Below the pieces are notes generated by a model, which ran no database searches, was not told where the DNA came from, and worked only from the letters and a program-made list of their open reading frames with translations. Of a DNA stretch of 64,000 nt, positions 1-64,000 are shown in pieces. Source of the DNA: an uncultured Oceanospirillaceae bacterium (GTDB taxonomy: Bacteria; Pseudomonadota; Gammaproteobacteria; Pseudomonadales; Balneatricaceae); contig CAJXNY010000001.1 in NCBI GenBank assembly GCA_913057435.1, positions 124,001 through 188,000 of the forward strand, written 5' to 3'. The translations under genes and the position numbers were made by a program. Numbering within the stretch: the first letter of the stretch is position 1; the number at the start of each line of letters is the position of its first letter.

Positions 1-174
1 GAGGGCCGCCAGTATCTCTATCAGGGTATTGCTGCACGTAATTTCGAGCGCCGCTTCCAGCTTGCCGACCACGTCCAGGTACAGGGCGCCAAAATGGAAA
101 ACGGGCTGTTACACGTTGATCTTCTGCAGGTCATTCCTGAGTCTATGAAACCGCGCACCATCGAAATTCAGTAA
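1..174 (+). CDS. ibpA: Small heat-shock protein IbpA/Hsp20, C-terminal part (5' end outside window)
   Basis: Frame 1 is open from the first base to a TAA at 172-174, giving 57 residues. They include [19 protein letters not shown] and then [15 protein letters not shown], the end of the alpha-crystallin domain (the 'A-x-R-x-F-x-R-x-F-x-L' strand and the 'NGLL' motif). Family knowledge: IbpA/B are ATP-independent holdases that bind aggregating proteins in the cytoplasm and pass them to DnaK/ClpB. The short tail 'KPRTIEIQ' fits the C-terminal extension. The start and any heat-shock promoter or RNA thermometer lie upstream of the window. A strong hairpin follows at 199-227. Confidence 0.85.
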
Positions 175-198
175 ACATTTTGGCTAAGCCAAACTAGA

Positions 199-227
199 AA
201 AGCCCGTCAGCAATGCTGACGGGCTTT
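199..227. terminator. Rho-independent terminator between ibpA and the chemoreceptor gene
   Basis: A perfect 13-bp stem AAAGCCCGTCAGC / GCTGACGGGCTTT with a 3-nt loop. It lies between two convergent genes and has A/T-rich edges on both sides, so it can serve both strands. Confidence 0.9.
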
Positions 228-250
228 GTTATATCTGGCTGAAGAAAGCC

Positions 251-2272
251 TTAGCTGATATTGAATGCGCCCAGCGTATCACGTAACCGGGAGGATGAGT
301 CTGCCATCGACCGGGCCAGTTCAGCACTCTGCTGGGCCGAGTTTTCTGTACTGTCTGCAACCCCTGACACACTGGCAATATTCCCTTGCAAACGCTCTAC
401 CAGCTGGTTCTGTGCCTGCACGGCCAACGCAATCTGCGTGTTCTTCTGGTTCATACCGGCAACAATTGAATCAATTTCCCCCAGTAACTGGCCCGCTCGG
501 CTGATCTCTTCAACATTGCTGCTCACCTGCTGATGGGTGCTGGTCATTAGCTCAACCGAATCTCGGGTACAGGCTTGCAGTGATTCGATGGTCTGTTCAA
601 TTTCCTGTGTTGACGACTGGGTACGCTGAGCCAGGTTACGTACCTCATCAGCGACCACAGCAAAACCCCGACCCTGTTCTCCAGCACGGGCAGCTTCAAT
701 CGCCGCATTGAGTGCCAGCAGATTGGTCTGTTCGGCAATTTCTCGAATCACCCGTGAAATATCGCCAATGGCCTGCACATCGGTATCCAGTTTACCGATC
801 ACCTCCGAGGTACGGGCAACCTCATCCATCATCCCGGTAAACGAGCGTGCGGTATGTTCTACCACCTCTCGGCCCTGTGTCGCCAGTACATCCGCCTGTT
901 GTGCAGACTCAGCTGCCAGCGCGCTATGGCCCGCGATATCTTCAGCACTGTGGGCCAGGTCCTGCACGGCGGTGGCAATCATATCGGCCTCGCGCTTTTG
1001 CTGCGCCGCCCCTTCCAGCGTTGCGCTGGATTCCGTATTCATCGCGTGAGCAGCACCGGCAACCACGTCTGTTGATTCTACCGTCTGGCGTACCAGTCGC
1101 TGAAAACCATCAGCTACCTGGTTAAAGCCCGCTGTCACCGCACTCATTTCATCACAGCCACGCTTCTCAAGCCGTACGCTCAGATCACCAGCGGCCAGTA
1201 ATGCCGCCATATCAGAGAAACGCGTCACCGTTGTAATGGTGTAACGGTAAAAGCCCATAAACAGATACACAGCCGCACTCACCGCCAGCAAAATCACCCC
1301 CAGTACCAGGTTACGGTGCAACTCCAGCCGTGCCAGACGTTGTTCAATCAGCATCTGCAGAATCGGCATCATATGGCTATAAAGTTTAATCATCGGCGTC
1401 AAATTAGCACTACCCTGCTCAAACACGGCATCAGCACTGATCTGTAAAGTGTCAGGTTCCAGCACTCGGCTACGAATAAAGCTCTGTAGTCCTGCCAGCT
1501 GCTGCCCGGCCGCTGAAAACTCACGTTGCAAAGCACTACCGCTGCTGAAGCTAAAAGACTGCTGACTACTGCCCGTCAGCACTGGCGCGGCACCCGCAAC
1601 CTGATTCAGCTGATTGCTCAGGTAGATAAAACTGTCTGGGGTAAAGCTGCCCATAGCCGCTATACCGGTAGCCGCATCACGCAGCTTGGCGCTTTCATCT
1701 ACCAGTAATGGCAACTCAAGCATCGCCATATTGATTAGAAATGTGGTCTGAGCATCGCTGTCCAGCTCCAGTGCATAGGCCCGCGATACGGTCACAAACA
1801 GCTCACGAATACGTTTAATCTGGCTGTTATGCGCCTCAAATGCAGCCTGCGCATCGCCTGCCGATGCCGTGTCACGCAATGATCGCCACTGCTGTAGCAG
1901 TGTGCCGACATCCTGCCTGACCTGGGCGGGCACCCCACTCTGACTGGCCATACTACTGAGTCGATTGAGCTCCTGCTCCAGTACAGCGCGAACCTGATTC
2001 AGCGAACTCTGCACCCCTGTATCGCCATTGAGCAGCGCATGGGTCAGGCCTCGATGCTTGCCGGTCTCTATCAGTACTGGCTCCAGCTCACTGACAAATG
2101 CCATGCCATCCAGCTCCTGATGGAGCTGATCGATATTTTTGCTGGACTCCTGCCAATACAGCACCACAGTCAACAACAGTGGTATCAGAAACAGTACACT
2201 TACCAGAGTGAATTTGGCGGGGAAGCGCAGGCTCCCCATCAGCGTCTCTGCCGGTTTAACCCATCCGTTCAT
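251..2272 (-). CDS. Methyl-accepting chemotaxis protein with large helical sensor domain
   Basis: A transmembrane chemoreceptor signalling to CheA/CheW. A membrane segment near residues 20-40 ([17 protein letters not shown]) is followed by about 280 periplasmic residues, mostly helical, with a '[14 protein letters not shown]' stretch that recalls NIT-type nitrate/nitrite-sensing domains (weak). A second membrane segment lies near residue 330 ([18 protein letters not shown]), then a HAMP and the signalling hairpin with [19 protein letters not shown]. No C-terminal CheR pentapeptide is seen. The frame is open to an ATG at 2296, but that codon has no ribosome site. The ATG at 2272 has a GGGTG about 7 nt upstream and gives the usual short cytoplasmic N-terminus. 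Monocistronic; ligand unknown. Confidence 0.88.
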
Positions 2273-2396
2273 CCGTATCACCCATCCTGTGCCCATTATG
2301 AATTTCAGCGTGTATTAGTCAGCGCATCACCCCTAAGGTTCAAGGCAACTGGCATTTTGAGTATAGACGCTGATTTATAACAACTTTATTGAGCTA

Positions 2397-3416
2397 TTAC
2401 CCAACAATTCCGACCGGAGCAGATGCTAACTGTACCTGTTCGCGTAATATTGGCACCCCGCCTGACTGAACGATCTGTGCCTGTAATAACAAACGGACTT
2501 CAGCAGGGTCATTGAGCGAACGGATCACCGGAAACAGCTCAGTAATTTCACTGTAGCTATTACGCATCATATGCAGCCACTGCTTGATCCGGCCCGGCAC
2601 ATATTTCGGGGCGACATGGGTTTCCAGCATGGCTTGATAGCTGAGCAGCAGTTCACAGACACCGGCCCAGCTCATGCGTTCTACGGGCGCGCCCTGGCGA
2701 AACTGTTTAATCTGGTAGCCCAGATCTGGCTGAGCGATCAGCCCCCGCCCGATCATCACATCAGCACAGCCACTGACCTCACGGCAGCGCTGATAGTCAT
2801 CGCAGGTCCATACCTCACCATTCGCCGTCACCGGCACCGACACCGCTTCACGAATACGAGCAATCCACTCCCAGTGTGCCGGTGGACGATAGCCTTCCAC
2901 CTTGGTCCGGGCATGCACAGCAATACCATCGGCCCCGGCATCCGCCATTGCCTGGGCATTATCCAGCGCCAGCGATTTATCTTTATTGCCAAGACGCATT
3001 TTGGCGGTCACCGGAATATCAACGGGTACAGCATCGCGCACCGCTTTGACGATGTCATGAACATCCGCCGGAGTATCCAGTAACACCGCACCACCCCGGT
3101 TACGGTTAACCGTTTTGGCCGGACAGCCAAAATTCAGATCGATCGCCGGCGCGCCAAGACGCACAGCTTTCGCTGCATTGGCCGCCATCAGCTCCGGGTG
3201 GCTGCCCAGCAGCTGCAGCACCACCAGAGTTCCATTACGGGTATAGCCGTTATTATCTAGCTCCGGTGATAAACGGCGGAATACTCGCGTTGGCAGCACC
3301 TGATCACTGATTCGAACAAACTCAGTAACACACTGATCAACGCCACCTATTGCACTTATTAATTCTCGAACATGGGGGTCGACCACCCCTTCCATCGGTG
3401 CCAGAATAATCTTCAA
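2397..3416 (-). CDS. dusC: tRNA-dihydrouridine(16) synthase DusC
   Basis: An FMN- and NADPH-dependent enzyme that reduces uridine (position 16 for the DusC subfamily) in the tRNA D-loop. The TIM barrel begins with IILAPMEGVVD. It carries the flavin-binding 'LNFGCPAKTVNRNRGGA' with the catalytic Cys, 'VTAKMRLG', the 'AVHARTKVEGYRPPAHW' strand and 'VTANGEVW'; the C-terminal helical domain contains 'GRIKQWLHMM'. The frame stays open to 3629, but that extension runs antisense through thpR and does not resemble Dus proteins. The barrel strand begins right after TTG at 3416, giving 339 residues. Divergent from thpR with only 34 bp between. The subfamily call (C rather than A or B) rests on the LAPMEGV start and the WxHM region. 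Confidence 0.9.
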   Translation of the reverse strand: MKIILAPMEGVVDPHVRELISAIGGVDQCVTEFVRISDQVLPTRVFRRLSPELDNNGYTRNGTLVVLQLLGSHPELMAANAAKAVRLGAPAIDLNFGCPAKTVNRNRGGAVLLDTPADVHDIVKAVRDAVPVDIPVTAKMRLGNKDKSLALDNAQAMADAGADGIAVHARTKVEGYRPPAHWEWIARIREAVSVPVTANGEVWTCDDYQRCREVSGCADVMIGRGLIAQPDLGYQIKQFRQGAPVERMSWAGVCELLLSYQAMLETHVAPKYVPGRIKQWLHMMRNSYSEITELFPVIRSLNDPAEVRLLLQAQIVQSGGVPILREQVQLASAPVGIVG

Positions 3417-3450
3417 CAGCAATTCTCTCTTAAGACGTGGCCCGAAGGCG

Positions 3451-3972
3451 ATGCGGTTATTTATTTCAATTGACCTACCCGAACAGCTCCAGCAGCAGAT
3501 CAGTGCACTACGCCAGCAGGTGGCCCGCCCAGACCTCAAGCCAACACCGAGTGCGCAACTGCATATCACCCTGGCCTTTCTCGGTGAGCAGTCCGATGCT
3601 ATGCAGGACATGGTAGAACAGGTACTCAATCAGCTGGATATACCGCCGCTGACACTGCAATGTCACCAGGTGCATGCATTTAAAAGTGGCGTGATCTATT
3701 TGCAGGTCACACCAGACTCAGCCCTGATGCGTCTGCAGAGACAGCTGTGTCAGCGCCTGCGCCAGACAGGCCTGGCGATGGAGCAGCGACGCTATACACC
3801 GCATATCACTCTGTTCCGCTGCAAAGGCACTCCAGATGGGACATTACTCCAGCAGTTGAATGACCTGTTTACAGGCCATACATTCAGCTTTGCACTGGAG
3901 GCCATCTGGCTCAAACAGAGCCGCCTGACACAACAGGGGGCTGAGCATACGGTCGTAGCCGGGTTCCGGTAA
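3451..3972 (+). CDS. thpR: RNA 2',3'-cyclic phosphodiesterase ThpR (LigT/2H family)
   Basis: Hydrolyses 2',3'-cyclic phosphate RNA ends to 2'-phosphates and can run the reverse ligation weakly. The 173 residues start RLFISIDLPEQ and carry the two family HxT motifs, LHITLAFLGE near residue 45 and PHITLFRC near residue 116, which form the active site across a two-fold pseudo-symmetric fold. The length is normal for the family. The ATG is preceded by GAAGG. Neighbour dusC is also an RNA-modification gene and is transcribed away from it. Confidence 0.9.
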   Translation: MRLFISIDLPEQLQQQISALRQQVARPDLKPTPSAQLHITLAFLGEQSDAMQDMVEQVLNQLDIPPLTLQCHQVHAFKSGVIYLQVTPDSALMRLQRQLCQRLRQTGLAMEQRRYTPHITLFRCKGTPDGTLLQQLNDLFTGHTFSFALEAIWLKQSRLTQQGAEHTVVAGFR

Positions 3973-3997
3973 TCACTGCACCTGCGCCAGATATAAA

Positions 3998-4029
3998 AAT
4001 GCCAGTCAGCGTCGCCGCTGACTGGCATT
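3998..4029. terminator. Terminator between thpR and metZ
   Basis: A perfect 14-bp stem AATGCCAGTCAGCG / CGCTGACTGGCATT with a 4-nt loop, between convergent stops at 3972 and 4053. On the minus strand a run of five T follows, so it probably ends the purF-metZ transcript. Confidence 0.92.
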
Positions 4030-4052
4030 CTCTGCATCATAAAGCCTGCGCT

Positions 4053-5270
4053 TTATAACGCGTCCAGACCACGCTGCATATCAGCCTTGATATCTGCCAG
4101 TGACTCAAGCCCTACCGACAGACGAATCAGGCTGCGGGTGATGCCAGCAGCATCCTTATCCGCATCCGCCATCCGGCCATGAGTCGTGGTGTAAGGGTGA
4201 GTGATGGTGGTTTTTACATCGCCCAGGTTACCGGTGATGGATACCATCTCCGTTGCATCAATAAAGCGCCATGCCGCTTCCTGGCCACCGGCAACGTCGA
4301 AAGACAGTACGCCACCGAAACCTTTCTGCTGGCTTTTAGCCAGCTCATGCTGAGGATGGCTTGGCAGCCCGGCATAATGCACCCGTGCAACACCTGGCTG
4401 CTGCTGCAGCCATTCCGCCATCGCCTGCGCATTACGACAGTGTTCACGCATACGCAGACTGAGGGTTTCCAGACCTTTCATAAAGACCCAGGCATTGAAC
4501 GGGCTCATGCAGGCACCGCCCGTACGGATGAAGCCGAAGACCTCCTCCATCTCTTTTTCATGGCCGACTACCGCGCCACCGATACAGCGACCCTGGCCAT
4601 CCAGGTACTTGGTTGCCGAGTGGATCACAATATCAGCACCCAGTTTCAATGGCTGCTGTAACGCGGGCGTACAGAAGCAGTTATCAACTGCCAGCAGCGC
4701 ATCCGCCTTATGAGCAATCTCTGCGACCGCCCGAACATCTGTCAACTCGGACAATGGATTCGAGGGTGTCTCCAGGAAGAACAGACGGGTATTCGGCTGA
4801 ACCGCTCCACGCCATGCATCCAGTTCAGTCGGGTCGACAAACGTCGTTTCGATGCCCGCCCGGCTAATGTATTTCTGAAACAGTGACACGGTAGAACCGA
4901 ATACACTGCGTGAGCAGACAATATGATCGCCAACCTTCAGCAGTGACATCGCCACACTCAGAATCGCCGCCATACCAGACGCTGTGGCCACGCCGCGTTC
5001 ACCACCTTCCATAGCCGCAATACGGTTCTCAAAGGCACGTACACTCGGGTTGGTAAAGCGGGAATAGATATTGCCCTCTTCATCGCCGTTAAAACGTGCT
5101 GCCGCCTCCCTGGCACTGGAAAATACAAAACTGGAGGTGGTGTAGATCGGGTCGCAATGCTCCCCTTCACCATTTCGTACCTGGCCTGCACGCAGTGCCA
5201 GGGTTTCAAACCCACAGTCTTCCAGGTCGAACTGAATGCGCTCTTCGCGCTCGAAACCAGGTCTGGACAT
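4053..5270 (-). CDS. metZ: O-succinylhomoserine sulfhydrylase MetZ
   Basis: A PLP enzyme of the Cys/Met-metabolism family that makes homocysteine directly from O-succinylhomoserine and sulfide. The 405 residues contain 'YSRFTNPSVRAFE', 'FLETPSNP', 'AVDNCFCTPALQQPL' and the PLP-lysine motif 'SATKYLDGQGR'. 'SATKY(L/I)DGQGR' is typical of MetZ rather than MetB/MetC. It lies 13 bp downstream of purF on the same strand, the arrangement seen in Pseudomonas, so it is probably co-transcribed. The gene order supports the sulfhydrylase call over cystathionine gamma-synthase. Confidence 0.93.
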   Translation of the reverse strand: MSRPGFEREERIQFDLEDCGFETLALRAGQVRNGEGEHCDPIYTTSSFVFSSAREAAARFNGDEEGNIYSRFTNPSVRAFENRIAAMEGGERGVATASGMAAILSVAMSLLKVGDHIVCSRSVFGSTVSLFQKYISRAGIETTFVDPTELDAWRGAVQPNTRLFFLETPSNPLSELTDVRAVAEIAHKADALLAVDNCFCTPALQQPLKLGADIVIHSATKYLDGQGRCIGGAVVGHEKEMEEVFGFIRTGGACMSPFNAWVFMKGLETLSLRMREHCRNAQAMAEWLQQQPGVARVHYAGLPSHPQHELAKSQQKGFGGVLSFDVAGGQEAAWRFIDATEMVSITGNLGDVKTTITHPYTTTHGRMADADKDAAGITRSLIRLSVGLESLADIKADMQRGLDAL

Positions 5271-5283
5271 TGATGTCGTTTCC

Positions 5284-6810
5284 TTAACTTAACTGACTCT
5301 GCATGCAGGCTGATTTGTTACTGCTGGCCTGCGGTTTGTCGCCAGAATTACTCTTCGCCGCGTTGTTGCGCTTCTGTTCCAGCCGGTCCAGGTAAGCCTG
5401 GTCAATATCGCCGGTGACATATACGCCATCAAATACGCTGGCATCAAATTCCTGAATCGCTTCATTGCCGTCACGAACACTGGCTTTCAGATCATCCAGA
5501 TCCTGATACAGCATCCAGTCAGCGCCAATGGCTTCAGCGATTTCACTGTCTTCACGGCCGTGGGCGATCAACTCATCTGCTGCTGGCATATCAATACCAT
5601 AGACGTTCGGGTAGCGAACGGCTGGTGCAGCAGACGCAAAGTAAACTTTTTTCGCACCCATATCTCGGGCCATCTGCACAATCTGCTGTGACGTCGTACC
5701 ACGGACGATGGAATCATCCACCAGCATGACCACTTTGTCCTTGAACTCCAGCTCGATCGGGTTCAGCTTGCGACGCACTGATTTTTCACGCTGAGCCTGG
5801 CCTGGCATGATAAAGGTACGACCGATATAACGGTTCTTGATGAAACCTTCGCGGAAGGTTACACCCAGATGGTTGGCCATTTCCAGTGCCGCCGTACGGC
5901 TGGTATCCGGGATCGGAATAATCACGTCGATATCGTGATCTGGGCGCTCACGCTTCACTTTCTCAGCCAGATAAATACCCTGACGCAAGCGAGACTTATA
6001 TACGTTAACCTGATCAATAATGGAGTCAGGACGGGACAGGTAAACATATTCAAACAGACATGGCGTCAGCTGTGGGTTGGCAGCACACTGACGAGTGCTG
6101 ACATTGCCATCCATATCGATGAAGATTGCTTCACCCGGCTCCAGATCACGAACGCGGGTAAAGCCGGAAATATCCAGCGCCACACTCTCAGAGGCAACCA
6201 TGTACTCATCACCTTCCGGTGTTGAGCGTTTGCCGTAGACCACCGGGCGGATGCCGTGTGGGTCACGGAATGCAACTACACCGTAACCGGTGATCATCGC
6301 AACAACCGCATAACCACCTTTAACACGCTCATGTACACGTTCAACAGTTTTGAAGATGTCGTCAGCAGTCGGTATCAGTTTACCCTGAGCCAGCAGCTCG
6401 TTGGCAAACACGTTGAGCAGCACTTCGGAATCAGAGTTTGTGTTAACGTGACGCAGGTCCGCTTTAAAGACCTGATCGACCAGCTCATCGGCATTGGTGA
6501 GGTTGCCGTTGTGCGCCAGGGCAATACCGTATGGAGAGTTTACGTAAAACGGCTGTGCCTCAGCTGAGCTGGAGCTGCCCGCCGTTGGGTAGCGAACGTG
6601 GCCGATGCCAACATTACCCATCAGGCGTTTCATGTGGCGGGTACGAAATACCTCACTCACCAGCCCGTTGTCCTTGCGCAGGTAGAAGCGATTTCCATCG
6701 GAAGTGACCATCCCGGCTGCATCCTGACCACGGTGCTGCAGCACTGTCAGGGCATCAAAAATAGTCTGGTTTACGTATGTTTTGGCAACAATGCCCACAA
6801 TACCGCACAT
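5284..6810 (-). CDS. purF: Amidophosphoribosyltransferase PurF
   Basis: The first committed step of purine synthesis: PRPP plus glutamine gives 5-phosphoribosylamine. After Met removal the N-terminal Cys (MCGIVGIV) is the glutaminase nucleophile of the class II amidotransferase domain (residues 1 to about 235), which includes '[10 protein letters not shown]'. The phosphoribosyltransferase half has the PRPP loop '[17 protein letters not shown]' near residue 365. At 508 residues it matches the E. coli length. It follows cvpA by 55 bp in the conserved cvpA-purF operon. No purine operator or riboswitch was recognised upstream; PurR control cannot be judged from the sequence alone. Confidence 0.97.
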
Positions 6811-6865
6811 TCGATCTCACCTCAGAAGGAGTTCATTCTTCGTTTGTTGTTATTCATCATCTCAA

Positions 6866-7360
6866 TCACTGACCAGCATCCCAGATGCCCTGCGCCACGT
6901 CAGAGGCCACATTCCGGCTCCAGTCTTCCAGTGTTTTGAAATGAGGAATGAGTTGGGATTCCTGATACCAGGGATCTTCGGTTGCCGGCGTCATGCCAAT
7001 CAGTGCGACCAGCGCAATAATCAGCAACCCACCTCGGGCAATACCAAAGCCCACCCCCAATACTCGATCGGTGCCGCTAAGGCCTGTAGCATCAACCAGC
7101 ATCGCGACCAGGTTATTGATCACCGCGCCTACCACCAGCATGGCTATAAACAGAATAGCAAAGGCAGCAATCAGACGGAGTGAGGGTGTTTCTATGTAAG
7201 GTTCAAGCACAACGGTCAGTGCTTCATTGAACAGGCGGGCGACAACGAACGCTGTCACCCAGGTAACCAGCGACAGCGCTTCACGCATAAAGCCGCGGCG
7301 CAGACTAAAAAAGCTAGAGATGGCAACAATGCCGACAATGGTCCAATCAGCCCAATTCAT
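6866..7360 (-). CDS. cvpA: CvpA family membrane protein
   Basis: An inner-membrane protein of 164 residues with about four hydrophobic helices, including VGIVAISSFFSLRRGFMREALSL near the N-terminus and LIAAFAILFIAMLVVGAVI in the middle. E. coli CvpA was found through colicin V production and has since been linked to envelope tolerance; its molecular function is unsettled. The start NWADWTIV and the 'GFMREA' loop are typical. It sits directly upstream of purF, as in E. coli and Pseudomonas. Confidence 0.93.
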   Translation of the reverse strand: MNWADWTIVGIVAISSFFSLRRGFMREALSLVTWVTAFVVARLFNEALTVVLEPYIETPSLRLIAAFAILFIAMLVVGAVINNLVAMLVDATGLSGTDRVLGVGFGIARGGLLIIALVALIGMTPATEDPWYQESQLIPHFKTLEDWSRNVASDVAQGIWDAGQ

Positions 7361-7422
7361 ATACGCACATCAGCTGTAAAATTTTCGCGCATTCTATCAG
7401 AGCCTTCAGCACAACCCAATCA

Positions 7423-8016
7423 TCATCGGGTGGTAAAACGCACGATTATTCCATCCATGCCCATGGTGCTTTTCAGCGACAGCTTGAGGCGTTCCAGATT
7501 GCCCCGCTGCAGGTCTGGCCCGACATACACTTTCACGAGCCCTTGCTGTTTACGGGTGTAAACTTTATGACCGGCCTTAATCAACTTTTTACGCAAACCA
7601 CGAGCGTTAGTTTCATCTTTAAAACTGGCCAATTGCAGCGTCCATGCGACCGGTACACCCTGTTGATCAAGGGTTGGCGCCTCTTCTGCTACCTGCAGAC
7701 TCTCCATCGCTTTCTGGGCTTCAGGAGGCAGTGGCTGACCCGCTTCACGGGCACGACGTATTTTCTCAGCCATCACCAGTGTCATACCCGGGCGGGCCTT
7801 CACGGGTTCCGCAGGGGCGACTGCAACCGTCGGTGGAATAGCGGGCCTGGCGGGTTTTACATTGACGATCACCGGGCTACCCGGCGCATCAGGAATCGCA
7901 CTGTTCAAATGGCGTTCCTGGTAACCTGCGCCATCAAAAAACAATGGAAACAGCACGGCGGCTGACAGCAAAATCGCTACCAGACCGATTAATCGCAGCT
8001 TCACATGATCCGTCAT
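7423..8016 (-). CDS. dedD: SPOR-domain protein, DedD-like
   Basis: A 197-residue single-pass inner-membrane protein: short cytoplasmic start, transmembrane segment LIGLVAILLSAAVLFPLFF (about residues 9-27), a proline/alanine-rich periplasmic linker, and a C-terminal SPOR domain from about residue 125 (WTLQLASFKDETNARGLRKK). SPOR domains bind denuded septal peptidoglycan, and DedD helps cell constriction. It follows folC with a single base between them, so translation is probably coupled. The symbol rests on architecture and on folC-dedD-cvpA synteny. Confidence 0.88.
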   Translation of the reverse strand: MTDHVKLRLIGLVAILLSAAVLFPLFFDGAGYQERHLNSAIPDAPGSPVIVNVKPARPAIPPTVAVAPAEPVKARPGMTLVMAEKIRRAREAGQPLPPEAQKAMESLQVAEEAPTLDQQGVPVAWTLQLASFKDETNARGLRKKLIKAGHKVYTRKQQGLVKVYVGPDLQRGNLERLKLSLKSTMGMDGIIVRFTTR

Positions 8017-8017
8017 C

Positions 8018-9286
8018 TCAACCCTCAGCTTTCAAAGTATCTAACGCTGCTGACACGGTAAAGAATGAACCGGCGACAAGCAACAGTTCTTCAGTCTCAA
8101 GCGACTGGCGTGCTGCACCCAGCGCGTCGGCAACACTATCAAAGCAGTCAGCCGCCACACTATCTGGCAGCATGGCTGCCAGTGACTGTGCACGACAGCC
8201 ACGTACCCCACCCAGTGTAGCCAGATAAAAGTGCGAGGCCAGCGGCTGCAGAATGCGTAACACCTCGGCGTAGTCTTTATCGCCCAGCATTCCCAGCACC
8301 AGCCGTACCTTACCTGTGTGCTCAGCCAGACGCTTAACCATCAGTCGGGCTGCCTGGGGATTGTGCGCAACATCCAGCAAGCAGCGCCCCTCTGGCAGGG
8401 AAACTTCCTGCATCCGGCCAGTCATACGTGCAGTACGCAAACCCTGCTCAATCGCGGCCTGCCCAACCTGCTGCGGCAACAGCGTCAATACCTGCAACGC
8501 TGTAGCGGCATTTGGATACGGCAGCTGCGGCACTGGCAGGCTATCGTAATGTATCGCTTCACCGGAGGGACCCGTCCCCTGCCAGTGCCAGCGCTCGCCA
8601 TCTCGTTGCGCACTGAACTGCGCGTCGCGCTGATATAGCACCGCGCCCAGCTGCTCAGCCGTAGCCGCAATACTGGCCGGTGGCTGCTCGACACCGCTGA
8701 CTGCTGGCCGCCCCGCACGGAAGATGCCGGACTTTTCCGCCGCAATCACTTCAATATCATCCCCCAGCCAGTCGATATGATCCAGCCCGATAGAGGTCAC
8801 CACCGCAATATGCGGGTCAACAATATTAATCGCATCCAGTCGGCCCCCTAACCCGACTTCCAGCAAAGCTACATCCAGCTTCGCCTCGGCCAGTAAATAG
8901 AGTGCCACCAGGGTGCCCCACTCAAAATACGTGAGTGAAACGTCACCGCGCACCCCATCAATCGCCCTGAACGCCGCACACAGCGCTTCGTCTTCGGCCT
9001 GTTCACCTTCCAGCACCACCCGCTCGTTATAGCGCAGGAAGTGCGGTGAGGTATAGCAGCCGGTACGGTAACCCGCGCACTGCAAAATAGTCGACAGATA
9101 GGTAATAGTGGACCCTTTACCATTGGTACCCGCCACGGTCACCAGCTGAGTATCAGCAAAGTCCAGCGCGAGTGCCTGGTATACCTGACGCACACGGTCC
9201 AGCCCCAGCTCGATCTCAGTGGGATGCATCTTCTCAACCCAGTCAAGCCACTGAGCAAGGGAAAAAAGGGTGCGATTGTGCGCCAT
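8018..9286 (-). CDS. folC: Bifunctional dihydrofolate synthase / folylpolyglutamate synthase FolC
   Basis: An ATP-dependent ligase that adds glutamate to dihydropteroate and to reduced folates. A Mur-ligase-like fold with P-loop 'TVAGTNGKGSTITYLS', 'YTSPHFLRYNERV' folate loop, 'EVGLGGRLDAIN', 'SIGLDHIDWLG' and 'LLDVAHNPQAA' in the C-terminal domain. The open frame reaches a TTG at 9313 with no ribosome site. The ATG at 9286 (MAHNRTLFSLAQWL) gives 422 residues, the normal family length, and is preferred. A terminator separates it from accD, so folC-dedD-cvpA-purF-metZ probably also has its own promoter or depends on read-through. Confidence 0.94.
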   Translation of the reverse strand: MAHNRTLFSLAQWLDWVEKMHPTEIELGLDRVRQVYQALALDFADTQLVTVAGTNGKGSTITYLSTILQCAGYRTGCYTSPHFLRYNERVVLEGEQAEDEALCAAFRAIDGVRGDVSLTYFEWGTLVALYLLAEAKLDVALLEVGLGGRLDAINIVDPHIAVVTSIGLDHIDWLGDDIEVIAAEKSGIFRAGRPAVSGVEQPPASIAATAEQLGAVLYQRDAQFSAQRDGERWHWQGTGPSGEAIHYDSLPVPQLPYPNAATALQVLTLLPQQVGQAAIEQGLRTARMTGRMQEVSLPEGRCLLDVAHNPQAARLMVKRLAEHTGKVRLVLGMLGDKDYAEVLRILQPLASHFYLATLGGVRGCRAQSLAAMLPDSVAADCFDSVADALGAARQSLETEELLLVAGSFFTVSAALDTLKAEG

Positions 9287-9328
9287 AAGTCGGGATATCC
9301 AGCATTTAGACAAAAAGAGGGAAAAAGA

Positions 9329-9351
9329 AAGCCGGTGCAGTGCACCGGCTT
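9329..9351 (-). terminator. Rho-independent terminator between accD and folC
   Basis: On the minus strand the hairpin AAGCCGGTGCA / TGCACCGGCTT is followed by TCTTTTT. It lies in the short gap after accD and just ahead of folC, so it would end or attenuate the trp-accD transcript. Confidence 0.8.
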
Positions 9352-9378
9352 GTGATTACAAATCAGTCAGCGCGGCGC

Positions 9379-10239
9379 TCAGGCCGCTGGCAGGCGGCTG
9401 AACTTACGCAGTAAACTGGCCACGCGTGTACGCATCTCCTGGCGGTGGATAATCATATCCACCTGACCATGGGACAGCAGGAATTCACTGCGCTGGAAAC
9501 CTTCCGGCAGCTTTTCACGTACGGTCTGTTCAATAACACGAGGACCGGCAAAACCGATCAGTGCGTTTGGCTCGGCAATGTTCAGATCACCCAGCATTGC
9601 CAGAGACGCAGACACACCGCCGTACACAGGGTCAGTCAGCACGGAGATGTATGGAACACCGGCCTGCTTCATACGCTGCAGTACTGCACTGGTTTTAGCC
9701 ATCTGCATCAGCGATATCAGCGCTTCCTGCATACGGGCACCACCGGATGCGGAAAAACAGATCAGTGGGATGTTTTCTTCCAGTGCCAGGTTAGCCGCAC
9801 GTACAAAACGCTCACCGACAACCGCGCCCATAGAGCCACCCATGAACTGGAAATCAAAGGCCACTGCAACCACTGGCAGACCTTCAACGGTGCCACGCAT
9901 GGCGATCAGTGCATCTTTTTCACCGGTCGCTTTCTGAGCGGCCGCCAGGCGGTCTTTGTACTTCTTCGAGTCCTTGAATTTCAAGCGATCCACGGGCTCA
10001 ACATCGGTTGCCAGTTCAGAGCGCTCTTCTGCATCAAGGAACAGCTCCAGACGACGACGAGCGGTCAGACGCATGTGGTGATCACATTTTTGACACACCT
10101 CCAGCGTTTTTTCCAGCTCAGGCCGGTACAGCACCGCCTCACACTTAGGACATTTTTTCCACAACCCTTCCGGGATGTTGGAGCGTTTTTTGTCAGTACG
10201 CCCCAGGGATGGAACAATCTTTTCCAGCCAGTTACTCAT
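9379..10239 (-). CDS. accD: Acetyl-CoA carboxylase carboxyltransferase subunit beta AccD
   Basis: The beta subunit of the carboxyltransferase that transfers CO2 from carboxybiotin to acetyl-CoA, in an A2B2 complex with AccA. The 286 residues start with a four-cysteine zinc finger (CPKC near 31, CQKC near 50), followed by the crotonase-like domain with '[13 protein letters not shown]', '[12 protein letters not shown]', '[18 protein letters not shown]' and '[21 protein letters not shown]'. It lies 41 bp downstream of trpA, the trpA-accD linkage found in many Oceanospirillales. Confidence 0.97.
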
Positions 10240-10280
10240 GTTTCTCTCAGCCTGTTTATTAACTCAGCGATGCTCTGCCC

Positions 10281-11084
10281 TCAGGCATCCATCGCTGTGC
10301 GCATGTCTTTAACAATAGCAGCCACGGCTGCCGGAATCTGGTCTGGGGTATTGGCCAGCGCCGCAATCTGATTAACCAGCACACTGCCGACAATAGCACC
10401 ATCTGACACGGCAGAAATTGCCTTAGCAGAAGCCGCATCACGAATACCAAAGCCCACACCAATGCGCAGATCAGTGTGCTTACGGATCATAGCAACCTTG
10501 GCGGCAACCTCATCCACATCCAGCTCAGCGGAGCCGGTCACACCCTTAACGGATACGTAGTAAACATAACCGCTGCCCTGGCGACAGACTTCACTCACTC
10601 GTGACTCTTCCGTGGTCGGTGCCAGCAGGTAGATAGCATCCATGTTTTTAGCGTTGAGCTGGCTAACAAAGTTAACCGACTCTTCCGGCGGCAAATCAAC
10701 GGTCAGCACGCCATCCACACCGGCATCCGCTGCCAGATCGATGAAACGCTCATAGCCCGTCATTTCGATCGGGTTCAAATACCCCATCAACACGACCGGT
10801 GTATCCTGATCCTGTTCACGGAAGCTCTTCACCATCGCCAGCACATCAATGATTGAGGTGTTATGTAACAGTGCGCGCTCGCATGCCAGCTGAATAGTCG
10901 GGCCATCAGCCATCGGGTCGGAGAATGGAATACCCAGCTCGAGGATGTCAGCACCAGCTTCAACCATGGCATGCAGCAGTGGTACAGTTACCTGCGGCGC
11001 TGGATCGCCCGCCGTTACGTAAGGGATCAGCGCCTTACGGCCCTGTGCTTCCAGACGATCAAAGCAAATCTTGATACGACTCAT
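10281..11084 (-). CDS. trpA: Tryptophan synthase alpha chain TrpA
   Basis: Cleaves indole-3-glycerol phosphate and channels indole to TrpB. A TIM barrel of 267 residues with the catalytic Glu in '[19 protein letters not shown]' (E near 50), 'GYLNPI', Asp in '[14 protein letters not shown]' and phosphate-binding '[15 protein letters not shown]'. It follows trpB by 17 bp. The length matches the family. Confidence 0.97.
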
Positions 11085-11101
11085 ATTCTCTACTCCTGTC
11101 C

Positions 11102-12322
11102 TCAGACCTTGATACCGTCGATTTCGGCAACGGTATGAATGTCTTTATCACCACGACCGGACAGGTTAACCACTATGATCTGGTCCTTATCCATTTCTTT
11201 TGCCAGCTTCATCGCATGGGCAACCGCATGGCTGGATTCCAGCGCAGGCATAATGCCTTCAATGCGAGTCAGCAGACGGAATGCATCCATCGCCTCATCA
11301 TCCGTCGCCGCCGTGTACTCTGCACGACCGCAATCCTTCAGCCAGGAATGTTCCGGGCCTACGCCTGGGTAATCAAGACCAGCTGAGATGGAGTGTGTGC
11401 CCTGGATCTGGCCACCCTCATCCGCCATCAGGTACGTCCGGTTGCCGTGCAGCACGCCGGGACGACCAACCGTCAGTGGTGCAGCATGGCGACCGGTTTC
11501 AACCCCATCACCACCTGCTTCAACGCCGATCATGCGAACACTTTCATCCTCGATGAACGGGTGGAACAAACCAATGGCGTTAGAGCCACCACCGACACAG
11601 GCGACCAGCGCATCCGGCAGCCGGCCGGTCTGTTCCAAACACTGGGAACGCGCTTCACGGCCAATAATGGACTGGAAATCACGCACCAGCTTTGGATATG
11701 GGTGCGGGCCTGCAGCCGTACCTATGATGTAGAAAGTGTTATCAACGTTGGTGACCCAGTCACGCATCGCTTCGTTCATGGCATCTTTCAGAGTACGGGT
11801 ACCGGATTCCACAGGAATCACCGTGGCGCCCAGCAGTTTCATGCGGTATACGTTCAGTTTCTGACGTTCAACGTCATCAACGCCCATGTACACCTGACAC
11901 TCAAGTCCCAGACGCGCCGCCACAGTGGCAGACGCGACACCATGCTGGCCTGCGCCAGTTTCAGCGATGATACGTGGCTTACCGGTGTGCTTGGCCAGCA
12001 ACGCCTGACCAATGGTGTTATTCACCTTATGGGCACCGGTGTGGTTCAGGTCTTCACGTTTGAGGAAGATACGAGCGCCGCCAACATGGCTGGTCAGACG
12101 TTCAGCAAAATACAGTGGCGACGGGCGACCCACGTAATGAGCCAGATCACGGTCAAATTCTGCCTGAAAGTCTGGATCCCGCCAAAGCTTCTCGTAGGTA
12201 CGCTCAAGATCCTGCAGCGCAGCGATCAGAGTTTCGGAGACAAAACGCCCACCGTAGGGGCCAAAATGCCCGCTTGCGTCGGGCAGTTGCTTCAGTTTGG
12301 CAAGATCATTGCTGGTTGGCAC
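11102..12322 (-). CDS. trpB: Tryptophan synthase beta chain TrpB
   Basis: A PLP enzyme condensing indole with serine. The '[14 protein letters not shown]' motif holds the Schiff-base lysine; 'GAGQHGVA' and the phosphate-binding '[10 protein letters not shown]' are intact, as is 'SGRGDKD' near the end. The open frame extends to ATG 12334, but GTG at 12322 has GAGGTGG 4-5 nt upstream and begins the natural protein ([12 protein letters not shown]). Either start overlaps the end of trpF, so the two are translationally coupled. With the GTG start the protein has 406 residues. Confidence 0.96.
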
Positions 12323-12935
12323 GGGCCACCTCATCTATAAACAGATCGATTTTCTGACTATCCTTTACACCCTTTTCGGCTTCCACCCCGCCGCTGACAT
12401 CAACGGCATAAGGCTTCACCTGGGCAACTGCATTACGTATATTCGCGGGCGTCAGACCACCCGCCAGAATCAGATATCCGGGGAAATCCTGAGGAATCAG
12501 CTCCCAGTCGAAAGCCTCACCTGTGCCGCCAGGTACGCCTGGTCGGTAAGCATCCAGTAATATGGCACGGGCACTGTGATAGCGGTTCGCCTGCTCTGCC
12601 ACATCAAGCCCGGGCTTCATCCGCAGTGCTTTAAAGTATGGACGGGAAAAACCGGCACAGAATTCGGGGCTCTCATCCCCATGAAACTGTAAAATATCCA
12701 GTTTCGCCTGATCCGCTATATGCGTAACCTCGGCGGCAGACGCATTCACGAATAAACCAACCGTGCTGATCAATGGCGGTAACTGGCAAATAATATCGGC
12801 CGCCTGTTCGACCGTCACGGCACGGGGGCTGGGTGGGTAAAAAACAAAGCCCAGCGCATCCGCTCCGGCGTCTATTGCGGCCTGAGCATCTTCCAGCCGG
12901 GTAATCCCACAGATTTTAATTCGCGTTCTGGTCAC
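12306..12935 (-). CDS. trpF: Phosphoribosylanthranilate isomerase TrpF
   Basis: An Amadori isomerase of tryptophan synthesis. A TIM barrel of 209 residues with catalytic Cys in '[13 protein letters not shown]' (residue 9), Asp near 130 in 'LLDAYRP' and '[14 protein letters not shown]', and '[15 protein letters not shown]' as the phosphate-binding end. It heads the trpFBA-accD unit, 123 bp downstream of truA. The gap to truA shows no clear promoter or terminator by eye. Confidence 0.96.
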
Positions 12936-13058
12936 TGACTAACCTGGATATTCCACAGTTGAAGAGCCTCTACCAACGCAGCAGCAATCACGCCTACCAC
13001 GCCAGCGGACAGAATTCCCTAAAGAGGCCGAAATAGTAACAGATGCGTCACCGTAAAG

Positions 13059-13904
13059 TCAGCTTTGACCTCGAAGGAAATACGGCCCCAGCTCAGATGG
13101 TGGCAGACCATATTCTTCCGGGTACTTTACATCGACAAAATACAGCCCCCAGGGCGGCGCTGTAACACCGCCCTCTCGGCGATCACGGGCTTCGAGTACA
13201 GTTTTAGACCAGCCCACCGCTGCGTCGCCACAGCCAACTTTCATTAACACACCGGCAATATTACGAATCATATGATGTAAAAAAGCATTGGCCCGCACAT
13301 CAATAACGATCAGATCACCGGACTGATAAACATTCAGATCCGTAATCGTGCGCACCGGACTTTTTGCCTGACAGGCCACCGCCCGATAGGATGAAAAGTC
13401 ATGTTCTCCTACCAGATGCTGCCCGGCCTGATGCATCGTATCAACATCCAGTTTTTTATGCGTCCAGGTAACGCCGCGCGGCAACACCGCCGGCTTAATC
13501 GGTGCGCTGTAAATCAGATAGCGGTAGCGTCTGGCCTGAGCGGAAAAACGGGCATGGAACGTATCAGGCACCCGAGTCGCCCATTTGATCGCAATATCAT
13601 CGGGCAGGTGCCGGTTAGTTCCCATGACCAGCGCCCGCTCGGGCCGGTCAAACTGACAATCAAAGTGGATAATCTGATAGGTACCGTTAACGCCGGTATC
13701 CGTCCGCCCTGCGCAGATAACAGAGACGGGGTGATTGGCCACGCGAGCCAGACCTTTTTCAACTTCTGTCTGCACACAGCGCACATTACCGTGCTTCTGG
13801 CTTTGCCAGCCGTTGTACGCGGCACCCGCATACTCAACACACAGGGCATAACGATAAGGGGCGACCGCAGTCGCCCCCTGGGGATCTTTCAGTTGCTCGG
13901 ACAT
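13059..13904 (-). CDS. truA: tRNA pseudouridine(38-40) synthase TruA
   Basis: Isomerises uridines 38-40 in the anticodon stem. The catalytic Asp is in 'CAGRTDTGVNG' near residue 65; 'RFSAQARRYRYLIY' and 'NAFLHHMIRNIAGVLM' are the family's RNA-binding and late motifs. The usual histidine directly after 'GV' in the catalytic loop (GVH) is asparagine here. The 281 residues are normal. It lies 35 bp downstream of fimV, the conserved fimV-truA pairing of Pseudomonas-like bacteria. Confidence 0.95.
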   Translation of the reverse strand: MSEQLKDPQGATAVAPYRYALCVEYAGAAYNGWQSQKHGNVRCVQTEVEKGLARVANHPVSVICAGRTDTGVNGTYQIIHFDCQFDRPERALVMGTNRHLPDDIAIKWATRVPDTFHARFSAQARRYRYLIYSAPIKPAVLPRGVTWTHKKLDVDTMHQAGQHLVGEHDFSSYRAVACQAKSPVRTITDLNVYQSGDLIVIDVRANAFLHHMIRNIAGVLMKVGCGDAAVGWSKTVLEARDRREGGVTAPPWGLYFVDVKYPEEYGLPPSELGPYFLRGQS

Positions 13905-13939
13905 TTGTAACAGCTACTTCATCTGGCGAGTGCCAGCCA

Positions 13940-16900
13940 TCAGGCTGGCATCTCGTTCAATAGTTTATCGGCTTCACTTGCCTGACGGCCGGAACCTTCC
14001 TGCTTCACTTCGTTGAGGATATCACGGGCACCATCCAGATCTTCCATCTCCATATAGGCACGGGCAAGATCAAGCTTGGTTTCAACCTCATCCGCACCAT
14101 CCAGCATACTCATTTCGCCAGATAAATCTGGTTCCTGAAGCGCCGCATCCACCTCTTCCATTTCGATATCAGCATCAATATTGCTCAGCAACAGGTCAAG
14201 CTCATCATCAATCTGAGTTTCCAGATCGGCACCAGTATCACTACTGTCAATGTCGGCAGGCACCTGACCAGCCTCAAGACTGGCCAGATCACTGCCCCCC
14301 TCGTTGGCAATATCCTGTTCTAACGATGCCAGCATATCATCCAGATCGCTATCGATCTGGCTATCCATATCAGTCGAATCAAGCTCAACCTCTGCCAGCA
14401 CATCAGCACTGAACTCAGCACCCTCTTCATCATTCAGAATATCTTCCGACTCAGAGGCCAGCTGATCAAGCATATCATCCAGTCCACTGACGCCCTGCGC
14501 CATAACAGGACTGTCATCAAGAGGATCATCCAGCAGAGCATCCAGGTCTCCAAGGTCAGAAGAAATCAGCTCGGCCATCTCGGCCTCAGCTATTTCCCCG
14601 GGACTTGGTGCCGCCACTGTTTCCGAAGTCACGGCACTCTGTGGCTCAGAGGTAATTTCTTCCATTTCACTCATCAGCTGATCAAGCAGCTCATCAGCAT
14701 CATCGACCAGGGCAACCTCTTCTACCAGGTCGGCATCAACGCCGAAAGCGGGTTCCGGCAACCCATCCAGTGCAACAGCCAACTCTTCATCAGCTTCGGG
14801 AGCCGTACCCAGCGCCTGAGCCAGCTCATCTTCTGCTTCGTCGGTGACTTCACCCAACAACGCGTCCAGCTCAGCCGCAGCCTGATCAACAGCATCAACG
14901 TCCAGAGCAGAATCAATAACGTCAGCCTCATCTATCGCGACCTCGGTTTCAGGCTCGAGTCCCGCCAGCAAATCATCCAGCTCCGACTCAAGCCCTTCAA
15001 TCTCATCCGGGACGGCTTCCTGCTCTGCGGGCTCGAGCGCAGCGACCTCGGCACTCTCATCCAGCAGACTATCCAGGTCACTGTCGAACGCATCCAGTGA
15101 CTCAATCTCTGCTGCGTCAGACTCCACATCAGCAACAACGCCTTCGCCAGGCATGCTATCCAGCTCAAAATCGGCGATAGCATCAAGTTCGCCATCCTCG
15201 GCGCCAAGATCAGCTTCATCAGCGGCATTTAACAAGCTATCCAGCGCATCAATCGCTGCAGCATCATCTACCGATGAAACAGCCTCTTGCTCTGCACTTT
15301 CAAGCAAGCTATCCAGATCGGCAAGGCCATCGTCTACCACTGCATCAGCTGGTTCGGCAGAAACTTCTTCAGCTTCATTCAACAGCGCATCAAGATCATC
15401 CAGACCGGCCAGATCATCGTCTGTCACTGCGTCAGCCAGTTCGGCAGAAACCTCTTCAGCGTCATTCAACAGCGCATCAAGATCATCCAGACCGGCCAAA
15501 TCATCGCCTGTCACTGCGCCAGCCGGTTCGGCAGAAACCTCTGCAGCTTCATTCAACAGCGCATCAAGATCATCCAGTTCGGCCAGATCATCGTCTGTCA
15601 CTGCGTCAGCCGATTCGGCAGAAACCTCTTCAGCGTCATTCAACAGCGCATCAAGATCATCCAGGCTAGCAAGGTCATCGTCTGCCACTGCATCAGTCGG
15701 TTCGGCAGAAACCTCTTCAGCTTCATTTAACAGCGCATCAAGGTCATCCGCAGGGGCGGCTGCCGGCTCACCAATGCTGTCGAGAAGACTGTCGATGTCG
15801 TCAAGGTCATCAACGCCAGCCAGCTCATCCGCAGGGGCAGCTGCCGGTTCACCGATGCTATCGAGGAGACTGTCGATGTCGTCAAGGTCATCAACCCCAG
15901 CCAGCTCATCCGCAGGGGCAGCTGCCGGTTCACCGATGCTGTCGAGGAGACTGTCGATATCATCAAGGTCATCAACGCCAGCCAGCTCATCCGCAGGGGT
16001 AGCTGCCGGTTCACCAATGCTGTCGAGGAGACTGTCGATATCATCAAGGTCATCAACCCCAGCCAGCTCATCCGCGGGAGCGGCTGCCGGGTCACCAATG
16101 CTGTCGAGAAGACTATCGATATCATCAAGGTCATCAACGCCAGCCTGCTCATCCGCAGGAGTGGCTGCCGGTTCACCGATGCTGTCAAGAAGGCTGTCGA
16201 TATCATCCATTTCATCAACATCACTCTCATCAGGGATCGGTGATGTATCAACACTGGCAAGAAGACTATCAATATCATCTTCAGGCATATCGTTGCTGGC
16301 ATCGTTATCAGTCAATAGCTGATCAATATCGAGACCATCAAGAACCATACTGTCCTCACCGTCATCGGATGAGGGCATTACACTATTTTCAGCTAGATCT
16401 AATGGGTCATTGAGATCGAGGTCCAGATCGGCGGTACCCAGTAATGAGTCAAGTTCCTCATCCGAGGCAGGAGCAGGTCCTTCACTGTCAATAATGGCAT
16501 CAAGACCGCTGGCCAAAGTACCATCAGCGGGCTGATCAACATCCAGGTCCAGACCTTCAAGGCCATCCAGACCGTCATCAATTCCAAGATCAAACTCTTC
16601 TTCACGAATATCTGCACTCAGCTCGTCAGCACTGGCGGCAAGCGCTGGCGGCATAATTTCGAGCGACGTATCTGCGACGCCATCGATAACCTCGTCATCC
16701 ATGTCATCTGGATCAAGATCCATATCCATATCGAGGTCAAGATCAGACATTTCATCCAGATCTTCCATCGTATCCAGCGCTTCATCTGAAATTTGATGGG
16801 CATCATCGTCATCATCGGCAACTGACAAGTCATCATCCGAAGCAGATAGATCATCAGTATCAAGTTCATCAGGCACCTGAACAAGACCGGCACTACCCGG

Positions 16901-18256
16901 CTCTAGCAGCTCATTGTCATCCGCCGAATCCGATTTTTTTCGTCGTAAAAACGCAAAAACACCACCAGCCAGCGCCAGTAACAGAGCACCCAGAGCTCCT
17001 CCCCAATAAAGAGGGGACGACATCAGGCTTTCCATCAGGCTTTTTTCAGGTGGAGCTGGCGGCGGGATCTGCGTTTTAGCTTCTGCAAGTTCAGCCTGGA
17101 GTGTTGCCAATTGCTGGTCTTTTAACTCAAGCATACGCTGCAAAGCATCGAGCTGTTGCTGCACAGCATCGAGGCGTTCATTCATGTCAGCGTTATCACG
17201 CTCGATACGGTCAACATTTTCCAGCGTTGCAGCCAGCTGCTGCTCAAGCTCCTGATTGCGCTTAGTGAGTTTGTCGAACTCTTCACTACTCTGCGCACTT
17301 TGATCAGAAACAGCACCGTCTGGCTTTTTCTCCGCGTTATTAGCCTGCTCTACTGCGTTTGCAGCTGGAGGTGCAGATACAACTTTGAGCTGATCCGTTT
17401 TTTCAGGTTTTATAACTGGCTTAGCAGGTGCGGCTACCGGAGCAGTAACTCTCTTCGAAACATCAACGGGAGCGGCTTTAGGCGCACTCTTAATCGCAAC
17501 CTGACGGCCCGCTTTCCAGGCCGCAGTCTGGCGCGCAATCTCAGCAATCGCTTCACGGGTTGTCATTACCCCCGCTTCTTGCTGTGTCGGCAAACGCAGC
17601 TTAGCGCCACGTTTCAGCTGGTTGATATTATTGTTATGGAAGGCATTCGGGTTCTTTTTGAGCAACGCGATCATCATCTGCTGAGATGATACTCGTGGCC
17701 CTACCCGATGTTTGATCGCCAACGCCCAGAGCGTATCTCTAGCATCAACCGTAATCGTGCCATTTTGCTCCACATTACCTTTCGCCCCCTGTCCTTTAGC
17801 CCCAGAGCGGTTGCCGGAAGCCAAGGTTGGCTGGGCAGTCTGGCGAGCCGGGGTAGGATCAAAGACCGGAGGGTCCAGCAGTACGGTATACTCTCGCACC
17901 AACCGACCACTGGGCCAGTTAACCTCAACAAGGAAGTTAAGAAAGGGTTCCTGCACCGGTATAGATGAGATCATTCTCAATACACCGGTACCGTTACGGT
18001 TTAGTTTAACCGTAAACTTTATATCGGAGAGGAACTGGCTTTTGCTCAAGCCAGCCAGCGCGAACTCATCAATGTCCGCCATATTTGGCTGAATTTGTAA
18101 AGGAGTTAACCCTCGAGTATCGGTCAGACGAATTTCAGCATTCAGCGGCTCATTGAGCGCCGATTTAATCTGAATGTCACCAATACTCAGAGCATGAGCC
18201 TGGGTCGCACTTAAAATCCCTGCAACCGCTAGGCTAACGGCAGTTTTACGCAGCAT
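13940..18256 (-). CDS. fimV: FimV-type polar hub protein with very large acidic repeat region
   Basis: FimV binds peptidoglycan and organises the cell pole (type IV pili, twitching and chemosensory proteins in Pseudomonas). Order along 1438 residues: signal peptide ending near AHA-L (residue 22); FimV N-terminal domain with 'LVEVNWPSGRLVREYTVLLD' (about 110-130); LysM-like segment starting 'ITVDARDTLWALAIKHR' (about 168-225); lysine/alanine linker; coiled coil 'QELEQQLAATLENVDRIE' (about 330-395); transmembrane segment 'LYWGGALGALLLALAGGVFA' (about 415-440); a strongly acidic Asp/Glu/Leu-rich cytoplasmic region with two tandem arrays; and the C-terminal FimV TPR-like end 'LDLARAYMEMEDLDGARDIL'. 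It is longer than typical Pseudomonas FimV (about 900 residues), with the extra length in the acidic arrays. Confidence 0.93.
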   Translation of the reverse strand: MLRKTAVSLAVAGILSATQAHALSIGDIQIKSALNEPLNAEIRLTDTRGLTPLQIQPNMADIDEFALAGLSKSQFLSDIKFTVKLNRNGTGVLRMISSIPVQEPFLNFLVEVNWPSGRLVREYTVLLDPPVFDPTPARQTAQPTLASGNRSGAKGQGAKGNVEQNGTITVDARDTLWALAIKHRVGPRVSSQQMMIALLKKNPNAFHNNNINQLKRGAKLRLPTQQEAGVMTTREAIAEIARQTAAWKAGRQVAIKSAPKAAPVDVSKRVTAPVAAPAKPVIKPEKTDQLKVVSAPPAANAVEQANNAEKKPDGAVSDQSAQSSEEFDKLTKRNQELEQQLAATLENVDRIERDNADMNERLDAVQQQLDALQRMLELKDQQLATLQAELAEAKTQIPPPAPPEKSLMESLMSSPLYWGGALGALLLALAGGVFAFLRRKKSDSADDNELLEPGSAGLVQVPDELDTDDLSASDDDLSVADDDDDAHQISDEALDTMEDLDEMSDLDLDMDMDLDPDDMDDEVIDGVADTSLEIMPPALAASADELSADIREEEFDLGIDDGLDGLEGLDLDVDQPADGTLASGLDAIIDSEGPAPASDEELDSLLGTADLDLDLNDPLDLAENSVMPSSDDGEDSMVLDGLDIDQLLTDNDASNDMPEDDIDSLLASVDTSPIPDESDVDEMDDIDSLLDSIGEPAATPADEQAGVDDLDDIDSLLDSIGDPAAAPADELAGVDDLDDIDSLLDSIGEPAATPADELAGVDDLDDIDSLLDSIGEPAAAPADELAGVDDLDDIDSLLDSIGEPAAAPADELAGVDDLDDIDSLLDSIGEPAAAPADDLDALLNEAEEVSAEPTDAVADDDLASLDDLDALLNDAEEVSAESADAVTDDDLAELDDLDALLNEAAEVSAEPAGAVTGDDLAGLDDLDALLNDAEEVSAELADAVTDDDLAGLDDLDALLNEAEEVSAEPADAVVDDGLADLDSLLESAEQEAVSSVDDAAAIDALDSLLNAADEADLGAEDGELDAIADFELDSMPGEGVVADVESDAAEIESLDAFDSDLDSLLDESAEVAALEPAEQEAVPDEIEGLESELDDLLAGLEPETEVAIDEADVIDSALDVDAVDQAAAELDALLGEVTDEAEDELAQALGTAPEADEELAVALDGLPEPAFGVDADLVEEVALVDDADELLDQLMSEMEEITSEPQSAVTSETVAAPSPGEIAEAEMAELISSDLGDLDALLDDPLDDSPVMAQGVSGLDDMLDQLASESEDILNDEEGAEFSADVLAEVELDSTDMDSQIDSDLDDMLASLEQDIANEGGSDLASLEAGQVPADIDSSDTGADLETQIDDELDLLLSNIDADIEMEEVDAALQEPDLSGEMSMLDGADEVETKLDLARAYMEMEDLDGARDILNEVKQEGSGRQASEADKLLNEMPA
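15309..15743 (-). repeat. Five 87-bp tandem repeats inside fimV
   Basis: Five head-to-tail units of exactly 87 bp encode a 29-residue period (roughly residues 838-983) of the type DDLDALLNEAEEVSAEPADA followed by VTDDDLAGL. Units differ by a few substitutions. The array is directly adjacent to the 81-bp array and in frame with it. Confidence 0.9.
15744..16229 (-). repeat. Six 81-bp tandem repeats inside fimV
   Basis: Units begin at 15744, 15825, 15906, 15987, 16068 and 16149 on the plus strand, exactly 81 bp apart, and encode a 27-residue period (roughly residues 676-838) of the type DDLDDIDSLLDSIGEPAA followed by APADELAGV. Neighbouring copies are nearly identical in DNA, which points to recent duplication or slippage. 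Confidence 0.92.
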
Positions 18257-18418
18257 TACCAGCTTCCTAGTTAAATCCCCGCCAATTTCATCCAGAAATC
18301 AGCGAGTTGCGAGTCCGAAACTTGCAGGCAGTATTATGTATAAAGGGCGAGCGGGTCAAGACACTGTTTTGCCAGCTTGCATCACGGCCAGATAACCGCC
18401 CCCCTTTCTACACTTTTA

Positions 18419-19441
18419 TTACATATACTGGGCGATCAATATTTCAGCAATCTGCACCGAATTTAACGCCGCACCTTTGCGCACGTTATCGGCCATAACA
18501 AACAGATCAATACCGTTTTCGTTATCAAGATCATCCCGAATACGGCTGACATATACCAGATCACTGCCCGTAGCATCTGTAACGGGCGTTGGGCAACCAC
18601 CATCCGTCTGCTCATCAAGCACTTCAACGCCCGGCGCATCAAGCAGCATATCACGTACTTCATAAGCACTAATCGGGCTACAGGCTTCTACATGCAAGGT
18701 TGCGCTATGCCCAAAAAACACAGGCACCCGCACACAGGTCGGGTTTACCTGGATTTGATCATCCCCTAATATCTTGCGTGTTTCCCAAATCAGGCGCATT
18801 TCTGCAAGGGTATATCCATTATCTTCAAAGCGACCGACCTGGGGAATCAGGTTAAACGCAATCTGTTTACTATACACATCCGTAACTGGTTCACGAGCAT
18901 TCAACAACGCGGCCGTCTGACCTGCCATCTCCTCAACAGCCTTTCGACCTGAACCCGATACGGCCTGGTAAGTAGAGACATTTATTTTACGCAACCCAAG
19001 CTGTCGATAAATCGGTGACAGTGCCACCAGCATCTGAATAGTGCTGCTATCCGGGCTGGCTACGATATTGCGCAAACTATAATCGATCAATGCATCCGGG
19101 TTTACCTCAGGAATAACCATGGGAACATCCCCATCGTTGACAAAGAACCCCGAGTTATCAATCACCACAGCACCCGCATCTGCTGCAACACCTGCATATT
19201 CTGCCGTAACATCAGAGCCTGCAGTAAACAATGCAAGATCGACCTGAGAGAAATCAAACTCTCCCACCAAACCCACTTTATGGGAATGGTCGTTAAAAAA
19301 GATGGTTTTACCTGCAGAGTTATCCCCTGCCAGCGGATAGAGATTTTCAACCGGAAAATCCCGCTTTTCCAGCATCTCAATCATTGCTTCGCCCACCAGA
19401 CCGGTGGCACCCACTACCGCTACATTAAATGTTCTGTTCAT
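18419..19441 (-). CDS. Aspartate-semialdehyde dehydrogenase paralogue (Usg-like), catalytic Cys replaced by Ser
   Basis: A 340-residue protein of the Asd family: NADP-binding 'VAVVGATGLVGEAMIEML' at the start, 'VIPEVNP', 'PTCVRVPVFFGHS' with the His region, and 'MADNVRKGAALNSVQIAEILI' near the end. Where active Asd enzymes have 'NPNCST', this protein has SPDSST (residues about 132-137), so the thioester-forming cysteine is serine (AGC). E. coli Usg, encoded next to truA, is a comparable non-Cys paralogue, and Pseudomonas carries an asd-like gene between asd and fimV. I therefore read this as the usg-type paralogue rather than the biosynthetic enzyme; the true asd is probably elsewhere. Role unknown. 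Confidence 0.8.
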   Translation of the reverse strand: MNRTFNVAVVGATGLVGEAMIEMLEKRDFPVENLYPLAGDNSAGKTIFFNDHSHKVGLVGEFDFSQVDLALFTAGSDVTAEYAGVAADAGAVVIDNSGFFVNDGDVPMVIPEVNPDALIDYSLRNIVASPDSSTIQMLVALSPIYRQLGLRKINVSTYQAVSGSGRKAVEEMAGQTAALLNAREPVTDVYSKQIAFNLIPQVGRFEDNGYTLAEMRLIWETRKILGDDQIQVNPTCVRVPVFFGHSATLHVEACSPISAYEVRDMLLDAPGVEVLDEQTDGGCPTPVTDATGSDLVYVSRIRDDLDNENGIDLFVMADNVRKGAALNSVQIAEILIAQYM

Positions 19442-19462
19442 TTTTCAACCATCCAGACGCAA

Positions 19463-19487
19463 GCCAGCCCGAACAGGTCGGGCTGGC
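19463..19487 (-). terminator. Hairpin downstream of the OFA-family transporter gene
   Basis: A perfect 10-bp stem GCCAGCCCGA / TCGGGCTGGC with a 5-nt loop, between the MFS gene stop (19572) and the Asd-paralogue start (19441). It lacks a good T-run on the minus strand, so it may be a weak or Rho-assisted terminator. Confidence 0.5.
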
Positions 19488-19571
19488 ATTTGTTTATAGC
19501 GCCCAGTGTAACCTGGTCAGCGACCAGAGTCCGCATCTGACATTCAGGTCAGATGCATCTCACTGGCATGC

Positions 19572-21308
19572 TCAGGCACTGGCTGGCGCATGTTCAGGGT
19601 GGGTATTATGTACATGGTGTTTATCCTCCACATGCTTAAGGCCCATATTTGCGAAGAATGCCACCACTAGTAACCCAGCCATCGCATACATGGTGCTGTT
19701 GTACAGACTCGGAGTCGGATCCACAGTACCTTCAGGAACAATGGCCATCAGTTTCCCGATGGTGACTGTTTTGGTCGCAATCAGCGTTTGCAGCTGATCT
19801 ATACCAGCACCGAATGTCTGCAGAAAAACAGCCGGATCAACCTTTACCGCTAGAGTATTCAACGCATCATCCAGCGATTGCTGACGTAAATACGTGATCG
19901 CAAAAGGTCCCAGCACCCCTGCCGTACTCCAGGCCGTCAGCAAACGACCGTGAATACCGCCCACATGCAGTGTGCCAAAGATATCCGCAAGGTACGCCGG
20001 GATGGTCGCAAAACCACCTCCATACATAGTAAAGATAATCATTGTCGCCCCATAGAACAGCATCAACCACATGGTAGAAGGAGCTGTACTCACCTGGTTG
20101 GCGACAAATGGTATCGACAGATATAGCAGTACGCCCAGCAGGAAGAAGCAGTGATAAGTATTCTTACGGCCAATATAATCCGATGTGGAGGCCCAGAAGA
20201 ATCGCCCGACCATATTGAACACACTGATCATCAATACATAAGTCGCCGCAAAGCCCGCATCAACAATGCCCGGCAACGTCGAGCCAAAAATCTCAGTCAT
20301 CATCGTTTTAGCAACCCCGATCACGCCGATACCGGCAGTCACATTGAGGCATAGCACCAGCCATAACCGATAGAACTGAGGGGTTTTCAGCGCCTGATCA
20401 ATGTGCACATGACTATCGCTGATTATTTTTTTCGCTGACTTTACTTCACATGGCGGCGTCCAGCCTTCGGGCACCCAGCCCTCAGGCGGCACTCGGTAAG
20501 CAAAAGCAGCAATTATCATCACAATGAAATACACCACACCCAGTGTCAGGAATACGCTAGCCACACCGGTATCTCCGGTGCCCACTACATACACCCCTTC
20601 CGGGCCTGTGACAGCGGCTTTCGCCATATCAGCTGCGGTTGCAACCACCACCTCGACCTGCTGGCCGGAGACCTCCACAAAGCGTCGTCCCGCTTCGGTA
20701 ATCAGTGTCACATCTGTGACCTTACCCAGGTATTGCGGTGCTTCATAAAACACTGACAGTAGCCAGGTTTTCAGGGGAGCACCGATCATTGCCCCGCCGC
20801 CAAAGCCCATAATCGCCATACCGGTAGCCATTCCCCGCCGGTCTGGGAACCAGCGTATCAGGGTACTCACCGGCGATACATACGCTAAACCAAGCCCACA
20901 ACCACCAATAACTCCGTAACCAAGATAAACCAGCCACAACTGATGCCAGGCGATCCCCAACCCGCCGATCAAAAAACCACCACCCCAGCAGAATGCGGCC
21001 AGCACACCTACCATGCGCGGACCTACCTCTTCCAGCCACTTTCCACCCAGCGCCGCAGCGAGCCCGAGAAACACAATCGCCGTTGAGAAAATCCACACCA
21101 CCGAACTGAGCGTCCAGTCATCAGCGGCACTAGCCACCACACCCATCTGCTTCACCAGCGGCGGATTGAAAATACTCCAGGCATACACTGAGCCTATACA
21201 CAGATGTATTGCAATAGAGGCGGGCGGCACGCGCCAGCGGTTATAGCCGGAATCAGCGACGATTCGATCTTTAAGAAGAAAGGCCAGCGGGCCTTTTGCA
21301 TCAGACAT
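19572..21308 (-). CDS. OFA-family MFS transporter (oxalate/formate antiporter type)
   Basis: An inner-membrane carrier of the major facilitator superfamily. The N-terminal half has the OFA-type start 'HLCIGSVYAWSIFNPPL', the glycine-rich 'GYGVIGGCGLGLAYVSPVSTLIRWFPDRRGMATGMA' region (cut by eye into short motifs: GLGLAYVSPV and WFPDRRGMATG) and 'GRFFWASTSDYIGRKN' between halves. At 578 residues it is longer than usual because of an insert of about 60 residues after the sixth helix (about residues 190-250) and another between the halves. Substrate unknown; the family moves small carboxylates. It is preceded by a sigma-54 promoter and by kinase/activator genes on the same strand, so its expression is probably ligand-induced. 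Confidence 0.85.
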   Translation of the reverse strand: MSDAKGPLAFLLKDRIVADSGYNRWRVPPASIAIHLCIGSVYAWSIFNPPLVKQMGVVASAADDWTLSSVVWIFSTAIVFLGLAAALGGKWLEEVGPRMVGVLAAFCWGGGFLIGGLGIAWHQLWLVYLGYGVIGGCGLGLAYVSPVSTLIRWFPDRRGMATGMAIMGFGGGAMIGAPLKTWLLSVFYEAPQYLGKVTDVTLITEAGRRFVEVSGQQVEVVVATAADMAKAAVTGPEGVYVVGTGDTGVASVFLTLGVVYFIVMIIAAFAYRVPPEGWVPEGWTPPCEVKSAKKIISDSHVHIDQALKTPQFYRLWLVLCLNVTAGIGVIGVAKTMMTEIFGSTLPGIVDAGFAATYVLMISVFNMVGRFFWASTSDYIGRKNTYHCFFLLGVLLYLSIPFVANQVSTAPSTMWLMLFYGATMIIFTMYGGGFATIPAYLADIFGTLHVGGIHGRLLTAWSTAGVLGPFAITYLRQQSLDDALNTLAVKVDPAVFLQTFGAGIDQLQTLIATKTVTIGKLMAIVPEGTVDPTPSLYNSTMYAMAGLLVVAFFANMGLKHVEDKHHVHNTHPEHAPASA

Positions 21309-21351
21309 GCACAGTACTCCTGTTATTGTTTTTTATGCAGTAACAGGACAT

Positions 21352-21367
21352 AGCAATTCGCTGACCA
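21352..21367 (-). promoter_or_regulatory. Sigma-54 (RpoN) -24/-12 promoter of the OFA transporter
   Basis: The minus strand reads TGGTCAGCGAATTGCT, matching TGGCACG-N4-TTGCW at the GG, the G at position 7, and TTGCT with exact spacing. It lies 44 bp upstream of the transporter start. The adjacent NtrC-type activator supports it. Confidence 0.75.
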
Positions 21368-21488
21368 GAAAATTAAAACCTTTAAAAATCAAATAACTAG
21401 ATAAATTATCGACATTTACTCGCATACCAGTGGTGCATAATGACCCAGCCCAAAGGGCCTGCTGTGACATTCTGTCCAGTCCACAAAC

Positions 21489-23516
21489 TCAACACTGAGC
21501 TGGCAGGCCAGCCTGCACCGGCTCAGTCCAAACCTGTAACCAGATATAAAAACAGCTACCAATACCAGACCGGGAACGCACATCTATTTCCGCTTTCATA
21601 CGCTGGATAATTGAGTAACTGATCGACAGCCCAAGCCCTGTACCACCCTGAGTCTGACTGAAAAAGGGGTCAAATATTCGCCCCAGCAATTCCGGTGCAA
21701 TCCCACAGCCAGTATCTTTTACCAGCAATAACACCCCTTTTCCTCGCCAGTTACGGCTGCGTATTGTCAAGCGCCCTCCCATTTCCATCGCCTGAGTAGC
21801 ATTCACAATCAGATTAATCAGCACTTGCTGTAATAGCTGGCGGCTAGCAGCGACAGGTAACGAAGCGCGTAGATCAAGGTGCAGGGAAAGCTGCTTGCGA
21901 TTTAGATCATGCTTTATCAATAACTGGGTATCATGCACGAGCTGGTTAAGGTCAACCGCTGTCAGCGCTGCACGATGCTCTTCAGGGCGCGAGAACTGCA
22001 ACAGATTGTTGATCAATGCACGAATGCGTCCCACCTGCTCCACAATAAGCCGAGCTTCATCCTTCACCGGCAATCCCGCCTCGCCCAACTCCAGCATCAT
22101 TAAATCCAGATAGCCCAAAATAACCGCTGCAGGGTTATTAATTTCATGGGCAATTCCCGCCGTCAGTTCACCAATTGCCGCCAGCTTTCCTTTGGCCACC
22201 AGCTGTTCACGGGTGCGGTTAAGTAATTGTATATGCTGCTGAAGATCATCTGTACGGCACGCCACTTTGCGTTCCAGTTCAGTCGCTGCCGCCTGTATCT
22301 GATCATGCTGGGCATCCAACTGGTCCAGCATGGCATTAAATTCAACCGCCAGCAGAGTCAGCTCATCACGGCTTTGTAAGGGTGGCATACGAAACCGCTG
22401 CCCGGCCCTGATTTTGGGGATCACCTGGGCCATCATCTCAACTGGCTTGAAAATAGCGCGTGCCCCATACCAGCAAATCAGGCCACAGAGCAGCAATAGC
22501 AGCGCCAACAAGATAAACAGCTGGCCTAGCCAGTGATCCAGCTCAGCCTGATAAGGTGCTTCTAAAAACCCGGTGTATAGCATCCCTACCCGCTGTTGAT
22601 AAACATCGGTAATCGGAGTATAGCCAGAGATATACCAGTCGCTGACAACAAAGGCACGGTCGATCCATGGCTGCCCTTCATCCAGAACTTGCAGCCGGAC
22701 CTGCTCTGAAACACGCGTGCCCAGAGCTCGGCGCCCCGGCCTCTGCTGGTCTGGAACATTAGTACTGATACGTACATCATCAAGGAAAAGTGTCACCGTG
22801 CCTCGGCTGCCGGCCATCAGCGAGCCTTCGCCATACACCGTTGCTTTAAGCTGATCGACAAACGCTACATTGCCGTTCATCAGCAACCCCGCCACCAGCA
22901 ATGCCACAACTTCGCCCTGATGATCTTTGAGCGGATAAACAAAATGAAGCATCATGCCACGGCTTTCCTGCTGCCGCTGAGTCGGTCTGGCCCGTTCGGT
23001 CTCCGTCAGTGCTAACCTGGCTCTCATGGCCAGCGCCGGAGACAGTTCATTCAGCTGGGCAGCACTGAACAGCTCCACTCCGCTTGCCAGCTGACCAGCC
23101 CGTGCAGTGGCCAGCAAGGGGCTATTCGGGTATTCACAGTGGCCCGGCCGTAGCAGGTCACAGTGATCGGTATCAAGTAAACGTATATAATCCAGTCTTG
23201 TCTGCTGACGTAGCTGCTCCAGCTGCAGCCCCAGTGCCTGACGGTTAACCGCCTGCATACTGTCCGTCAGCTGGTAGCTGCTACGCCGTAAACCCGAAGA
23301 CTCAGAGACTAACGCCAGCCGCAACAGGTACTGTTGCTGCGTTGTTTGTAGGGATGCCTGGGCCACCGCAAGATCAGTGTTAACTTTCATCAACAACTGA
23401 CGGTAACCCACTTCATTACTCCACAACCAGGCCATCATTAGTACCAGCGGTACCACAAGCAACATAGGCAATAGCGCCAACCGTAGAATTCGCTGGCGAA
23501 TCCGCCCCGTTCTCAT
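21489..23516 (-). CDS. Membrane sensor histidine kinase with periplasmic cache domain
   Basis: A 675-residue two-component sensor. Transmembrane helix 1 is near residues 10-32 (LRLALLPMLLVVPLVLMMAW). The large periplasmic domain ends 'RVGMLYTGFLEAPYQ', which resembles the single/double cache 3 type. Helix 2 is 'LFILLALLLLLCGLICWYG' (about 332-350), then HAMP (AIFKPVEMMAQVIPKIRAGQ) and a coiled coil. The dimerisation/phosphoacceptor motif is 'LTAGIAHEINNPAAVILGYL', with the ATP site 'DTGCGIAPELLGRIFDPFFS' and 'GGTGLGLSISYSII'. The HisKA type matches DctB/NtrB-like kinases that pair with sigma-54 activators. It lies 3 bp downstream of the regulator gene, so the two form an operon. Confidence 0.92.
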   Translation of the reverse strand: MRTGRIRQRILRLALLPMLLVVPLVLMMAWLWSNEVGYRQLLMKVNTDLAVAQASLQTTQQQYLLRLALVSESSGLRRSSYQLTDSMQAVNRQALGLQLEQLRQQTRLDYIRLLDTDHCDLLRPGHCEYPNSPLLATARAGQLASGVELFSAAQLNELSPALAMRARLALTETERARPTQRQQESRGMMLHFVYPLKDHQGEVVALLVAGLLMNGNVAFVDQLKATVYGEGSLMAGSRGTVTLFLDDVRISTNVPDQQRPGRRALGTRVSEQVRLQVLDEGQPWIDRAFVVSDWYISGYTPITDVYQQRVGMLYTGFLEAPYQAELDHWLGQLFILLALLLLLCGLICWYGARAIFKPVEMMAQVIPKIRAGQRFRMPPLQSRDELTLLAVEFNAMLDQLDAQHDQIQAAATELERKVACRTDDLQQHIQLLNRTREQLVAKGKLAAIGELTAGIAHEINNPAAVILGYLDLMMLELGEAGLPVKDEARLIVEQVGRIRALINNLLQFSRPEEHRAALTAVDLNQLVHDTQLLIKHDLNRKQLSLHLDLRASLPVAASRQLLQQVLINLIVNATQAMEMGGRLTIRSRNWRGKGVLLLVKDTGCGIAPELLGRIFDPFFSQTQGGTGLGLSISYSIIQRMKAEIDVRSRSGIGSCFYIWLQVWTEPVQAGLPAQC

Positions 23517-23519
23517 TGC

Positions 23520-24875
23520 TCAATTCCCCAGCTGCTGCAGTTTGCGATCAAGAGTTTTACGGGAAATTCCTAGCACGTCCGCCGCTCGACTTTTATTCCC
23601 CTGCTGCGCTTCAAGAACTCGCTGCAGGTGGTGTATTTCAACCTGTACGGCAGGCCAGTCCGGTGGATAACCTGCCTGGTTTTTCTGCGTAGTATCCAAC
23701 AAGATATGTGGTAACTGTCCCAGCAACATTGCTCGTTCCAGCAGATTTTTAAGCTCGCGAACATTCCCTGGCCAATCCCAGCACTGGAGTGACTGAAAAT
23801 CCTGCTGTGACAGCGGCAGCAAAGGCAAACCCAGCTCCTGAGAAAGCTGCTGACAGAAGTGCCGTGCCAGTTGCGGTATATCGCCGGCTCGCTCTCGCAA
23901 TGGCGGGATTTGCAACGGCAATACATTCAACCGATAAAACAGGTCAGCACGAAAACGACCCGCCTCAACGGCCGCAGGTAGCGACTGATTACTCGCCGCC
24001 ACAATCCGAACATCCACCGCCTGTTGCTGCTCAGCACCGACTGGACGAATCCGCCCTTCCTCCAAAACCCGCAGTAGTCTGGCCTGCAGTACCAATGGCA
24101 TCTCAGCAATCTCATCCAGAAACAACGTGCCGCCATCAGCATAGCTAAACAGACCTGGTCGGGGTTTATCCGCCCCGGTAAAGGCACCTCGAATATGACC
24201 AAACAACTCAGACTCAATCAGTTCAGGGGCAATTGCAGCACAGTTAACCGGCACGAATGGCCCATCCCGCCCACTGAGCTGATGCAGTGCTTCTGCCACC
24301 CGCTCTTTACCGGTACCGGTTTCCCCTTCAATTAACACTGCCGAGCGGGCGGGGGCAACCCGGCGGATCATGCCCCCCAGTTGTTGCATCACCGCACTGT
24401 CGCCGATCATTGCTAACGGCTCTGACGATGTCAGTCGACGTTGCAGAACGAAGTTATCCCGTACCAGCAGCTGTTGCCGATAGCAATTTTTGACCGCTGC
24501 AAGCATCTGCTCAAGTCGAAACGGTTTCAGGATAAAATCACAGGCTCCCAGCCTGACCGCTTCAACAGCATCTCCAAGCTCAGCAAAGCCGGTCATAAAG
24601 ATCAGATCTACCTCACCTGCCACACCCTGAAGCGCCCGCCCCCACTCAATACCGCTGACACTCGGCATACATATATCAACGATCAGCAGATCAAAGTGCT
24701 GCTGGCATCGACGCAGCTCTGCCTGCTCAACACTATGAGCAACCTCAACAAGGCTGTAATGACGGCTTAATGCCCGATATAGAAAATCACAGATGCCCAT
24801 CTCATCATCTACGATCAGAATAGAAAAAGGTGCCAAATCAAACATCATCGCACCGACAGATTCACCCTCACCCAT
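23520..24875 (-). CDS. NtrC-family sigma-54-dependent response regulator
   Basis: A three-domain activator. The receiver has '[14 protein letters not shown]' and the phosphoacceptor Asp in '[14 protein letters not shown]'. The AAA+ domain has Walker A '[14 protein letters not shown]', the sigma-54 contact loop 'GAFTGA', Walker B '[14 protein letters not shown]' and '[21 protein letters not shown]'. The Fis-type HTH is at the end ([21 protein letters not shown]). The frame opens at ATG 24881, but GAGGG is only 3 nt before it; the ATG at 24875 has the same site at 8 nt and is preferred. It probably activates the RpoN promoter at 21352-21367. Ligand of the pathway unknown. Confidence 0.92.
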
Positions 24876-25052
24876 AACCATTTCCCTCTTTTATTATTAT
24901 CCGGGCTTGGCCAGTACTTTATCACCAGATAGACGGTAGGAAAGCTGGGCTTAAGAATGAAAAGCAGACGCCACGGTCTATCAAACAAACCGTAGCGGCA
25001 GAAATCACTGGTAAGTAACGAGGAAACGTTAATCTGAAATAGAGGGTCAAAT

Positions 25053-25730
25053 TCAAGCCCTACAGCGCAGCCACAGTGCTTCGTACTGCAATACAATCCG
25101 TTCAACCTCTGAACAACCACTGCGCTGCATACGTCGATAGTGCGCCAGGGTACGCTGCAGATAATCGCGATCACCCTCCCGGCTGAAATCCCACATAGAG
25201 TCACCCACCGCCGATAACGGCATACCCGTGCCCGTCGTCAGGTGAAGGATCTCATAATAGAGGTTGTTATCCTGCACCAGCTGCTCATTAAGCAGCGCAA
25301 GTCCCTGACTCGCCAGCTGCGTACGCAGCTGATATTGCTGGCGGACAGGGCACAGCATAAACTCCACCGACCGGCCCGGATTACTCGCCAGAATGCCCTG
25401 CACCAGCTCAATAGTCAGATCTCCCCCCACTCCGGCGATGATAATCAGTACCGACGGGGATGCCGTATCGGCTGGCAACCTGAGCTGCGCTACATCCAGA
25501 CAATGAGTCTGCCAGCGCTGCTCAGCAATATCTGGCTGCTCCTGCTGCAACAGCTGCTGCAATCGATCCACCAGTTGTGGCACTACATCAACAAAGTGCA
25601 TCTGCCGGACAGCCCCTCGCTGCAAGAGCTGGCGGCCTAACAGACCATGGTCACAACAACAGTCCCAGATCTGATCGTACGTCTGGTCGATCATGGCATC
25701 AATATGGGCAAGGCGGGGATTGAGTTTCAC
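25053..25730 (-). CDS. TrmK-like SAM-dependent tRNA (adenine-N1) methyltransferase
   Basis: The 225 residues match the TrmK (tRNA m1A22) family layout. It starts 'LNPRLAHIDAMI', then the SAM-binding 'YDQIWDCCCDHGLLGRQLL' with acidic/His residues in place of the usual DIGTDH, 'VLIIIAGVGGDLTIELVQGI' (the family's 'IAGMGG') and 'FMLCPVRQQYQLRTQL' (normally 'LQPN' region). Proteobacterial members are less studied than the Bacillus enzyme, so the exact target is uncertain. The stop lies about 170 bp upstream of the activator gene on the same strand; that gap shows no clear signal. Confidence 0.72.
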   Translation of the reverse strand: MKLNPRLAHIDAMIDQTYDQIWDCCCDHGLLGRQLLQRGAVRQMHFVDVVPQLVDRLQQLLQQEQPDIAEQRWQTHCLDVAQLRLPADTASPSVLIIIAGVGGDLTIELVQGILASNPGRSVEFMLCPVRQQYQLRTQLASQGLALLNEQLVQDNNLYYEILHLTTGTGMPLSAVGDSMWDFSREGDRDYLQRTLAHYRRMQRSGCSEVERIVLQYEALWLRCRA

Positions 25731-25877
25731 AGTAAAGGTTCCAGAGCGAGAGTCAGGCGCGCTACTTTAAGTTAAAACCCCCACTGCTTGAACCGCTACC
25801 AGCAAAGACAGACTTGCAAACAGGCATTGAATTATTATATTAGATATATCTAATTAATATTCTGAAACAGGCTGACC

Positions 25878-26465
25878 ATGACCCAACCCCTGCTTGCTAT
25901 CCTGGCACTCACCCTGATAACACCACTCTCCGCTCTGGCCGCTGACAAACCCGATAAAGCCAGCGCCCAGACCGAACTGAACCTGTATGCCACCGCGATC
26001 GAAGCCTGGCAGATACTACAAAAAGACGATAAGGCCCTGCTGATTGACGTGCGTGATCCTGTCGAGATCAAGTTCACCGGCTTTGCCAGCGCAACAGATA
26101 TCCATGTACCCTGGAAAGTTGCCGCCACTGAACGCTGGATGGATAAACACGCCAGCTGGGGGATGAAAGCTAATCCGAACTTTGAAGCCGAGTTGAGCGC
26201 GAAACTGGCCGAGCTCAACGCAGACAAAAATACCACCCTGATCGTTATGTGCCGCTCCGGTTCTACCCGCAGCGCCCCGGTAGTCAATCTACTGGCCAGC
26301 AAGGGCTACACCCAGGCCTGGACAGTGGTCGATGGCTTTGAAGGTAGCAAACTGAAACAAGGCAACTCCAAAGGTGTACGGGCTGTCGATGGCTGGCGTA
26401 ACTCAGGTCTGCCCTGGGGATACAAAATAGACCCAGCAATCGCCTGGCAGCCTGCCGTACAGTAA
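25878..26465 (+). CDS. Periplasmic rhodanese-like protein
   Basis: A 195-residue exported single-domain rhodanese. The signal peptide is MTQPLLAILALTLITPLSALA with cleavage after ALA near 21. The rhodanese fold includes 'ALLIDVRDPVEIKFTGFA' and the active-site loop 'VMCRSGSTRSAPVVN' with the sulfur-carrying cysteine, then 'VVDGFEG'. Substrate unknown; it may act in sulfur transfer or as a periplasmic redox/sulfide-handling protein. Divergent from the TrmK-like gene, whose start is at 25730; the 147-bp gap is A/T-rich near 25830-25860 and probably holds the promoter. Confidence 0.86.
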   Translation: MTQPLLAILALTLITPLSALAADKPDKASAQTELNLYATAIEAWQILQKDDKALLIDVRDPVEIKFTGFASATDIHVPWKVAATERWMDKHASWGMKANPNFEAELSAKLAELNADKNTTLIVMCRSGSTRSAPVVNLLASKGYTQAWTVVDGFEGSKLKQGNSKGVRAVDGWRNSGLPWGYKIDPAIAWQPAVQ

Positions 26466-26483
26466 GCAGCCGCCTCCGCAGAG

Positions 26484-26505
26484 TACATCGGCTCTAACCG
26501 ATGTA
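26484..26505 (+). terminator. Hairpin just after the rhodanese gene
   Basis: An 8-bp perfect stem TACATCGG / CCGATGTA with a 6-nt loop, 19 bp after the stop. No T-run follows, so its terminator role is uncertain. Confidence 0.4.
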
Positions 26506-26647
26506 TCTGCCTGTTCAGCCTTGCAATCACGCCAACATTACATCGGCATAACAATAGCGTTACCAAAGTCTACCCTGTCAAACCTGCTAGCCCTTTCCCA
26601 CCTTGCCCTGCATCATTGTTCAGCCGGTGGATTCAGGCCTAATAACC

Positions 26648-26684
26648 GCTGTATATCCATGTATGCAATGCATGGATATACAGC
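26648..26684. repeat. 14-bp perfect inverted repeat upstream of the second chemoreceptor
   Basis: GCTGTATATCCATG and CATGGATATACAGC flank a 9-nt centre, 75 bp before the receptor ATG. It lacks a T-run, so an operator or a structured leader is as likely as a terminator. The rest of the 293-bp gap between rhodanese and receptor shows nothing else recognisable. Confidence 0.7.
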
Positions 26685-26758
26685 TCCCTCCGATCTCTGC
26701 TGATACCTTGCAGTCATTATCAGCCTGAAATTAACACCGGCCAGAAAAGGTAGGCTAT

Positions 26759-28372
26759 ATGTTGAGCTTTCTTACTGATTTAACGATTGTAAAAAAAATC
26801 AGAATCATCATAGCGTTTGTCAGCTTCCTGATTGTTTTCAATATTGTTGGCATGTATGAAATATCGCAAACTGGACACTTTCAGTTCCTTGAACGTGAGC
26901 ATATTGAGCTGACGGTACTACTGGATAAAAAATTCGATGAATTTCAGAATGCTCAAACGGAACAACAGCGCCAACAGACACTACAGCGACACAGCGATAG
27001 CCGAAGTGACCTGGGCATAAAACCACTGCTAAGCAAGATTATCCTGCAACCCCAGCGCTGCCTGGATGATGTGATCGGACTCGAAGTTCTGGCCTTTAAA
27101 ATCCTGGGCTTTGGCCGTGCCTTTGATATATGCCGACGGGATATACAGGACAATACTCAGGCCCTGGCTCTGATTGAAAAGTACAACAACAAACATCTGG
27201 ATACCGCTCAACTCACGACACAATTACGCACTCAGATCGACAACATTTACCAGAACTCCCATGATTTCGCGGTAATCATCCCGGAAGCACGGATATTCGT
27301 CCGCAATCTGATGCTGATCTGTAACCTGCTATTTTCTGCGCTGGCTATCTTTGTCATTGTGGTTATTTCAAAGTCAGTCACCACACCACTGCTACTACTG
27401 CGTCACTTTATTGAACAGGTAAAGTCCGACAAAGACCTCTCCAGACAACACCGTATCTCAACCAGCGATGAAACAGCGGATATCGCGGCTGTGTTTAACT
27501 ACATGCTGAAAGAGTTCGAAGAGATTCTGTCTCACGCCCACGCTCATAATAAAGTGCTGGTTGACGCTGCCCACGAGCTTAAACAGCAGGCCGACCAGAA
27601 CAGTAAACACCTGAATGAGCAGAACCGAAGCACAGAAATTGCCGCCACCGCAATCCATGAAATCACCGCCACAATTACAGATGTTTCACGAAATACCCAG
27701 AATGCAGCCCTTGCTGCGAATAACACCCAGCAAGGCGTTAGCAATGCCAGCAATAGCATCCGCTCAGCTGCCCACGCCATTGAAGAACTGGTTGAGGGGA
27801 TGGAAAAATCCGAAGACGTCATGACCCACCTGGACAGCAGCAGCCGGGAAATTGGTGAAGTGCTAAGTGTTATTAAAGAGATCGCCGACCAGACCAACCT
27901 GCTGGCACTGAATGCTTCTATTGAGTCTGCCAGGGCCGGTGAGCATGGCCGAGGGTTTGCCGTCGTCGCCGACGAAGTACGCCAGTTGGCAGCACGTACC
28001 CGGCAGTCCACCGATGATATCAACAAAATGATCGATATCATCCAGCATGCGTCAGGACAAGCGATCGTTACAGTGAAGCACAACAGCGAACTGAGCACGG
28101 AGACAATGACACGCATCCGTAGTGCCCGGCAGCAACTGGATGAAGCCAACCACGGTGTCGAAGAGATCTACAATCTCAGCACCCAGATCGCCGCAGCCAT
28201 CGAAGAACAGTCCCAGGTGATGTCAGAGATGGACACCAACATCCACACCATTGCCGACCTGGCCGAGTCCACCCATCAGGGCTCCAACAACATCAATACT
28301 ATTTCGCAGAAGGTCGTTGACCAGATTAGCGATATGCACACCACCCTGACCACCTTCAAAACCAGCCATTAA
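26759..28372 (+). CDS. Methyl-accepting chemotaxis protein
   Basis: A 537-residue chemoreceptor with the classical layout: transmembrane 1 ([20 protein letters not shown], about 12-31), periplasmic helical domain of about 150 residues (four-helix-bundle size, two cysteine-containing segments QPQRCLDD and DICRRD), transmembrane 2 ([20 protein letters not shown], about 185-204), HAMP ([20 protein letters not shown]) and the signalling domain with [20 protein letters not shown]. Periplasmic domain '[11 protein letters not shown]' suggests a coiled helical sensor; ligand unknown. No CheR-binding pentapeptide. Monocistronic and convergent with the ureohydrolase gene. Confidence 0.92.
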
Positions 28373-28439
28373 CCCTCTGTCATCATCCGCCGGTGCCGCC
28401 CATAACCGGGTAACACCGGCGTCTGTACCAGTACAGCCA

Positions 28440-29411
28440 TTAACGTTGCTGTGCGATCTGCTCACTCATCAGGCAGAGCATCTCCCACATCAGCGTCGCC
28501 CCCACCAGCGCCGTCGCACCACTGCCATCAAAGGGGGGGGACACCTCCACCAGGTCCGCCCCGGTCATATTCAGGCCACGTAAGCCACGCACCATTCGCT
28601 GGGCTTCATGGGTGGTCAGGCCGCCAATCTCAGGCGTTCCTGTTCCGGGCGCAAACACCGGGTCCAGGCAGTCAACATCAAAACTGATATACGTGGGCTG
28701 ATCTCCCACAACATCCCGCGCCACCTGCAAAGCCCTCTCTACGCCCAGATCATAGAACTCCTCTACCCGCATCACCCGTATGCCTTGCGCCAGGCCCCAG
28801 TCATCGTCCTGTTCACTGTACAGCCCACCACGAATACCTATTTGCACAATACGTTTCGGGTCCAGAACACCTTCTTCGATCGCCCGACGGAACGGCGTGC
28901 CATGGGTATATTTACAGCCACCAAAATAGCGATCCCAGGTATCGGTATGGGCGTCAAAATGCACCATCCCCATCGGGCCATGTTTTTTTGCCAGCGCGCG
29001 CAATACTGGCAGGCTGACCAGGTGATCTCCTCCCGCCGCCAGTGGCATCATGCCTTTATCCACCACCCCATCGACAAACTGTTCGATCTGCGCCAGCGTC
29101 GGCTCAATCTGCAACGGGTTCACCGGGCAATCCCCCAGGTCAGCACAGTTGGCCAGCGTGAAAGGGCTCAACCCCAGTACAGGATGTACTTTTCGCATCA
29201 ATGAAGACTGGTCTCGAATCTGGCGCGGCCCATGGCGCGCACCCGGCCGGTTCGTTGTGCCACCATCCCAGGGGATACCAAAAATACCAATATCAGCTCC
29301 CTCTACTTCATCCAGCGGGTAGTACGGCAAGCGCATAAACGTCGCCACACCGGCATAGCGCGGGACGGATTCAGAAGCCAGTGGCTGGAATTTCTCAGAC
29401 ATTCGGGACAT
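28440..29411 (-). CDS. Ureohydrolase (agmatinase / guanidinobutyrase family)
   Basis: A binuclear manganese enzyme that releases urea from a guanidino compound. The 323 residues carry all family metal motifs: 'GGDHLVSLPVLR' (His), 'MVHFDAHTDTWDRYF' (Asp/His/Asp) and 'SFDVDCLDPVFAPGTGTPE' (Asp/Asp), followed by 'GGLTTHEAQRMVR' and 'DLVEVSPPFD'. This places it in the agmatinase/guanidinobutyrase/guanidinopropionase group, not arginase; the substrate cannot be fixed by eye. A divergent or upstream LysR gene on the same strand recalls GbuR/GpuR-controlled Pseudomonas genes. A run of eight G at 28533-28540 lies in the 'SPPF' codons. Confidence 0.88.
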   Translation of the reverse strand: MSRMSEKFQPLASESVPRYAGVATFMRLPYYPLDEVEGADIGIFGIPWDGGTTNRPGARHGPRQIRDQSSLMRKVHPVLGLSPFTLANCADLGDCPVNPLQIEPTLAQIEQFVDGVVDKGMMPLAAGGDHLVSLPVLRALAKKHGPMGMVHFDAHTDTWDRYFGGCKYTHGTPFRRAIEEGVLDPKRIVQIGIRGGLYSEQDDDWGLAQGIRVMRVEEFYDLGVERALQVARDVVGDQPTYISFDVDCLDPVFAPGTGTPEIGGLTTHEAQRMVRGLRGLNMTGADLVEVSPPFDGSGATALVGATLMWEMLCLMSEQIAQQR

Positions 29412-29496
29412 AGCGTTACCTGTGCTAACTGTGATTCAGATAACACTGACTATACGAAGCCCACCACAACAGGATAAACCTCTGTCCCCTCACCTT

Positions 29497-29518
29497 AAGT
29501 TTCTATTATTGGAAACTT
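29497..29518. promoter_or_regulatory. Candidate LysR operator upstream of the ureohydrolase
   Basis: AAGTTTC and GAAACTT face each other across 8 nt, about 85-107 bp before the ureohydrolase start and abutting the LysR stop codon. The half-site AAAGTTTCCA recurs at 30482-30491 between the LysR gene and the TRAP protein gene. Binding by this LysR is inference. Confidence 0.5.
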
Positions 29519-30430
29519 TTATGACTCAAGAAGCGCAGAAAGGAACGCATCTCGCAGCACATTCGGCTGAGCATCACGCCGGGTAATCGCACTGAACGGC
29601 ACCTGGTACTGCAACAGATCTGGCAGGATAACGTGCATCATCCCCTTTTCCACCCACTGCGCAGCGTAATGCACTGGCAGGAAACCGATATACTGGCCAC
29701 TCAGAATCAGCGTCGCAATGCCTTCCACCTGATAGGCTGTGGCTGCCACCCGTAATTGAGGAAAGCGCTCTTTCAGCGCTGCAGAATGCGCATAACCCGG
29801 CATAATAAAATCATGTTCAGCCAGCATATCCAGACTCGGCTGACCAGAACCTGCCCCGGCCAGCAGATGGCCTGCCCCGCAGTACAGTTGCGACACCTCC
29901 TGGTGCAGTGGCTGGTAATTCAGTCCGGGCAGCTGGTGATGTACCGGTACCACACCAATATTGGTCCGCCCTTCAATCACGGCACGCTCAACATCATTGG
30001 GGGCTCCGATCTGCAAATTAATGCTGACACCCGGTTCCTGCTGATGAAAGCGCCCCAATACAACGCTCACCGTCGCATTGGGGTCCGTCACCATATTATC
30101 CGTCAGGCCTAGCACCAACTCCCCTACCAGACGACTATGCGCCGCATTGATATTGGCCCGAAAACGCTCCATATCCACCAGCAATTCAAGCGTTGCCTCG
30201 TAAACCAGCCTGCCATGTTCCGTCAGCTGAAAACCTGCCCGCCCACGCTGGCACAGGTGCATATCCAGCCGGGTTTCCAGATCTGACATCAGCCGGCTGA
30301 TTGCAGAACGGCCGATATTCAGCTCCACCTCTGCCGCTGAAAAGCCACCACACTCCACCACCGTGCGAAATACTCGCAACAACCGCAGATCGAGATCGCT
30401 GACCTGACCGGAAAGACTGACACGTTTCAT
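29519..30430 (-). CDS. LysR-family transcriptional regulator
   Basis: A 303-residue regulator with an N-terminal winged HTH (DLRLLRVFRTVVECGGFSAAEVELNIGRSAISRLMSDLE spans about residues 13-50) and a periplasmic-binding-like effector domain. It is unusual in having about a dozen residues before the HTH. It lies upstream of the ureohydrolase on the same strand and is divergent from the TRAP binding protein, so either or both are plausible targets. Homology to guanidino-compound regulators is suggested only by context. Confidence 0.9.
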   Translation of the reverse strand: MKRVSLSGQVSDLDLRLLRVFRTVVECGGFSAAEVELNIGRSAISRLMSDLETRLDMHLCQRGRAGFQLTEHGRLVYEATLELLVDMERFRANINAAHSRLVGELVLGLTDNMVTDPNATVSVVLGRFHQQEPGVSINLQIGAPNDVERAVIEGRTNIGVVPVHHQLPGLNYQPLHQEVSQLYCGAGHLLAGAGSGQPSLDMLAEHDFIMPGYAHSAALKERFPQLRVAATAYQVEGIATLILSGQYIGFLPVHYAAQWVEKGMMHVILPDLLQYQVPFSAITRRDAQPNVLRDAFLSALLES

Positions 30431-30615
30431 CTCCTGCTCCTGTTTTCAGCCCGGTATAGGCATCGTTCAGCCACCTTAGGTAAAGTTTCCATGACAGACA
30501 ACTAAACACCTGATTATTTGCATTTACCAGAACAGCGCCGTGAACAACTATTCAGTCACCACTTGTCACTCTGCTACGGCAGATTCTCGCTTAAACGACG
30601 AATGCTGAGGTCTAC

Positions 30616-31629
30616 ATGAACTATAAAAATAAGCTCACCAAAGCACTTACCCTGGCCACGGTTATGGCGGCAGCCACAACCACCAGCGCCTGGGGCCAGA
30701 CAACTTGGAAGATCGCCGGAGGTGATTCTCAGGGCAGTTCGCAGCATGTGTTTGGTTTGAAATTTGTTGAAGAAATCGAAAAGAACACCGGTGATCAGTT
30801 CACCGGAGCACTGTTTATGAACAGCCAGCTCGGCAGTGAGCAGGACACCGTGACAGAAGCCTCCCTGGGCACGCTGGATTTCTCTATCGTCGCCATCAAC
30901 AACGTTACCCCGTTCTCACCAACGGTAGGTATTTTCACCCTGCCCTACGTTATTCAAAGCCTGGCAGAAGCCGAACAGCTAACCCAGGGGCCAGTGGGAA
31001 AGGAGCTGATCGACAACACCGTCCGCGATGCTGGCATACGTATTGTGGGCTGGGCCTACACCGGCTTCCGGGTGCTGACCAATTCGAAAAAACCAGTGAA
31101 AACGCTGGCGGATCTGCAGGACGTAATCGTTCGGGTACCCAAAAATGAAATCATGATCGACACTTACAAAGCCTGGGGCGTAAATGCCACGCCGATGGCC
31201 TGGTCAGAAACATTTACCGCGCTGCAACAGCAAGTCGTCGATGGCCAGGATAATCCCTATGTCACCATCGATGCCATGAAATTCGATACCGTACAGAAGT
31301 ACGTGACCAACCTTCGCTACATTTTTTCCATTGAGCCCCTGCTCATGAGTGAAGCGATCTTCCAGGCACAAACACCCAAGGTGCAGCAGGCGATTCTGGA
31401 TGCTGGCCTGAGTGCAACAAAATACAGCGCGACATTTCTGCAGGAAAACGAGTCTGCTATCAAGCAGCGTCTGATTGAAAAAGGCATGGTGATTGATGAC
31501 CCAGCCAATGGTGAAAAAGAATGGATAGAGAAGGCGACCAAAGCCGTTTGGCCACGCCATTACGACAGCATTGGCGGTAAAGACAAACTGAACCGGGTAC
31601 TACGTCTGTTCGGTCGTAACGAAGTGTAA
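30616..31629 (+). CDS. TRAP transporter solute-binding protein, DctP family (no membrane subunits adjacent)
   Basis: A 337-residue periplasmic binding protein. The signal peptide is MNYKNKLTKALTLATVMAAATTTSAWG. The core has 'DVIVRVPKNEIMIDTYKAWG', in which the conserved Arg binds the carboxylate of ligands, and 'PMAWSETFTALQQQVVDGQDNP', the family signature. The C-terminal helix closes the Venus-flytrap. No DctQ or DctM gene is found next to it; a terminator follows directly, so the membrane subunits must be elsewhere or it acts as a sensor component. It is divergent from the LysR gene. Confidence 0.9.
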   Translation: MNYKNKLTKALTLATVMAAATTTSAWGQTTWKIAGGDSQGSSQHVFGLKFVEEIEKNTGDQFTGALFMNSQLGSEQDTVTEASLGTLDFSIVAINNVTPFSPTVGIFTLPYVIQSLAEAEQLTQGPVGKELIDNTVRDAGIRIVGWAYTGFRVLTNSKKPVKTLADLQDVIVRVPKNEIMIDTYKAWGVNATPMAWSETFTALQQQVVDGQDNPYVTIDAMKFDTVQKYVTNLRYIFSIEPLLMSEAIFQAQTPKVQQAILDAGLSATKYSATFLQENESAIKQRLIEKGMVIDDPANGEKEWIEKATKAVWPRHYDSIGGKDKLNRVLRLFGRNEV

Positions 31630-31671
31630 TTGAGAAGGAAGAGGTCAGCGTACCGGTATCACTGGTTATTC

Positions 31672-31700
31672 GCCCTGCAGCCTGGCTGCAGGGCTTTTTT
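31672..31700 (+). terminator. Terminator after the TRAP binding protein gene
   Basis: A 9-bp perfect stem GCCCTGCAG / CTGCAGGGC with loop CCTGG, followed by six T. Confidence 0.92.
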
Positions 31701-31717
31701 ATCACCTTTAAACCCGC

Positions 31718-33637
31718 TTACAGGCTGCTGGCGCCCGCCCGGAAGCTATCGGCCGTGGCCTGCACCTGATCAACCTCCGTCAATGGAACCGAGCAACGAT
31801 CCGGATTACAGATAAACATCGCGCCCGCAGGCATATCGGGATAGCGGCCCGGTTTTTCAAAGTGCAGTAATTTACGTGGATGGGCTGCATTCAGGCCTGC
31901 ATTAAACAGCGCCTGAGTACCCTCGGACTTAAGGTCGCCCACGACCGAAAATTCCACATAAGCCGCCGTCAGGGTTTCCAGTGCCAGCGCCGTTTTACCG
32001 GTCATCTTGCCTTCACGGTCCAGAATTTCCGGGGTGGCTACCGCACGTATCGTGGCTTCAGCAACGGGCTGGTAGCGCTTGTCTTTGGTCAGCACATAAA
32101 GGCTATAAAAGAAGCTGGCGGCCATGGCATTGTCTTCCAGCGGTTTACGCGGTGCGATCAGCCGGGCAGTATCATCCAGCGAGGTGGCAAAGAAACCGCT
32201 GTTTTTCGTATCGTATAGCTGGCTGAGCATGGCATCCGCCAGCCCACCAGCGGCCTCCAGCCAGGGCTGCTCACCCGTGGCCTGATACAGATCCAGCAGC
32301 GCCTGACCAAACTGTGCCTGGCTGCGCAGGAACGGCCGCACCTCTTCAGTATGCGGGTGTACCCGCTGATCGTCTTTCATCTGCAGGCTGTCAACGGACT
32401 GCCGAATCCAGCCCTGCGGCTGCAGCCGCTCAGCCAGCAGGCTACGAGCAGCGGTGATCGCCTTGTCCAGATATGCCTGCTCACCCAGCACTTCATAAGC
32501 CCGGACATAGGCGCTGATCACCTCAGCATTTTTATCGGTATACACCGCATGGTCGATCGGCGGAATACCGTACTGACGACGTTTTTCATCGCTGTCCAGC
32601 AGCCAGTAATCCTGTGGCCACCAGCTGTGCGGCAGGTCAGCGGGCTCATCTTTCTGATTGGCATACCAGTTACCGGCCGGATTACGCATCCAGTTATCCA
32701 GATAGCGATCAACCTCGGCAATCCCTTTGCGGTAACGCGCATCGCCGGTCAGTTTATAGGCTTCACTGAACGCAATAATGGCATTCGCCTGGTTACCCAG
32801 ACGCTTCTCGGGGATCGCCATCAGCTTGCGAAAACGCTCAGGCACATCCGTGACTGAAGGCGAAATAGACGCCTGATACGCCCCACCCCAGACCGGATCC
32901 AGGGTCGTCAAAAACGTATCACTGACCTTTAAAGCAGCACGACGCAGCTCGGTATTATCATAAAGGTGAGCGCGGTAATAAAGATGCAGCAAGCGAGGTC
33001 CAGCCACCTCCGTGTTGACACCCCAGTGGCCCCAGCCACCAAGCTGCTCATCAAAGGTACGGTCCAGCTGCAGGCGCACCTGATCACGGATCAGGGTCAG
33101 CTCACTCTCCGCCGGTTGTACAGCAGCGGCATAAGGCGAGTCTGGGTCGGGCTTCAGCTCATCTGCCTTATGCCGGGCAGTCAGATCCTGCAACAGCGGA
33201 ATGAAATTGCGTGGCAGCCGGTTACCCGCCATGGCAAACACCTGGGTGGTATCGGGCAGCAGGAACGCTGTCGCCGGCCAGGCCCAGTCAGAGTAACGCT
33301 CGCCAATATCAGGACGGGCCTGAGCATCCACTGCAATGGCCACAAAATGCTGATTGATCAGCTTAATCACCGCCGGGTCACGGTAGGTTACCCGCTCCAT
33401 CCGGTTACAGGCAGTACAGCCCTCCATGCCAACATTGATCAAAATAAGCTTATTCTCGGCTTTCGCTTTCTCAAACGCCGCCGCACTCCATGGCTGCCAG
33501 TCAACGCCACCCGGGTGACCAAAACTCGCCGCCTGCGACTGGCTGACCACCAGCAAAAACGTCACCATCGATAGCAACATCATCCCCAGTGCCGCTGGCC
33601 ATGAGCCTTTTAAGCCAGTGCCTTTATGTTGTTCCAT
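31718..33637 (-). CDS. Exported DUF255 protein: thioredoxin-like domain plus glycosidase-like toroid
   Basis: A 639-residue protein with an N-terminal hydrophobic segment (LGMMLLSMVTFLLVVSQSQA) that looks like a signal peptide or anchor. It is followed by a thioredoxin-like DUF255 domain (about residues 45-160) with 'ILINVGMEGCTACNRMERV' (CxxC = CTAC) and 'VAIAVDAQARPDI', and then by a long alpha/alpha-toroid part with 'LGGWGHWGVNTEV' and 'NAMAASFFYSLYVLT'. This is the YyaL/spermatogenesis-associated-20 family, usually cytosolic; export is a variation. Its biochemical role is unknown. The frame opens at 33697, but ATG 33637 has an AGGA site and starts just ahead of the signal segment. Confidence 0.82.
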   Translation of the reverse strand: MEQHKGTGLKGSWPAALGMMLLSMVTFLLVVSQSQAASFGHPGGVDWQPWSAAAFEKAKAENKLILINVGMEGCTACNRMERVTYRDPAVIKLINQHFVAIAVDAQARPDIGERYSDWAWPATAFLLPDTTQVFAMAGNRLPRNFIPLLQDLTARHKADELKPDPDSPYAAAVQPAESELTLIRDQVRLQLDRTFDEQLGGWGHWGVNTEVAGPRLLHLYYRAHLYDNTELRRAALKVSDTFLTTLDPVWGGAYQASISPSVTDVPERFRKLMAIPEKRLGNQANAIIAFSEAYKLTGDARYRKGIAEVDRYLDNWMRNPAGNWYANQKDEPADLPHSWWPQDYWLLDSDEKRRQYGIPPIDHAVYTDKNAEVISAYVRAYEVLGEQAYLDKAITAARSLLAERLQPQGWIRQSVDSLQMKDDQRVHPHTEEVRPFLRSQAQFGQALLDLYQATGEQPWLEAAGGLADAMLSQLYDTKNSGFFATSLDDTARLIAPRKPLEDNAMAASFFYSLYVLTKDKRYQPVAEATIRAVATPEILDREGKMTGKTALALETLTAAYVEFSVVGDLKSEGTQALFNAGLNAAHPRKLLHFEKPGRYPDMPAGAMFICNPDRCSVPLTEVDQVQATADSFRAGASSL

Positions 33638-33880
33638 TATCCTGCCCCTGATAGTTAGCCAGAGTACGACTCTGGCAATGACAATAAAGTTCCTCAAGAT
33701 AACGACTCTGATATTCCCTTAAACAGGCCCATGACACCGGCAACTTTAACCAGGGCGACCTGGACTAACGACCCATTGCAATCACGCAACAACCTTTCTT
33801 GACAACACCAAATCAGACGATATGATTCGCCACTTTACGCGCTAAGCACAATAATAATTCGGTAGAGTGGTAGTAACCGT

Positions 33881-35245
33881 ATGTCCAGTAACACCGAAAC
33901 CGTCGGCACGACAACCTCACATCAGGGGCTATGGAAATTTATCCTGCCCTCATTGATTGGCGTCCTGCTGTTTATGACGCCCGTTCCCTGGGAAGGTGCG
34001 ATCACCATCCCGGTTGCCGTACTGGCCAAAAGCTTTAAAGCACTGCTGGGCGACCACGCCGTCACGGTTGTCACCACCCTGGTCGCGCTGACGGCCCTGC
34101 TCTCCAGCCTGGTAACGCTGATTAAACCACTGCAGCAACATAACCTGCTACGCACACTGTTTGCCACCAGCCTGCCCTGGCTGGCGGTGCGAGTACTGGG
34201 CGGCGTATTCGCCATCATGACTCTGAACAAGATTGGTCCGGCGATGATCTGGCATGCGAACACCGGTGGCCTGCTGCTTAATGACCTGATGCCCGTGCTG
34301 CTGTCGGTATTTATCTTCGCTGGCCTGTTGTTACCCCTGCTGCTCGACTTCGGTCTGCTGGAACTGATCGGCAGCCTGATGAGCAAGATCATGCGTCCGC
34401 TGTTCAACCTGCCGGGGCGTTCTGCCGTGGATTGCTCCACCTCCTGGCTGGGCGATGGCACCGTCGGCGTTATGCTGACCAATCAACAGTACGAACAGAA
34501 GATGTATACCCAGCGTGAAGCGGCGGTAATCGCTACCACCTTCTCCGCCGTATCCATCAGTTTCAGTCTGGTAGTGATTGCCGAGGTCGGGCTGGAGCAC
34601 CTGTTCCTGCCGTTCTACCTGGCGGTTTCTCTGGCGGGTTTTGTCGCCGCCCTGATCGTGCCACGCCTGCCACCGCTGAGCCGCAAATCGACTGACTACA
34701 TCGATGGCACCACCCCTCCAGCGCAGCCACATAAGCAGCCCAGCCTGTGCCAGCTGTTCCACAGCGGCCTTGATCAGGCAATCAGCCGCGCCCATCAGAG
34801 TGCCGGTTTTGCTGCCATGGCCCGTAGCGGCCTGAAAAATGCCGCAGAAATGGTGTTTGGCGTACTGCCGGTCGTGATGGCGATCGGTACCCTGGCACTG
34901 GTCATCGCCGAGAACACCTCTATCTTCAGCCTGCTCGGCACCCCGTTTGTGCCGTTACTGGAACTGCTGGCAATCCCGGATGCCGTCAAAGCTTCTGAAA
35001 CCATCGTGGTGGGATTTGCCGATATGTTTATCCCCTCCATCATGGCCGCCTCCATTGAAAGCGAGATGACCCGATTTGTGGTCGCGGCGCTGTCGATCAC
35101 CCAGCTGATCTACATGTCGGAGGTTGGCGCACTGATTCTGGGCAGCAAGATTCCAGTCAATCTGTTTGAACTGTTCATCATCTTTATCCTGCGCACCCTG
35201 ATCACTCTGCCAATCATTGCCGGGGTAGCGCACCTGGTGTTCTGA
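33881..35245 (+). CDS. YjiH family membrane protein (nucleoside-recognition/GATE domain)
   Basis: A 454-residue inner-membrane protein with about ten hydrophobic segments, for example 'FILPSLIGVLLFMTPVPW' at the start, 'LMPVLLSVFIFAGLLLPLLLDFGLLE', the conserved 'RPLFNLPGRSAVDCSTSWLGDGTVGVMLT' loop (about residues 165-195) and 'GFADMFIPSIMAASI' in the second GATE half. The family is annotated as transporter-like with unknown substrate. It is a single gene between the divergent DUF255 gene and a terminator. Confidence 0.85.
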   Translation: MSSNTETVGTTTSHQGLWKFILPSLIGVLLFMTPVPWEGAITIPVAVLAKSFKALLGDHAVTVVTTLVALTALLSSLVTLIKPLQQHNLLRTLFATSLPWLAVRVLGGVFAIMTLNKIGPAMIWHANTGGLLLNDLMPVLLSVFIFAGLLLPLLLDFGLLELIGSLMSKIMRPLFNLPGRSAVDCSTSWLGDGTVGVMLTNQQYEQKMYTQREAAVIATTFSAVSISFSLVVIAEVGLEHLFLPFYLAVSLAGFVAALIVPRLPPLSRKSTDYIDGTTPPAQPHKQPSLCQLFHSGLDQAISRAHQSAGFAAMARSGLKNAAEMVFGVLPVVMAIGTLALVIAENTSIFSLLGTPFVPLLELLAIPDAVKASETIVVGFADMFIPSIMAASIESEMTRFVVAALSITQLIYMSEVGALILGSKIPVNLFELFIIFILRTLITLPIIAGVAHLVF

Positions 35246-35271
35246 TACCCGCGCGTTCAACCGTAGCCAGA

Positions 35272-35300
35272 AACCGCTCAGCCTGCTGAGCGGTTTTTTA
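35272..35300 (+). terminator. Terminator after the YjiH-family gene
   Basis: A 10-bp perfect stem AACCGCTCAG / CTGAGCGGTT with loop CCTG, then TTTTT. Confidence 0.92.
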
Positions 35301-35415
35301 CATCATCAGCCCCGTAAAACAGCCCGCTACCCGCCGCCCGCACAGACCTGTTAAACTGCGCGCCGCGCACGCTCCGGCACAACGCCCCGAACATACACAC
35401 AGAGTTGACAACGCT

Positions 35416-36663
35416 ATGGGATTTTCCACCACCGGCCTTAACCCGCAACTGATCGCCGCGGTAACCAAACAGGGCTACACCGAACCGACCCCGATCCAGG
35501 CAGCGACGATCCCTGCCATTCTCGACGGCCAGGACATCATGGCCGGCGCACAGACCGGCACCGGCAAAACCGCCGCCTTTGCCCTGCCTATTTTGCAGCA
35601 ACTGAGCCAGAACAGCAGCACCGACAGCCAGAACCCGGAGCGTCCCATCCGCGCGCTGATCCTGACGCCAACCCGCGAGCTGGCGCAGCAGGTACATAAG
35701 AGCTTTGTCAGCTATGGCCAGAACAGCCCATTGCAGAGCGCACTGGTGTATGGCGGTGCCAGCATCAACTCACAGATTATCGCGCTGTCTCAGGGGGTTG
35801 ATATTCTGGTGGCCACACCGGGCCGTCTGATCGACCTGATCGGCCGTGGCGCGGCAGACCTTAGCCAGATCCAGCATCTGGTGTTTGATGAAGCCGACCG
35901 TATGCTCGATATGGGCTTTATGGACGAGATCCGCCGGATTCTGAAACCGATCCCGGCTCAGCGCCAGACGCTGCTGTTCTCCGCAACGTTCGCTCAGGCG
36001 ATTTTTGATCTGAGCAAAACGCTGCTCAACGAACCAACGCTGATTGAAGTCGATGCCCGCAACACCGCCGCCACCCAGGTGGAACAGATGGTGTACGCCG
36101 TCGATGCCGACCGCAAACGCGAGCTGCTGTCCTGGCTGATCGGCAGTAAAAACTGGAAACAGGTACTGGTGTTCACCCGCACCAAGCAGGGGGCCGACCA
36201 GCTGGCCAGCGAAATGTGCAAAGACGGCCTGAAAACCCAGTCCATCCACGGCGACAAATCCCAGGGTGCACGGGAACGGGCACTGGAAGCCTTTCGCGAA
36301 GGAGATATCCGGGTGCTGGTTGCCACGGATGTGGCGGCACGGGGGCTGGATATTGATCAGCTGAGCTATGTGGTCAACTTTGAGCTGCCCTACAACGCCG
36401 AAGACTACATTCACCGCATTGGCCGTACCGGCCGCGCGGGTGGTTCCGGGCTGGCAATTTCGCTGCTCAGCCCGCCGGAAAATTACCTGCTGGAAGAGAT
36501 CGAAACCATCCTCGACGCCCGGTTGCCGCAACAGTGGCTGCCAGGCTACGAACCCGATCCAACCAAAGAGCATCGCCCGGCCCGTAACAGTAGCCCTGGT
36601 GCGCAAAAGCGTCGCGCCCGTGATCGGGCAATCGGTAAAAAGCCGGCCCGTCGTCGACGTTAA
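35416..36663 (+). CDS. rhlE: DEAD-box RNA helicase RhlE
   Basis: An ATP-dependent RNA helicase linked to ribosome maturation and RNA decay. All DEAD-box motifs are visible: Q motif 'GYTEPTPIQAATIP', Walker A 'AQTGTGKTAAF', 'TPTRELAQQV', DEAD in 'VFDEADRMLDMGF', 'SAT', 'VLVATDVAARGLDI' and 'HRIGRTGRAG'. The start 'FSTTGLNPQLIAAV' and the short basic tail (AQKRRARDRAIGKKPARRRR) are RhlE-like. At 415 residues it is a compact form. Confidence 0.93.
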   Translation: MGFSTTGLNPQLIAAVTKQGYTEPTPIQAATIPAILDGQDIMAGAQTGTGKTAAFALPILQQLSQNSSTDSQNPERPIRALILTPTRELAQQVHKSFVSYGQNSPLQSALVYGGASINSQIIALSQGVDILVATPGRLIDLIGRGAADLSQIQHLVFDEADRMLDMGFMDEIRRILKPIPAQRQTLLFSATFAQAIFDLSKTLLNEPTLIEVDARNTAATQVEQMVYAVDADRKRELLSWLIGSKNWKQVLVFTRTKQGADQLASEMCKDGLKTQSIHGDKSQGARERALEAFREGDIRVLVATDVAARGLDIDQLSYVVNFELPYNAEDYIHRIGRTGRAGGSGLAISLLSPPENYLLEEIETILDARLPQQWLPGYEPDPTKEHRPARNSSPGAQKRRARDRAIGKKPARRRR

Positions 36664-36717
36664 TTCCCCCCGGTAGTGAAGCCGCAACGCTGTGGCTTCG
36701 CACGTTACCGGCCAGGG

Positions 36718-36927
36718 TCAGTCATGGGTCCGGTACTGGAGAATCAGCTCAACAATTTCCAGGTCACTGGCCACTGAGGCCAGTGAGTCATCCAGCGAGC
36801 GCCGCTGTGGCAGCTGCACATTAAACTTATCCCGCAACAGCGTTTCCACCTCTGCATCCACCATCGGATCAATCTCTTTGCCCGCAAAAATACAGATCCG
36901 CTGCAGCATAAACGCCTTACTATTCAT
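36718..36927 (-). CDS. Conserved small hypothetical protein
   Basis: A 69-residue reading frame with balanced composition: MNSKAFMLQRICIFAGKEID, then 'LLRDKFNVQLPQRRSLDDSL' and 'EIVELILQYRT'. It looks like a folded soluble protein, with no signal or membrane segment. Codon use resembles its neighbours and an AAGG lies upstream of the ATG. Convergent with rhlE. I do not recognise a family with certainty; no function is proposed. Confidence 0.6.
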   Translation of the reverse strand: MNSKAFMLQRICIFAGKEIDPMVDAEVETLLRDKFNVQLPQRRSLDDSLASVASDLEIVELILQYRTHD

Positions 36928-37037
36928 CTTGCTGACTACCTTGTGTGTGATAACGATAAGAATGAGCGCCGAATCAGCGCGCCTGCAGTATACAGGGATA
37001 TACCCGCCACCGATGGTTCCTTTTTAGCGGCAGGTTA

Positions 37038-38786
37038 TCAGGCTTCTTTAAACTGCAGTGCCGCCAGCCGGGCATAGAGTGCCGAACTTGCCAGCAGTTG
37101 CGTGTGGCTGCCCTGCGCAACGACCTGCCCCTGATCGATCACGGCGATCTGATCAGCATGAATAATGGTAGATAATCGGTGGGCAATAATCACCGTGGTC
37201 CGGCCCTGCATCAGGTTATCCAGCGCCAGCTTGATGGCATGCTCGCTCTCGGTATCCAGCGCACTGGTCGCTTCATCCAGCAGCAGGATGCGTGGGTCAT
37301 TCAGAATGGCCCGGGCGATGGCGATCCGCTGTTTCTGCCCGCCAGACAGACGCACACCCTGCTCTCCCAGGTCACTGCGATAGCCCTCCGGCAGCTGGGT
37401 AATGAAATCATGGGCATGGGCCGCCCTCGCCGCCTCAATTACCTGCGCTTCAGTCGCACCTGGCCTGCCATAGCGGATATTCTCCAGCACATTGGCGGTA
37501 AAGAGTGCCGGTTGCTGAGCCACCAGCGCCATCTGCTGACGCAGCGAGTGCGGGTCGAGCTGGCGCAGATCGACGCCATCGAAGCAGACCGCCCCCTGGC
37601 GCGGATCATAAAAGCGCAGCAACAGTTCAAACACCGTGGACTTACCGGCCCCGGACGGGCCAACCAGCGCCGTTATTTTACCTTCCGGCAGTTGCAGGCT
37701 GAAATCCGCCAGCGCCGCCTGTTCCGGGCGCGAGGGGTAATGAAAGGTCACCGCATCCAGGCTGATACAGGCCCGCAACGGCGTCATGTCCACCGGCTGC
37801 GGCGGTGCCATGATTTCATTATCGGCATGCAGCAGCTCCATCAGCCGCTCGGTTGCTCCCACCGCTCGCTGGAGTTCGCCATACACCTCCGACAGCGTCG
37901 CCGCGCCCATCGCCACAATCAGCGCATAGAAGACGAAGGCGCCCAGCTCGCCGCCGGTCATCACGCCCGTAATGACATCATAGCCGCCCACCCAGAGCAT
38001 CCCGGACAGGGCACCAAACACCAGCATAATCACCATCGCCATCAGCAGCGCACGCTGGCTGATACGCTGTCGCGCTACGGTAAACGCAGTATCCACTTCA
38101 CGGGCAAAGGCCTGGCTTTCATAGCCCTGCTGGCCATAGCTCTGCACGGTTTTAATCTGCTGAATCGCCTCACCGGCATAGCTGCCCACATCGGCAATAG
38201 AGTCCTGACTCTGCCGCGCCAGCTTGCGTACCCGGCGGCCGAACAGCAACACCGGCAACAGAATCAAAGGCACCCCCGCCACAATGATCAGGCTCAGTTT
38301 CACGTTGGTGATAAACAGCATCAGCAACGCCCCACTGGTGGTGACAATACTGCGCAATGCCATGGAAAACGAGCTGCCGATAATCGACTGCAGTAACGTA
38401 GTATCAGTGGTCAGCCGCGACATAATCTCGCCGCTGCGATTGGTCTCAAAATAGCTGGTATGCAGATTGATAATATTATCGAACACCGCCTGGCGAATAT
38501 CCGCCGTCACCCGCTCGCCCAGCCAGGACACCAGATAGAACCGTACGAAGGTGCCCAGCGCCATCAGCAACGCCATCCCCACCAGCACCATAATTGACTG
38601 GTTCAGCTGGCTGATCGACCCGGCAATAAAGCCGTTATCAATCACCCCTTTCACCCCCTGACCGATCGCCAGGGTGATCCCGGCGGTCAGCAACAGGGCA
38701 ACCATCGCCCCCAGCCAGTAACGACGGTAGGGCAGCATAAACTGCACCAGTTGTAATAGCGTTGAGAGCTTACGGACAGGTGTCAA
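37038..38786 (-). CDS. ABC exporter, fused membrane and ATPase domains (MsbA/lipid-A-exporter type)
   Basis: An inner-membrane exporter half-transporter of 582 residues that acts as a homodimer. Six transmembrane helices lie in the first 300 residues (YWLGAMVALLLTAGITLAIGQ first). The nucleotide-binding domain has Walker A 'ALVGPSGAGKSTVFELLLRF', Q-loop, signature 'VRLSGGQKQRIAIARAIL', Walker B 'ILLLDEATSALD' and H-loop 'IIAHRLSTI'. The frame runs on to 38990, but the upstream part is junk-like (overlap with the next gene's promoter). TTG at 38786 has a GGGA site and begins the natural N-terminus TPVRKLSTLLQLVQF. Substrate unknown. Confidence 0.9.
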   Translation of the reverse strand: MTPVRKLSTLLQLVQFMLPYRRYWLGAMVALLLTAGITLAIGQGVKGVIDNGFIAGSISQLNQSIMVLVGMALLMALGTFVRFYLVSWLGERVTADIRQAVFDNIINLHTSYFETNRSGEIMSRLTTDTTLLQSIIGSSFSMALRSIVTTSGALLMLFITNVKLSLIIVAGVPLILLPVLLFGRRVRKLARQSQDSIADVGSYAGEAIQQIKTVQSYGQQGYESQAFAREVDTAFTVARQRISQRALLMAMVIMLVFGALSGMLWVGGYDVITGVMTGGELGAFVFYALIVAMGAATLSEVYGELQRAVGATERLMELLHADNEIMAPPQPVDMTPLRACISLDAVTFHYPSRPEQAALADFSLQLPEGKITALVGPSGAGKSTVFELLLRFYDPRQGAVCFDGVDLRQLDPHSLRQQMALVAQQPALFTANVLENIRYGRPGATEAQVIEAARAAHAHDFITQLPEGYRSDLGEQGVRLSGGQKQRIAIARAILNDPRILLLDEATSALDTESEHAIKLALDNLMQGRTTVIIAHRLSTIIHADQIAVIDQGQVVAQGSHTQLLASSALYARLAALQFKEA

Positions 38787-38999
38787 AAGGAGGCTTCCCT
38801 GGCAATGTCTATTCTGGGATCGCAGGCCGTGGGCCCGCTCTTTTCGGCCATTGTAGCAGATGCCATTTACCCGGCACGCCAGACACTTGCCAGCGCCTGA
38901 TCCACCAACCCATTCAACGGCCATAACTGAGCGTTGACTACACAACCACTTTGGCGCACTGTAGCGCGCTTTGACTTTTTCGGAGCGCACCCAGGCACC

Positions 39000-40322
39000 A
39001 TGAACGCTGTTATTTTCGCCGTACTGACCATGCTGGTCCTGAGCCTTTTACGCACCCACGTTGTTATCGCACTATTAATCGGTGCCCTGGTGGGTGGCCT
39101 CACCGGCGGGCTGAGCTTACAGGCCACCATCGATGCGTTTAACGCCGGGATCGGCGGCGGTGCCAATGTGGCACTGAGCTACGCCCTGCTCGGTGGTTTT
39201 GCTGTCGCCATCGCCCAGTCCGGTTTGCCCCACGCGCTGGCCAGTCGCATGGTAGTTATGCTGGGGCAGAACCCCCACCCGACCCGGGTACGGCATATCA
39301 AGAACGCCATGCTGCTGCTGATTCTGCTGGTTGCCATCTCCTCGCAGAACATCATGCCGATCCACATCGCGTTTATCCCGTTGCTGATTCCGCCGCTGTT
39401 ACTGGCAATGAGCAAAATGAGACTCGATCGTCGGCTGGTCGCCTGTGTACTGACCTTCGGCCTGGTCACACCCTATATGTTTCTGCCGGTCGGCTTTGGC
39501 GGTATCTTTCTTAATGAGATCCTGCTGAACAACATCAGCAAAGGCGGGCTGGATGTCAGCGGTATCTCAATCATCGAAGCGATGAGTATCCCCGCCCTGG
39601 GTATGCTGGCAGGCTTGCTGGTCGCGGTATTTATCAGCTACCGGGGTAAACGTATCTACGACACCAAACGTATCCAGGCGGTCGAAACAACAGAACACAG
39701 CTACAGCCGCAAGAACATTGTGATAGCCCTGCTGGCCATCGCCCTGGCGTTCGTAACCCAGCTGTACACCAACTCCATGGTGATCGGCGCCATGCTTGGC
39801 TTTATCCTGTTCTCGGTCACCGGCGTGGTGCGCTGGCGCGACTCCGACAGCCTGCTCACCGACGGCATGAAGATGATGGCCACCATCGGCTTTATCATGA
39901 TCGCCGCTGCGGGCTTCGCGCAAGTGCTGAAAGAAACCGGTGAAATTGCCAGCCTGGTCAGCAGCTCGGTGGCCATCATTGGTGATAACAAACCGATGGC
40001 CGCGTTTCTGATGCTGCTGGTCGGCCTGCTGATCACCATGGGGATCGGCTCGTCGTTCTCGACCATCCCGATTATTGCAGCGATCTATGTGCCACTGGCG
40101 ATGCAGCTGGGCTTCAGCCCGCTGGCCATTGTTGCGCTGGTCGGCACCGCTGCCGCCCTGGGTGATGCAGGTTCCCCGGCCTCCGACTCCACTCTGGGGC
40201 CAACAGCAGGGCTAAACGTCGATGGCCAGCACAATCATATCTGGGACTCGGTGGTACCCACCTTTCTGCACTACAACCTGCCGCTGCTGGCAGCAGGCTG
40301 GTTTGCCGCGATTACTCTCTGA
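39000..40322 (+). CDS. Na+/H+ antiporter family protein (YuiF/NhaC-like)
   Basis: A membrane protein of 440 residues with about 11-12 helices, such as '[28 protein letters not shown]' (start), '[14 protein letters not shown]' and the hairpin '[19 protein letters not shown]', followed by '[19 protein letters not shown]'. This matches the YuiF-type ion transporter family (PF13726/PF03553). The open frame extends to TTG 38934; ATG at 39000 is preferred because it starts the first helix. Divergent from the ABC exporter. Confidence 0.84.
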
Positions 40323-40350
40323 CCACGCACGTCGTCGCCTTACCCTACAG

Positions 40351-40375
40351 CAACGGGCCTGGTTCAGGCCCGTTG
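40351..40375. terminator. Hairpin at the convergent ends of the antiporter and hydrolase genes
   Basis: A 10-bp perfect stem CAACGGGCCT / AGGCCCGTTG with a 5-nt loop, overlapping the stop codon of the hydrolase gene. No T-run is present, so function as a terminator is uncertain. Confidence 0.5.
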
Positions 40376-41236
40376 TGACTCAACCCCCAATTGCGCCAGC
40401 CCTTCACGCACCAGCTGATAACAGATTTCCGGCGCTTCCAGAGGCAGCAAGTGGCCATACTCACTGTTTTCCAGAAACACCGTTTCAGGGGCTGCAGCCT
40501 GCCAGCGACGCCACATTTTTTCACTGAAAAATACCGACGGCTTACCCCGGATCACCACCGTTGGCACCTTCACTTTACGTGCCAGCGGCATCACATTCAT
40601 TGCATTGGCGTAGTTATAGGCCTCCCACTGCACCGGAAACGCGAGCTTTACACCCCCCTGAACACCGGGCACCACTGCCGCATCCATCAGCGTATCCAGC
40701 GCCTGTGCATCAAAACGACGAAAGGCACGCTTGCCACCATACAGCTGACGAAAATCATCATGGCTATCCCAGTGATGCGGCTTGCGCAACGTACTGCGAA
40801 TGGGCTCGATAAACTGCTTCAAGGCCATCGGTAACATATTTACCGCCACAGCCTGTAACGGCTTGAGCATGGCAGGCTCGATCAGCACCAGGGCGCGAAA
40901 CAGCTCGGGATGTTTATGCGCTGCAATCAGCGTCGCGGTCGCCCCCATCGAATGGCCGATGCCGATTATCGGCTCGCCATCCCCCTGCTGCAGATACTCA
41001 ATCAGATCATCGGCATAGGTCGCCCAGCTGATCCGGGCATCCGGCGCACCGACACCCTGCCAGGTGGCCCGGTTTTTCAGTGCACTCAGAGCAAAGTCAG
41101 CTGCCAGCTGTTCCACCAGCGCAGCGTAGACCCCCAGTGGAAAACCATTGGCATGGTAGAAATGCGCAGCGGCACCCGTTGAGGAATACCGCTGATACTG
41201 ATCCGTATATGAAAAAGCGTTTTCTAATGCGTTCAT
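40364..41236 (-). CDS. Alpha/beta hydrolase
   Basis: A 290-residue alpha/beta-hydrolase fold enzyme. The nucleophile elbow is 'IGIGHSMGATATLIAA' (Ser in GHSMG), the oxyanion region 'FYHANGFPLGVYAALVEQL' lies near the start, and the catalytic His is in 'YGHLLPLEAPE' near the end. No signal peptide. Substrate unknown. It sits alone between the convergent antiporter gene and the divergent katG. Confidence 0.85.
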   Translation of the reverse strand: MNALENAFSYTDQYQRYSSTGAAAHFYHANGFPLGVYAALVEQLAADFALSALKNRATWQGVGAPDARISWATYADDLIEYLQQGDGEPIIGIGHSMGATATLIAAHKHPELFRALVLIEPAMLKPLQAVAVNMLPMALKQFIEPIRSTLRKPHHWDSHDDFRQLYGGKRAFRRFDAQALDTLMDAAVVPGVQGGVKLAFPVQWEAYNYANAMNVMPLARKVKVPTVVIRGKPSVFFSEKMWRRWQAAAPETVFLENSEYGHLLPLEAPEICYQLVREGLAQLGVESQRA

Positions 41237-41565
41237 AACAACACCTGCAAATAGACGGAACAGCCCCGCAACCAGACCGTCCAGTCTGGGACTATATCAA
41301 GGGCAATGCTGCCAGAGCCGCGGAAAAATACGAGAGCACAAACGCTCAGATTCAAAGACATAATCGACCAGCCAGCAGCAGTGTATTTCGTGCCAACAGG
41401 CTATATAAAACCCCTATCAACACCATAGCCAGGTTCCATTTCCCAGCCCTGCAACCGAGGCATACCGTGGCGTTATGGAGTATTTTTCGATGCCCGTCTG
41501 TCAGGCACCGGCACCTTTACCCACCCAGGCAGGGATAGCGCCAACCCGTTAAGGGGAGTCCTGTT
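41237..41565. other. Intergenic region between the hydrolase and katG
   Basis: This 329-bp divergent gap should hold both promoters. I see no convincing OxyR or Fur site, hairpin or small ORF. The katG ribosome site AAGGGGAG is at 41551-41558. Confidence 0.5.
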
Positions 41566-43791
41566 ATGCTCAGCCAGATAATTCCTTTCGTTGCTGCCGG
41601 GGCCATCGCCCTCACCCCCATCGTTGCCATCAATGCCAGTGCTGATCAGCAGCAAGCCAAACCCGCTGCGTTCTGGTGGCCTGACCAGCTCAACCTCAGC
41701 CCGCTGCGCCAGCACGCCGCACCTTCCAGCCCGATGGGCACCGATTTCAACTACGCCAGGGCGTTCAAAACCCTCGATCTGACGGCTGTAAAAGCAGATA
41801 TCAGCGCCCTGATGACCACCTCCCAGGCCTGGTGGCCTGCAGATTATGGCCACTACGGCCCCTTTTTCATCCGTATGGCCTGGCATAGCGCTGGGGTATA
41901 TCGCGTAGCCGATGGTCGCGGTGGCGCGGCTGGCGGCCAACAGCGCTTCGAACCCCTCAACAGCTGGCCAGACAACGCCAATCTCGACAAAGCGCGAAGG
42001 CTGCTCTGGCCAATCAAGAAAAAATACGGCGCGAAACTGTCCTGGGCCGACCTGATGGTGCTCACCGGCAACGTGGCACTGGAATCGATGGGCTTTAAAA
42101 CCTTCGGGTTTGCCGGTGGCCGCGAAGATGACTGGGAGGCCGAACCGGTATTCTGGGGCCCGGAAGCCAGCTTTATGGCAGACAAACGACACAGTGGCGA
42201 GCGTACCCTGCAACAGCCTCTGGCTGCCGTGCAGATGGGCCTGATCTACGTAAACCCGGAAGGCCCCAACGGTAACCCGGACCCACTGGCCGCCGCCCAG
42301 GATATCCGCGAAACCTTTGCCCGCATGGCCATGAACGACGAAGAAACCGTCGCCCTGATCGCCGGTGGACACACCTTCGGCAAAGCGCATGGTGCCGCCA
42401 GACAGGATGACTGCGTTGGCCCGGAACCCGCCGCCGCCGATATCGAAGAACAGGGACTGGGCTGGCGTAACAAATGCGGCAGTGGCCACGGTGAAGACAC
42501 CATTACCAGCGGCCTGGAAGGTGCCTGGACCGCCAGCCCTGCCGCCTGGACTCACCAGTATCTGAACAACCTGTTCACCTACACCTGGGTGCAAACCCGC
42601 AGTCCAGCCGGTGCGATTCAGTGGATTCCCGAACAAGGCCAGGCCGCTGATCAGGTACCGGATGCTCACAACGCCGAAAAACGTCATGCACCGATCATGC
42701 TGACCACTGATCTGTCACTGAAGTTTGATCCCCGTTACCGGGAGATATCCAAACGCTTCCAGCAGGAGCCGAAAGTCTTTGAACTGGCCTTCGCCAAAGC
42801 CTGGTACAAACTGACCCACCGCGATATGGGCCCCCGCTCACGCTACCTGGGCAGCGACGTACCCGATCAGACGCTGCTCTGGCAGGACCCCATCCCGACG
42901 CTCAACCATCCACTGGTCAACGCTGAAGATATCCGCCAGCTAAAAGCCCGCCTGCTGGAATCAGAGCTCAGCATTCCCATGCTCGTCCGCACCGCCTGGG
43001 CCTCTGCCGCCAGCTTCCGTGGCACCGATAAGCGCGGTGGCGCAAATGGTGCCAGGCTCCAGCTCGCTCCACAGAAAAACTGGCCCGCCAATAGCCCGGC
43101 GGAACTCGCCAGAGTGCTGCCACAGTTACAGACGATCCAGACCTCGTTTAACAATGAACCTGGAGAACGCAAAATATCTCTGGCCGACCTGATTGTACTC
43201 GGCGGCGCAGCAGCCATTGAACAGGCAGCAAAACAGGCCGGGCACAGCGTACAGGTGCCCTTCATCCCGGGGCGCACCGATGCCCATCAGGCCCAGACAG
43301 ATAGCGCTGCTTTCGCGGTACTTGAGCCCCAGGCCGATGGCTTTCGTAACTATTTTAACGACAACAACCCGCTGCCCCCCACCCGAATGCTGGTAGAACG
43401 GGCCAGCCTGCTGACCCTGACCGTACCAGAAATGACCGTACTGATCGGCGGCCTGCGCGTGCTCAACGCCAACACCGGACAATCCGCCCACGGTGTTTTC
43501 ACCACGCAACCAGGCACTCTGAACAATGACTTCTTCGTCAACCTGCTGGATATGTCGACCCGGTGGCAGAAATCCACCCGCACTGAGGGCATTTATGAAG
43601 GTAAAAACCGCACCAGCGGCACACTGAAATGGACCGCCACCCCGGTAGACCTGATCTTCGGCTCCCACTCAGAACTGCGCGCCATTGCGGAGGTATACGC
43701 CGCTGATGATGGGAACGATAAATTTGTGAATGACTTTGTGCAGGCATGGCACAAAGTCATGACCCTGGACCGTTTTGATCTGATCCGATGA
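41566..43791 (+). CDS. katG: Catalase-peroxidase KatG with hydrophobic N-terminus
   Basis: A bifunctional heme enzyme removing hydrogen peroxide. The 741 residues comprise the duplicated peroxidase fold. The N-terminal half has distal '[10 protein letters not shown]' (Arg/Trp/His), the Met-Tyr-Trp adduct partners (Trp in that motif, Tyr in '[13 protein letters not shown]', Met in 'RMAMNDEET') and proximal '[12 protein letters not shown]'; the C-terminal degenerate copy follows. Residues 1-27 ([20 protein letters not shown] then AINASAD) look like a signal peptide for periplasmic export, as in KatP-type enzymes, but lack the usual basic residues. Good ribosome site AAGGGGAG 7 nt upstream. Confidence 0.94.
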
Positions 43792-43902
43792 GAGCATAAC
43801 TGGCGGGCCGGCCCTTCGCGCCCCACCCTGGAAGCGCGAGCCGCGAGCGTCATAAACCGGAGTACAGCGCCTGACGTGACGGCATGGCGCTGCTACACAA
43901 CA

Positions 43903-44925
43903 TCAAAAACCTTCCAGCACCACTTTGCCTATCGCCTTACCGCTTTCGATACTGGCATGGGCCTTTTTCAGGTTGGTGGCATTGATCAGGCCATAATGTT
44001 CACCCAGCGTGGTTTTAATACGCCCGGCATCAATCAGCTCAGCGATACTGTTCAGCAGATCACGCTGCTTCTCGATATCCGGGGTATCAAACATCGAGCG
44101 GGTGTACATAAACTCCCAGTGCAGCGAAATGGACTTCATCTTCAGTTTCATAATATCCAGCGGGGTGGCGGGATCATCAATCAGGCCCAGCTTGCCCTGA
44201 GGGGCCAGCGCTGCAACGATCTCATCAAAGTGCTGGTCCGTTGCGTTCAACGAAGCCACATGGGTGACGCTGTCGATACCGATTCGTTGCAGCTCAGCAC
44301 TGAGCGGCTTACGGTGATCAATCACATAGTCCGCCCCCAGCTCCGTTACCCACTGCTGGCTTTCAGGCCGTGAAGCGGTGCCGATTACAGTCGCGTCGGT
44401 CAGTTGCGCCGCCAGCTGCACCATAATCGAACCCACACCACCGGCAGCACCGACAATCAGAATCCGCTGATGATCTTTTTTATCCGGTGAACCGGTGTGG
44501 GCCAGACCCAGCCGGTCAAACAGCATCTCCCAGGCCGTGATCGCCGTCAGCGGAAACGCCGCCGCTTCAGCGCTGGAAATAGACTCAGGTTTGCGACCCA
44601 CAATTCGCTCATCCACCCGGTGGTACTCCGCGTTGGTACCAGGGCGGGTCAGATCACCGGCATACCAGACCTTGTCACCCTTTTGATAGAACTGTACCTG
44701 GTCGCCCACTTCAACAACCTCGCCGACCGCATCCCAGCCCAGCACTTTAGGCTCGGCATCTGGCTGAACCCGGGCACGAATTTTGGTATCCACCGGGTTT
44801 ACCGAGATCGCCGCGATTCTGACCAGCAGATCACGACCAGCCACCGTCGGCATCGGTTGCTCGATGTCGGTCAGGGCGTCCGGGTGTTCAATTTCAAGGG
44901 ATTTCAGGTAACCAATGGCTTTCAT
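43903..44925 (-). CDS. Zinc-independent medium-chain oxidoreductase (quinone oxidoreductase / AdhZ-like)
   Basis: A 340-residue NADPH-dependent enzyme: catalytic-domain start 'SVNPVDTKIRARV', nucleotide motif 'RILIVGAAGGVGSIMVQLAA', then 'GTASRPESQQWVTELGADYVIDH'. The structural-zinc cysteines of alcohol dehydrogenases are absent, so it belongs to the quinone-oxidoreductase branch (COG0604, 'zinc-type alcohol dehydrogenase-like'). Divergent from a LysR gene with about 96 bp between them, the usual pairing for regulated reductases of electrophiles or quinones. Confidence 0.87.
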   Translation of the reverse strand: MKAIGYLKSLEIEHPDALTDIEQPMPTVAGRDLLVRIAAISVNPVDTKIRARVQPDAEPKVLGWDAVGEVVEVGDQVQFYQKGDKVWYAGDLTRPGTNAEYHRVDERIVGRKPESISSAEAAAFPLTAITAWEMLFDRLGLAHTGSPDKKDHQRILIVGAAGGVGSIMVQLAAQLTDATVIGTASRPESQQWVTELGADYVIDHRKPLSAELQRIGIDSVTHVASLNATDQHFDEIVAALAPQGKLGLIDDPATPLDIMKLKMKSISLHWEFMYTRSMFDTPDIEKQRDLLNSIAELIDAGRIKTTLGEHYGLINATNLKKAHASIESGKAIGKVVLEGF

Positions 44926-45021
44926 GTTCTGTCTCCGCTGTGTGAATGAAGACAGTGTGGGTCAGAATGGGTAAACTAAAAACAGGGTAATAACATAATC
45001 AGTTTCAAAAATAATTTGATA

Positions 45022-45921
45022 ATGAATACAGCAGACCTGGCACTTTTTATTCGCACCGCCGATAGCGGCAGCATCACCGCCGCTGCCACACAACTGGGGA
45101 TGACGCCCGCTGCGGCCAGCGCGGGCCTGAAGCGACTGGAGAAACAGCTCGAGGTGCAGCTGTTTATCCGCTCCACCCGGCAGCTGCGTATCACCGCCGA
45201 AGGTGAACGTTTTCTGCTGTACTGTCGCCAGGCGCTGACCTCACTTGACGAGGGCAAAGCCTCGCTAACGGCCATGCGTGGAAAAATCGCCGGTGAAATC
45301 CGTTTCTCCGTCTCATCAGACCTGGGCCGTAACATCGTTCTGCCCTGGCTGGATGAAGCCATGGATAAGCATCCTGATTTATCACTGAACCTGAGCGTGG
45401 GCGATTCCCTGTCGGATTTCTATCTGGACCGGGTTGATCTGGCCCTGCGCTATGGCGAGCCGGAAGACTCAACCATGGTGGCATTTCATATCGCCACCGT
45501 AGAGCGAGTAGCATTCGCCTCACCAGAATACCTCCGCCTGGCAGGCACCCCTGAACACCCTGAACAGTTGCGCCAGCACAACTGTCTGCTGTACCGCATC
45601 GGCAGCCGCGCCTACGATAGCTGGAGCTTCTCCAAAGAGGGTCAGCAGCACAGCATCCAGGTACAGGGAAACCGGGAGAGTAATGACGCTGATATTGTCC
45701 GGCGCTGGGCTGTGGCAGGCAAAGGGATCGCCTATAAATCCAGCCTGGATATCAGCGCTGACCTACGTGCAGGCACCGTGGTACGACTGCTCCCCGACTA
45801 CCCATCAAAGCCGCTTAACGCCTGGCTGATCTGCCCCAGCCGAAAACAGGTGACCCCGGCAACATTAATGCTACGGGATATGTTGCGGGAGAAGTGCGCC
45901 GAAGCGCTGACGGGATTGTAG
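45022..45921 (+). CDS. LysR-family regulator, probable regulator of the divergent oxidoreductase
   Basis: A 299-residue LysR protein with HTH 'TADLALFIRTADSGSITAAA' continuing 'TQLGMTPAAASAGLKRLEKQ', and effector domain. An open TTG lies two codons upstream (45016), but ATG 45022 gives the natural start NTADLALF. Divergent from the quinone-oxidoreductase gene, so that is the likely target; the inducer is unknown. Confidence 0.9.
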   Translation: MNTADLALFIRTADSGSITAAATQLGMTPAAASAGLKRLEKQLEVQLFIRSTRQLRITAEGERFLLYCRQALTSLDEGKASLTAMRGKIAGEIRFSVSSDLGRNIVLPWLDEAMDKHPDLSLNLSVGDSLSDFYLDRVDLALRYGEPEDSTMVAFHIATVERVAFASPEYLRLAGTPEHPEQLRQHNCLLYRIGSRAYDSWSFSKEGQQHSIQVQGNRESNDADIVRRWAVAGKGIAYKSSLDISADLRAGTVVRLLPDYPSKPLNAWLICPSRKQVTPATLMLRDMLREKCAEALTGL

Positions 45922-45960
45922 CTGTGCAGATAAACGTCGCAGCGCTAAGCGAAAGATCAC

Positions 45961-46539
45961 TCAGCAGAGATCAGCACCCAACGCTCGGCTCTGTTCTAGC
46001 CACGCTTCACGCTGCGGTTCAGTCGAATGGATAACCGGGCCAAACAGGCTGACGGCAGCAGGCTGAAAACCGCATAACTGAAAAACCCAGGCACCCAGCT
46101 GCTGTACCAGCGGCACCTGCTCTGGCGTATCGAAATACTCGACTGGCGTATCCATGGTTACCATTAACCGTAGCGTTTTCCCTCCCAGTAGCGGTACCGG
46201 CTCATCCTCACCAGAGACATATTTAAATGCAAAGCCCGGTAGCAAGGTACGATCCAGCAATCCTTTGCACTTTGCTGGCACCCCACCCCACCAGAACGGC
46301 GCAACAATCACCAGATGATCAGCTTTCGCCAGCGCTGCCTGAAACGCCTGCAGTATCGGTTCAAGCGGCTGGTCAGCATGGTAGCCCTGAGCCAGATCAG
46401 GGTTAAACTCCATCGCAGACAGCTTAAAATACTGCACTTCAGCGTTTAGCTGTGCCTCAGTACAGTAAGCATCTGCCAGGGCACCACACAGGCTGCCAGC
46501 ACGAGGGTTTGCGTCGAGTATCAGAATATTTTTGTGCAT
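45961..46539 (-). CDS. NAD(P)H-quinone oxidoreductase, flavodoxin-like fold
   Basis: A 192-residue flavodoxin-like reductase with FMN/FAD loop 'ILDANPRAGSLCGALADAY' and the family motif 'PFWWGGVPAKCKGLLDRTLLPGFAFKY' (split: PFWWGGVPAKCKG, LLDRTLLPGFAFKY). This is the MdaB/NQO1-like group that reduces quinones by two electrons. The frame continues to 46572, but ATG 46539 has GGAGAGA in front and is preferred. Downstream of a MerR gene with a MerR-type promoter between them. Confidence 0.88.
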   Translation of the reverse strand: MHKNILILDANPRAGSLCGALADAYCTEAQLNAEVQYFKLSAMEFNPDLAQGYHADQPLEPILQAFQAALAKADHLVIVAPFWWGGVPAKCKGLLDRTLLPGFAFKYVSGEDEPVPLLGGKTLRLMVTMDTPVEYFDTPEQVPLVQQLGAWVFQLCGFQPAAVSLFGPVIHSTEPQREAWLEQSRALGADLC

Positions 46540-46571
46540 GGTTGTCTCTCCATAGAACGAGTAGAGAGCCA

Positions 46572-46603
46572 AGTTTGCACTCTCCTCTATAGGGGAGAGT
46601 CAA
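46572..46603 (-). promoter_or_regulatory. MerR-type promoter of the quinone oxidoreductase
   Basis: The minus strand has TTGACT (46598-46603) and CAAACT (46572-46577) with a 20-bp spacer. The spacer is nearly filled by a 22-bp dyad, half-sites ACTCTCC and GGAGAGT at 46579-46585 and 46594-46600, with only one mismatched pair. An over-long spacer with a central palindrome is the hallmark of MerR-regulated promoters. The -35 overlaps the merR-like gene's stop. Confidence 0.75.
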
Positions 46604-46950
46604 GCGGTGCTGTTACTTTTTGCCAGCTGCTCAAGGCAGACCCCCAGCGTTTCCAGCTGGCCATCAATCTGTTGCCGCTGCTGCTCCAGCCGCTGCCGTA
46701 AATCCAGCAGAAAAGGCCGGATGCGAGCCCAGTCAACAACGCCATCACGGTATTGAATCACACCTTGCAGCTCCGCCAGGGTAGCGCCCATCGCCTTGGC
46801 TTCACGAATCATCACCAACAATTCGATATCCTGTTGTTGATAAGTTCGATAACGGCCACTACGTACCGGCTCAATCAACCCTTTCGTTTCGTAGAAACGG
46901 ATCGCCTTAACCGTCAGGCCTGTTTTAGCCGCTATTTCACCAATAAACAT
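46600..46950 (-). CDS. MerR-family transcriptional regulator
   Basis: A 116-residue regulator. The winged HTH begins 'FIGEIAAKTGLTVKAIRFYETKGLI' (first 25 residues, short motif EIAAKTGLTVKAIRFYE) and is followed by 'RSGRYRTYQQQDIELLVMI' and a coiled-coil dimer helix 'LRQRLEQQRQQIDGQLETL'. A single C-terminal Cys (GVCLEQL) leaves a metal site unlikely. The frame opens at 47010, but ATG 46950 starts the typical MFIGE N-terminus. It sits upstream of the quinone reductase on the same strand and probably twists its promoter at 46572-46603. Inducer unknown. Confidence 0.88.
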   Translation of the reverse strand: MFIGEIAAKTGLTVKAIRFYETKGLIEPVRSGRYRTYQQQDIELLVMIREAKAMGATLAELQGVIQYRDGVVDWARIRPFLLDLRQRLEQQRQQIDGQLETLGVCLEQLAKSNSTA

Positions 46951-47057
46951 AAAGGCATGGGGCTCTCTACTAGTTAGAAAAAGGAGATTACCCATTTGGG
47001 CACCTGTCACACCTATTCTACAGATACAGCCCCTGCCTGCCCTCCCGTTATTTTCTG

Positions 47058-47516
47058 CTACGTTTCAGCTGCGGGTTCAAACACCATGTGAAGTATCAGA
47101 TAAGAGGTTTGTTCAAAGACTTCCTCGGCGACAGCGACAAAACCATAGCGGTCATAAAATTGCCGACCGATGATATTATCCTGGAATACATGTACTTCCA
47201 GCCCACCGTGCAGTGCCTGAGCTTTATCCATCAAGGCTTTACCACAACCCGTACCATGGTACTGCGGGTCGACAAACAAACCACCGACTTCGTTGCCAAT
47301 CAAAGCGATAAAGCCCACAACCCGATGCTCTACTACCGCCACCCAGGTATCTGCATTCGGCAAGTACAGGTTAGGGATATTATGCCGCTCCTGATCGAAA
47401 AAGGATTTCGACATAAACCCATGTGCCAGATGGGACGCACGCTCCCAGCTGCTCAGCAGATCATTCAAGTCCTGTGACTGATAAGGTCTGATTTCTATGG
47501 TCATATTTACGCTCAT
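47058..47516 (-). CDS. GNAT-family N-acetyltransferase
   Basis: A 152-residue acetyl-CoA-dependent acetyltransferase: start 'IEIRPYQSQDLNDLLSSWERA', acetyl-CoA loop 'LFVDPQYHGTGCGKALMDKA' (Q/R-x-x-G-x-G/A) and 'DRYGFVAVAEE'. This resembles the YiaC-like/PanZ-like small GNATs, but the target cannot be named. An in-frame ATG four codons later (MTIEIRPY) is an alternative start. Confidence 0.86.
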   Translation of the reverse strand: MSVNMTIEIRPYQSQDLNDLLSSWERASHLAHGFMSKSFFDQERHNIPNLYLPNADTWVAVVEHRVVGFIALIGNEVGGLFVDPQYHGTGCGKALMDKAQALHGGLEVHVFQDNIIGRQFYDRYGFVAVAEEVFEQTSYLILHMVFEPAAET

Positions 47517-47643
47517 ATTTCTATACTCGAATTACGCTGAACCAACCACCAACAGCTCTACACGCCGGGGTAACTCAGCCTCTGAAACAGAGCATAACGG
47601 TCGCCAATAGTGTTCGATTGAACAAATACGACAATTTCAGCAC

Positions 47644-48474
47644 TTACTCAAAGTCACCGTAGATATCGATCGTCAGATCCCGCTGCCGAGCATAGCGGCC
47701 CGGCGTCGCACCAATGCTGCTTTTGAAATAGCGGATCAGGTGGGGCTGATCGCTAAAACCAAACCGCTGGGCAATATCAGCCCAGTCGATCGCTTCGCCG
47801 TCCTGGCTGTAGAGATAAGCCAGTATCGACTCCAGCCGCTCCATCGACTGGCACTGCTTTAACGTCAGCCCCGTCACCCGCTGAAAACTGCGCTCCAGAG
47901 TACGCTGTGAACAGTGCAGTTTCCCACCCAGTTCGGCGACTGTGGTGTTCATCAACAACGGGAAAACTCGGCGCACCAGCTGGCTGTGTCGATCTTCACG
48001 ACTGTCCATTAACCAGTCCCGAAGTTGTGTGTCCAGCGCGGCACAACAGGCTGCTGAATCAGCCTGCGCCAGCGGTAACAGCTCAGTTTCCGTACAGCAG
48101 CTGCCCCGCTGCAAGCTGGCAAAATCCGCCGCTGCCACCTGATCTAACGCTGGTTTCAGGGGCTTTAAATCCAGCGCGTAGAGCGCCCCTACATGAAACT
48201 TTATACCCAGAATATGGAAGGACACCGAGTGATCCATTGCAAAAGTATGGCTATGGGGAAACAGCCAGTGACTACCCGTTCCCTCTTCAACCTGCGTACC
48301 CTGGGCATAGTGGTAACGCTGCGCTGGTTCAGCCAGAATCAGGTGCGCGGCAGGGTCCGGGTTTAGCTTGGGGAATGTACTACCGCCATCCTCCTGTTCA
48401 CGTTCCAGAAACCAGTAGCAATCCACATAGCGAGCAACATCAGGGTCGGCAGGCATGTGCTTCCAGCTTTTCAT
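47644..48474 (-). CDS. AraC-family transcriptional regulator
   Basis: A 276-residue regulator with an N-terminal cupin-like sensor (DUF6597 type: 'PDVARYVDCYWFLERE', 'PDPAAHLILAEPAQRY', 'FHVGALYAL') and a C-terminal double HTH beginning 'VAELGGKLHCSQRTLERSFQRVTGLTLKQ' (about residues 185-213) and ending 'RFGFSDQPHLIRYFKSSIGATPGRY'. Cysteines are frequent in the middle (SCCTETELLP, ACCAALD). Target unknown; no gene next to it suggests one. Confidence 0.88.
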   Translation of the reverse strand: MKSWKHMPADPDVARYVDCYWFLEREQEDGGSTFPKLNPDPAAHLILAEPAQRYHYAQGTQVEEGTGSHWLFPHSHTFAMDHSVSFHILGIKFHVGALYALDLKPLKPALDQVAAADFASLQRGSCCTETELLPLAQADSAACCAALDTQLRDWLMDSREDRHSQLVRRVFPLLMNTTVAELGGKLHCSQRTLERSFQRVTGLTLKQCQSMERLESILAYLYSQDGEAIDWADIAQRFGFSDQPHLIRYFKSSIGATPGRYARQRDLTIDIYGDFE

Positions 48475-48838
48475 ACGATAAGGGCGGCTCGTCAGAGAGT
48501 TAGACAGGCATTATATCGCCGAACAGCACCCACTCATGCTAATAATGACTGTGCGATACCTGACAAACCAGGCGGGTCACAGGCGCGGCCCGCTAACCCA
48601 TAGCAGACATGCAGCTGGGGCTAAGTGATTTTGCCATCGTTAACGGTATTACAAGAATATGTGGAGGACAATTCGACACAGCGTTCGGACAGGCTGGGGC
48701 TGGAGTCAGACAATAAGTACAGCAGATATAACTGAAAGAAAGCAGGCCTTTTTACGGCACGGCCGATGCCAGGATCAATACATGAAAAGCCGAGACAGGC
48801 CCGGCTTCCAGTTAGCAAAATTATAATTTTTACTATGG
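48475..48838. other. Gene-free stretch upstream of the AraC gene
   Basis: 364 bp between the AraC start and the end of the five-repeat protein gene. A 65-codon minus-strand frame at 48621-48818 has no ribosome site and no protein-like composition. I see no RNA or repeat. Confidence 0.5.
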
Positions 48839-49216
48839 TTATTTAGCGTTCATCAACAGTAACATGGCCGCTGCACCTTTAGAGTTGTCATCTACGGTGC
48901 CATCAATGTAACCAGAAAACTTACCATCCTTATTGTAAACACGCTGGCTATCAAAATAACCATGGAAATTACCATCTAAATTGTAAATTCTTTGATTATC
49001 CAGATAGCCAGCAAACTTACCATCCACATCATAAAGTCTCTGACTATCAACGTAACCCGAAAACTTTCCATCCAGATTATAAATACGCTGTCTGTCTGAA
49101 TACCCTGAAAACTTATTATCTAAATTATAAACACGCGCGTCTGCTAATGCCGTTACAGGCGTCAACACTGCCGACAATGTGATAGCTGCTACCAAACCAG
49201 AGAGGAGCTTTTTCAT
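48839..49216 (-). CDS. Secreted protein made of five 16-residue repeats (beta-flower-like)
   Basis: A 125-residue exported protein. The signal peptide ends TALA-D at residue 25. Residues 27-106 are five tandem 16-residue units of the form QRIYNLDGKFSGYVDS; the variants are ARVYNLDNKFSGYSDR, QRLYDVDGKFAGYLDN, QRIYNLDGNFHGYFDS and QRVYNKDGKFSGYIDG. Pattern: hydrophobic-Tyr, Asp/Asn-x-Asp-Gly, Phe/aromatic, Gly-Tyr, Asp. The Gly/Tyr rhythm recalls the small 'beta-flower' repeat domains annotated in other bacteria; that link is inference. A short tail 'AAAMLLLMNAK' follows. Function unknown. Confidence 0.82.
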   Translation of the reverse strand: MKKLLSGLVAAITLSAVLTPVTALADARVYNLDNKFSGYSDRQRIYNLDGKFSGYVDSQRLYDVDGKFAGYLDNQRIYNLDGNFHGYFDSQRVYNKDGKFSGYIDGTVDDNSKGAAAMLLLMNAK

Positions 49217-49365
49217 GATTATTCTTACCCTGAATACAAAACATTCCCTTTAATATGCGAGCCAGCAACCCAGCCCCCATCGTTTCGGCAGCATTTATAT
49301 CATTTGGAATTAGCACCTGCAACATCAAATAAAAAGATAAACAAAAGACATAAAAACCAACCAAA

Positions 49366-49423
49366 AATAGCTGGGTGCTAATTAGTTACTATGGTTATAA
49401 ATAACTGAGAACACCCAGCTATT
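49366..49423. repeat. Long inverted repeat downstream of the metallo-hydrolase gene
   Basis: AATAGCTGGGTG and CACCCAGCTATT (12-bp perfect arms) enclose a 34-nt A/T-rich loop that can pair further (TTAGTTA with TAACTGA). On the minus strand a T-run follows the arm, so it may end the metallo-hydrolase transcript. The rest of the 342-bp gap shows nothing else. Confidence 0.6.
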
Positions 49424-49558
49424 CAGCCAAGGTAAATTTACACTATAGAAAGAAACAAAAATTCAAGAAAAAACACTCAATTTAAAGCCTGTTCATAACC
49501 CCCCTGAATAAACATAGCCACTAAAACAGCTGACTCGATCCAGAGCAATACCTGTTTA

Positions 49559-50482
49559 TTAACGTTGACTGCCCGCTAGCTGCGATGTCTGTGGGTAGTG
49601 CATCCAGCTGCCCACGGCGGGCAGATCAACTGATACGCCACTTGCCTCTGCTGATGTAGCCAGCGCACTGATGGGCTCAAGGTACAGTTCATAGGTCGAG
49701 TGGTGGATCGGTAAGGTATAAGCCGGTTGAACAAACTGAATCGCTTCAATCACCTCAGCGGCTCCCATCGAGATCTGTCCTAACGGACCGGTCGTGCCAA
49801 CCCGGCCGACATGTGGCACCAGGATATCCGGCGCAGGCCTGGCCGCCAGCCACTCTTTCAGCGGCCCGGTCAGAAATGTATCCCCCATCCAGTACAGCGA
49901 AGTACGTGCGTCGCCCTGAATAAATTCAAACCAGTAGCCGTTACCCTCACCGAGCAGCGGCGCAACCTGTGCTGACTCCGAGTGAAACGCCGGGAGCGCA
50001 GTAATCACAACCTGATACTCACCCTCCTGATAACGCCATTGCTGACCCCAGGCTAATGGCTGAGGCGCAGTGAAACCAAGCCCTTTAACCAGCGAGTTAT
50101 CCGCTGGTGGCACAATCACCGGTCGATTACCCGACAACAGCGCCCGCGCGGTCTGATCAAAATGATCTTCATGACTATGACTGATCACCACAGCATCCAG
50201 CTGTGCCAGCTTGAGAGCAGGCAGTGCAGTCAGGCGTTTATGCTCTTTCACCCTGGGGCCCCTGGCCAGATCAAACGCTTCGTTGGGATCACCCATACGA
50301 TAAGCCGCATCTCCCTCCCCCAGCATCGGGTCGGTGAGCAGCGAGATACTGCCAAACTTGATCAACATCGTCGGCCCGCCCAGCCATTGAATATCAACCG
50401 CGCTGGCATAGCTGTGTGGGGCAAGGCCGAGACTGCCAAGCACAGCGGACATCGTCATGATTTTTCTAAGGGTAAGGTTCAT
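49559..50482 (-). CDS. Exported metallo-beta-lactamase-fold hydrolase
   Basis: A 307-residue protein with a signal peptide (MTMSAVLGSLGLAPHSYASA, cleavage near residue 27) and an MBL fold: 'IQWLGGPTMLIKFGSISLLTDPML' start, metal site 'VVISHSHEDHFDQTA', then 'WMGDTF' and 'PHVGRVG', and final 'LPIHHSTYELY'. This is the UlaG/NAPE-PLD-like lactonase or phosphodiesterase branch, not a true lactamase. Substrate unknown. Divergent from a LysR gene with 104 bp between them, suggesting regulation by it. Confidence 0.85.
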   Translation of the reverse strand: MNLTLRKIMTMSAVLGSLGLAPHSYASAVDIQWLGGPTMLIKFGSISLLTDPMLGEGDAAYRMGDPNEAFDLARGPRVKEHKRLTALPALKLAQLDAVVISHSHEDHFDQTARALLSGNRPVIVPPADNSLVKGLGFTAPQPLAWGQQWRYQEGEYQVVITALPAFHSESAQVAPLLGEGNGYWFEFIQGDARTSLYWMGDTFLTGPLKEWLAARPAPDILVPHVGRVGTTGPLGQISMGAAEVIEAIQFVQPAYTLPIHHSTYELYLEPISALATSAEASGVSVDLPAVGSWMHYPQTSQLAGSQR

Positions 50483-50586
50483 TTAAAAACGCCTGTTACT
50501 GATAATTTCCAACAGCATAGAACGATTGACAAACACAAAAAATATCAGCAAAACTAGCCGTTATGTCTAATAATTTTTGACAAACT

Positions 50587-51405
50587 ATGAACCTGAATGC
50601 TTTAAAGACCTTCGCACTCGTCGCTGAACTGCTCAGCTTTTCAGCCGCCGCCAGGCACCTTAATATCCCCCGCGCCACAGTGAGCGCACGGGTGCAGGAG
50701 CTTGAAAAGAACCTGGGGGTACGGCTGTTCTTACGCAACAACCGGCATGTTTCACTTACCCCGGAAGGGCAGGACTTCTTATTCACCAGCCAGCAAGCCA
50801 TTACCTTGCTGGACAATGCACAGGCGCGCTTTGCCAGCGACGCCCAGACCAGCGGCCTGGTTCGCCTCGGCTTACCTGCCGCCGCAGACCCAGGCGTACT
50901 GGACCGGTTACAGGCGTTCTGTCAGCGTTACCCCAATATCAAACTTGAGCTACTAATGAGCGACGATGTTGCCGATCTGGCCGAGCACCGGATCGACCTC
51001 TCAATACGTGGCCGTACCCCTGCAAGCCCGGACCTTATCGCCCGTCCATTACCCAGTCAGCCGATGTTACTGGTCGCCACACCGGACTGGATCAGGCTCA
51101 ACAAGCCATTCACCGACTGGCAGCAGCTGGCAGTCCACGACCCCCACGGGCAGAGTACCTTCAGCCATGCCCGACCGGCGATTACCACCACGGATCTGAA
51201 CGCCTCACTCATGCTATGCCTCCATTCAACCGGCGCAGCAATCCTGCCACAGGTTTTTTGCACAGCAGCACTGGCCAGTAAACAGCTGCAGGCGATCGAA
51301 CCGCCTGCGCCACTACCCGCGTTACCGTTATACCTGGTGTACCTGCAACGCAAATTGCTGCCCGAGCGAACCCGGCTATTGATCGACTTTTTAATTGGCC
51401 CATAG
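50587..51405 (+). CDS. LysR-family regulator, divergent from the metallo-hydrolase
   Basis: A 272-residue LysR protein with HTH 'MNLNALKTFALVAELLSFSA' then 'AARHLNIPRATVSARVQELE'. The effector domain is intact to 'LIDFLIGP', so the protein is slightly shorter than the usual 300 residues but shows no truncation. It probably controls the divergent hydrolase gene at 49559-50482. Confidence 0.88.
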   Translation: MNLNALKTFALVAELLSFSAAARHLNIPRATVSARVQELEKNLGVRLFLRNNRHVSLTPEGQDFLFTSQQAITLLDNAQARFASDAQTSGLVRLGLPAAADPGVLDRLQAFCQRYPNIKLELLMSDDVADLAEHRIDLSIRGRTPASPDLIARPLPSQPMLLVATPDWIRLNKPFTDWQQLAVHDPHGQSTFSHARPAITTTDLNASLMLCLHSTGAAILPQVFCTAALASKQLQAIEPPAPLPALPLYLVYLQRKLLPERTRLLIDFLIGP

Positions 51406-51430
51406 GAGTCGTGCTGGATTCAAGAAAATA

Positions 51431-51640
51431 TCCACGCAATATACCCGCTCAGGCGATCACGCCAGTGTCAGACCAGCTTTCTGTCCGCGCCTCACCAACA
51501 TGTAGCACCAGATGGTAATGGCTCGATATAATGGCGCAGGCCGCAATATCAATGGCAAATACCTGCTCCAGCAGCGCAAGACGCTCAACAATCCACTACC
51601 GACGATGTTCAGAACAGCCTCAGCTGTGGGCATCCTGATC
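51431..51640 (-). pseudogene. Decayed REP-associated tyrosine transposase (RAYT) fragment
   Basis: Read on the minus strand, this matches the intact RAYT at 54919-55911: 'DAHS', an interrupting TGA, 'SEHRR', an interrupting TAG, 'WIVERLALLEQVFAIDIAA' and the HUH-type motif 'SSHYHLVLH'. After an internal deletion, 'HWRDRLS' matches 'DWRDRLS'. Two stops and missing ends show it is dead. Its 5' edge joins the ABC-F tail at 'GGGCATCCTG', a string both genes share. Confidence 0.8.
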
Positions 51641-51769
51641 TTCGTCAGCCACGACCGTAAGTTCGTCTCCTCCCTGACCACCCGTATCCTGGAAGTGACC
51701 CCAGACGGCATCGTCGATTTCCACGGCAACTACGACGAATACCTGAAAAAACAGGGCCTGGAAGGCTAA
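51635..51769 (+). pseudogene. C-terminal tail of an ABC-F ATPase (YbiT/EttA-like)
   Basis: Codes for 'ILIFVSHDRKFVSSLTTRIL' and 'GIVDFHGNYDEYLKKQGLEG', the Walker-B-distal H-loop (SHDR) and end of an ABC-F protein, closest in feel to YbiT. The roughly 480 residues before it are missing. The open frame from 51512 is a chimera whose first 40 residues are antisense to the RAYT remnant. The gene's own terminator (51804-51829) survives. Confidence 0.78.
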
Positions 51770-51803
51770 GCTACACAGCCTGATAACGTGACTGTTAACT
51801 AAC

Positions 51804-51829
51804 AATGGCCCATAGAATGGGCCATTTTT
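51804..51829 (+). terminator. Terminator of the lost ABC-F gene
   Basis: A 9-bp perfect stem AATGGCCCA / TGGGCCATT with loop TAGAA and a T-run, 35 bp after the ABC-F stop. Confidence 0.85.
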
Positions 51830-51963
51830 GTATCTGTTCAGCGCGATACGTCAGACTGAAAGTTTCACCTCCAGTCGCCACCACCCGGCTCCGCTCACTC
51901 TGAGCGCGAGGTACGAGCAGTCGAAGAGTCAGCGACCTAACAGCCATAAACACCAGCCCGTTC

Positions 51964-52416
51964 TTATGTGGCCAGCTCCTTCGTAACAAATCGATGACCC
52001 AGCAAAAACAGCACGCCCGATATAAACCAGATAAAGCCAGCAATAATACTGAAGCTGCTGACCATTTCGGGATATGCCATCGACAGAGGAACCGTTGACA
52101 CACCGCGCACCAAACACAACACCCCGATGGTAATCACACCCAGATTAAGCAATGGTAGCTTTCGGATAAACCCCGCTCGCGACAGCGCATAGGCAGCACA
52201 TAGCAAAAATAGAAACGCTATAAACGCCGTGCCAACAGGCGCAAGCAAAGTGCCATTAATGGCTGACTCTACGATTTCAGGGGGTGCCATTTGCGCTTTA
52301 TAACAGCTGGCTCCCAAATAAATACAGGATAGATGTGAAATCGCGGTAAATACGGCAATAACAGCAGCGATGACAAAGGCAGCCACCCCTATTTTATTTC
52401 TGGATTGCATCTTCAC
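51964..52416 (-). CDS. Four-helix membrane protein of unknown function
   Basis: A 150-residue protein with hydrophobic segments near residues 9-30 (VAAFVIAAVIAVFTAISHLS), 60-82 (VGTAFIAFLFLLCAAYALS), 87-106 (LLNLGVITIGVLCLVRG) and 120-142 (SIIAGFIWFISGVLFLLG). 'SCIYLGASCYKAQMAPPEIV' between helices 1 and 2 has two cysteines. I do not recognise the family. It lies between two dead mobile-element fragments. Confidence 0.65.
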   Translation of the reverse strand: MKMQSRNKIGVAAFVIAAVIAVFTAISHLSCIYLGASCYKAQMAPPEIVESAINGTLLAPVGTAFIAFLFLLCAAYALSRAGFIRKLPLLNLGVITIGVLCLVRGVSTVPLSMAYPEMVSSFSIIAGFIWFISGVLFLLGHRFVTKELAT

Positions 52417-52577
52417 TTCCTTATTAGAGGGTAATAATTATTCAATTGTTAATTCACGGCAGGCCTGAAAACCCCTTCCCGGTCCAAACGTGAAACATTA
52501 CAGCTGGAGTAGCAGTATAAGTACGACAGGCACACAGGTTGGCAGATGAGTCAGCAGCCCGGCAGGCACTATTTTTA

Positions 52578-52594
52578 TGGATGTCCCTGTATTT
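52578..52594 (+). repeat. 17-bp RAYT-associated repeat, degenerate copy
   Basis: TGGATGTCCCTGTATTT, two mismatches from the common form TGGGTGTCCCCGTATTT. It lies directly at the point where the IS66 transposase sequence begins. Confidence 0.7.
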
Positions 52595-53178
52595 CTGCCG
52601 AAGCGCAGGAACCGGTGGCGGTGGGTACCGCCCTGGATACCATCGCCAGGCTGTACCAAGTCGAAAAGGAAATCCGCGAAGCACAGCTCAGCGGTGAGAA
52701 AAAGCGACAGTATCGACTGACGCACAGCAAACCGATCGTGGACGGGTTCTTCGAATGGTGCGATCAGCAACTGCGCCGTGGCGATTTGACGCCCAGCAAT
52801 CCATTTCATAAAGCACTGGGCTACGTAACAAAGCGGGCCGCAGCATTGAAGGTATTCCTGGAAGACCCGGACGTTGCGCCCGACACCAATTATCTTGAAC
52901 GTGGTCTGCGGCCGATCCCGATGGGGCGTAAAGCTTGGCTGTTCTGCTGGACCAAACTGGGGGCTGAGCATGTCGGCATCATCCAGAGCCTTATCTGCAC
53001 CTGCAAACTGCATGATATTGATCCGTACACCTATCTGACGGACGTACTGCTGCGCGTCAGCGAACACCCGGCCAGCCGAGTGGAAGAACTGACGCCACGG
53101 TTGTGGAAAACGCTGTTCGCCGATAATCCGCTGCGCTCAGATCTGGATAATCCGGCTGTCAATGACGCGGTGGAATGA
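52595..53178 (+). pseudogene. Truncated IS66-family transposase (TnpC C-terminal part)
   Basis: Residues 'RLTHSKPIVDGFFEWCDQQL', 'LGYVTKRAAALKVFLEDPDV', 'DTNYLERGLRPIPMGRKAWL' and 'SLICTCKLHDIDPYTYLTDV' are the C-terminal DDE half of IS66 TnpC, running to the natural stop. The N-terminal part, zinc finger and accessory tnpA/tnpB genes are missing. An open frame begins at 52546 by fusing with the repeat (RHYFYGCPCISA), so it still reads as a 210-residue ORF, but it cannot be an active transposase. Confidence 0.85.
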
Positions 53179-53263
53179 ACGGTTACAGCTTGGCAACACA
53201 TTCAACTCCGTTAAGTTTGCAGATTAATGGAGTTATCGCCTCTCAAAGTAGATTCAACGGATC

Positions 53264-53300
53264 AAAAAAAGGGCTACCTTCAATAGAAGGTAGCCTTTTT
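53264..53300. terminator. Bidirectional terminator downstream of the Amt-like gene
   Basis: A 9-bp perfect stem GGCTACCTT / AAGGTAGCC with a 6-nt loop, seven A on the left and five T on the right. On the minus strand it lies about 100 bp after the transporter stop. Confidence 0.9.
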
Positions 53301-53394
53301 AAATGGGTAAAACCCATGTTGGCCTATTTCGTTAGGGAATCCTTTCCCAAACATTGATAACGCCGCGGATGAGACCGCTTTCCGTTTTATAGGA

Positions 53395-54786
53395 TTAAGC
53401 AGTTCTCTGAGAAGGCTCAGCGTGAGGCTCAACATCTGGCTGAATACCCCAGTAAACTTCATCCAGACCTTTCGCCTGATCTGCATCAGACACTTTCAGG
53501 CCAGTAGTCACTTTCAGGATAGGTACCAGAATAGCAGCAGTCACGATACCCGCGCCCAGAGATACAGCTACACCAACGATCTGCATCATGATGCTGATCT
53601 CGCCGCCTTGGAAGGCATAAATACCTTCTTCAAAGCCCACGTAACCGCCACGTGGCGTACCAGCGTACAGAACACCAACCATGATGAAGCCGTAAGTCGC
53701 AACACCACCGAACAGAGGAATCAGTTTGTGTTCGTCAATGTGCAGCTTTTGAGTCAATTCGTATACGAAGTAAGCAACGAATGGCGCAGCAGAAGCAACC
53801 AGGAACATAACCCACGGCGTGTAAACGTCGAAGCCTGGCGCACCAGAAACGTAACCAGCCAGCGGACCAAGCAACAGGTAGCTGTACTTACGAGTTTTAT
53901 AAGCAATTGCAGCACCAGTCAACGCACCACCAGCCCAAGAAACTGCGTAGTTGTTGAAGGCCAGACCAACACTTGTGTCAGCCATTGTTACACTCACTGC
54001 CAGTGCTTCTGGATCGAAGAAGAACAGGCAAGACAGGATAACCATTGGCAGGCCAGCAAAAATGATCATGATACCAGTTGTTGCCAGACCCAAGTTAGGA
54101 ACTGTGTATGCAGCTACATCAGGGTGTGCTTCAAACATACCTGGACGTGCGCCCAATACTTTCGCGAATACCAGAGCCATACCAGCTGGGAACAGGTAAA
54201 CGAAGCTAGCACCAAAGAAGTCATGGAAGCCGAGAACTGTCAGAGTACCAACAGAGCCCCAAGTCATGTAGCTCAGCCCAGATGAAACAAGCGCCGCTAC
54301 AGCACATGTAACGTAGTAAGCAGAAGCTTTCATACGCTCAGAAACTGCGAAGTGCAACAGAACGTTCACGATACCAGTGAATACAGCCAGGAAGAAGATG
54401 AAGATCTGGAAATTATTCAAACCAGGGAATGCAGCAGGATCAACATTTTGAGCCCTAGCATTAGCCATATCACCACCAGCCCACAGCGCTTTAACGGAAT
54501 CCATAAAAGCAACTGATGCTGGATAATCAGGACCTTCGTACATAACGTAGTACTGAGCAGCCCAGAGAGAGAAACCAATCAGGAAGTAAACAGTTACACC
54601 AATGAAAAAGCCAACCAGCTTTTCAACGGTAGCGTTAAAAACGTTACGACGACGAATACCACCGGTATCAATCAATAGTAGGCCCACAACAACAAACAAT
54701 GCTCCAACCGTACCGGAAGCATAAAGTAGGTTCTGCAAAAGCTGGCCAGTGGTGACCTGCTCCGCAAATATTGCAACTTCAGACAT
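53395..54786 (-). CDS. Amt/Rh-superfamily transporter lacking both pore histidines
   Basis: A 463-residue membrane protein aligning by eye with AmtB along its length: 'GLLLIDTGGIRRRNVFNATV' (AmtB 'ALFYGGLIRGKNVLSM'), 'SERMKASAYYVT' (AmtB 'AERIRFSAVLIF'), 'FHDFFGASFVYLFPAG' (AmtB 'ALDFAGGTVVHINAA') and the tail 'TTGLKVSDADQAKGLDEVYW' (AmtB 'TVGLRVPEEQEREGLDVNS'). The Asp of the binding vestibule is kept, but the first twin histidine is Tyr and the second (AmtB 'VHGVCG') is Gly in 'LFGGVATYG'. No glnK gene is adjacent. Codon use is markedly uniform, as in highly expressed genes, unlike its neighbours. Ammonium transport is not assured. Confidence 0.8.
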   Translation of the reverse strand: MSEVAIFAEQVTTGQLLQNLLYASGTVGALFVVVGLLLIDTGGIRRRNVFNATVEKLVGFFIGVTVYFLIGFSLWAAQYYVMYEGPDYPASVAFMDSVKALWAGGDMANARAQNVDPAAFPGLNNFQIFIFFLAVFTGIVNVLLHFAVSERMKASAYYVTCAVAALVSSGLSYMTWGSVGTLTVLGFHDFFGASFVYLFPAGMALVFAKVLGARPGMFEAHPDVAAYTVPNLGLATTGIMIIFAGLPMVILSCLFFFDPEALAVSVTMADTSVGLAFNNYAVSWAGGALTGAAIAYKTRKYSYLLLGPLAGYVSGAPGFDVYTPWVMFLVASAAPFVAYFVYELTQKLHIDEHKLIPLFGGVATYGFIMVGVLYAGTPRGGYVGFEEGIYAFQGGEISIMMQIVGVAVSLGAGIVTAAILVPILKVTTGLKVSDADQAKGLDEVYWGIQPDVEPHAEPSQRTA

Positions 54787-54841
54787 AAAAACAACCCATC
54801 TAATTATTAGTAATATTTACTCGTTCTAAAAATATGCGGGC

Positions 54842-54883
54842 AAATACAGGGAGGCAAATACAGAAATACAGAGAAATACAGGG
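54842..54883. repeat. Short AAATACAG repeats
   Basis: AAATACAG occurs four times within about 42 bp (irregular spacing) between the Amt-like start and the RAYT 3' end, running into the inverted 17-bp repeat. Confidence 0.7.
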
Positions 54884-54890
54884 ACACCCA
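54874..54890 (-). repeat. 17-bp RAYT-associated repeat, left end, inverted
   Basis: On the minus strand it reads TGGGTGTCCCTGTATTT, one mismatch from the right-end copy at 55991-56007. The two face each other across the RAYT gene. Confidence 0.8.
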
Positions 54891-54918
54891 ACAAAATATC
54901 CGCTTAAAAGCTCGCCAC

Positions 54919-55911
54919 CTATACCCGATACAATTGCTGCGCCAGCCCCTGCCCCTTCACCCAGTTACGCCCAAGGTTCTTAGCGTACTGCTTCAGCTTA
55001 GCGACACAACCCACGGCATGCTGAAAACGTAGCCCTGACGGGAGCATAGTCCGCTGCCACTGCTGCGGATCAATAAATAACCGCTGCAGAATAGGCGGTA
55101 TACGTGCCGCTATATAGCCACGTTTATCCTCTCGCTGGCAACGCCCGGTCCAGTCCACCAGTTCCAGGTAATCCGCCAGTGCAAAGGGCACTGCGTGATT
55201 ATCAATATCCTGCTGTTTTGCTGAAAGTGGTTGTAAGGCTGGCGTGTCAGACGCTGGGGTTTCAGATGCCTTCACAGCTGCCACTCGCTGCTGTATCGAG
55301 GTAAAGTCAGACGCTTCAGGTGTATCTGCCAGCCCGGCCCGCAGTGGGTTCAGATCGACATAGGCCATACAGGTCAGCAGGGCCTGCTCATCCAGCAACG
55401 CCTGACACTTGAACCGCCCCTCCCAGAACCGGCCGGTACAGCCATCTTCCTGATTGGCCTGACGGGCGATATGCTCATTCAGGCAACGCATAAACCAGCT
55501 CAGATCACTCAGGCGATCCCGCCAGTCAGTAACAATTTCTGATACTTTTGCCCGCTCAGACTCCGTCAGCTCCTCGCCAGACAGATGACGTCTAATCAAT
55601 GGCGGGCCACTGAACAGCATCAGCCAGCGCTCAATCACCTCAGCATCAGACCAGTCAGCCGCCTGAGCTTCATTGATATGCAGAACCAGGTGGTAATGGT
55701 TTGACATGACGGCGTAGGCCGCAATATCAATAGCAAACATCTGCTCCAACAGCGCCAGCCGCTCTACAATCCATTGGCGGCGATGTTCAAAACAGTCCCC
55801 ACTATGGGCATCCTGTCCACACAGAAAGGCACGACGCACACAACGTGAAATACAGTGGTAATAAGGGGTATCCAGCAGGCTTACCTGCTCTCGACGGGCA
55901 CGGGTCATCAC
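54919..55911 (-). CDS. REP-associated tyrosine transposase (RAYT, Y1/HUH type)
   Basis: A 330-residue single-strand transposase. Motifs: 'LLDTPYYHCISRCVRRAFLC' start, the HUH motif 'MSNHYHLVLHINEA' near residue 70, 'EHIARQANQEDGCTGRFWEG' and the catalytic tyrosine region 'ALLTCMAYVDLNPLRAGLA' (Y in MAYVDLNP). The C-terminal extension is intact. RAYTs are linked to spread of REP-type palindromes. Here it is bounded by inverted 17-bp repeats and has a partial dead copy at 51431-51640. ATG 55908 is an alternative start. Confidence 0.92.
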   Translation of the reverse strand: MMTRARREQVSLLDTPYYHCISRCVRRAFLCGQDAHSGDCFEHRRQWIVERLALLEQMFAIDIAAYAVMSNHYHLVLHINEAQAADWSDAEVIERWLMLFSGPPLIRRHLSGEELTESERAKVSEIVTDWRDRLSDLSWFMRCLNEHIARQANQEDGCTGRFWEGRFKCQALLDEQALLTCMAYVDLNPLRAGLADTPEASDFTSIQQRVAAVKASETPASDTPALQPLSAKQQDIDNHAVPFALADYLELVDWTGRCQREDKRGYIAARIPPILQRLFIDPQQWQRTMLPSGLRFQHAVGCVAKLKQYAKNLGRNWVKGQGLAQQLYRV

Positions 55912-55952
55912 AATCTCCTGAAAAATGACGCCGATACGACTGGCGGGTGAAA

Positions 55953-56007
55953 CCAGTGTAGGCGATGTTTTCAGAGAGTGGTAATTTTTATGGGTGTCCC
56001 CGTATTT
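55953..56007 (+). repeat. 55-bp repeat upstream of RAYT, containing the 17-bp motif (right end)
   Basis: Starts CCAGTGTAGGCGA and ends with TGGGTGTCCCCGTATTT (55991-56007). It is repeated at 56580-56634 with a single mismatch. The ISAs1 fragment begins immediately after. Confidence 0.9.
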
Positions 56008-56556
56008 TGCGTTGATAAGAAAGGTGACTACCTGCTAGCTGTAAAAGGTAATCAAAAAAAGCTGTATCAGGCTATCTGCTCTGCTTTTAAATCCGAAACA
56101 GATCAGCCTGGATACCGTCAGATAGAAAAGGGTCATGGGCGTCAGGAATACCGGGAACATCACGTATTAAGCGCTCGCGATATCATAGGGCTACCTGATT
56201 GGCCGGGGTTGAAGACAATCGGTATGGCCACGCGATACAGCTGTAACAAGGCAGGTCAGGAAACGTTGGACCATCGTTACTACATCAGCTCCGCTGAACT
56301 GAGTGAAGAGTCGTTTGCGCAGGGTGTACGTAGTCACTGGGATGTTGAGAATCGTCTGCACTGGGTACTTGATGTCGCTTTTCGCGAAGATGCCTGCAAA
56401 ATCAGTAGGGGGCACGGAGCCCACAATCTAGCGACTTTACGCCATGTTGCAGTAAACCAGTTACGCCGAGAAACAACCAGAAAAGCAGGTACCCGTCGTA
56501 AGCAGCGGATGGCGGCTATGGATGTCATTTATCTGGACAAGGTAATACGTGCTTAA
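56008..56556 (+). pseudogene. Truncated ISAs1-family transposase (C-terminal half)
   Basis: Codes for 'DKKGDYLLAVKGNQKKLYQA', 'GHGRQEYREHHVL', 'YYISSAELSEESFAQGVRSH', 'WDVENRLHWVLDVAFREDAC' and 'NLATLRHVAVNQLRRE': the conserved C-terminal part of ISAs1/H-repeat DDE transposases up to the stop. The N-terminal half is absent; the frame from 55978 fuses it to the repeat. It is inactive by itself and lies between two copies of the 55-bp repeat. Confidence 0.87.
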
Positions 56557-56579
56557 AAATCGTTCATGTTCTCGCCCTG

Positions 56580-56634
56580 CCAGTGTAGGCGAGGTTTTCA
56601 GAGAGTGGTAATTTTTATGGGTGTCCCCGTATTT
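56580..56634 (+). repeat. Second copy of the 55-bp repeat
   Basis: Identical to 55953-56007 except one base (T to G at position 14). It contains TGGGTGTCCCCGTATTT at 56618-56634. Confidence 0.9.
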
Positions 56635-56659
56635 ATTAGTATTTTTTCCACGTTATTTA

Positions 56660-56699
56660 TGGGTGTCCCCGTATTTTTTCCATGGGTGTCCCCGTATTT
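56660..56699 (+). repeat. Two further 17-bp repeat copies in tandem
   Basis: TGGGTGTCCCCGTATTT at 56660-56676 and 56683-56699, 23 bp apart, each followed by TTTCCA or TTTCCACG. Confidence 0.9.
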
Positions 56700-56732
56700 T
56701 TTCCACGAACTATATCACCCTGCTGGATGATG

Positions 56733-56840
56733 AGGTAACACTTAACGCCTCACTCAGAGGCTAAAAATTGTTGTCTAAAATAGCGAGGCACGAGCAATAG
56801 CCAGCTATTTTTTAGTCCTTTGCAGTGATTTGTTATGCAG
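56733..56840 (-). repeat. attC-like palindromic region next to the kinase gene
   Basis: Between CACTTAACGCCTCAC and GTTATGCAGA there are nested inverted repeats (GCCTC / GAGGC near 56739-56760; CTAAAATAGC with GCTATTTTTTAG at 56776-56816). Ends 'CTTAACGCC' and 'GTTATGC' resemble integron recombination site boundaries, but the outer arms pair imperfectly. Low certainty. Confidence 0.35.
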
Positions 56841-56843
56841 ATT

Positions 56844-57368
56844 CTATAGGTTATCTAAGTACTCATCTACTTGTGATTGATTGTTAAACTCAATTACTTT
56901 TATACCTTTAGCTTCTACATGTTTTAATATTTTCGAATAATTCTTACGTTTTTGATGATATGTTTTTAAAACCCATAAGATAATTGAATCTCGACTAAAA
57001 AATGTTTGCTTGAAAGATTCAACATTACCTGCGAATAACATCTTTTTAGTTGCCGCTCGGTTAATTGAGCGTGTAATAGAGCGGTATAATACTAAACCAA
57101 AAGAATGATTAAGCCATATTATTTGTGTTGCTCTTGGCCAAACAATATCACGAGCAACTGAATAATTTCCATCAACAACCCAATAATCAGATGATACAGC
57201 TTTAGTTACTAAAGCTCTAAAATCATCGCCTGGTCTTTCTACCCAATTAGGTAACCAATGTAATTGATCTAATTCAATATATTCCACTTTATGTTTTTGA
57301 GCTAACCTTTGCGAAAATGTAGACTTACCACTACAACTAGAGCCAATAACTACTATACGTTCCATCAC
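56844..57368 (-). CDS. P-loop nucleoside/adenylate-kinase-like protein, AT-rich and probably acquired
   Basis: A 174-residue P-loop protein: Walker A 'IVVIGSSCSGKSTFSQRLA', then 'HKVEYIELDQLHWLPNW' (the DQLHW motif of the FlaR/'DNA topology modulation' adenylate-kinase-like family), 'WVVDGNYS' and 'IIWLNHSFGLVLYRSITRSI'. Function not established for the family. The gene is far more AT-rich than the rest of the window, and TGTTATGCAGA / TCTGCATAACA flank it as an 11-bp inverted repeat, which suggests a separate origin, possibly a gene cassette. Confidence 0.85.
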   Translation of the reverse strand: MMERIVVIGSSCSGKSTFSQRLAQKHKVEYIELDQLHWLPNWVERPGDDFRALVTKAVSSDYWVVDGNYSVARDIVWPRATQIIWLNHSFGLVLYRSITRSINRAATKKMLFAGNVESFKQTFFSRDSIILWVLKTYHQKRKNYSKILKHVEAKGIKVIEFNNQSQVDEYLDNL

Positions 57369-57423
57369 CTAATCTCTCATTGAACACTTGTCTGCATAAC
57401 AGCTTAATTGTATGCCGTCTCGC

Positions 57424-57618
57424 TTACACGGACGGAAAAATCGAGAAAGGAGTGATATAACTCTTTGATATATCGATACATTCTAAAGACATTTCACACT
57501 CTCCTCCCTGAGATTTCGAGAAACGCGTATATCTGGCTAATCGAGCCGATAAGAAACCGCGCCATTCGTTTTTAACTGTTTGATTTTTAACTGTTTGATT
57601 TTTAACATATCCACCCAT
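57424..57618 (-). CDS. Possible small protein of 64 residues
   Basis: MGGYVKNQTVKNQTVKNEWR then 'GFLSARLARYTRFSKSQGGE' and 'CEMSLECIDISKSY'. AGGTGG lies 5-6 nt before the ATG. It contains a perfect 15-bp tandem duplication (GTTAAAAATCAAACA twice) and a second ribosome-site/ATG pair inside. A LexA box lies about 70 bp upstream. No family recognised and composition is only weakly protein-like, so it may not be a gene. Confidence 0.3.
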   Translation of the reverse strand: MGGYVKNQTVKNQTVKNEWRGFLSARLARYTRFSKSQGGECEMSLECIDISKSYITPFSIFPSV

Positions 57619-57687
57619 TGATAACCACCTGTTCTGCTACGCCTTTAGTCTGGTTTTAAGCTGGCAAGTACAAATCCACCAAATATA

Positions 57688-57703
57688 CTGTATGCATATA
57701 CAG
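57688..57703. promoter_or_regulatory. LexA box (SOS operator) without an obvious target gene
   Basis: CTGTATGCATATACAG, preceded by TA, fits the gammaproteobacterial consensus CTGT-N8-ACAG and is a near-perfect palindrome. The nearest reading frames are the 64-codon frame at 57424-57618 (minus) and a four-codon ORF on the plus strand (ATGGGGTGGCGCTAA at 57706). Confidence 0.6.
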
Positions 57704-58006
57704 AAAATGGGGTGGCGCTAATGCGGTAAATTATTCCCACGTTTGATAAGAATTCCCCCTTCACTGATTAGCCAGCGGGTGTAAACAGGAGGTGTGTCTG
57801 GGCGAAAACATGATCATAAATCAACCACTTTGGCGCTAATTTCGGATGGTTTTCATCACTGAAAATAAGCGCATTTTAAATAATTTGGTGGCTGAAGATA
57901 GCTTCACAACAGACGCCCCTGGCTTTTCAGTCAGTCATCAATTCTGGCGTTCGATATGATGACAGCTGGATAAATATCATCAGTTATTAAGCAGGATCAG
58001 ACGGCT
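57704..58006. other. Gene-free stretch after the LexA box
   Basis: About 300 bp with no protein-like frame on either strand. TGGCGCTAAT occurs twice (around 57712 and 57829). It may be remains of a lost SOS-controlled or mobile gene, but I recognise nothing definite. Confidence 0.4.
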
Positions 58007-58225
58007 TTATTTAGATGGCAACTTAAGCCCGACAGATGTCATCGCACAGGAAAACAGCAGTACACCCCAGGGCCCATCAAACGCCGGTGCGCTGTCTGCA
58101 GCGACCAGATCAATAAGATTGAAAGCTAAGGTAAAAAAGCCGTAGTTCAGCAATAGAAGCAGCAAAATTCCTTTAATGCCATGTGTCAGCACTAACGCCC
58201 TTAAGTCCGAGTGAATATCCTTCAT
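58007..58225 (-). CDS. Small membrane protein, divergent from fagA
   Basis: A 72-residue protein with two hydrophobic helices ('GIKGILLLLLLNYGFFTLAF' and 'GPWGVLLFSCAMTSVGL'). ATG 58225 has an outstanding ribosome site, AGGAGGAGGT, 5 nt upstream, so it is chosen over the open ATG at 58411, which has none. It is divergent from fagA; the Fur box at 58422-58436 lies about 200 bp upstream, so iron control is possible. Family not recognised. Confidence 0.6.
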   Translation of the reverse strand: MKDIHSDLRALVLTHGIKGILLLLLLNYGFFTLAFNLIDLVAADSAPAFDGPWGVLLFSCAMTSVGLKLPSK

Positions 58226-58421
58226 TAATACCTCCTCCTGAGGTGTGTGAAATTCCCTGTTGTCCACCCAGCAGTCACAACCTGACTCTGCCATTTTCTT
58301 GTGGCCAAACCAGCCAGCGAGCAACAGTCCATCGACGAAAATCGACCATAACAACCAGCCAGACCGCGTACAACTTTCTTTCCAGTACAGAGTTCGTTGA
58401 CAAAAAGCCATTAAAAACGAA

Positions 58422-58436
58422 TGATAACGATTATCG
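58422..58436. promoter_or_regulatory. Fur box upstream of fagA-fumC
   Basis: TGATAACGATTATCG matches the 7-1-7 Fur consensus (TGATAAT-N-ATTATCA type) closely and contains a perfect GATAA-CGA-TTATC dyad. It ends 10 bp before the first fagA ATG. Confidence 0.85.
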
Positions 58437-58446
58437 TTAATAACTT

Positions 58447-58860
58447 ATGGATCTCACAATGAAGCATGCGCCTGCGACGTCCAGCCTTGTGGATGCCCAG
58501 CTTGACTACATTCTGGCTGAGTCACTGTTAAAGCGGCCAGGTTCTGATGGCCTCTCGCCGACACGGGTTCGGGCCTATATTGAACGTAGTATGGCGCTGG
58601 CTGATTACCTGTCCGGCAAAGCGCGTGAGAAGCAGTTGTTGCGCTCGCTGAAAAACCTGATCAACGGCGCGACTGACCCGCTGCACCCCCTGCTGTTTCG
58701 TCAGTATTGTCTGGACAATCTGAACCGGCCGTTGCTCAGGCTCAGCCGCATTTATCGACATAACCCTGACGGTCAGCGCTATCTCGACGCATTGAAGTAC
58801 GAATTGCATCTGATGCAGCGTTTCTGCTGCGCACCCAACCAGGAGGAAAGTTATGAGTAA
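58447..58860 (+). CDS. fagA: FagA (Fur-associated gene A)
   Basis: A 137-residue helical protein rich in Leu/Arg, with 'DAQLDYILAESLLKRPG' and 'LSRIYRHNPDGQRYLDALKY'. In Pseudomonas aeruginosa fagA precedes fumC in a Fur-repressed operon that also contains orfX and sodA/sodM; here the Fur box and the 8-bp overlap with fumC reproduce the first two genes. The molecular role of FagA is unknown. A second in-frame ATG at 58459 is possible. Confidence 0.8.
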   Translation: MDLTMKHAPATSSLVDAQLDYILAESLLKRPGSDGLSPTRVRAYIERSMALADYLSGKAREKQLLRSLKNLINGATDPLHPLLFRQYCLDNLNRPLLRLSRIYRHNPDGQRYLDALKYELHLMQRFCCAPNQEESYE

Positions 58861-60235
58861 GTTCCGCACGGAGTCAGACAGTATGGGCGCACTGGAGGTG
58901 CCGGTGGATGCACATTACGGTGCTCAGACGCAGCGGGCGGTTAACAACTTTCCGATCAGTGGCCAGCCCCTGCCAGCGCCCTTTATCCGTGCCCTGGCGC
59001 TGATCAAGCAGGCAGCAGCGGAAACCAACCTGCAGCTGGAGTTGCTGGATGAGCCCATTGCAACGGCGATCGTGGCTGTCTGCCAGCAGATCAGCGCTGG
59101 CCAGTATCGTGATCAGTTCCCGGTTGATGTGTTCCAGACCGGTTCTGGCACCAGCTCAAACATGAACATTAACGAAGTGGTCGCCACCCTGGCCTCTCGC
59201 CATAGTCAGCAAACCATCGATGCCAATGACCATGTCAATATGGGCCAGAGCTCCAACGATGTGATCCCCACCGCCATTCATGTCAGCGCGGCGATGGAGC
59301 TGGAACAGCAGCTGTTGCCTGCGCTGGAACATCTGCTGACCCGCATCCACAACAAATCGGCCAGCGTGGGCCAGGTGGTGAAAACCGGCCGTACGCATCT
59401 GATGGACGCCATGCCGGTGCGGCTGGAGCAAACCCTGCAAAGCTGGGCCGGGCAGATTGAACTGGCGATTGCCCGGTTGCGCGACACCCAGCCCCGCCTG
59501 CACCAGCTGGCGCAGGGCGGCACTGCCGTGGGCACCGGCATTAATGCCCACCCGGACTTCGCCGAGGCATTTGCTGTCCGCTTATCTGCGCTAACCGGTC
59601 TGTCGCTGACCTCTGCACCCTGCAAGTTCACCGCTCTGGCCACCCAGGACACCGCCGTTGAATTATCCGGTCAGCTCAAAGCCCTGGCCACCGGGCTGAT
59701 GAAAATCGCCAATGATCTGCGCTGGATGAACAGCGGGCCGCTGGCCGGGCTGGGGGAGATTGCACTGGAAGCGCTGCAACCCGGCTCGTCCATTATGCCG
59801 GGCAAGGTCAACCCGGTGATCCCGGAAGCGACCATGATGGCCGCCGCCCAGGTGATGGGCAACGACACGGCGATCTGTATCGGCGGTCAGCATGGTAATT
59901 TTGAGCTGAACGTCATGCTGCCGATGATTGCCAGTAATCTGTTGCACAGTGAAAAATTGCTGAGCAATACCGCCCGCCTGCTGGCCGACCGCGCCATCGC
60001 CACTTTCACCGTTAACGAGGCCAATGTGCAGCAAGCACTGGCGCGCAATCCTATTCTGGTCACAGCGCTGAACCCGATTATTGGTTACCAGAAAGCCGCC
60101 GAGATCGCCAAAAAAGCCTATGCATCAGGCCAGCCGATTATTGATGTGACACTTGCCGAAACCGACCTGAGCCGGGCGCAACTGGAACAACTGCTCGACC
60201 CTGCCAGGCTGACAGAAGGCGGCATACCAGATTAA
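58853..60235 (+). CDS. fumC: Class II fumarase FumC
   Basis: The iron-independent, oxidant-resistant fumarase of the TCA cycle (fumarate plus water to malate), a homotetramer. The 460 residues contain 'GTSSNMNINEVVA', 'GQSSNDVIPTAIH', 'TGRTHLMDAMPVRL' and the superfamily signature 'GSSIMPGKVNPV' (S318-loop). It starts with 'SKFRTESDSMGALEVP' as FumC does, right after a ribosome site GGAGG inside fagA. Behind the Fur box it would be induced under iron limitation, replacing iron-sulfur fumarases. The Pseudomonas sodA partner is not present downstream. Confidence 0.96.
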   Translation: MSKFRTESDSMGALEVPVDAHYGAQTQRAVNNFPISGQPLPAPFIRALALIKQAAAETNLQLELLDEPIATAIVAVCQQISAGQYRDQFPVDVFQTGSGTSSNMNINEVVATLASRHSQQTIDANDHVNMGQSSNDVIPTAIHVSAAMELEQQLLPALEHLLTRIHNKSASVGQVVKTGRTHLMDAMPVRLEQTLQSWAGQIELAIARLRDTQPRLHQLAQGGTAVGTGINAHPDFAEAFAVRLSALTGLSLTSAPCKFTALATQDTAVELSGQLKALATGLMKIANDLRWMNSGPLAGLGEIALEALQPGSSIMPGKVNPVIPEATMMAAAQVMGNDTAICIGGQHGNFELNVMLPMIASNLLHSEKLLSNTARLLADRAIATFTVNEANVQQALARNPILVTALNPIIGYQKAAEIAKKAYASGQPIIDVTLAETDLSRAQLEQLLDPARLTEGGIPD

Positions 60236-60387
60236 GGCAGCCAGCCCATACCCTTCGGTAATAACATCTATGTTAACCTGCCCTCGCCAATCTGGATGGC
60301 CGTGCATAGAGCAGTACGTTGTCTGTTGGGCCTTGGCCGACAGGCATCGCTGCAGGATTCAAACCAGGCAGATGACAGCAGATAATA

Positions 60388-61542
60388 ATGACTAACGAAG
60401 CGCATATTGCTGGTACCGGCACCGCCGTGCCTTACCCGATTTCTACTGAACAGTACCTGGCCCACGATCGTAAAATACGTGAGCATAACGGTCAGTCCGA
60501 ACACACCATCAAGATGATCGAGCGGCTGACTCTGGGGACGGGTATCCATACCCGCCACTACGTACACCCGCACTGGCTGCCGCAAGGTAAGCAACCCTCA
60601 GACTACCCGGATGCCGTAGATGTCTCTCTGAGTGAAGATATTTTCACCCCGCATGACTACATCCCGCCTTACCATGAACGGATGAAAGTGTTCCATGACA
60701 CTGCGGTGAAACTGGCGGTAAAAGCCGCGCGTAAAGCGCTGGCCGACTGGGGCGGTGATCCATCGCAGATCACCCACCTGATCACCACCTGCACCAGTGG
60801 CTGGAGTGAGCCGGGCATCGCCGTCGAGGTGATCCGCCAGCTGGGGCTGCCACTGGATTGCCAGAAAGCGGAACTCAACTTCAATGGCTGCTTCTGTGGT
60901 GCCACCTGCCTGCGCATGGCCCGCGATGCCGTACGCGGTGGTGATGCCAGTGGTGTGCTGGTGGTTGCCGTTGAAACCGCCTCCACCCACTATGATCTGA
61001 ACGCCACAGACACCTCCTCGCTGGTAGCACACTCGCTGTTTGCCGATGGTGCGGCAGCGGTAATTCTGGCCCCGCAAGGCCGCTGGAAGTACACCGGCAC
61101 CGGTATGTCACTGGTGCCTGACAGCACCGCGCTGCTGGGGCTTGATCCACCAAAATCACCGGAGCATAGCGCCTACCGGATGACGCTGGATAAAGGCGTA
61201 GGCCCGGCACTGGGCGGCTACCTGCAAAGTGAACGGGGCAGCAGCCTGCTCGACAAACTGGAAGCCAGTGGTGACGGCGTTAAGCCAGGCCTGGCGATCC
61301 ACCCGGGCGGGCCAAATATTCTGCACCATGTCGGTCAGGCATTTATGGCCCGTGGCTGGCAGGAAAACGCGCTGGAGCATTCCTACGATACCCTGCGCAG
61401 CGTCGGTAACCTGGGCGCGGCCGCCATGCTGTTTGTGCTGGCACGTAATCTGGAAAAGGTAAAAGAAGACAAGCTGATCACCATGGCCTTCGGCCCGGGC
61501 GTCACCATTGAGTGGGCAACCCTGGAACGGGCTGACACTTAA
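60388..61542 (+). CDS. Type III polyketide synthase
   Basis: A 384-residue thiolase-fold ketosynthase. The Cys-His-Asn triad is visible: nucleophile Cys in 'NFNGCFCGATCLRMARD', His in 'AIHPGGPNILHHVGQAF' and Asn in 'SVGNLGAAAMLFVL' (the chalcone-synthase 'GNMSSACVLF' position). 'ITHLITTCTSGWSEPG' (chalcone synthase 'ITHLVFCTTSGVDMPG') and the end 'FGPGVTIEW' match as well. It is not FabH, which lacks 'GPGVTIE'. Such enzymes extend acyl-CoA starters with malonyl-CoA to resorcinols, pyrones or naphthol. No tailoring genes are adjacent; it is 152 bp after fumC. Confidence 0.87.
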   Translation: MTNEAHIAGTGTAVPYPISTEQYLAHDRKIREHNGQSEHTIKMIERLTLGTGIHTRHYVHPHWLPQGKQPSDYPDAVDVSLSEDIFTPHDYIPPYHERMKVFHDTAVKLAVKAARKALADWGGDPSQITHLITTCTSGWSEPGIAVEVIRQLGLPLDCQKAELNFNGCFCGATCLRMARDAVRGGDASGVLVVAVETASTHYDLNATDTSSLVAHSLFADGAAAVILAPQGRWKYTGTGMSLVPDSTALLGLDPPKSPEHSAYRMTLDKGVGPALGGYLQSERGSSLLDKLEASGDGVKPGLAIHPGGPNILHHVGQAFMARGWQENALEHSYDTLRSVGNLGAAAMLFVLARNLEKVKEDKLITMAFGPGVTIEWATLERADT

Positions 61543-61551
61543 TAACCGGCA

Positions 61552-61590
61552 ATAAAAAACCACCGTCAGGGGTAACCCCGGCGGCGGTTT
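61552..61590 (-). terminator. Terminator between the PKS gene and nhaA
   Basis: An imperfect long hairpin (AAACC...GGTTT outside, GGGG-TAA-CCCC inside) with a run of six T on the minus strand, so it mainly ends nhaA; the PKS gene is convergent. Confidence 0.75.
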
Positions 61591-61633
61591 GTCTGACAGC
61601 TCAGCCTGAAAGTGAGGGGCTGCGGATAAGAAC

Positions 61634-62824
61634 TTACGCCGTCGCCGGTGAGGGTTTACCCAAGCTTTTACATAACACCAGGAAGCCGAGTACACCGGAC
61701 ACCAGTGAGCCCAGCAGAATGCCCAGTCGCTCATCAAACAGCATCCCGGTTGAGGTGTCTCCAAACGCCAGCGAGCCAATAAACAGACTCATGGTGAAAC
61801 CGATCCCGCACAGGGCCGACACCCCGAACAGCGTCGTCCAGCTGCAACCTGCAGGCAATGGCGCCAGCTGATAACGCACCGCCAGCCAGCAACAGCCAAA
61901 CACACCCACCACCTTACCCACCAGCAAGCCCAGCGCGATCCCCAGCGAGACCGGGTGCAGCAGCTGTTCCATGCCAACACCCGACAAATCAATACCGGTA
62001 TTGGCGAAAGCAAACAGGGGCAGAATAAAAAACGCCACAAAGCTGTGCAGATCATGCTCCAGCTCTTTCAACGGCTCGCCACCATGGCGACCCTTCATCG
62101 GAATAAAGAACGCCGCCAGCACCCCGGCCAGCGTCGAGTGAACGCCAGATTTGAGCATCGCCGCCCACATCACCACCGCCACCGTGATATAGAGCACCTT
62201 GGACTCTACCTTCAGGGCATTAAGCAGCATCAGCACAGGCACACAACAGGCCACCACCACCAGCGAGAACAATGACAACTCTTCGGTGTAGAACAGGGCA
62301 ATAATCACAATGGCCCCGATATCATCGAAGATCGCCAGTGAGATCAGGAACACCTTCAGTGACGTCGGCACCCGGGAGCCCAGCAGCATCAATACACCCA
62401 GCGCAAAGGCGATATCCGTGGCGGCTGGAATCGCCCAGCCGGTCATAGCAAAGCCATCACTGTAATTAAAGGCGGTATAAACCAGTGCCGGGGCCAGCAT
62501 GCCGCCCATAGCACCAATGCCTGGCAGGATAATATTACGTCGGTCGGCCAGCTCGCCGTCGACCAGTTCGCGCTTAAGTTCCAGTCCGACCAGAAAGAAG
62601 AACACTGCCATCAGGCCATCGTTAATCCACAACAACAGTGGTTTGGCGATCTCAAAGGTACCAATGCGCACTGCCACCGGCGTGTCCAGCAACAGCTGGT
62701 GGAACCCCGCCAGCGGTGAGTTGGCAATCAGAATGGTGATCAGCGTGACCGCCATCAACACTAGCCCACCGGCGGATTCCATTCTGAAAAAATGTCGCGC
62801 CCAGTTTGTCATTGCCGCTACCAT
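61634..62824 (-). CDS. nhaA: Na+/H+ antiporter NhaA
   Basis: An electrogenic antiporter, about 12 helices and 396 residues. Signatures: 'LLLWINDGLMAVFFFLVGLELKREL', more exactly the motifs WINDGLMAVFF and VGLELKREL, and the catalytic aspartate region 'GWAIPAATDIAFALGVLMLL' (ATDIAFALG with the Asp pair neighbourhood 'IFDDIGAIVI'). The frame opens at 62899, but ATG 62824 has GTGAGG 6 nt upstream and starts 'VAAMTNWARHFFRMESAGG', the natural N-terminus. It probably handles sodium and alkaline pH for a marine organism. Confidence 0.94.
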   Translation of the reverse strand: MVAAMTNWARHFFRMESAGGLVLMAVTLITILIANSPLAGFHQLLLDTPVAVRIGTFEIAKPLLLWINDGLMAVFFFLVGLELKRELVDGELADRRNIILPGIGAMGGMLAPALVYTAFNYSDGFAMTGWAIPAATDIAFALGVLMLLGSRVPTSLKVFLISLAIFDDIGAIVIIALFYTEELSLFSLVVVACCVPVLMLLNALKVESKVLYITVAVVMWAAMLKSGVHSTLAGVLAAFFIPMKGRHGGEPLKELEHDLHSFVAFFILPLFAFANTGIDLSGVGMEQLLHPVSLGIALGLLVGKVVGVFGCCWLAVRYQLAPLPAGCSWTTLFGVSALCGIGFTMSLFIGSLAFGDTSTGMLFDERLGILLGSLVSGVLGFLVLCKSLGKPSPATA

Positions 62825-63085
62825 AGTCATCCTCACAGATTCACCAGACACCAGGTTGTTCATACCCCTGCTAAATTTAGCTGACAATTTACCTACCAAT
62901 ATAGATCAACCGCTCTCGCAGTGGCCGACACTGAGGTGGCACCGGGCTATCGCCCATGCCGCAGCAACCCGTCTGCGGGGGTCTGCCCATCGCTCATCGT
63001 TAAACAATGGTAATCTTGTGCCAGGGTTTCCAGCGGCCTGATCAGGCCCTATCCGCCTCGATTCAACCTTCACAAGGGCGACGAA

Positions 63086-64000
63086 ATGTTCTCCGTGTTG
63101 CAAAACCGCACCTACCGCCAGCTGTTTCTGGCCCAGATAATTGCCCTGATCGGCACCGGTCTGGCCACTGTCGCGCTGGGCCTGAAAGCCTTTGAACTGG
63201 CCGGGGCCAACGCCGGGGCCGTGCTAGGCACCGCGCTGGCGATTAAAATGCTGGCCTATATCAGCATCGCGCCACTGGCCAGTGCCATCACCGGCCTGCT
63301 ACCCCGTCGCGCCCTGCTGATCAGCCTGGACCTTATCCGCGCCAGCGTGGCCCTGCTCTTGCCGTTTGTGGATGAAATCTGGCAGATCTATCTACTCATC
63401 TTCCTGCTGCAGTCGGCCTCGGCGGCGTTTACCCCCACCTTCCAGGCCAGCATTCCCGATATTCTGCCCGACGAGAAGGACTACACCCGCGCCCTGTCAC
63501 TGTCACGGCTGGCCTATGATCTGGAAAATATTATCAGCCCGCTGCTGGCCGCCGCCCTGCTGACGGTGTTCAGCTTTCACAGCCTGTTTAATGGCACGGT
63601 ACTGGGGTTTTGTGGCTCAGCTTTGCTGGTGCTGTCGGTCAGCCTGCCCAGCCCGACGGCAGACACCAGCCGCAGCTTTGCCCAGCGCGCCACGCTGGGA
63701 CTGCGCATTTTCCTGGCGACGCCACGTTTACGAGGGCTACTGGCATTAAACCTGGTAGTGGCCAGCGCCAGCGCCATGGTGATTGTGAATACGGTGGTAC
63801 TGGTGCAGAGCCGCTTTGGCCTGAGCGAACAGGCCACCGCCTGGGCATTCGCGGCCTTTGGTGCTGGGTCGATGCTGATTGCACTGCTGATGACAAAACT
63901 GAGTGACCGGCTGACGACCCGCAGCCTGATGCTGGCCGGAGCGGTACTGGTATGTTGCGGCTTACTGGCCGGGCTGTTGATTGACAGTTACAACGCCCTG
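63086..64000 (+). CDS. MFS transporter, N-terminal part (runs off the window)
   Basis: Open from ATG 63086 (GGG 8 nt upstream) to the window end, 305 codons without a stop. Helices appear at about residues 14-36 (FLAQIIALIGTGLATVALGL), 50-70 and onward, with the loop 'LLPRRALLISLDLIRASVAL' between helices 2 and 3. This resembles the drug/enterobactin-exporter-like MFS group of putative efflux pumps. Substrate unknown; the C-terminal helices are outside the window. Confidence 0.85.
   Translation, partial: MFSVLQNRTYRQLFLAQIIALIGTGLATVALGLKAFELAGANAGAVLGTALAIKMLAYISIAPLASAITGLLPRRALLISLDLIRASVALLLPFVDEIWQIYLLIFLLQSASAAFTPTFQASIPDILPDEKDYTRALSLSRLAYDLENIISPLLAAALLTVFSFHSLFNGTVLGFCGSALLVLSVSLPSPTADTSRSFAQRATLGLRIFLATPRLRGLLALNLVVASASAMVIVNTVVLVQSRFGLSEQATAWAFAAFGAGSMLIALLMTKLSDRLTTRSLMLAGAVLVCCGLLAGLLIDSYNAL

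Follow-up and report, generated by a model that had tools for sequence, protein, structure and literature searches.

Usg is an old gene for which we know of no function. Its product in Escherichia coli (b2319, PRK08040) belongs to the aspartate-semialdehyde dehydrogenase (Asd) family and carries C132S, N131D, K216R, an altered phosphate arginine (R101A) and a further altered arginine (R238Q, all in the numbering of the protein described here), and in strain K-12 the gene lies next to truA in the order pdxB-usg-truA-dedA, where the 12 kb examined show no annotated fimV. The Pseudomonas aeruginosa USG-1 homologue (PDB 2hjs) has the same fold, and we take it to be of the PRK05671 type and to adjoin fimV. 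Among active enzymes, Asd2 of Vibrio cholerae (ASADH II; PDB 2qz9 and 2r00), reportedly the subject of work by Viola in 2008, keeps the Cys, Arg and Lys that the protein described here has replaced. Both it and the Asd2 of V. natriegens are encoded alongside another Asd of the same genome. The V. natriegens protein, compared here through its published description rather than its sequence, is active and supports growth without Asd1 (PMC12925634). In Salmonella, usg is co-transcribed in the same pdxB-usg-truA-dedA arrangement and plasmid-borne truA restored the mutants (PMC6358828); the usg phenotype may therefore be polar, and we have set it aside as evidence for Usg function.

The DNA analysed here (the window) is a 64,000-nucleotide stretch from an uncultured Oceanospirillaceae bacterium. 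It encodes a further member of the Usg type (Table 1), where both Usg-type proteins and redundant active Asd2 enzymes were already known. Judged by model scores and predicted fold, the protein is of the Asd2 type by descent. It passes NCBIfam asd_B (385.8 bits, cut-off 324.2) and PRK14874 (420.2 bits, cut-off 223), and its predicted structure (mean pLDDT 94.3) has its nearest solved fold in V. cholerae Asd2 (2r00_C; 0.8 Å rmsd over 338 columns, 54% identical), a protein of the same type and length that is also its best PDB match (phmmer 4.7e-119). The P. aeruginosa USG-1 homologue, compared by fold and overall identity, is more diverged from it (1.5 Å, 39% identity, phmmer 5e-68), and E. coli Usg is 41% identical. 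Both Usg models are passed as well (PRK08040, 317.8 bits, cut-off 273; PRK05671, 347.6 bits, cut-off 284), but since the copy of a genus mate that retains the cysteine (G002) also passes them, they do not discriminate. The Asd models in turn are no test of activity, because Cys-less copies (hereafter dead, as opposed to live, Cys-bearing ones) pass them: G001, G360, G014 and the window protein all exceed the curated Asd equivalog cut-off (TIGR01296, PRK14874). What places the window protein in the Usg type is that it is a Cys-less Asd2-type protein in a genome with a gamma-type asd. Its dead state is not shared by descent with the Usg proteins of E. coli and Pseudomonas: the nearest relative read is the live copy of G002 (74% identical, against 41% for E. 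coli Usg), so the loss seems local to the genus and membership is one of state rather than of common descent of that state.

Table 1. Features of the locus (positions in the window; residues numbered as in the window protein)
Feature	Position	Strand	Remarks
Asd2/Usg-type pseudoenzyme gene	18419..19441	-	340 aa, ATG start; assigned by ORF, asd_B and PRK14874 scores and predicted fold
Codon AGC, Ser132	19046..19048	-	Nucleophile Cys in live relatives
Codon GAT, Asp131	19049..19051	-	Asn in live relatives; N131 in 113/113 Cys-bearing copies (order and family sets)
Val101	19139..19141	-	Substrate-phosphate Arg in live relatives; aligns with Arg of the genome's own gamma-type Asd
Codon CGC, Arg216	18794..18796	-	Lys in live relatives; K216 in 113/113 Cys-bearing copies
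fimV	13940..18256	-	1438 aa; next gene downstream of the pseudoenzyme gene; synteny anchor
truA	13059..13904	-	Orthologues about 79% identical in both genus mates
Transporter gene (MFS type by appearance)	19572..21308	-	Upstream of the pseudoenzyme gene
Hairpin	19463..19487		Between transporter gene and pseudoenzyme gene

Unlike E. coli usg, the window gene adjoins fimV, which begins 162 nt downstream of it and is followed by truA. The upstream transporter gene was not detected at any other of the 197 loci read, and a promoter scan returned 2 matches against 1.7 expected. The fimV of the window contains a run of near-identical acidic repeats (ADELAGVDDLDDIDSLLDSIGEPAA...), and the length of FimV differs among genus mates (1438 aa in the window, 1216 in G002 and 1831 in G001).

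An earlier note on this DNA had described a serine in place of the catalytic cysteine, SPDSST for NPNCST, in an otherwise intact Asd fold with a counterpart in E. coli Usg. The serine and the likeness to Usg hold, the loop reading S129-P-D-S132-S-T where relatives have NPNCST. The description of the rest holds in part: the nucleotide loop GATGLVG, the GHS motif and the predicted fold are intact, but R101V, N131D, K216R and E213A accompany C132S as changes at live-conserved sites. In an alignment of 197 copies from the order and family sets, all 113 Cys-bearing ones share R101, N131, E214, K216, R238 and H245, and the same six sites proved invariant again in 60 of 60 further Cys-bearing copies of the class. 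The window protein reads V, D, S, E, R, R and H at positions 101, 131, 132, 214, 216, 238 and 245; it thus retains Arg238 (substrate-carboxylate), His245 (acid-base) and Glu214 (amino-binding), and it lacks the nucleophile Cys, the phosphate Arg and the orienting Lys expected of a competent Asd. In all, 12 of 87 live-conserved sites are altered, several of them at the active site. Single mutants of Haemophilus influenzae Asd retain <0.01% (C136S), 0.07% (R103L) and 3.3% (K246R) of activity (PMC3276109, Table 1); this Asd is of the gamma type rather than an Asd2, its sites correspond by alignment, and in it the mutant Leu stands where the window protein has Val. From the residues themselves and from the analogy with these mutants, we infer that the window protein is almost certainly dead as an Asd. 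A decayed binding site for the 2'-phosphate of NADP (AGDN for ASxR) was considered and rejected, since AGEN stands in the live copy of G002 and the stretch varies among other live copies; the AGDNSAG of the window protein, so close to the AGENSAG of G002, gives no sign of decay.

It is conceivable, if highly improbable, that the protein is still an enzyme by way of Ser132, either with weak Asd activity or through a novel serine-based reaction. The fold, Arg238, His245, Glu214 and the nucleotide loop are kept, and serine occupies the site in 25 of 84 dead copies. However, in H. influenzae Asd the equivalent serine mutant is virtually inactive, as cited above, and here the phosphate Arg and the Lys have changed too. 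The position also drifts among the 84 Cys-less copies of the 197 read (A 37, S 25, P 17, G 5), with Gly in the sister species G001, and since Ser132 is not preserved as such among dead copies, new serine chemistry is argued against. The other catalytic residues remain in a minority of the 84 (R101 in 22, K216 in 12, R238 in 25 and H245 in 19), and Glu214 in 77. Of the 84, 33 retain the nucleotide loop GATGx(V/I/L)G, the window protein included, as against 112 of 113 live copies, which makes cofactor binding unlikely as a general role. Thirty-seven sites persist in 80% or more of the dead genera. Glycine and other small or hydrophobic residues make up many of these sites, which include Asp318, Ala195, Phe242, Gly244, Gly165 and Glu214; Asn197 and Gly323 likewise persist in dead copies.

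The second asd for which the earlier note had proposed a search does exist, and the window gene is not the only asd of its genome. Two further Semialdhyde_dhC proteins are encoded there, a canonical gamma-type Asd and ArgC (445.4 bits, cut-off 233.6). The former (C35:52050-53150) has 370 aa and an intact GGNCTVS with its cysteine, scores 636.6 bits against an asd_gamma (TIGR01745) cut-off of 402.9 and lies after leuB, the leuB-asd block of this genome being elsewhere, on contig C35. It is about 24% identical to the window protein and of the same fold family, and by family it would catalyse the reaction that the window protein once had. The ORF that follows the canonical asd, near a contig end (L163:11569-12504), has glycine-aspartate repeats with an RTX calcium-binding look.

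Among the copies read, loss of the cysteine is confined to genomes with a gamma-type asd. In the order sample, 293 genomes were searched, of which 144 have a match to the window protein at E<=1e-25 and 209 have a gamma-type asd. In the 142 of 144 copies that were read (G153 and G199 left out), Cys-less copies number 56 with gamma-asd and 0 without it, Cys-bearing ones 6 with and 80 without (raw counts, kinship ignored). Within the family, 68 of 116 genomes match and all 68 copies were read, 38 being Cys-less and 30 Cys-bearing; gamma-asd was seen for 66 of the 68 and, on another contig, for G001, and the G357 locus is cut by a contig end. The class sample comprises 204 genomes, 167 with a match and 55 with gamma-asd. 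Here 129 of the 167 loci were read (the 30 best-scoring, 30 low-scoring, the 8 remaining gamma-asd carriers and 61 more; of the 38 others, one is the genome of the window and 37 lack gamma-asd), and 124 were usable, three of the five others being matches to the gamma-type asd itself and two missing the site. All 15 Cys-less copies among the 124 come with gamma-asd, as do 5 of the 109 Cys-bearing ones (kinship again ignored). A pairwise-contrast test of the rule on the tree yields 2-3 pairs (p 1), too few to give it power. NPNC stands in every one of 80 named loci, but these were the top similarity matches among at least 577, a choice that favours live copies. Redundancy is not sufficient for loss, since 6 of 62 copies (order) and 5 of 20 (class) in gamma-asd genomes keep the cysteine. 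All 12 genomes checked that lack gamma-asd have just two Semialdhyde_dhC proteins, the fimV-type enzyme and a much weaker match, presumably ArgC, compared with three in each of 4 gamma-asd genomes. We consider it very likely that redundancy is the permissive cause of the catalytic loss. In the literature searched, titles and abstract openings hold nothing on dependence on gamma-asd, repeated losses or continued selection, subscription journals being thinly covered, and the word usg is absent from the available part of an article on asd evolution (PMC1885841).

Several copies, all of them in gamma-asd genomes, stand part-way between live and dead. In G446 (L384) the cysteine alone is replaced (NPNGST) and the other sites are kept; in G465 (L351) and G578 (L387) the cysteine is kept and the asparagine lost (NPSCAT), with the lysine lost too in G465; and in G503 (L386, NPNACT) and G506 (L357, NPSSCA) a cysteine stands one place later.

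The copy may also go missing altogether. A copy at E<=1e-25 is lacking in 146 of the 209 order-sample genomes with gamma-asd, so any role proposed for it is dispensable in many lineages. Fifteen hand-picked gamma-asd loci without a match, some from outside the order sample, were fetched: 2 hold very diverged copies, in 10 the asd and fimV matches come one after the other <500 nt apart, in 1 a gap of 1.2 kb is left and 2 have no fimV nearby. These loci bear on the suggestion in the earlier note that a presumably dead dehydrogenase, conserved next to fimV and truA across long distances, may serve as a partner of the polar hub. It is true that all 84 dead copies are followed by fimV. However, 103 of 113 live copies also adjoin fimV, which makes the neighbourhood uninformative on the dead state; among the relatives read, the neighbour of fimV is more often a live enzyme, and dead copies occur in scattered lineages, which lends no support to the conservation that had been supposed. 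Moreover, fimV stays at 10 of 13 inspected loci where no copy is recognisable and the gene is missing between asd and fimV, usg of E. coli lies in a setting without an annotated fimV, and titles and abstract openings in the literature searched show no link between Usg and FimV. Usg and FimV are named together in one paper found (PMC8780938), and FimV with a semialdehyde dehydrogenase in six, of which one concerns another dehydrogenase (PMC4729953); for the other pairings searched there was none. Retention as a FimV partner is therefore improbable.

How often the catalytic function was lost depends on the tree consulted. A midpoint-rooted asd/leuB/truA tree has 17 maximal groups devoid of live copies, several of them single tips, and 9 contain dead copies; the count becomes 8 if G302 joins its genus mates, and would rise by one with G357, which lies outside the tree. 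Parsimony on the tree of the protein itself asks for 3 changes only, compared with some 8-9 losses on the former, perhaps because the fast-evolving dead sequences attract one another. Five families (10, 6, 11, 5 and 13 copies) have nothing but dead copies among those read, and the dead state can therefore persist.

The genus of the window contains both states. The gene is present in three of its species, the window's own (G000), G001 and G002, and no match was found in G003 (71% complete). G002 keeps its cysteine and all 87 live-conserved sites, the window protein 75 and G001 63. Nine of the window's 12 departures are shared in position with G001, 7 of them to a different residue (overlap p 0.0003). 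The asd/leuB/truA tree groups G000 with G001, and under a codon model the placing of G000 with G002 is 35 log units worse than that with G001, these being the two arrangements compared. Given the shared sites and this grouping, the likeliest course, as read from the sequences, would be a single loss of function followed by separate drift in G000 and G001. The same overlap, together with change at four catalytic positions, led us to reject a one-codon sequencing error. In G002, leuB-asd is still upstream of the Asd2 gene, with a two-ORF insert in opposite orientation between them, and in G000 and G001 leuB-asd is on a separate contig from the Asd2-type gene. The two-ORF cassette of G002 (L161:9013-11165) has no match among the ORFs of the window.

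Dead copies are less constrained than live ones, yet far from neutral. For pairs within genera, the median dN/dS is 0.116 in dead copies (49 pairs, 0.045-0.34) and 0.049 in live ones (49 pairs); with one pair per genus, dN/dS is 0.087 (11 genera, 0.05-0.19) against 0.040 (15 genera; Mann-Whitney p 0.0002). By codon maximum likelihood, omega is 0.156 on the tips of G000 and G001 and 0.030 elsewhere (equality rejected, p 1.8e-5), and omega = 1 is rejected for these two tips (2dlnL 127). The window tip taken by itself gives an omega of 0.09 without rejecting omega = 1 (p 0.08), its synonymous sites being saturated; given this saturation and an undated loss of the cysteine, constraint from before the loss could contribute to that value, and the case for constraint on the window gene itself leans on its sister G001 and on the family. 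It is possible that the gene is simply a relic on its way out, which lost catalysis recently, has no function and has not yet been deleted. The many gamma-asd relatives without a recognisable copy and the loci where the gene is missing between asd and fimV fit such a course, as does the window branch taken alone, and the pseudoenzyme evolves faster than its neighbours (genus-mate identity of 61-74%, compared with 89% for asd, 87-89% for leuB and 79% for truA). Nevertheless, a relic seems unlikely, for the dead copies of 11 genera are constrained one pair per genus, the dead state has lasted through five wholly dead families among the copies read, and the codon model rejects omega = 1 for the window gene taken together with its dead sister. 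In addition, neutral rates would give about 8-28 stop-making changes per dead pair, yet all but two of the 84 dead frames measure 321-349 aa, the exceptions being G357, at a contig edge, and G150 (282 aa). The G150 copy (L235) lies away from a contig edge and lacks the N-terminal nucleotide loop.

The selection that still acts on dead copies suggests a non-enzymatic role, as the earlier note had also proposed, and a selected non-catalytic role of the pseudoenzyme is probable. We propose the following course of events. The ancestral order would have been leuB - Asd2 - fimV - truA, with Asd2 presumably the cell's sole aspartate-semialdehyde dehydrogenase. A gamma-type asd would then have come between leuB and Asd2, an arrangement seen in many relatives from which its origin may be surmised. 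Asd2 would thereby have become dispensable for catalysis, and its fates, each met with among the genomes, are to stay live, to lose its catalytic residues or to go missing. In the lineage of the window, the nucleophile Cys, the preceding Asn, the phosphate-binding Arg and the orienting Lys are replaced, and the leuB-asd block now lies elsewhere; the reduction of aspartyl-phosphate is accordingly expected to be lost, with the gamma-type Asd supplying the pathway. Purifying selection keeps the protein, as is seen for dead copies generally and for the window gene and its dead sister jointly, though not for the window branch by itself, and the likeliest reason would be a non-catalytic role of the folded protein that was already present in the active enzyme, for example the binding of a partner or of a nucleotide. 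Taken as a whole, a pseudoenzyme made by redundancy and kept for a non-catalytic role is the explanation that we regard as rather likely. A broader proposal can be made more tentatively, and may well prove wrong: gammaproteobacterial Asd2 may have a second, non-catalytic function that predates the catalytic deaths, and where a gamma-type asd gives redundancy, selection may repeatedly keep the fold and Glu214 while the other catalytic residues drift, the genus of the window showing the process under way.

The survey gives a rule for the death of Usg, which among the copies read occurs only where a gamma-type asd is present. It also exposes a hazard of annotation, since with dead copies above the curated Asd cut-off a genome may be credited with an enzyme that it lacks, and automatic annotation is likely to call Cys-less copies such as those of the window, G001, G360 and G014 active enzymes. 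In genomes without the gamma type, by contrast, the fimV-linked gene looks like the only Asd, as in all those checked, and should be essential. Finally, since live and dead copies occur at the same place within one genus, the second role of this protein can be sought by comparing close species.
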